A DNA stretch of 15,597 nucleotides, taken from Promethearchaeota archaeon (GTDB taxonomy: Archaea > Asgardarchaeota > Lokiarchaeia > Sigynarchaeales > SOKP01). The notes beneath the pieces are model-generated. The model was not told the origin of the DNA. It worked only from the letters and a program-made list of their open reading frames with translations, and did not search any database. The translations under genes were made by a program, and so were the position numbers. Numbering within the stretch: position 1 is the first letter of the stretch; the number at the start of each line of letters is the position of its first letter. Of this stretch, positions 1-15,597 are shown piece by piece. The DNA lies in assembly GCA_014729315.1 (NCBI GenBank), contig WJKD01000338.1, positions 1 through 15,597 on the forward strand. Direction: 5' to 3'.

Positions 1-1007
1 TCGTTGCTCTGATCGATAATTGCGTCTAAAGCAACCCAATGCGCGTTAAAATAAGGATTATTACTTTTATATGTTTCAATATCAGGTGGTAATTGAAGAT
101 AAGTATCTAATAAATCTAAATAAGTGGCTGAGGGACTAGTTACTCTCACTGAACTACTATTAACTTCTTCGTTAGTGGGTAAAATTTCTCCAAAAAGGTC
201 GTAGTACATACTAACATTTCCCTCAACGCCCGGATCAAAAGTAAGATCGACTAAAGAGCATCCTAAATTATCTTTGTATAGCATAGTAAGCTCTTCGTCG
301 ATATAATTAGCTTCTACGCTCTCTGAAATTAAATAGGGTGTTGAGAATAAATTTCCTAAAACGAATGAATTAGTTCCTGCGCTCGGTGTCAATTCCCTTT
401 TGATTCGAATTAAATCCATGCCTAAAGGAGCATAAAGATTATAATAATCGTCGTACTCGTAATAGTCAAACACTTCTTTGGGTACCGTCGAGTGCCATCC
501 ATCGCCTTGAAATTCGTCAAAACATTCATATTTCCACAAAATATCCGTTCGATCTTCCACTGGATCATCGTAATCGTACACCCTGAACGCTTCTTCTTCT
601 GAAAATAAAAGGGCTAAAATAGCTAACCCATATTTAGTTAAATCTAAATCGTCAATTTCGCCGTCTAACATTTCTTGAAGAGTTTCTTCTAAATTCTCCT
701 CTAATAATTCCTCCAGTATTTCCTCGTCGATTTCGAGATCTTCGGCTAATTCAGTTAAATTTACATCCCATTCGTCAAGTAGATCTTCAAGATCAAACGG
801 AAAAGGAGGTAACATTAATTCTGCTGATTCATATTCAGCTTCTTCTAATCTATTACTTGGTTCAACCCTTTGAGAACCAAAAATCATACTTGAAATGTAA
901 ACTGAAAAAGTAAATATTGAGATTAAAAGACCCGCAACTAAAATAACTCCGATAACTTTTTTTTTATTTAATGTTGGAGCTAAAATATCTTGACGAATGT
1001 CAGACAT
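1..1007 (-). CDS. Membrane-anchored transglutaminase-like protein, N-terminal part (runs off left edge)
   Basis: The reading frame opens at an ATG (MSDIRQDILAP) and stays open for 335 codons to the window edge, so the C-terminus is missing. Residues about 18-43 form one hydrophobic helix after a short Lys-containing N-terminus, consistent with a single membrane anchor and an extracellular body. Residues about 50-120 are very rich in Asp and Glu. The far end of the visible part reads YLDLLDTYLQLPPDIETYKS, which resembles the segment preceding the catalytic core in TgpA-type transglutaminase-like proteins (tyrosine-leucine, then QLPP). The Cys-His-Asp triad that would prove this lies outside the window. 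No Shine-Dalgarno site precedes the ATG. The open frame is certain. The family call is an inference from one short motif and the overall architecture; another secreted protein with a similar linker remains possible. Confidence 0.6.
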   Translation of the reverse strand, partial: MSDIRQDILAPTLNKKKVIGVILVAGLLISIFTFSVYISSMIFGSQRVEPSNRLEEAEYESAELMLPPFPFDLEDLLDEWDVNLTELAEDLEIDEEILEELLEENLEETLQEMLDGEIDDLDLTKYGLAILALLFSEEEAFRVYDYDDPVEDRTDILWKYECFDEFQGDGWHSTVPKEVFDYYEYDDYYNLYAPLGMDLIRIKRELTPSAGTNSFVLGNLFSTPYLISESVEANYIDEELTMLYKDNLGCSLVDLTFDPGVEGNVSMYYDLFGEILPTNEEVNSSSVRVTSPSATYLDLLDTYLQLPPDIETYKSNNPYFNAHWVALDAIIDQSN

Positions 1008-1216
1008 ATATTCTCAAAATAATACGATTTGATAACCTAATTTAATTTAGAATATTATAAAAATTGTATTATATATAATTTTCCTTCTCTTTTTTAAATA
1101 CTCTTGGTTTCTTATAAATCCAATTAGAAAGGTGATTAAATCTTTAAAAAACTAAAAAACATGAAGAAAAGTTATAGAAATTAATTAAAAGAAGAAAATT
1201 TTTTGAATAAATTTTT

Positions 1217-2122
1217 TTAGAACTCATAACCGCATTTAGTGCATACATGTTTTTTAGCATAAATCGGTTTAGGTATGTAGGAAATAATCTTAGATTTATC
1301 TTCTACTTCTTTTATTGCAAATCCCGAGGCTCAGCAATTAGGACATACTACTCTTCCCGAGGTATCAACAGATCCAGAACCAGAAGAGAATTCTGGAGAT
1401 CCAGAAGAAGATCCAACAGGAACGCTCGAACTCGAACTTGATTGTGATGATAAAGTTGAGGGCATTACTGCTTTTGGTTCTTTTAATTCGTTTATTCTTC
1501 TTTCCTTATACGCTACTTCTTCTTCTAACTTTGCAACTTTGTCTTGTAAAGGTCCTAATTGTTGTTGCATCGTTAAATTTTGTTGTTGGGCTTCTTCTAA
1601 TTTTTGTTCATTTTCTCGATATTTTTGTCGTAAGGTTTGGACTTGATTGCTGAGTTCAGTATTTTCGTTTTGAAGTTGATTTATTCGATTTTCATAATCT
1701 TGGGAAGACGATTGAAGGGAGGTTAATTGATTTTGCAACTGAGTTATCTGGTTATCGCGTTCTAACAATATATCGTTTAAGCTTGAAGCTTGAGAGGTGA
1801 TTTCGTTAATCTTTTCTTGAAGTTGATTTATAGTATTGGTTTTTTCGTTTAATTCACTTTTGAGGTTATTGAATTCCTCAACCGATGGTCCTTCGGGAGC
1901 TGGAGGCGCTGGGGAGGAGGTTGGTGTAGGTGGAGTAGAGGGAGCGGGGGGGTTTTTGGGTGTTGGAGGGAGTGTTGATGAAGGCGGCGTTGATGGTGGT
2001 GCTGACGATGGTGGCGGAATTTTAGGCGGTGGAGTTGGAGGGGGCATTGAGGGTGGAGAAATCACCGACTTTTCTTCTTCTTTTTTCTCATTATCTTGAT
2101 TTGAATCGTTTTCTTCCGACAT
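1217..2122 (-). CDS. Pro-rich / coiled-coil / zinc-ribbon protein with an in-frame TGA in the zinc ribbon
   Basis: From the ATG, 263 codons are read to a TGA at 1331-1333. The same frame then continues for 37 more sense codons to a TAA at 1217-1219. Domains in order: acidic, Lys-rich start (1-20), Pro-rich low-complexity linker (about 22-80), long Gln/Asn/Glu-rich coiled coil (about 80-215), Ser-rich linker (about 220-252), then a zinc ribbon. The first knuckle CPNC directly precedes the TGA. The second knuckle CTKCGYEF lies beyond it, 35 residues after the end of the first. A typical ribbon reads CPxCG, so Gly (GGA) is expected where TGA stands. The continuation is protein-like (ASGFAIKEVEDKSKI) and ends in a proper stop right after the second knuckle, so the full protein was clearly 301 residues. 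The function is unknown; such ribbons usually bind protein or nucleic acid. Stopping at TGA would leave half a zinc site. Mutation, sequence error or recoding are all possible. Confidence 0.8.
1331..1333 (-). other. In-frame TGA inside a zinc ribbon (nonsense, error or recoding site)
   Basis: This TGA codon directly follows the first zinc knuckle (TGC of CPNC) and precedes GCC TCG GGA TTT. One base change (GGA to TGA) from the Gly normally found after CPxC would explain it. Selenocysteine is the known alternative meaning of TGA in Asgard archaea. No GC-rich SECIS-like stem was seen in the roughly 210 AT-rich bases after the gene, which argues against it. None of the nine other stop codons visible in the window is TGA. 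Confidence 0.75.
1940..1970 (+). other. G-quadruplex-type motif opposite the Pro-rich linker
   Basis: Four runs of at least three G lie on the plus strand at 1940-1942, 1946-1952, 1958-1960 and 1968-1970, with loops of 3, 5 and 7 nt, satisfying the usual G3+N1-7 pattern. This is the template strand of the minus-strand gene, so the mRNA is C-rich here. It is a by-product of Pro codons (CCC, CCT, CCA), but it stands out in an AT-rich region. The 7-G run is also a spot where sequencing indels are likely; the frame is nevertheless intact. Confidence 0.5.
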
Positions 2123-2146
2123 TTTTTAAACAATTTAATAAAATTG

Positions 2147-2157
2147 GTTTATATGGA
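2147..2157 (-). promoter_or_regulatory. Candidate TATA box of the zinc-ribbon gene
   Basis: Read on the minus strand, CCATATAAACC lies about 26-35 nt upstream of the ATG at 2122, the spacing expected for an archaeal TATA box on a leaderless or short-leader transcript. This is positional inference only. Confidence 0.35.
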
Positions 2158-2241
2158 TTATTTGATATTTTAAATATGGTCAATCAACCTTATAAACCTA
2201 AGCACTATCAATGAATAAAACGATTACATTTTTATCTTAAG

Positions 2242-3330
2242 CTAAAAACAATTCCAATATTCGCTCAAATTCTTTTTAAGAGCGGGAATTAGTTTATTAT
2301 CTAAATAATTTAAAAGGTCATTTTGAGATCTTTTTTCGCCTTCCAAGATAAGTTCGTCCTCTTCGTCGTTTAAAACCTTAAGACAATTATAAACTGCGAT
2401 CGCTTGTTTGTCTACTTCGTATCCTCCTTCCAAAGTGATCAAAATTCGTCCTTTTCCATATTTTTCAGCAACATTCTTAATATGTTGGAGATATTTTGCC
2501 GGAGCTTGATAGGTCCAACCCATTCCAGTTAAACGATCAGTGTGATGGGTATCAAAACCCGCAGAAATCAAAATAAACTCAGGTTTAAATTCGTTCAAGA
2601 CGGGAAAAACAATTTCCTTGTAAAATTTTATAATCGCATCGTCGCTCGAACGAGGTGGCATAGGAAAGTTTATGATATGACCTTCTCCTTTTTTGGAACC
2701 AGTATCGTTAATAAACCCTGTTCCAGGATAAAGGGTTCTTCCGTCTTGATGTGAATCAAAGAAAACTACTTCCCCATGCTCGGAACCGTTAAAAAAGATG
2801 TCTGAAGTACCATTTCCAGCGTGACAGTCCCAGTCAATAATGGCCACTTTTTTAACATTTTTTTCTCGAAAAAGATATTCCGTTGCGATAGCAATATTAT
2901 TAAAAATACAAAAGCCAGCACATTTGTATGAATTTGTATGGTGTCCAGGGGGTCTTACGAGTGCAAATCCGTTCTTAATATTTCCGTTTAAAATTTCATC
3001 AACACCTTTCAAATTGCCTCCTACAGAATAGAGCGCCGCTTCGTAGGTCTTTGCTGAAACTGAAGTATCTAAATCGAGACTTTGAATGTTACCCGTTTTT
3101 TCGGCTAATTCGCTAACTTCTTTAACTTCTTTTATTAAAGCTTCATCGTGCACATATTTAATTTGATCCAAAGTTGCTTCTTTAGGTTTTATCAGTTTAA
3201 AGTTAGGATCATCTAATACCTTTTTTTCTTTCAATAAATCCATGATGGCAATTAATCTTTCGTGAGATTCCACATGCGTACCAATTCTATGTTCTAAATA
3301 AATTGGATCGTATATTATACCCGTTGTCAT
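2242..3330 (-). CDS. Class II-type histone deacetylase / acetylpolyamine amidohydrolase family protein
   Basis: This is a 362-residue zinc-dependent deacylase of the arginase/deacetylase fold. It removes acetyl groups from lysine side chains or from polyamines. The active-site residues are all present: the His pair in RPPGHH (H130, H131), zinc ligands D168 and H170 in DWDCHAGNGT, D260 in SAGFDTHH, and the transition-state Tyr in LEGGY (Y304). The DWD..GNGT wording resembles class II HDACs and bacterial/archaeal HDAC-like amidohydrolases more than class I. The length matches a single catalytic domain, with no signal peptide or membrane segment. The gene diverges from the small GTPase. The substrate cannot be told from sequence; histone, other protein or acetylpolyamine are all possible. 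The start is an ATG with no Shine-Dalgarno site, and an AT-rich TATA-like element lies about 34 nt upstream. Confidence 0.88.
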   Translation of the reverse strand: MTTGIIYDPIYLEHRIGTHVESHERLIAIMDLLKEKKVLDDPNFKLIKPKEATLDQIKYVHDEALIKEVKEVSELAEKTGNIQSLDLDTSVSAKTYEAALYSVGGNLKGVDEILNGNIKNGFALVRPPGHHTNSYKCAGFCIFNNIAIATEYLFREKNVKKVAIIDWDCHAGNGTSDIFFNGSEHGEVVFFDSHQDGRTLYPGTGFINDTGSKKGEGHIINFPMPPRSSDDAIIKFYKEIVFPVLNEFKPEFILISAGFDTHHTDRLTGMGWTYQAPAKYLQHIKNVAEKYGKGRILITLEGGYEVDKQAIAVYNCLKVLNDEEDELILEGEKRSQNDLLNYLDNKLIPALKKNLSEYWNCF

Positions 3331-3484
3331 TATGTATCACATTTTGATATGTTTATGGTTTTCATTTAATATTTTTAGATTTAATTTGATTAATATTTAT
3401 AGATTACTTTTAGATTTATAGATTTATTATTTTTTGATCTAATAAAAGCCGGTATCTATTAAAACAAATAAATTTCCGAAAGTT
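3331..3484. promoter_or_regulatory. Divergent promoter region between HDAC and GTPase genes
   Basis: These 154 very AT-rich bases separate the two divergent start codons. On the minus strand AAATATTAAAT (3364-3374) lies about 34 nt before the HDAC ATG. On the plus strand TATCTATTAAAAC (3453-3465) lies 20-32 nt before the GTPase ATG. Between them the octamer-like element (T/A)TAGATTWA occurs four times (around 3375, 3398, 3410 and 3418). It could be an operator cluster or simple AT-rich repetition. Both TATA calls are positional inference. Confidence 0.4.
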
Positions 3485-4012
3485 ATGGAATTTCGAATAA
3501 AATTAGTAGTTATTGGAGATCCAGGTGTAGGCAAAACAAGTTTGGTGAGGAGATTTATATCAGATCACTTTTCCAGCGATTACAGAGCTAGTATTGGTAC
3601 AACTATTTATACGAAAAAACTTACTTTAAGTATAGAGAGTTCCACCGTAGATGTTGTTTTACAAATATGGGACATAGCTGGCCAGGAAAGATGGGCGCAA
3701 ATGAGAGACGCTTACTATATGGGATCTCATGGTGCTTTAATTGTGGGAGATCTTACGAGGAAACACACTTTTGAACAAATTGAAAATTTTTGGGTTCCTG
3801 ATTTATTAAAAAATTGTGATAAAGTATATATGCTATTACTCGCAAACAAAAAAGACTTAGAAACTAGGATTGAATTAGATTTGCTGAAAGACCTTAAAAA
3901 AAGGATCAGTGCTTCTTCCTTTTTTTTAACATCGGCTAAAGAAAATCAAAAAGTGGAAGAAGCCTTTGAATTTATCTCTAAAGAAATAATAACTGGGTTT
4001 ACAAATAAATAG
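3485..4012 (+). CDS. Ras-superfamily small GTPase (Rab-like)
   Basis: This 175-residue single-domain GTPase has all five G motifs: G1 GDPGVGKT (11-18), the switch I Thr in SIGTT (39-40), G3 WDIAGQE (62-68, with the Gln used for hydrolysis), G4 NKKD (121-124) and G5 TSAK (149-152). The IGTT...WDIAGQERW wording is Rab/Ran-like rather than Rag- or Arf-like. The C-terminus ends ITGFTNK, with no Cys for prenylation and no N-terminal Gly for myristoylation, so membrane attachment by eukaryotic-type lipids is not indicated. Such eukaryotic-type GTPases are strongly expanded in Asgard archaea and are a main reason for the taxonomic call. The partner and pathway are unknown. The gene stands alone, diverging from the HDAC gene. 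Confidence 0.93.
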   Translation: MEFRIKLVVIGDPGVGKTSLVRRFISDHFSSDYRASIGTTIYTKKLTLSIESSTVDVVLQIWDIAGQERWAQMRDAYYMGSHGALIVGDLTRKHTFEQIENFWVPDLLKNCDKVYMLLLANKKDLETRIELDLLKDLKKRISASSFFLTSAKENQKVEEAFEFISKEIITGFTNK

Positions 4013-4023
4013 TCCTCTTTTTC
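4013..4023 (+). terminator. T-tract terminator after the GTPase gene
   Basis: The pyrimidine run TCCTCTTTTTC begins directly after the GTPase stop codon. Archaeal RNA polymerase terminates at T-rich non-template tracts without needing a hairpin, and none is seen here. Confidence 0.4.
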
Positions 4024-4087
4024 ATGATTTAATCAAAAGTCTTAATGATAGTACTTAATTATGTTATGCAAGTTTATTAATTTTTAA

Positions 4088-4096
4088 TTTATATTT
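4088..4096 (+). promoter_or_regulatory. Candidate TATA box of the aldehyde:ferredoxin oxidoreductase gene
   Basis: TTTATATTT lies 16-24 nt before the ATG at 4112. This is a good match to the archaeal TATA element, slightly close to the start, implying a leaderless or internally adjusted transcript. No Shine-Dalgarno site is seen between box and ATG. Confidence 0.4.
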
Positions 4097-4111
4097 GACG
4101 AATTAAAAGAA

Positions 4112-5974
4112 ATGAGTTCTGATAAGGAATCAAAATACTACGGTTATAGCGGTAAGGTTCTTAAGGTTAATCTAACAGAACAAACAACAAATATTGAGTC
4201 TGTCGATCTTCAATTGGGACAAAAGTTTATTGGGGGTGCGGGATATGCGTGTAGACAGATGATAGAGACCTTGAGGAAAGATACTGACCCTTTAGGCCCT
4301 GAGAATATTTTAATGATAATGGTAGGGCCTTTTTGCGCAACAAGGATTCCTTCTTCATCCCGATTCTCAGTATGCGCAAAATCGCCTTATACAAAATTAT
4401 GGGGAGAAGCAAATTGTGGAGGATTTTTCGGAGCTGAGTTAAGAAAAGCCGGATATGACGGAATTAAGATTACTGGCAAAGCAGACTTTCCTTTACTTCT
4501 TAAAATAATCAACGATGAAGTTGAATTAGTAGATGCTGATAACTTTTGGGGAAAGGGAATAAAATATACGCAAATAAAACTTAAGGAAAATATTCCTAAA
4601 GCGAGCGTTCTAAGCATAGGTCCAGCAGGAGAAAACTTAGTAAAATTTGCAAGTATCAACGCAGATGGCAGGTCTGCAGGTCGTACAGGTATGGGAGCAG
4701 TGCTAGGATCCAAAAAATTAAAAGCAATAGTCGTCAACGGTGATAAATTTAGTCCTAAGATTTTTGATAAAGAAAACTTTAAAGCTACTGTCCGAAAAAC
4801 GTTAAGATATATATTAAACTGCAATACAACAAAAGTTTTAAGAGAATTTGGAACAACAGCTGGAGTTCTTACCGCTTATGGAAATGGAGATCTTCCTATT
4901 AAATATTGGACTAAAGGTGAATGGGAGGATGTAAATAAAATATCTGGAGCAATTTTTAAAGAAAACTACTTTAAGAGAAAAAAATCTTGTTATGGATGTC
5001 CCATTGGATGCGGAAAATTAGTGAAGCTCGAAAATCATAAAATTAACTTTCCAGAATACGAAGGCCCCGAATACGAAACTATTGCTGGATTTGGTTCAAT
5101 GATTTTAAATTCAGATCCAGAATCCATTGCGGTAGCGAACAATTTATGCAACGATTACGGGATCGACACAATCAGCACTAGCAGCGTAATTGCGCTTCTT
5201 TACAATTTATACAACGATGGATTAGTAAAAAAGACGGATATAGACGGTTTAGAATTAGAATGGGGAAAGGAAGAAGAAATGTTGAAGTTAATAAAAAAAA
5301 TTGCTTATAAAGAAGGAATTGGTAAAATTGCTGCTGAAGGATCTAACGCGATAGGCGAAAAGTTCGGGATTTCTAAAGAAAAAATCGCTACAGTTAATAA
5401 GCTCGAAATTCCTTATCACGACATTAGATCGTGCTACGGGATGGCTTTAACGTATGCATTTAGCCCAAGGGGGGCTTGTCATACAACCGCAGACATATTT
5501 AAGGCGGGAAGACCGCGAAATGAGATTGATTATCGTTCAATTGGTGTGGAAAAACTAAGCATGTTCTCCAATTCTAAAAAGATGGCTAAATCCACCGCGA
5601 ACTTGCAGAATCATCGCGCGCTATATTCAAGTTTGATCGCTTGTTTCTTTATTAATCCCCCGCCAGATTATATGACTCAATTAATTAACTATCTTATCGG
5701 ATTCGAATTTGATTTAAAGGAATTAAGATTAACAGGAGAGAGAATATTCAATCTTAAGCGATTATTTAATATAAAGATGGGACTGACAGCAGAAAACGAT
5801 GTCCTCCCTCAAATCGTATTAAGTCCTACTAAGGAAGGAATAATCAAAGGAAAAGCCCCAGATTTTAATAAATTAAAGAAACATTATTATAAAGTAAGGG
5901 ATTGGGATTCTGAGTCGGGAAAACCAACTCAAAGAAAATTAAAAGAATTGGGATTATTTGATTTTGACTTATAG
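4112..5974 (+). CDS. Tungsten-dependent aldehyde:ferredoxin oxidoreductase (AOR family)
   Basis: The 620-residue protein matches the usual length of AOR-family enzymes. These oxidise aldehydes to carboxylic acids with ferredoxin as electron acceptor, using a tungsten-bispterin cofactor and one [4Fe-4S] cluster, in the cytoplasm. Three cluster ligands are in CYGCPIGC (C293, C296, C300), and C511 in LIACFF fits the fourth. The pterin-contact motifs are recognisable: NDYGIDTIS (347-355) and the DIRSCYGM...SPRGACH stretch (437-457). The N-terminal domain carries the family's GKVLKVNL and FIGGAGYA wording. The substrate specificity (AOR, FOR, GAPOR or WOR types) cannot be assigned, although the length argues against the roughly 650-residue GAPOR. 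It stands alone, with no ferredoxin or MoaD-like gene beside it in this window. Confidence 0.93.
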   Translation: MSSDKESKYYGYSGKVLKVNLTEQTTNIESVDLQLGQKFIGGAGYACRQMIETLRKDTDPLGPENILMIMVGPFCATRIPSSSRFSVCAKSPYTKLWGEANCGGFFGAELRKAGYDGIKITGKADFPLLLKIINDEVELVDADNFWGKGIKYTQIKLKENIPKASVLSIGPAGENLVKFASINADGRSAGRTGMGAVLGSKKLKAIVVNGDKFSPKIFDKENFKATVRKTLRYILNCNTTKVLREFGTTAGVLTAYGNGDLPIKYWTKGEWEDVNKISGAIFKENYFKRKKSCYGCPIGCGKLVKLENHKINFPEYEGPEYETIAGFGSMILNSDPESIAVANNLCNDYGIDTISTSSVIALLYNLYNDGLVKKTDIDGLELEWGKEEEMLKLIKKIAYKEGIGKIAAEGSNAIGEKFGISKEKIATVNKLEIPYHDIRSCYGMALTYAFSPRGACHTTADIFKAGRPRNEIDYRSIGVEKLSMFSNSKKMAKSTANLQNHRALYSSLIACFFINPPPDYMTQLINYLIGFEFDLKELRLTGERIFNLKRLFNIKMGLTAENDVLPQIVLSPTKEGIIKGKAPDFNKLKKHYYKVRDWDSESGKPTQRKLKELGLFDFDL

Positions 5975-5980
5975 ATATAA

Positions 5981-6005
5981 GTTTTTTATTTCTATTTTCA
6001 TTTTT
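5981..6005 (+). terminator. T-rich terminator region after the AOR gene
   Basis: Several T runs (GTTTTTTATTTC, then ATTTTC, then ATTTTTG) follow within about 30 nt of the AOR stop. This is the kind of T-tract used for intrinsic archaeal termination. It lies between two plus-strand genes, so it would separate their transcripts. Confidence 0.4.
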
Positions 6006-6049
6006 GAAAAAATAATATTAGGATAAATAATTTTTAAATTGAAATCAAT

Positions 6050-6794
6050 ATGATGGAATTAAAAGATGAGGAACACATTGCAGGTGGCAGTAAGATACGG
6101 AGCATCATCCTCGGGCTAATCTAAGTGAAAGTCTTTCTCTTAGGGCTTACACGATGGCTTGATATCCGTATTTACTCTTTTAGTTGGCGTTGCTGCGGCA
6201 ACTTTAATCTCAACGGGAGATAATTCGATCGTAATCTTAACTGGTGTTGCTGCCATGGTTTCTGGGGCCGTGAGTATGGGTTTAGGAGAATATATCTCAT
6301 CTAAATCAGAAGTAAAATACATAGAAAACGAGATTAAACGAGAAAAAGCAGAGATTGACTTATTTCCTGAAGAGGAAAAAGAGGAGGTAAGAATGATATT
6401 TCAGAATATGGGATTCGAAGGAGATGCTCTAGATCAAGCCGTTGATACAATCACGAAAGATAAGCAAACATGGATTGATTTTCTGATGAAAAGCGAACTT
6501 GGACTTGAAGAGCCGGAAAATCCAATTACAGGCGCAATACTTACGTTTTTTTCTTTTATTTTCGGAGCTTTTATCTCTTTAGCGCCCTATTTTATAAATC
6601 TGGGCTACATTTCTTTAATAATCTCTTCGGTCATTTCATTTGGTATGCTAGCTTTTGTAGGTGCTCTAAAAACTCGAATTACGGGAGAAGCTAAAAAAAA
6701 AGGGGCTTTCGAAATGGTAATTATTGGAGCTATAGCCTTCGTTTGTTCTTACGGCATAGGATTATGGCTTGAACAACTACTTAAAACATTCTAA
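6050..6794 (+). CDS. VIT1/CCC1-family Fe/Mn transporter, interrupted by a 31-nt segment
   Basis: VIT1/CCC1 transporters move Fe2+ or Mn2+ out of the cytosol. The family begins with H..GG...R..ilGl.DGl..v. Here 6050-6118 encode a 23-residue N-terminus including HIAGGSKIRSIILGL, then a TAA follows two codons on. At 6150, in another frame, HDGLISVFTLLVGVAA resumes and runs to the TAA at 6792. Removing 6119-6149 (31 nt) rejoins the two parts exactly into a 237-residue protein of normal size. The HDG Asp corresponds to the conserved first-helix metal-translocation Asp, and SMGLGEYIS carries the conserved second-helix Met. A Glu-rich cytoplasmic metal-binding segment and three further membrane helices follow. 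Starting at the TTG at 6159 would lose the N-terminus and the Asp, and no ribosome site supports it. The rest of the gene shows no decay. It may be a fresh pseudogene, an assembly error or a gene rescued by RNA processing. Confidence 0.8.
6119..6149 (+). other. 31-nt hairpin segment interrupting the transporter gene (intron-like)
   Basis: The segment contains a symmetric hairpin at 6121-6143: CTAAG pairs with CTTAG, a T-T mismatch follows, GAAA pairs with TTTC, and the loop is GTC. T6120 and G6144 extend the stem as a wobble pair. GGGCT occurs on both sides (6113-6117 and 6143-6147). Stops close both relevant frames (TAA 6122; TGA 6126 and TAG 6141). A helix of GGGC (6113-6116) with GCTT (6145-6148), flanked by TAA (6117-6119) and ACA (6149-6151), resembles the bulge-helix-bulge cut by archaeal splicing endonuclease. 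Standard cuts would remove 30 or 32 nt rather than the 31 needed, and the outer exon helix is weak. Confidence 0.55.
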
Positions 6795-6812
6795 TTCAGC
6801 ACATTTATATTG

Positions 6813-7655
6813 TTAAACGGGAAGAATGTCAACATCGCCGCTTGGAACAATAACACCGACCACGGTATTAGTCCTTTTTGAATAAGAGCGTGAAGAAAAT
6901 ATGCTTAATAATTTATCGTTGAAATATTTTTTATAACCATTCTTAAAATTTTCGTGAGCTCTAATTATTAAATTTATTCGATTTTCTTCCACAAATTCGT
7001 CCAATGCATCCCATCCGAACTTTTTTACGCCTGGTCCCCTAATACTTCTTTTAAATTCTTTAACCCTTTCCTTCGGATCATTCCATAGTAATTGTTTTGT
7101 AATAGGACAGTTAATTTCTTTTTGGTTCTCAGGTAAGGAGTTAATATTTTCGACTATTCTCAATCCTTCGGGTATACCCGCATGTACGCAAAAAATTCTA
7201 TTCCAGGTGAGTGCAGCTAAAGGAAGTTTCGAAAACGCCGAGTTATATCTTCTAAACATTTCCTTATATTTATTAAATTTCAATCGCAATTCATCGTAAA
7301 AACCATATTGTCTATTAATGATCGGGTCTTCGTGATTTCCCCTTAGTAATACTATTCTATGTGGCATCAACTTTTTATAGTAAAATAATACATTGATAAC
7401 CTCAACTTGCTGAGCACCTCTATCTACATAATCGCCTAAAAAGATCAGTGTTTTAAAATCCTCTCGAAAAAAAAGTTGGACTATGTTATGCAATGTTTCA
7501 AGGTCTCCGTGTAAATCACCAACAACCATCGTTCTTCCTTGTTCAATGGGGATCAAGTTACTTTCGGATTCAAAAATTAAATCTATATGTTTAATTAAAT
7601 TGACGATTTCTTGATCTGAATAGTGTTCGATAACATCAAAGAACCGAGAGGGCAT
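6813..7655 (-). CDS. PPP-family Ser/Thr protein phosphatase
   Basis: This 280-residue metallophosphatase of the PPP family hydrolyses phospho-Ser/Thr using two metal ions. All signature blocks are present in order: GDLHG (46-50), GDYVDRG (74-80), GNHE (106-109), LLWNDP (189-194), SIRGPG..KFG (204-214) and the C-terminal metal-ligand His in IIRAHEN (H234). CVHAG (H158) supplies another ligand. The LLW(S/N)DP and RG.G..FG blocks place it with eukaryotic-type PP1/PP2A/PP5-like and archaeal PPP enzymes rather than the short lambda-type bacterial ones. There is no signal peptide or membrane helix, so it should be cytosolic. It is convergent with the transporter gene (18 bp apart) and divergent from the kinase-like gene, whose promoter region it shares. 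The target proteins are unknown. Confidence 0.92.
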   Translation of the reverse strand: MPSRFFDVIEHYSDQEIVNLIKHIDLIFESESNLIPIEQGRTMVVGDLHGDLETLHNIVQLFFREDFKTLIFLGDYVDRGAQQVEVINVLFYYKKLMPHRIVLLRGNHEDPIINRQYGFYDELRLKFNKYKEMFRRYNSAFSKLPLAALTWNRIFCVHAGIPEGLRIVENINSLPENQKEINCPITKQLLWNDPKERVKEFKRSIRGPGVKKFGWDALDEFVEENRINLIIRAHENFKNGYKKYFNDKLLSIFSSRSYSKRTNTVVGVIVPSGDVDILPV

Positions 7656-7683
7656 TTTTTTTAATTTTACAAAATTATGAATA

Positions 7684-7725
7684 TATTTAATAAAAATTAA
7701 GGAGATTTATTTAATAAAAATTAAG
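7684..7725. repeat. Exact 18-bp direct repeat in a divergent promoter region
   Basis: TATTTAATAAAAATTAAG occurs at 7684-7701 and again, identical, at 7708-7725, a 24-bp period. Read on the minus strand, the first copy contains TTTATTAAAT at 7685-7694, about 30 nt before the phosphatase ATG, a good TATA position. The second copy places TTTAATAAAA about 35-44 nt before the kinase-like TTG start. Each copy may therefore serve one of the two divergent genes, or the pair may be a regulator site. Confidence 0.6.
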
Positions 7726-7753
7726 TATTTATCTTAAGATTATAGGTTCCACC

Positions 7754-8554
7754 TTGAATTCAAAAAATATTACAATTTTTCAAACCATCTTCAATTGGGA
7801 GGATATAGACGATATTTCTGAAGCCGAAGTTCAAAAATTATCAGCTCATCTCCGCACTAAATTACCAGATAACTTTCTAATGAAATGTACTTGGAGTTAT
7901 TATAAAAAATGTACTATTTTCACGCTTGAAAAAGAGCCAGTTCTATTTTTAAAATATGTAAGAGATCATTATTTCTTTGAAGTGTTTGGAATCCACTTGA
8001 CAAATAAGTTTTTTGATCCTGAACTAGGCTTCAAAGAGTATATCACGGGAGTGTATTACAAACGTAAACCATTACCTTTCATAATGACCAGTTACGAGAA
8101 GGGAATAAGCATTAATGAAGTTAACGCAACTAATTACAAATATAACTTAGGAAGACAGTGCTACTTACACAAAATACTTTCTTTATACGATGTTTACGAT
8201 CGTCATTTTATAGTGCGGGAGGACGATTCGGTATGCAGGATTGATTTCGGAAGGTCTTTTGAAAACCTCCATAAAAAATATTTGGGATTTGACGATTATT
8301 TACGAAAAAAAAAATTCGAATTTTTTGATGAGGAATTTCAGAGCGGTTATCAAGCAGAAAAAGAGATAGTAAAAGAGAACCTGGCACATAAAAGATCTAA
8401 ACTCGCTCGAATAATAAGATTAATAAAAACTTTAGAAAAAGATTATGTTTTAGTTTATTTCGAAGCTGATAAATTCGTAAACAGGTTAATAGATCACTGG
8501 AGCAAAATTGGATTCTTAAAAGAAGCTAAAATTACTCAATGCGAATGGATTTAA
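7754..8554 (+). CDS. Atypical protein/lipid kinase-like protein with DRH and IDFG motifs
   Basis: The 266-residue protein has no family I can name with certainty, but its middle reads like a kinase C-lobe. PFIMTSYEKG (108-117) resembles the hinge, then a helix with LGRQCYLHKIL, then DVYDRH (146-151) as a catalytic-loop candidate, and CRIDFGRSF (161-169) as a metal-binding DFG-like segment. K67 in LFLKYV could be the ATP-contact Lys. The DRH...IDFG pair is most like PI3/PI4-kinase and related atypical kinases. The Asn normally three residues after that His (DRHxxN) is Val here, so catalysis may be altered or absent. The C-terminal 90 residues are Lys/Glu-rich and helical. The start is TTG at 7754, because the frame is closed by a TAA at 7715 and has no ATG before codon 43. 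It diverges from the PPP phosphatase, which makes an opposing pair plausible. Confidence 0.55.
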   Translation: MNSKNITIFQTIFNWEDIDDISEAEVQKLSAHLRTKLPDNFLMKCTWSYYKKCTIFTLEKEPVLFLKYVRDHYFFEVFGIHLTNKFFDPELGFKEYITGVYYKRKPLPFIMTSYEKGISINEVNATNYKYNLGRQCYLHKILSLYDVYDRHFIVREDDSVCRIDFGRSFENLHKKYLGFDDYLRKKKFEFFDEEFQSGYQAEKEIVKENLAHKRSKLARIIRLIKTLEKDYVLVYFEADKFVNRLIDHWSKIGFLKEAKITQCEWI

Positions 8555-8569
8555 AGCGTACAAAGAATT

Positions 8570-9133
8570 CTACATTTTTTTGAAGAATCTTTTGTCGTGA
8601 TCACAATTCGGACACACATCTGGGGGTTCACGAAGTTCGACATTCCCACAAATTTCACACATGTACAAGTCTATGTCTTCGATTGCCTTGTCTTTATCTA
8701 ATTTTTTGAGATAGTCTATAAATAATTTGCTGTGTATTTTTTCTGCTCCACGAGCTAGTTCAAATGTAAATTCTGCTAAGAAAATCTCCTCTTTTTGAGC
8801 ATTCTTCATAAAACTCTTGTACATCTTTTTAAATTCGTAGGTTTCTCCGCTGATGGATTGTATCAAGTTATTTCTCGTTGAATCGACTTTTTTTTTAATC
8901 TCCTCTTCATTAATAGAGACAATATTGTTTAAATCAGCTTCTGACTCTGTGATTTTAGAGAGAGCTTTAAGATGATTTTTTATATGTATACTTTCAGCGT
9001 AAGAAATTGTTCTAAAAAGACGAGCTATTTCTTTATAGCGTTCTTCTTCAGCTTTATTTGCAAATAACTCGTATTTTTTTCTGGCTTCAGTCTCGCCTTT
9101 AATTGCTTCCTTAAGGTTTTCAACTACTTCCAT
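8570..9133 (-). CDS. Rubrerythrin-type ferritin-like diiron protein with C-terminal rubredoxin domain
   Basis: This 187-residue two-domain protein is cytosolic. Rubrerythrins reduce hydrogen peroxide, taking electrons through the rubredoxin-type iron. The N-terminal four-helix bundle carries the diiron ligands as repeated E and E..H patterns: GETEA (E14), YAESIH (E47, H50), GETYE (E97), AEFTFE (E121) and AEKIH (E131, H134). The C-terminal domain has four Cys in MCEICG (C159, C162) and VCPNC (C174, C177), spaced like rubredoxin iron ligands. The length fits classical rubrerythrin. It lies downstream of MCM on the same strand but with its own 210-bp leader, and ends 15 bp from the convergent kinase-like gene. 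It is functionally related to the nearby Fe/Mn transporter through metal and oxidative-stress handling. Confidence 0.93.
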   Translation of the reverse strand: MEVVENLKEAIKGETEARKKYELFANKAEEERYKEIARLFRTISYAESIHIKNHLKALSKITESEADLNNIVSINEEEIKKKVDSTRNNLIQSISGETYEFKKMYKSFMKNAQKEEIFLAEFTFELARGAEKIHSKLFIDYLKKLDKDKAIEDIDLYMCEICGNVELREPPDVCPNCDHDKRFFKKM

Positions 9134-9161
9134 AATTGTTAAGATACAAATAACTATTCAG

Positions 9162-9172
9162 TTTAATATTAA
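9162..9172 (-). promoter_or_regulatory. Candidate TATA box of the rubrerythrin gene
   Basis: TTAATATTAAA on the minus strand lies about 29 nt before the ATG at 9133, suiting a leaderless transcript. No Shine-Dalgarno site is present. Confidence 0.4.
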
Positions 9173-9308
9173 GGACAAGTATGGTATGTTTTAATAATAA
9201 TTTTAGGTTTATTTTTTATTAATGCAATTCCTAACGATAAAAGAAATAATTATTTTTAAGATTTCTTCAATTTACATTCACAGATAATAAACACACCAAT
9301 AGCAATTA

Positions 9309-9329
9309 TTCAATTATGGTTTTATTGAA
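9309..9329 (-). terminator. Weak hairpin downstream of MCM
   Basis: TTCAAT and ATTGAA form a 6-bp stem with a 9-nt loop, 15 nt after the MCM stop. No strong T run follows at once, so it may be only a transcript-end structure. The remaining part of the 9134-9343 gap shows no gene. Confidence 0.2.
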
Positions 9330-9343
9330 ATTTAGTTTGATAT

Positions 9344-11485
9344 TTATTCTTGTCTCCTCGTAAATTTGATTAAATTGTGCTTTGGTTCGTACAAAGTTCC
9401 TTCTTTAACTGCTTCGTCTAGAGCGTTTTTAATAAACTCTTTGTCAAGGTTTTCCTCTAATTCAAGCGTTTGTATTATGCTTTTTTTTTCGAGGGCTCTC
9501 CACTCGTTATCCTCAAAAATTTCTTTAAGTCTATCCATAAGTTGATTTAATTTGTTAATTTTGCTACGAGATTCTCCAACAAATACCCTATCCATGTCAA
9601 TCTTACCTGTTGTCTCGTCATAGCCAATATCGTTCAAGTATCTTTTAAATAACTTAATAATTTCTTCCACATCTTCTTTTGAAACTTTATCTCGGAGTGC
9701 CATTTTCGCATATGCTTCGCTCAATCTTACCAATGCATCGAGATTTCTAGCTAATATCGAAACTATTGCGTCTTCCGAAGTATATTCTCCCCTAAGTTCT
9801 AAGTAAAAATCCTTAATTCTCTCTTTTGCTTCTTCTGTCAAAGACGGTTTACAATTTCTTTTTGCGTGCTTTATGTATTTTTTTAATAAATCACCGGGAA
9901 TAGGTGCAAATGACTCATCATCGTCTGCTTCGTCAATTACTTCAGAATCAGTAATTGTCCCTTTCATAGCATTTTGAAGGATAAATTCAGCCATTTGAGC
10001 GTCTTTAGCTCGATCTGGTTTATCAATAACTACAAAAATGAGATCAAATCGGGATACCAATGAAGGAGGTAAACGAATATTTTGGGTAGGTGTTTTATAG
10101 GGATCGTACCTCCCTGAATGGGGATTAGCTGCTGCGATGATCGCGGTTTCTGATTTTAAAGTTGCGACAATTCCTGCCTTCGCTATACTAACCGTCTGTT
10201 GCTCCATCCCCTCATGCAGAGCAGATCTGTCTGCCGAATCCATTTTGTCAAATTCATCTATAGCTGCGATACCCCCATTTGCTAGCACAATTGCCCCAGC
10301 TTCGAGATTCATTTGACCCGTATCAGAATCTTTGATTACAGCAGCAGTTAATCCAACTGCTGTAGAGCCCTTTCCCGAAGTATACAAACCGCGTGGTGAG
10401 ATTTCTACAGCATTTTTAAGAATCTCGCTCTTTCCGGTACCAGGATCACCCACAAATAAAACATGAATATCACCTCTCTTATATCCTCCTCCAGGTTTTC
10501 TTTTTCTGCTACCGGCAAACAAACTTAACGCACATGCAATTTTTAAATCCTCTCTCCCATAAATAGTAGGAGCAATAGATCTAGCGATTTTTTTTTGAAT
10601 CATTGGTTCCTTTGCTAAGGTTTCAATTTTTTTAATATCTTCTTTTGAGATGTCAATATACTGGTCTGTTTTATCCTCTGGATCTATGAAATTTACATTA
10701 ATAAATGTTTTAAAGAGATTAGAATTATTACTCTTTATTGAATGCGCGATGACAGATTTAAAAACGCCCATAACTTTTAGTCTATCTCCTGGTTTCACGG
10801 TATCAACTAAATCATAAGTTAGGATTGCTTGAACGGATCTTGGAATCCTTCCAGCCGGGAGATCTTCGGGGATTTCTTGAATAGTTATACTCTGCCAATC
10901 GATGAATTCAGATTTTTTAGAGATTAAACGAAAATCAGACTGTTTACTAGCTTTACAGCGTTTATTTATGCAAAATTTCGGCCATTTTATTTTTGATGTT
11001 AGTTGAATAATATCAAACTGAGTTCCACAGTCCATACATTCAAATTTTGCCTTTATTAATTGCGGTCTTATTGCAGAACTGCGAATTAATATACCTTTAA
11101 ACCACACGAGTCTATCGATATGTTTTGAACGTAATCCTCTGATCGGAACGGTTAATGGACTTTTTTCATCTTTAGTAGCTATTCTTACGAAATAATAGTC
11201 ATTTGTTAATAGTCCCCCTTGGAACTTAAGCAAATTTTCAAACGCTTCCACTGCGTCTTCCAAGAGTGTCTCTGGATCTTTTCTGAGCATATCTGCGATT
11301 TGGGGATCAAAAGCAAGTAAGTCTTCGTATAATATTATTAAAGTGTTTCCTCCCTTCGCAAATATATCGTTTATCTGATCTTGATATTTATACACTCCAG
11401 GGGCATCTTGAAATTGCCGATAAAAATCTTCAAATCGTTGGACCTTACGAATTGGAGCGCTAGGGCTGGAAAGAGGTGTCGTCAT
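9344..11485 (-). CDS. mcm: MCM replicative DNA helicase
   Basis: This 713-residue archaeal MCM is the hexameric helicase that unwinds DNA at the replication fork. The N-terminal domain carries a zinc ribbon (C150, C153, C172, C177) and an OB-fold/hairpin region (about 110-270). The AAA+ domain has Walker A GDPGTGKS (346-353), Walker B AAIDEFDKM (407-415), sensor-1 Asn in AAANP (N454) and the arginine finger in SRFD (R479). The C-terminal 70-80 residues look like the usual winged-helix tail. The length is normal, there is no intein, and the catalytic residues are complete. The ATG start with MTTPLSSP is favoured because the next upstream ATG is followed immediately by a stop. A GINS-like gene 3.7 kb away encodes another part of the CMG helicase. 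The gene has its own 173-bp leader, so it is probably transcribed separately from the HEAT gene. Confidence 0.97.
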   Translation of the reverse strand: MTTPLSSPSAPIRKVQRFEDFYRQFQDAPGVYKYQDQINDIFAKGGNTLIILYEDLLAFDPQIADMLRKDPETLLEDAVEAFENLLKFQGGLLTNDYYFVRIATKDEKSPLTVPIRGLRSKHIDRLVWFKGILIRSSAIRPQLIKAKFECMDCGTQFDIIQLTSKIKWPKFCINKRCKASKQSDFRLISKKSEFIDWQSITIQEIPEDLPAGRIPRSVQAILTYDLVDTVKPGDRLKVMGVFKSVIAHSIKSNNSNLFKTFINVNFIDPEDKTDQYIDISKEDIKKIETLAKEPMIQKKIARSIAPTIYGREDLKIACALSLFAGSRKRKPGGGYKRGDIHVLFVGDPGTGKSEILKNAVEISPRGLYTSGKGSTAVGLTAAVIKDSDTGQMNLEAGAIVLANGGIAAIDEFDKMDSADRSALHEGMEQQTVSIAKAGIVATLKSETAIIAAANPHSGRYDPYKTPTQNIRLPPSLVSRFDLIFVVIDKPDRAKDAQMAEFILQNAMKGTITDSEVIDEADDDESFAPIPGDLLKKYIKHAKRNCKPSLTEEAKERIKDFYLELRGEYTSEDAIVSILARNLDALVRLSEAYAKMALRDKVSKEDVEEIIKLFKRYLNDIGYDETTGKIDMDRVFVGESRSKINKLNQLMDRLKEIFEDNEWRALEKKSIIQTLELEENLDKEFIKNALDEAVKEGTLYEPKHNLIKFTRRQE

Positions 11486-11658
11486 AGTTAAATCATTTTT
11501 TTGTCAATAATTTCTTATAATTCCAAAGTTATTTTTCTTTATTTTTTATTTCTTTTATTAACGATTTAGTTTTATTAATCAGAAAATAAAGTAGAAATAT
11601 AAGAAAAGAGAGAGAGTTGAATTAGTGAACTAATATAGAAAGAGAACCAATAAAGAAT
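11486..11658 (-). other. Intergenic: HEAT gene terminator tract and MCM promoter
   Basis: No gene is seen. On the minus strand the HEAT stop is followed by a pyrimidine-rich tract (CTCTCTCTCTTTTCTT, around 11600-11620) that could terminate transcription. AATTATAAG at 11514-11522 lies about 30 nt before the MCM ATG and is the best TATA candidate. No Shine-Dalgarno site precedes MCM. Confidence 0.35.
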
Positions 11659-14600
11659 TTAACTTTCTTTGATTTTGTGAAGTGCTCCGCAAATTTCTGG
11701 GTCTTGTGACATTTCACAACGTATTTTTAACAACGAAATAACCCTCTTTTTTACTTTTTCCTCCTCGTATTTAGTAGTGCGCTCCAAGATTTTTGCCACT
11801 GAACGTTGTAAATCGAGTGAAACTTCGTCGCTTAAGTTTTTTAACAATTCAGATAATATAGTTTTTAACTTTATCTTTTCAATAATTTTTACCATCCCAT
11901 CTACCATAGCTTGTCGGACTTGCTCGCTCGAATCTTCTAATAACATGATAATGTAATCAAAAACTCTCTGTATATTTTGAATTGCGTGAATCTTTAATAA
12001 ACTAGCTGTTGCTTCTCGTATTTTAGGATCAGGGCTTTCAATATTGATTTTTATTTTTTCAAAAGGTATTTGAGAGGCTTTTACTTCTTTAATTCCAGCT
12101 AAGATATTCATCGAGGTTCTTCTCACCCATCCTTGTTCGTCGTCGAGAGATGCTACTAATTTACTGATAATATTTGTTTTGTCCCCCATATGCTCAACAA
12201 CATTTCCCAAGCTTGCTATACTTGCCTCTCTTACATTCCATTCTTTATCTATTAATCCTTTATTAAGCAAAAAATCAACGGAAGTCCCGGGTTCTTGGTA
12301 TCCAATATATCCAATTATTTTAACACACGCTTCCCGAACAAATGAGTCCTCGTCTTTAAATAAGCTGGTCACAGTATTTAGAGATAAGAATTCTGGAGAT
12401 TGCCTCGCTACTTCTAACAGCGTTCTTGCCAGAGAAATTCTTATTGAAGTCTCTTGGTCTTTTATGATTTGAAAAATTTGCTTCATATACGGTTTTATTT
12501 CTTCTGGTTTGCTCTTAACGACTCTGACAATAACCTTGTTTATTTCTTTTTTTACATGAGTATCCGATTCCTTTTGTATACGGTCTATAATTGGTTTCAG
12601 ATTGATAATGTCTGAATAGCGATCAATTAATCCTTCCAAGGAATTAATTGCATTTAATCTTATATCTGCGTTTTGAGAGTTTAGGAAATTTAGAAGCCTA
12701 GGGATTACAATTTTTGGATCCTTCTTTGCTATTGCTATAATTGTTCTTGAAATAATACCTTTAGTAATAAATGTAGACTTATCAGATATTTCGATTAAAT
12801 TTTCTAAAATTAAGCTGGGATAAGCTTTATATTTCTCAATCAGAATTTCAGAAATGCTTTCTTTTAATTCCTGGTTGTCAAATTTAATAAAAATTAGAAG
12901 TGTTGTCAATATTTTTTCTGGATTTTGCTCAAATAATCTCCCGAGTAATCCTAAAATTGTGTTTAAAGCCTCATTATTATTCGGATCTATTCTATTGATG
13001 ATTGAATCGAGATTGAGATCTTCTGGTGATTCTTCGTAATATTTTTCTAAGGCTAACGCAGATGCCTCTCGTACATTCTTATTTAAATCGCTTAATCCTT
13101 CTAACAAGGAATTTAGTGAGATAGAAAAATTTTTAATATCACCGATGTTAGCTAAAAATTTAAAGATTGAAGCCCGGACAGAACTCGACGGATCTTTCAT
13201 CAAAATTTTTATCTCAGAAACGACTTTTTCGTCTAATTCTTCGCTACTTATTGATTCAAGACATTCAATTGCTTTTGCTCTCACAAGACGATTTTTGTGG
13301 TTTATCTTGGAGATCAAAATATCTATTGGCAAACTCAAAGAAGATTTTATAGCTAACTCTAATATTTGAGCTTGAATATCGCTATTATTATCGTTGATCA
13401 ATTTTACAACATTTATTTCGTTCAATAAATTACTATTAATCTGAATAAATCTTGAGATAACTTTCCATATAATATATCTTAATCTCCATTCGTTATCGTT
13501 TATGAGGTTTAAAAGTAGTTCTTTCGGAATTTTTTCTAGGTATTTTAAATCAATACTTAACAAGGATCGCGCCATAGGTATGCTTTTTTCGTAATTGGGA
13601 GATTTTAAACCTTCGATTATCCAAGAAACAACAATTTCCGGGACATCTTGTTCAAGCTGATTTAATATTTTTTCGCAGATTCTTTTCGAATTGGGATGCG
13701 GATCACAAATACCATCAATTAAAAAATTTTTATACTTACCTTCGGTCAAGTTGATATCGTTCTTTAAGGGAATTCTCTCGTACATTAAGAAAAGCGTTTC
13801 TTCTGCGTAAGTTCTAAGTTTTGCGTTTTTACTTTTTATAAAATTAAACAAGGGAATTGGATCAAAAGTCTGACCCGCTTCAGAAATCATAGCGTATTTT
13901 ATATTCCTTGTGAATTCGTTCTTTTTGGTTAGAAAATAATACGATGTGAAGATAATAAGGAATACTTCTTCTATTACTGCAGCCCAAGCAAAACTCAAGT
14001 AGTTAGGAACGATTTGGGTCGTAAAAGCCCAAATCTCGAAAGTGTGCTCTAATTTCTCTGCGTTTACAATCAGAAAGTTAACCAAAACATTCAATCCAAC
14101 AGCAGCCATTAAGTATGCTGCAAAATAAATGTCGATACCTCTATATTTTATTTTTCTACCCCAAAAGCGTGTGAAATATCCTATTATCCCAAATAAAAGC
14201 GTCACAAAAACCATACCGGCATAAGAATAAGGAGAGATTGCCAGCGCTCCCGTAAAATAAAAAGCGGCAGTTTGAATCATAGAGATCCATGCCCAAACAA
14301 ATACAAATAACATCAACCCAAGCAATATTCTCGGACCAGGGTCAGAAATAAATTCTTTCATAGATCTTTCTCCATTTTCAAAAGTTAAAAATATAGATCG
14401 GCTTGGATCCGGAAGATGATAATACACATTGGTAATTCCAGCAATATATCCCTTAGAACCGTAAAAAGTCAAAATCATCAAAGGATAAGTAAGAGTCCAA
14501 GTCATCCAAATTAATATTAAGGGAATACTTAAAAAAGTCGAGATTAACAAAGGGGGAATAAAAAATACTCCAAAAAATAACCCTAATGCAATTAGTAGTG

Positions 14601-15054
14601 AAATAATTTTATTATCGGTTTTGTTTATTATTTTAGATCCGATAAAGCTATGAAACGGAGTCATCCCTTCGTCTGATGCTTCGCTAAGAGCAATAAAAAT
14701 AAAGTCTATTAAAGGATAAAACGATACATAGCTTAAACAGATAACAAAAGGAATTAGAAGCAGGAAAGGATGAATTTCAGGAGGTGGTTCGGGACTATTC
14801 GTCCAAAACTGCGGAGTTTCAACAGCAAATATAAATGCCATACCCAAAACAACCATAACCGCCATAGCAAATATAAAACCATAAATAATACATTGTAACC
14901 TGTCTTTTAAGCTAAATTCTCCCTTTAAAACAAGCGAAACTTGGGAATGAATAAGTAAAGTTCCAAGAAAAAAGGCTATAATAAAAATAATAAAAAGTGC
15001 AATAGAAGCTGGATTTCCGAAAAAGATCGAATATAAGCTTTCTTGTATTAACAT
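11659..15054 (-). CDS. Large multi-pass membrane protein with C-terminal HEAT-repeat array
   Basis: The 1131-residue protein has two very different halves. Residues 1-375 hold about nine hydrophobic segments (roughly 13-36, 55-77, 96-122, 151-175, 176-197, 243-262, 265-292, 307-331, 351-375), so the N-terminus is embedded in the membrane. From about 385 to the end there are tandem helical hairpins with the HEAT/armadillo signature, for example D....VR..A...L....... with recurring phrases such as DPSSSVRASIFKFL, DLNKNVREASALAL, DSFVREACVKIIG and DPKIREATASLL. That makes roughly 18-20 repeats, a long curved scaffold for binding partner proteins, probably on the cytosolic face. No enzyme motif was found. 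An EE pair in AAVIEEVF recalls CPBP-type membrane proteases, but their Arg and later His motifs are lacking. It lies between MCM and the GINS-like gene, with no proof of a shared role. The function is unknown. Confidence 0.85.
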   Translation of the reverse strand: MLIQESLYSIFFGNPASIALFIIFIIAFFLGTLLIHSQVSLVLKGEFSLKDRLQCIIYGFIFAMAVMVVLGMAFIFAVETPQFWTNSPEPPPEIHPFLLLIPFVICLSYVSFYPLIDFIFIALSEASDEGMTPFHSFIGSKIINKTDNKIISLLIALGLFFGVFFIPPLLISTFLSIPLILIWMTWTLTYPLMILTFYGSKGYIAGITNVYYHLPDPSRSIFLTFENGERSMKEFISDPGPRILLGLMLFVFVWAWISMIQTAAFYFTGALAISPYSYAGMVFVTLLFGIIGYFTRFWGRKIKYRGIDIYFAAYLMAAVGLNVLVNFLIVNAEKLEHTFEIWAFTTQIVPNYLSFAWAAVIEEVFLIIFTSYYFLTKKNEFTRNIKYAMISEAGQTFDPIPLFNFIKSKNAKLRTYAEETLFLMYERIPLKNDINLTEGKYKNFLIDGICDPHPNSKRICEKILNQLEQDVPEIVVSWIIEGLKSPNYEKSIPMARSLLSIDLKYLEKIPKELLLNLINDNEWRLRYIIWKVISRFIQINSNLLNEINVVKLINDNNSDIQAQILELAIKSSLSLPIDILISKINHKNRLVRAKAIECLESISSEELDEKVVSEIKILMKDPSSSVRASIFKFLANIGDIKNFSISLNSLLEGLSDLNKNVREASALALEKYYEESPEDLNLDSIINRIDPNNNEALNTILGLLGRLFEQNPEKILTTLLIFIKFDNQELKESISEILIEKYKAYPSLILENLIEISDKSTFITKGIISRTIIAIAKKDPKIVIPRLLNFLNSQNADIRLNAINSLEGLIDRYSDIINLKPIIDRIQKESDTHVKKEINKVIVRVVKSKPEEIKPYMKQIFQIIKDQETSIRISLARTLLEVARQSPEFLSLNTVTSLFKDEDSFVREACVKIIGYIGYQEPGTSVDFLLNKGLIDKEWNVREASIASLGNVVEHMGDKTNIISKLVASLDDEQGWVRRTSMNILAGIKEVKASQIPFEKIKINIESPDPKIREATASLLKIHAIQNIQRVFDYIIMLLEDSSEQVRQAMVDGMVKIIEKIKLKTILSELLKNLSDEVSLDLQRSVAKILERTTKYEEEKVKKRVISLLKIRCEMSQDPEICGALHKIKES

Positions 15055-15169
15055 TGTATTCAGATGCGATAAGAATGTTAGGGATTTAATAAAAAACTAT
15101 TTTCCTTGATATAAATTTTATAGTAAATAAGATTAATTTAATTTATTAAATTATTTCTAAGTTAAAATT
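15055..15169. promoter_or_regulatory. Divergent promoter region of the HEAT and GINS-like genes
   Basis: TTTATTAAAT occurs on the minus strand at 15084-15093, about 30 nt before the HEAT ATG. It occurs on the plus strand at 15142-15151, about 19-28 nt before the GINS-like TTG. The same decamer lies 30 nt before the PPP phosphatase. It is a likely core-promoter (TATA) sequence in this genome. Otherwise the 115 bases are simple AT-rich DNA. Confidence 0.45.
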
Positions 15170-15597
15170 TTGAAGAAAATTGAGCAAGATCTAACAGATC
15201 TTTTATACCGATTTAATTTTATTTTTAAAAATGTCGAAGTAATTTGTGAATGTATAGATGATTTTCCCGAATTCACGATATTAGAAAAATCTTTTGGACC
15301 TTTCAAAAGAAATAAAAAATATCGACTTCAATTCTTTATTGCGGAAATTTTTGTGGAAAGGAATGTTCTTAAAATTGACAATAAAGAAAATTTAAATTAC
15401 ACAGATGTCCAAAGATATGCAATTGCTGAAAGCGACGATATGCGATTAACTATCCAGAATAATTCTTACTTCTTTAACAAAATAAAGGAATTTCATACAT
15501 TTACTAAAAAAGAGGTCATAGATGGTAAGAAACATCAAAAATTTCTTGATAATTTCAATTCTTATTTTGCAAGTTTTCTTGATACACGATTATCCAA
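15170..15597 (+). CDS. GINS-like replication protein, N-terminal part (runs off right edge)
   Basis: A frame opens at TTG 15170, is closed upstream by TAA at 15158, and stays open for 142 codons to the window edge. The start FKNVEVICECIDDFPEFTI followed by SFGPFKRNKKYRLQFFIAE and FVERNVLKID resembles archaeal GINS subunits. In these a short beta segment ends in a P-x-G/K-P-(F/Y) turn, then a helix reads lp.wiAe.L...g...i. GINS joins MCM and Cdc45/GAN in the replicative CMG helicase. The first in-frame ATG lies after the conserved region, so TTG is the best start. The MCM gene nearby supports the call because gins and mcm are often neighbours in archaea. Whether it is the Gins51 or Gins23 type cannot be decided from this part. 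Confidence 0.6.
   Translation, partial: MKKIEQDLTDLLYRFNFIFKNVEVICECIDDFPEFTILEKSFGPFKRNKKYRLQFFIAEIFVERNVLKIDNKENLNYTDVQRYAIAESDDMRLTIQNNSYFFNKIKEFHTFTKKEVIDGKKHQKFLDNFNSYFASFLDTRLS

Follow-up and report, generated by a model that had tools for sequence, protein, structure and literature searches.

Is the 31-nt segment that splits a VIT1/CCC1 gene in this Lokiarchaeia-like lineage an intron, or does it mark a gene that has recently died? Within the window, by which we mean the whole 15.6-kb stretch of DNA analyzed, VIT1/CCC1 is the broken gene, while the other recognized genes are all open. These six encode a histone-deacetylase-family protein, a Ras-like GTPase, an aldehyde ferredoxin oxidoreductase, a calcineurin-like phosphoesterase, a rubrerythrin, and MCM. 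Lokiarchaeota/Lokiarchaeia MAGs are the closest relatives that carry a name (30/79 related loci), and the MCM of the window is at most 79% identical to that of 12 Lokiarchaeota/Lokiarchaeia genomes, so that the window most likely belongs to a Lokiarchaeial organism. Drawing on sequence comparison and modeled folds, we consider it highly probable that positions 6120-6150 form a relaxed BHB-type pre-mRNA intron of the Lokiarchaeal VIT1/CCC1 gene, which would be removed by EndA and RtcB. A BHB-type mini-intron was the leading idea of the original prediction, and it is the best-supported reading here.

Several features of the window and its relatives stand apart from this question. An open frame at 1331-2122 on the reverse strand encodes 263 aa that are proline-rich in the N-terminal part and glutamine-rich over a long middle stretch, with a C-terminal VVCPNC. 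The MCM genes of two relatives (G006 and G009; loci L014 and L025) and of locus L027 match in pieces within very long open frames and are intein-like. Single-base frame shifts are found in otherwise conserved genes of two relatives (L011 near 6480 on the reverse strand and L026 near 9375 on the forward strand), possibly as sequence errors.

The interruption itself is as originally described: the two halves of VIT1 lie in different frames, which the insert closes with a TAA (6122-6124) and a TAG (6141-6143). Frame 1, from the ATG at 6050, reads MMELKDEEHIAGGSKIRSIILGLI up to the TAA and thus ends in SIILGLI, whereas the second half opens as GLHDGL directly after the TAG and continues to the stop ending at 6794. 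This second half matches Pfam VIT1 with an E-value of 7e-59; leaving the window's own entry aside, its closest homologue among the 120 matches listed has 75% identity. Both stops fall within the palindrome CTAAGTGAAAGTCTTTCTCTTAG at 6121-6143, in which 10/11 positions are complementary, confirming the near-perfect hairpin that had been noted.

When query proteins from related loci are aligned across the interruption, the excess is exactly 31 nt in 49/49 cases, some of these loci overlapping each other. The proposed length is therefore upheld, but the proposed coordinates (6119-6149) are one base off. Among the 120 homologues listed, 118 contain G[LMF]NDG (112 with L, 5 with M, 1 with F), the two exceptions being the window's own fragment and a protein that starts at MNDG (P0042). 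Deletion of 6120-6150 joins A6119 to AC6151-6152 and yields GLNDGL in a 237-aa protein, restoring an Asn that is present in 118/118 scorable relatives among the matches listed. Deletion of 6119-6149 instead gives GLHDGL, with a His that occurs in 0/118 of the same relatives, and so the full-length protein that had been predicted is recovered with its conserved motif only by the shifted cut. On the forward strand, exon 1 would then run from the ATG through base 1 of the Asn codon (6050-6119), the proposed intron would span 6120-6150, and exon 2 would extend from 6151 through the stop codon to 6794, with SIILGLNDGLISVF as the predicted junction peptide of spliced VIT1. The Asp of the motif, which we take to have a role in transport, has an Asp as its counterpart in an alignment with the solved VIT1 chain 6iu3; because the residue preceding it there is Ser, the Asn is a feature of this VIT1 subfamily. 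Two homologues start at or just upstream of the NDG motif (P0042, MNDG..., and P0097, MILGLNDG...). The GGGCT direct repeats reported to flank the segment are present at 6113-6117 and 6143-6147. Their copies are 30 nt apart, however, and they therefore do not constitute an exact 31-nt target-site duplication.

The RNA predicted from this region can place both splice sites in bulges around a 4-bp helix with helices on either side, a relaxed BHB of the form 3-4-4. For 6085-6180, this structure has an energy of -28.9 kcal/mol and ties with the minimum-energy fold (-28.9 kcal/mol); omission of the central helix gives -26.6. The outer helix, interrupted by small internal loops, pairs exon 1 (6086-6113) with exon 2 (6152-6178) and is present in the minimum-energy fold, whereas the central helix is formed by GGCU of exon 1 (6114-6117) and GGCU at the 3' end of the intron (6144-6147). 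Between them, the intron folds into its own hairpin at 6121-6143 (pairs 6121-6130/6134-6143; pair probability of approximately 0.65). The 5' bulge, AA^U at 6118-6120, with the proposed cut at 6119^6120, conforms to a strict test of 3-nt bulges cut after the second base. The 3' bulge, UAC^A at 6148-6151, does not, as it has 4 nt and the proposed cut at 6150^6151 follows the third base rather than the second. The earlier objection that standard BHB cuts would give 30 or 32 nt thus holds to the extent that the 3' bulge is irregular, but a BHB geometry with 31-nt cuts exists and it restores the Asn. The topology we used, in which exon 1 pairs with the 3' end of the intron, recovers the 3-4-3 form in three tRNA introns of related loci.

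The preference for this fold depends on context. The ensemble probability of the core BHB is only 0.18, and its central pairs have probabilities of 0.21-0.30 (6060-6185); in 59-nt and 39-nt contexts a different fold is preferred. Compared with shuffled sequences, the 91-nt fold is unusually stable (z = -3.69, 0/200) and the 141-nt fold is ordinary (z = -0.93, 31/200). A 32-nt, out-of-frame cut also satisfies the BHB geometry, but within the deletions scanned, 6120-6150 is the sole frame-restoring cut that both has this geometry and leaves the conserved protein intact. A strict 3-4-3 BHB with an in-frame, 46-nt excision (6098-6143) was rejected, as its energy is -16.0 versus -32.9 and conserved residues are lost. 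A search by hand for a BHB with the central helix between the intron and exon 2, which would have the wrong topology, found no pairing.

The outer helix had been judged weak, and here our analysis leads to the opposite view. With the intron removed and 34 nt taken on each side, the exon-exon duplex reaches -21.4 kcal/mol. Synonymous recodings that follow the codon usage seen in seven genes of the window average -8.7 (sd 2.7), and 0/5000 are as strong; by a second measure, 1/2000 is. Nor does any of 28 distinct relatives match it (mean -9.8, minimum -16.5), and several of the codons that form the helix are rare among them, CTC occurring in 1 and CGG, GGC, and TCC in 3 each. The BHB geometry arises in 826 of 100,000 shuffled introns, and when the real intron is placed at 9865 other coding positions, the geometry is found at 52, a duplex as strong at 15, and both at 0. 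Because the geometry limits were set after the structure had been seen, the chance figures based on them flatter the fit; the duplex test is independent of these limits.

The main rival is a recent pseudogene, in which a clean 31-nt palindromic insertion, arising by template switching or from a small hairpin element, is never spliced and has disabled VIT1. We regard this as unlikely, though it has several observations on its side: the insert closes both frames, it is absent from every other VIT1 seen, and the family decays in relatives, one of which retains a VIT1 remnant with a 79-aa open frame (G053, L110:3063-3302). What a pseudogene leaves unexplained is the strong exon-exon helix, the BHB geometry at a junction picked out by conservation, and the parallels in rtcB described below. 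The exons themselves also appear unrelaxed. Of 93 exon 2 columns that are invariant in 15 relatives, the window departs from 3, among them the column of the Asn that would be regained by splicing, and the relatives themselves differ at 0-5 such columns in a leave-one-out count. Similarly, the mean pN of the window VIT1 to 30 relatives is 0.214, where the relatives range from 0.177 to 0.258. These values indicate that the VIT1 exons are under purifying selection, which argues against a long-dead gene, although a very recent death would leave no trace of relaxation.

The remaining alternatives are far less probable. An assembly or sequencing error is quite improbable: the window is a single contig, but one would not expect such an error to produce a BHB geometry and leave the exact conserved codon, and the window's other recognized genes are open. 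We give hardly any weight to a programmed translational bypass, in which the ribosome would skip the hairpin, taking off at GGG or CTA and landing at GGC or TTA. A hairpin does lie 3' of where take-off would occur, with similar GGGCT stretches on either side, yet the take-off and landing codons match only in part (GGG/GGC, CTA/TTA), and landing in the second frame gives the His of GLHDG that no scorable relative has. The insert could also be a copy of a small mobile palindromic repeat, as its near-perfect palindrome and clean insertion point might suggest; this too is very hard to credit, as at up to 3 mismatches the palindrome occurs in none of the 83 Lokiarchaeia genomes of relatives and in one copy in the window, although a repeat specific to the host lineage might escape such a comparison. 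The options of a pseudogene, a bypass, and a mobile hairpin had all been raised in the original prediction; each is less likely than an intron. A group I or II self-splicing intron or a member of another Rfam family was rejected, as the window has no Rfam match at gathering thresholds and 31 nt is far too short.

Returning to the BHB-type intron, we infer its cutting and joining and the translation of the spliced product from what the sequences contain: the insertion, a junction fixed by conservation, a fitting fold, and, in relatives, the enzymes and similar inserts in rtcB. In the proposed mechanism, exon 1 and exon 2 would pair as a long stem while the intron folds into its own hairpin, and exon 1 would pair with the 3' end of the intron in a 4-bp helix that puts both splice sites in bulges. 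A two-subunit archaeal EndA would then cut at both sites, and RtcB would ligate the exons to give GLNDGL and the 237-aa transporter.

The enzymes for such a pathway are widespread in relatives. EndA (PF01974) is found in 82/83 Lokiarchaeia genomes, with two matches in 67, three in one, and one in 14, and the RtcB ligase is found in 75/83. Locating the catalytic triad where we presume it to lie in the EndA motifs, we find Tyr, His, and Lys kept in three of eight EndA proteins read, with the His absent in the other five. The Lokiarchaeial EndA pair, with one paralogue that lacks the catalytic His, thus resembles the alpha-beta type. Relaxed BHBs can be substrates of alpha-beta and epsilon enzymes, although one alpha-beta enzyme is described as constrained (PMC6379350, in part). 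ARAGORN identifies 37 tRNAs in 31 loci, 11 of them with an intron. Three of these introns (labeled Pro, Ser, and Gly; lengths of 19 and 28 nt) have a 3-4-3 BHB, one has weak forms only, and seven have no BHB, the placement of the intron by ARAGORN being uncertain in these seven. In three Asgard genomes from Atabeyarchaeia and Freyarchaeia, introns are reported in 92-95% of tRNA genes (PMC11291895, in part).

Comparison of the locus with relatives, which had been suggested as a check, was carried out and found no second VIT1 with an insert. VIT1 is detected in 70/227 Asgard genomes (E <= 1e-20), and the 30 closest are continuous in a single frame, while some more distant matches are partial. 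A scan for gene-splitting inserts of 10-200 nt over 75 partly overlapping loci (585 kb) returns only that of the window, a second row being an antisense frame at the same place; a stricter version of the scan overlooked the window's own case. Nothing was found in viral contigs or in a contig scan with a single protein query. In Lokiarchaeial cbf5, no stop occurs within the TruB_N matches of 80/83 genomes, the other three having no match.

Inserts of a similar kind are found in rtcB. Among 227 Asgard genomes searched, 207 bear rtcB, and at least 7 of these have an insert of 29 or 30 nt at one of two sites. At GVGY^DINCGVR, two genomes carry nearly identical 29-nt inserts (G035, L162; G067, L163 on the reverse strand). 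The predicted fold has a central helix of UUGG/CCAA and a 9-bp intron hairpin. Its bulges are AU^A and either AC^A or AA^A, and cutting each behind its second base would restore RtcB exactly, although no more than 1-2 bp of outer helix adjoin. The duplex of G035 (-20.3) beats those of 12 other rows, whereas that of G067 (-16.1) does not beat their best (-16.3). At LPD^AHQGYGF, five genomes (G081, L166; G162, L170; G160, L172; G161, L173; G159, L186) carry 30-nt inserts, each with an in-frame stop. Their sequences are divergent, but the central helix (CCCG/CGGG, or CCC/GGG in G081 and G162) and the outer helix are largely kept, and cuts at AY^N and AA^G would restore D-A-H. These predicted folds are irregular: on the 3' side, 8 nt stay unpaired ahead of the outer helix, and the intron hairpin of G160 is not contiguous with the 5' bulge. 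The exon-exon duplexes of this group (-16.7 to -22.6) compare with a mean of -10.8 and a minimum of -16.4 in eight insert-free genes, and their strength is reached by 3 to 30 of 3000 synonymous recodings. In G160 and G161, one outer pair has changed on both sides from C-G to U-A. Pairing holds in 87.5% of cells versus 36-46% when slid; covariation across the five inserts is not clearly above that of shuffles (53/500 reach it).

A split of rtcB by approximately 1.5 kb near profile position 50 in G091 and G111-G115 (L177-L180, L187, L193, and L195-L199) was rejected as an intron, as it lies within one long open frame and is intein-like instead. In G116 (L175), one in-frame TAA lies inside an otherwise full rtcB match. 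Neither G116 nor G098 gave a match in the rtcB motif search.

Taken with the window, the rtcB inserts lead us to favor, with some reservation, the view that Asgard archaea repeatedly gain and keep tiny BHB introns in protein genes, removed by the tRNA pathway, and that in some lineages rtcB itself is interrupted, such that production of the splicing ligase would depend on splicing. If true, this would be a self-referential splicing circuit in the closest relatives of eukaryotes, and the rtcB case could be autoregulatory. The VIT1 insert is of interest because hardly any introns are known in archaeal protein genes and because the rtcB of some relatives has similar ones. With further host genes in the archaea nearest eukaryotes, mRNA splicing by tRNA enzymes could no longer be regarded as a crenarchaeal oddity, and such introns would account for some seemingly broken genes in archaeal annotations.

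Among the closest parallels to the VIT1 candidate are the rtcB inserts, which also close the frame or contain an in-frame stop inside a conserved motif and whose removal by BHB-like cuts would restore the protein; they differ in gene, in their two sites, and in having an outer helix of 1-2 bp or an 8-nt 3' stretch. Pre-tRNA introns of Lokiarchaeia share the BHB topology, a similar size, and presumably the same enzymes, but the three clear cases are 3-4-3, while the VIT1 candidate is 3-4-4 and lies in an mRNA. XBP1 also has a short mRNA intron (26 nt) that is removed without the spliceosome, with joining by RtcB, although it is cut by IRE1 at two stem-loops and not by a BHB endonuclease (PMC10630183, in part). 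In Haloferax, the HVO_1309 mRNA undergoes BHB processing by EndA, but at a site in the untranslated leader, where no coding frame is restored (PMC7714728, in part). Beside its own HVO_1309 case, the same source gave crenarchaeal cbf5 mRNA in 2020 as the only additional archaeal BHB intron, and an earlier one described introns in other archaeal protein genes as predicted but unconfirmed as of 2009 (PMC2738675, in part). Among the matches listed from open-license literature, judged by titles and the starts of abstracts, none concerns an Asgard mRNA intron or an archaeal rtcB intron. The introns of cbf5 in Desulfurococcales and Sulfolobales are 16-44 nt long, sit one base into the codon of the catalytic Asp, and have BHBs that are mostly unconventional, such relaxed motifs being accepted in print for archaeal mRNA introns (PMC2738675, in part). 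The VIT1 candidate resembles them in being short, in splitting a protein gene behind the first base of a codon that belongs to a conserved motif, in its unconventional BHB, and probably, judging by its relatives, in having a hetero-oligomeric EndA in the organism (for cbf5, PMC2738675, in part). It differs in its gene and lineage, in its 4-nt 3' bulge and long exon-exon helix, and in being predicted from sequence. The kind of intron is therefore the one known from crenarchaeal cbf5, while the host gene and the lineage are, as far as we have searched the literature, new.
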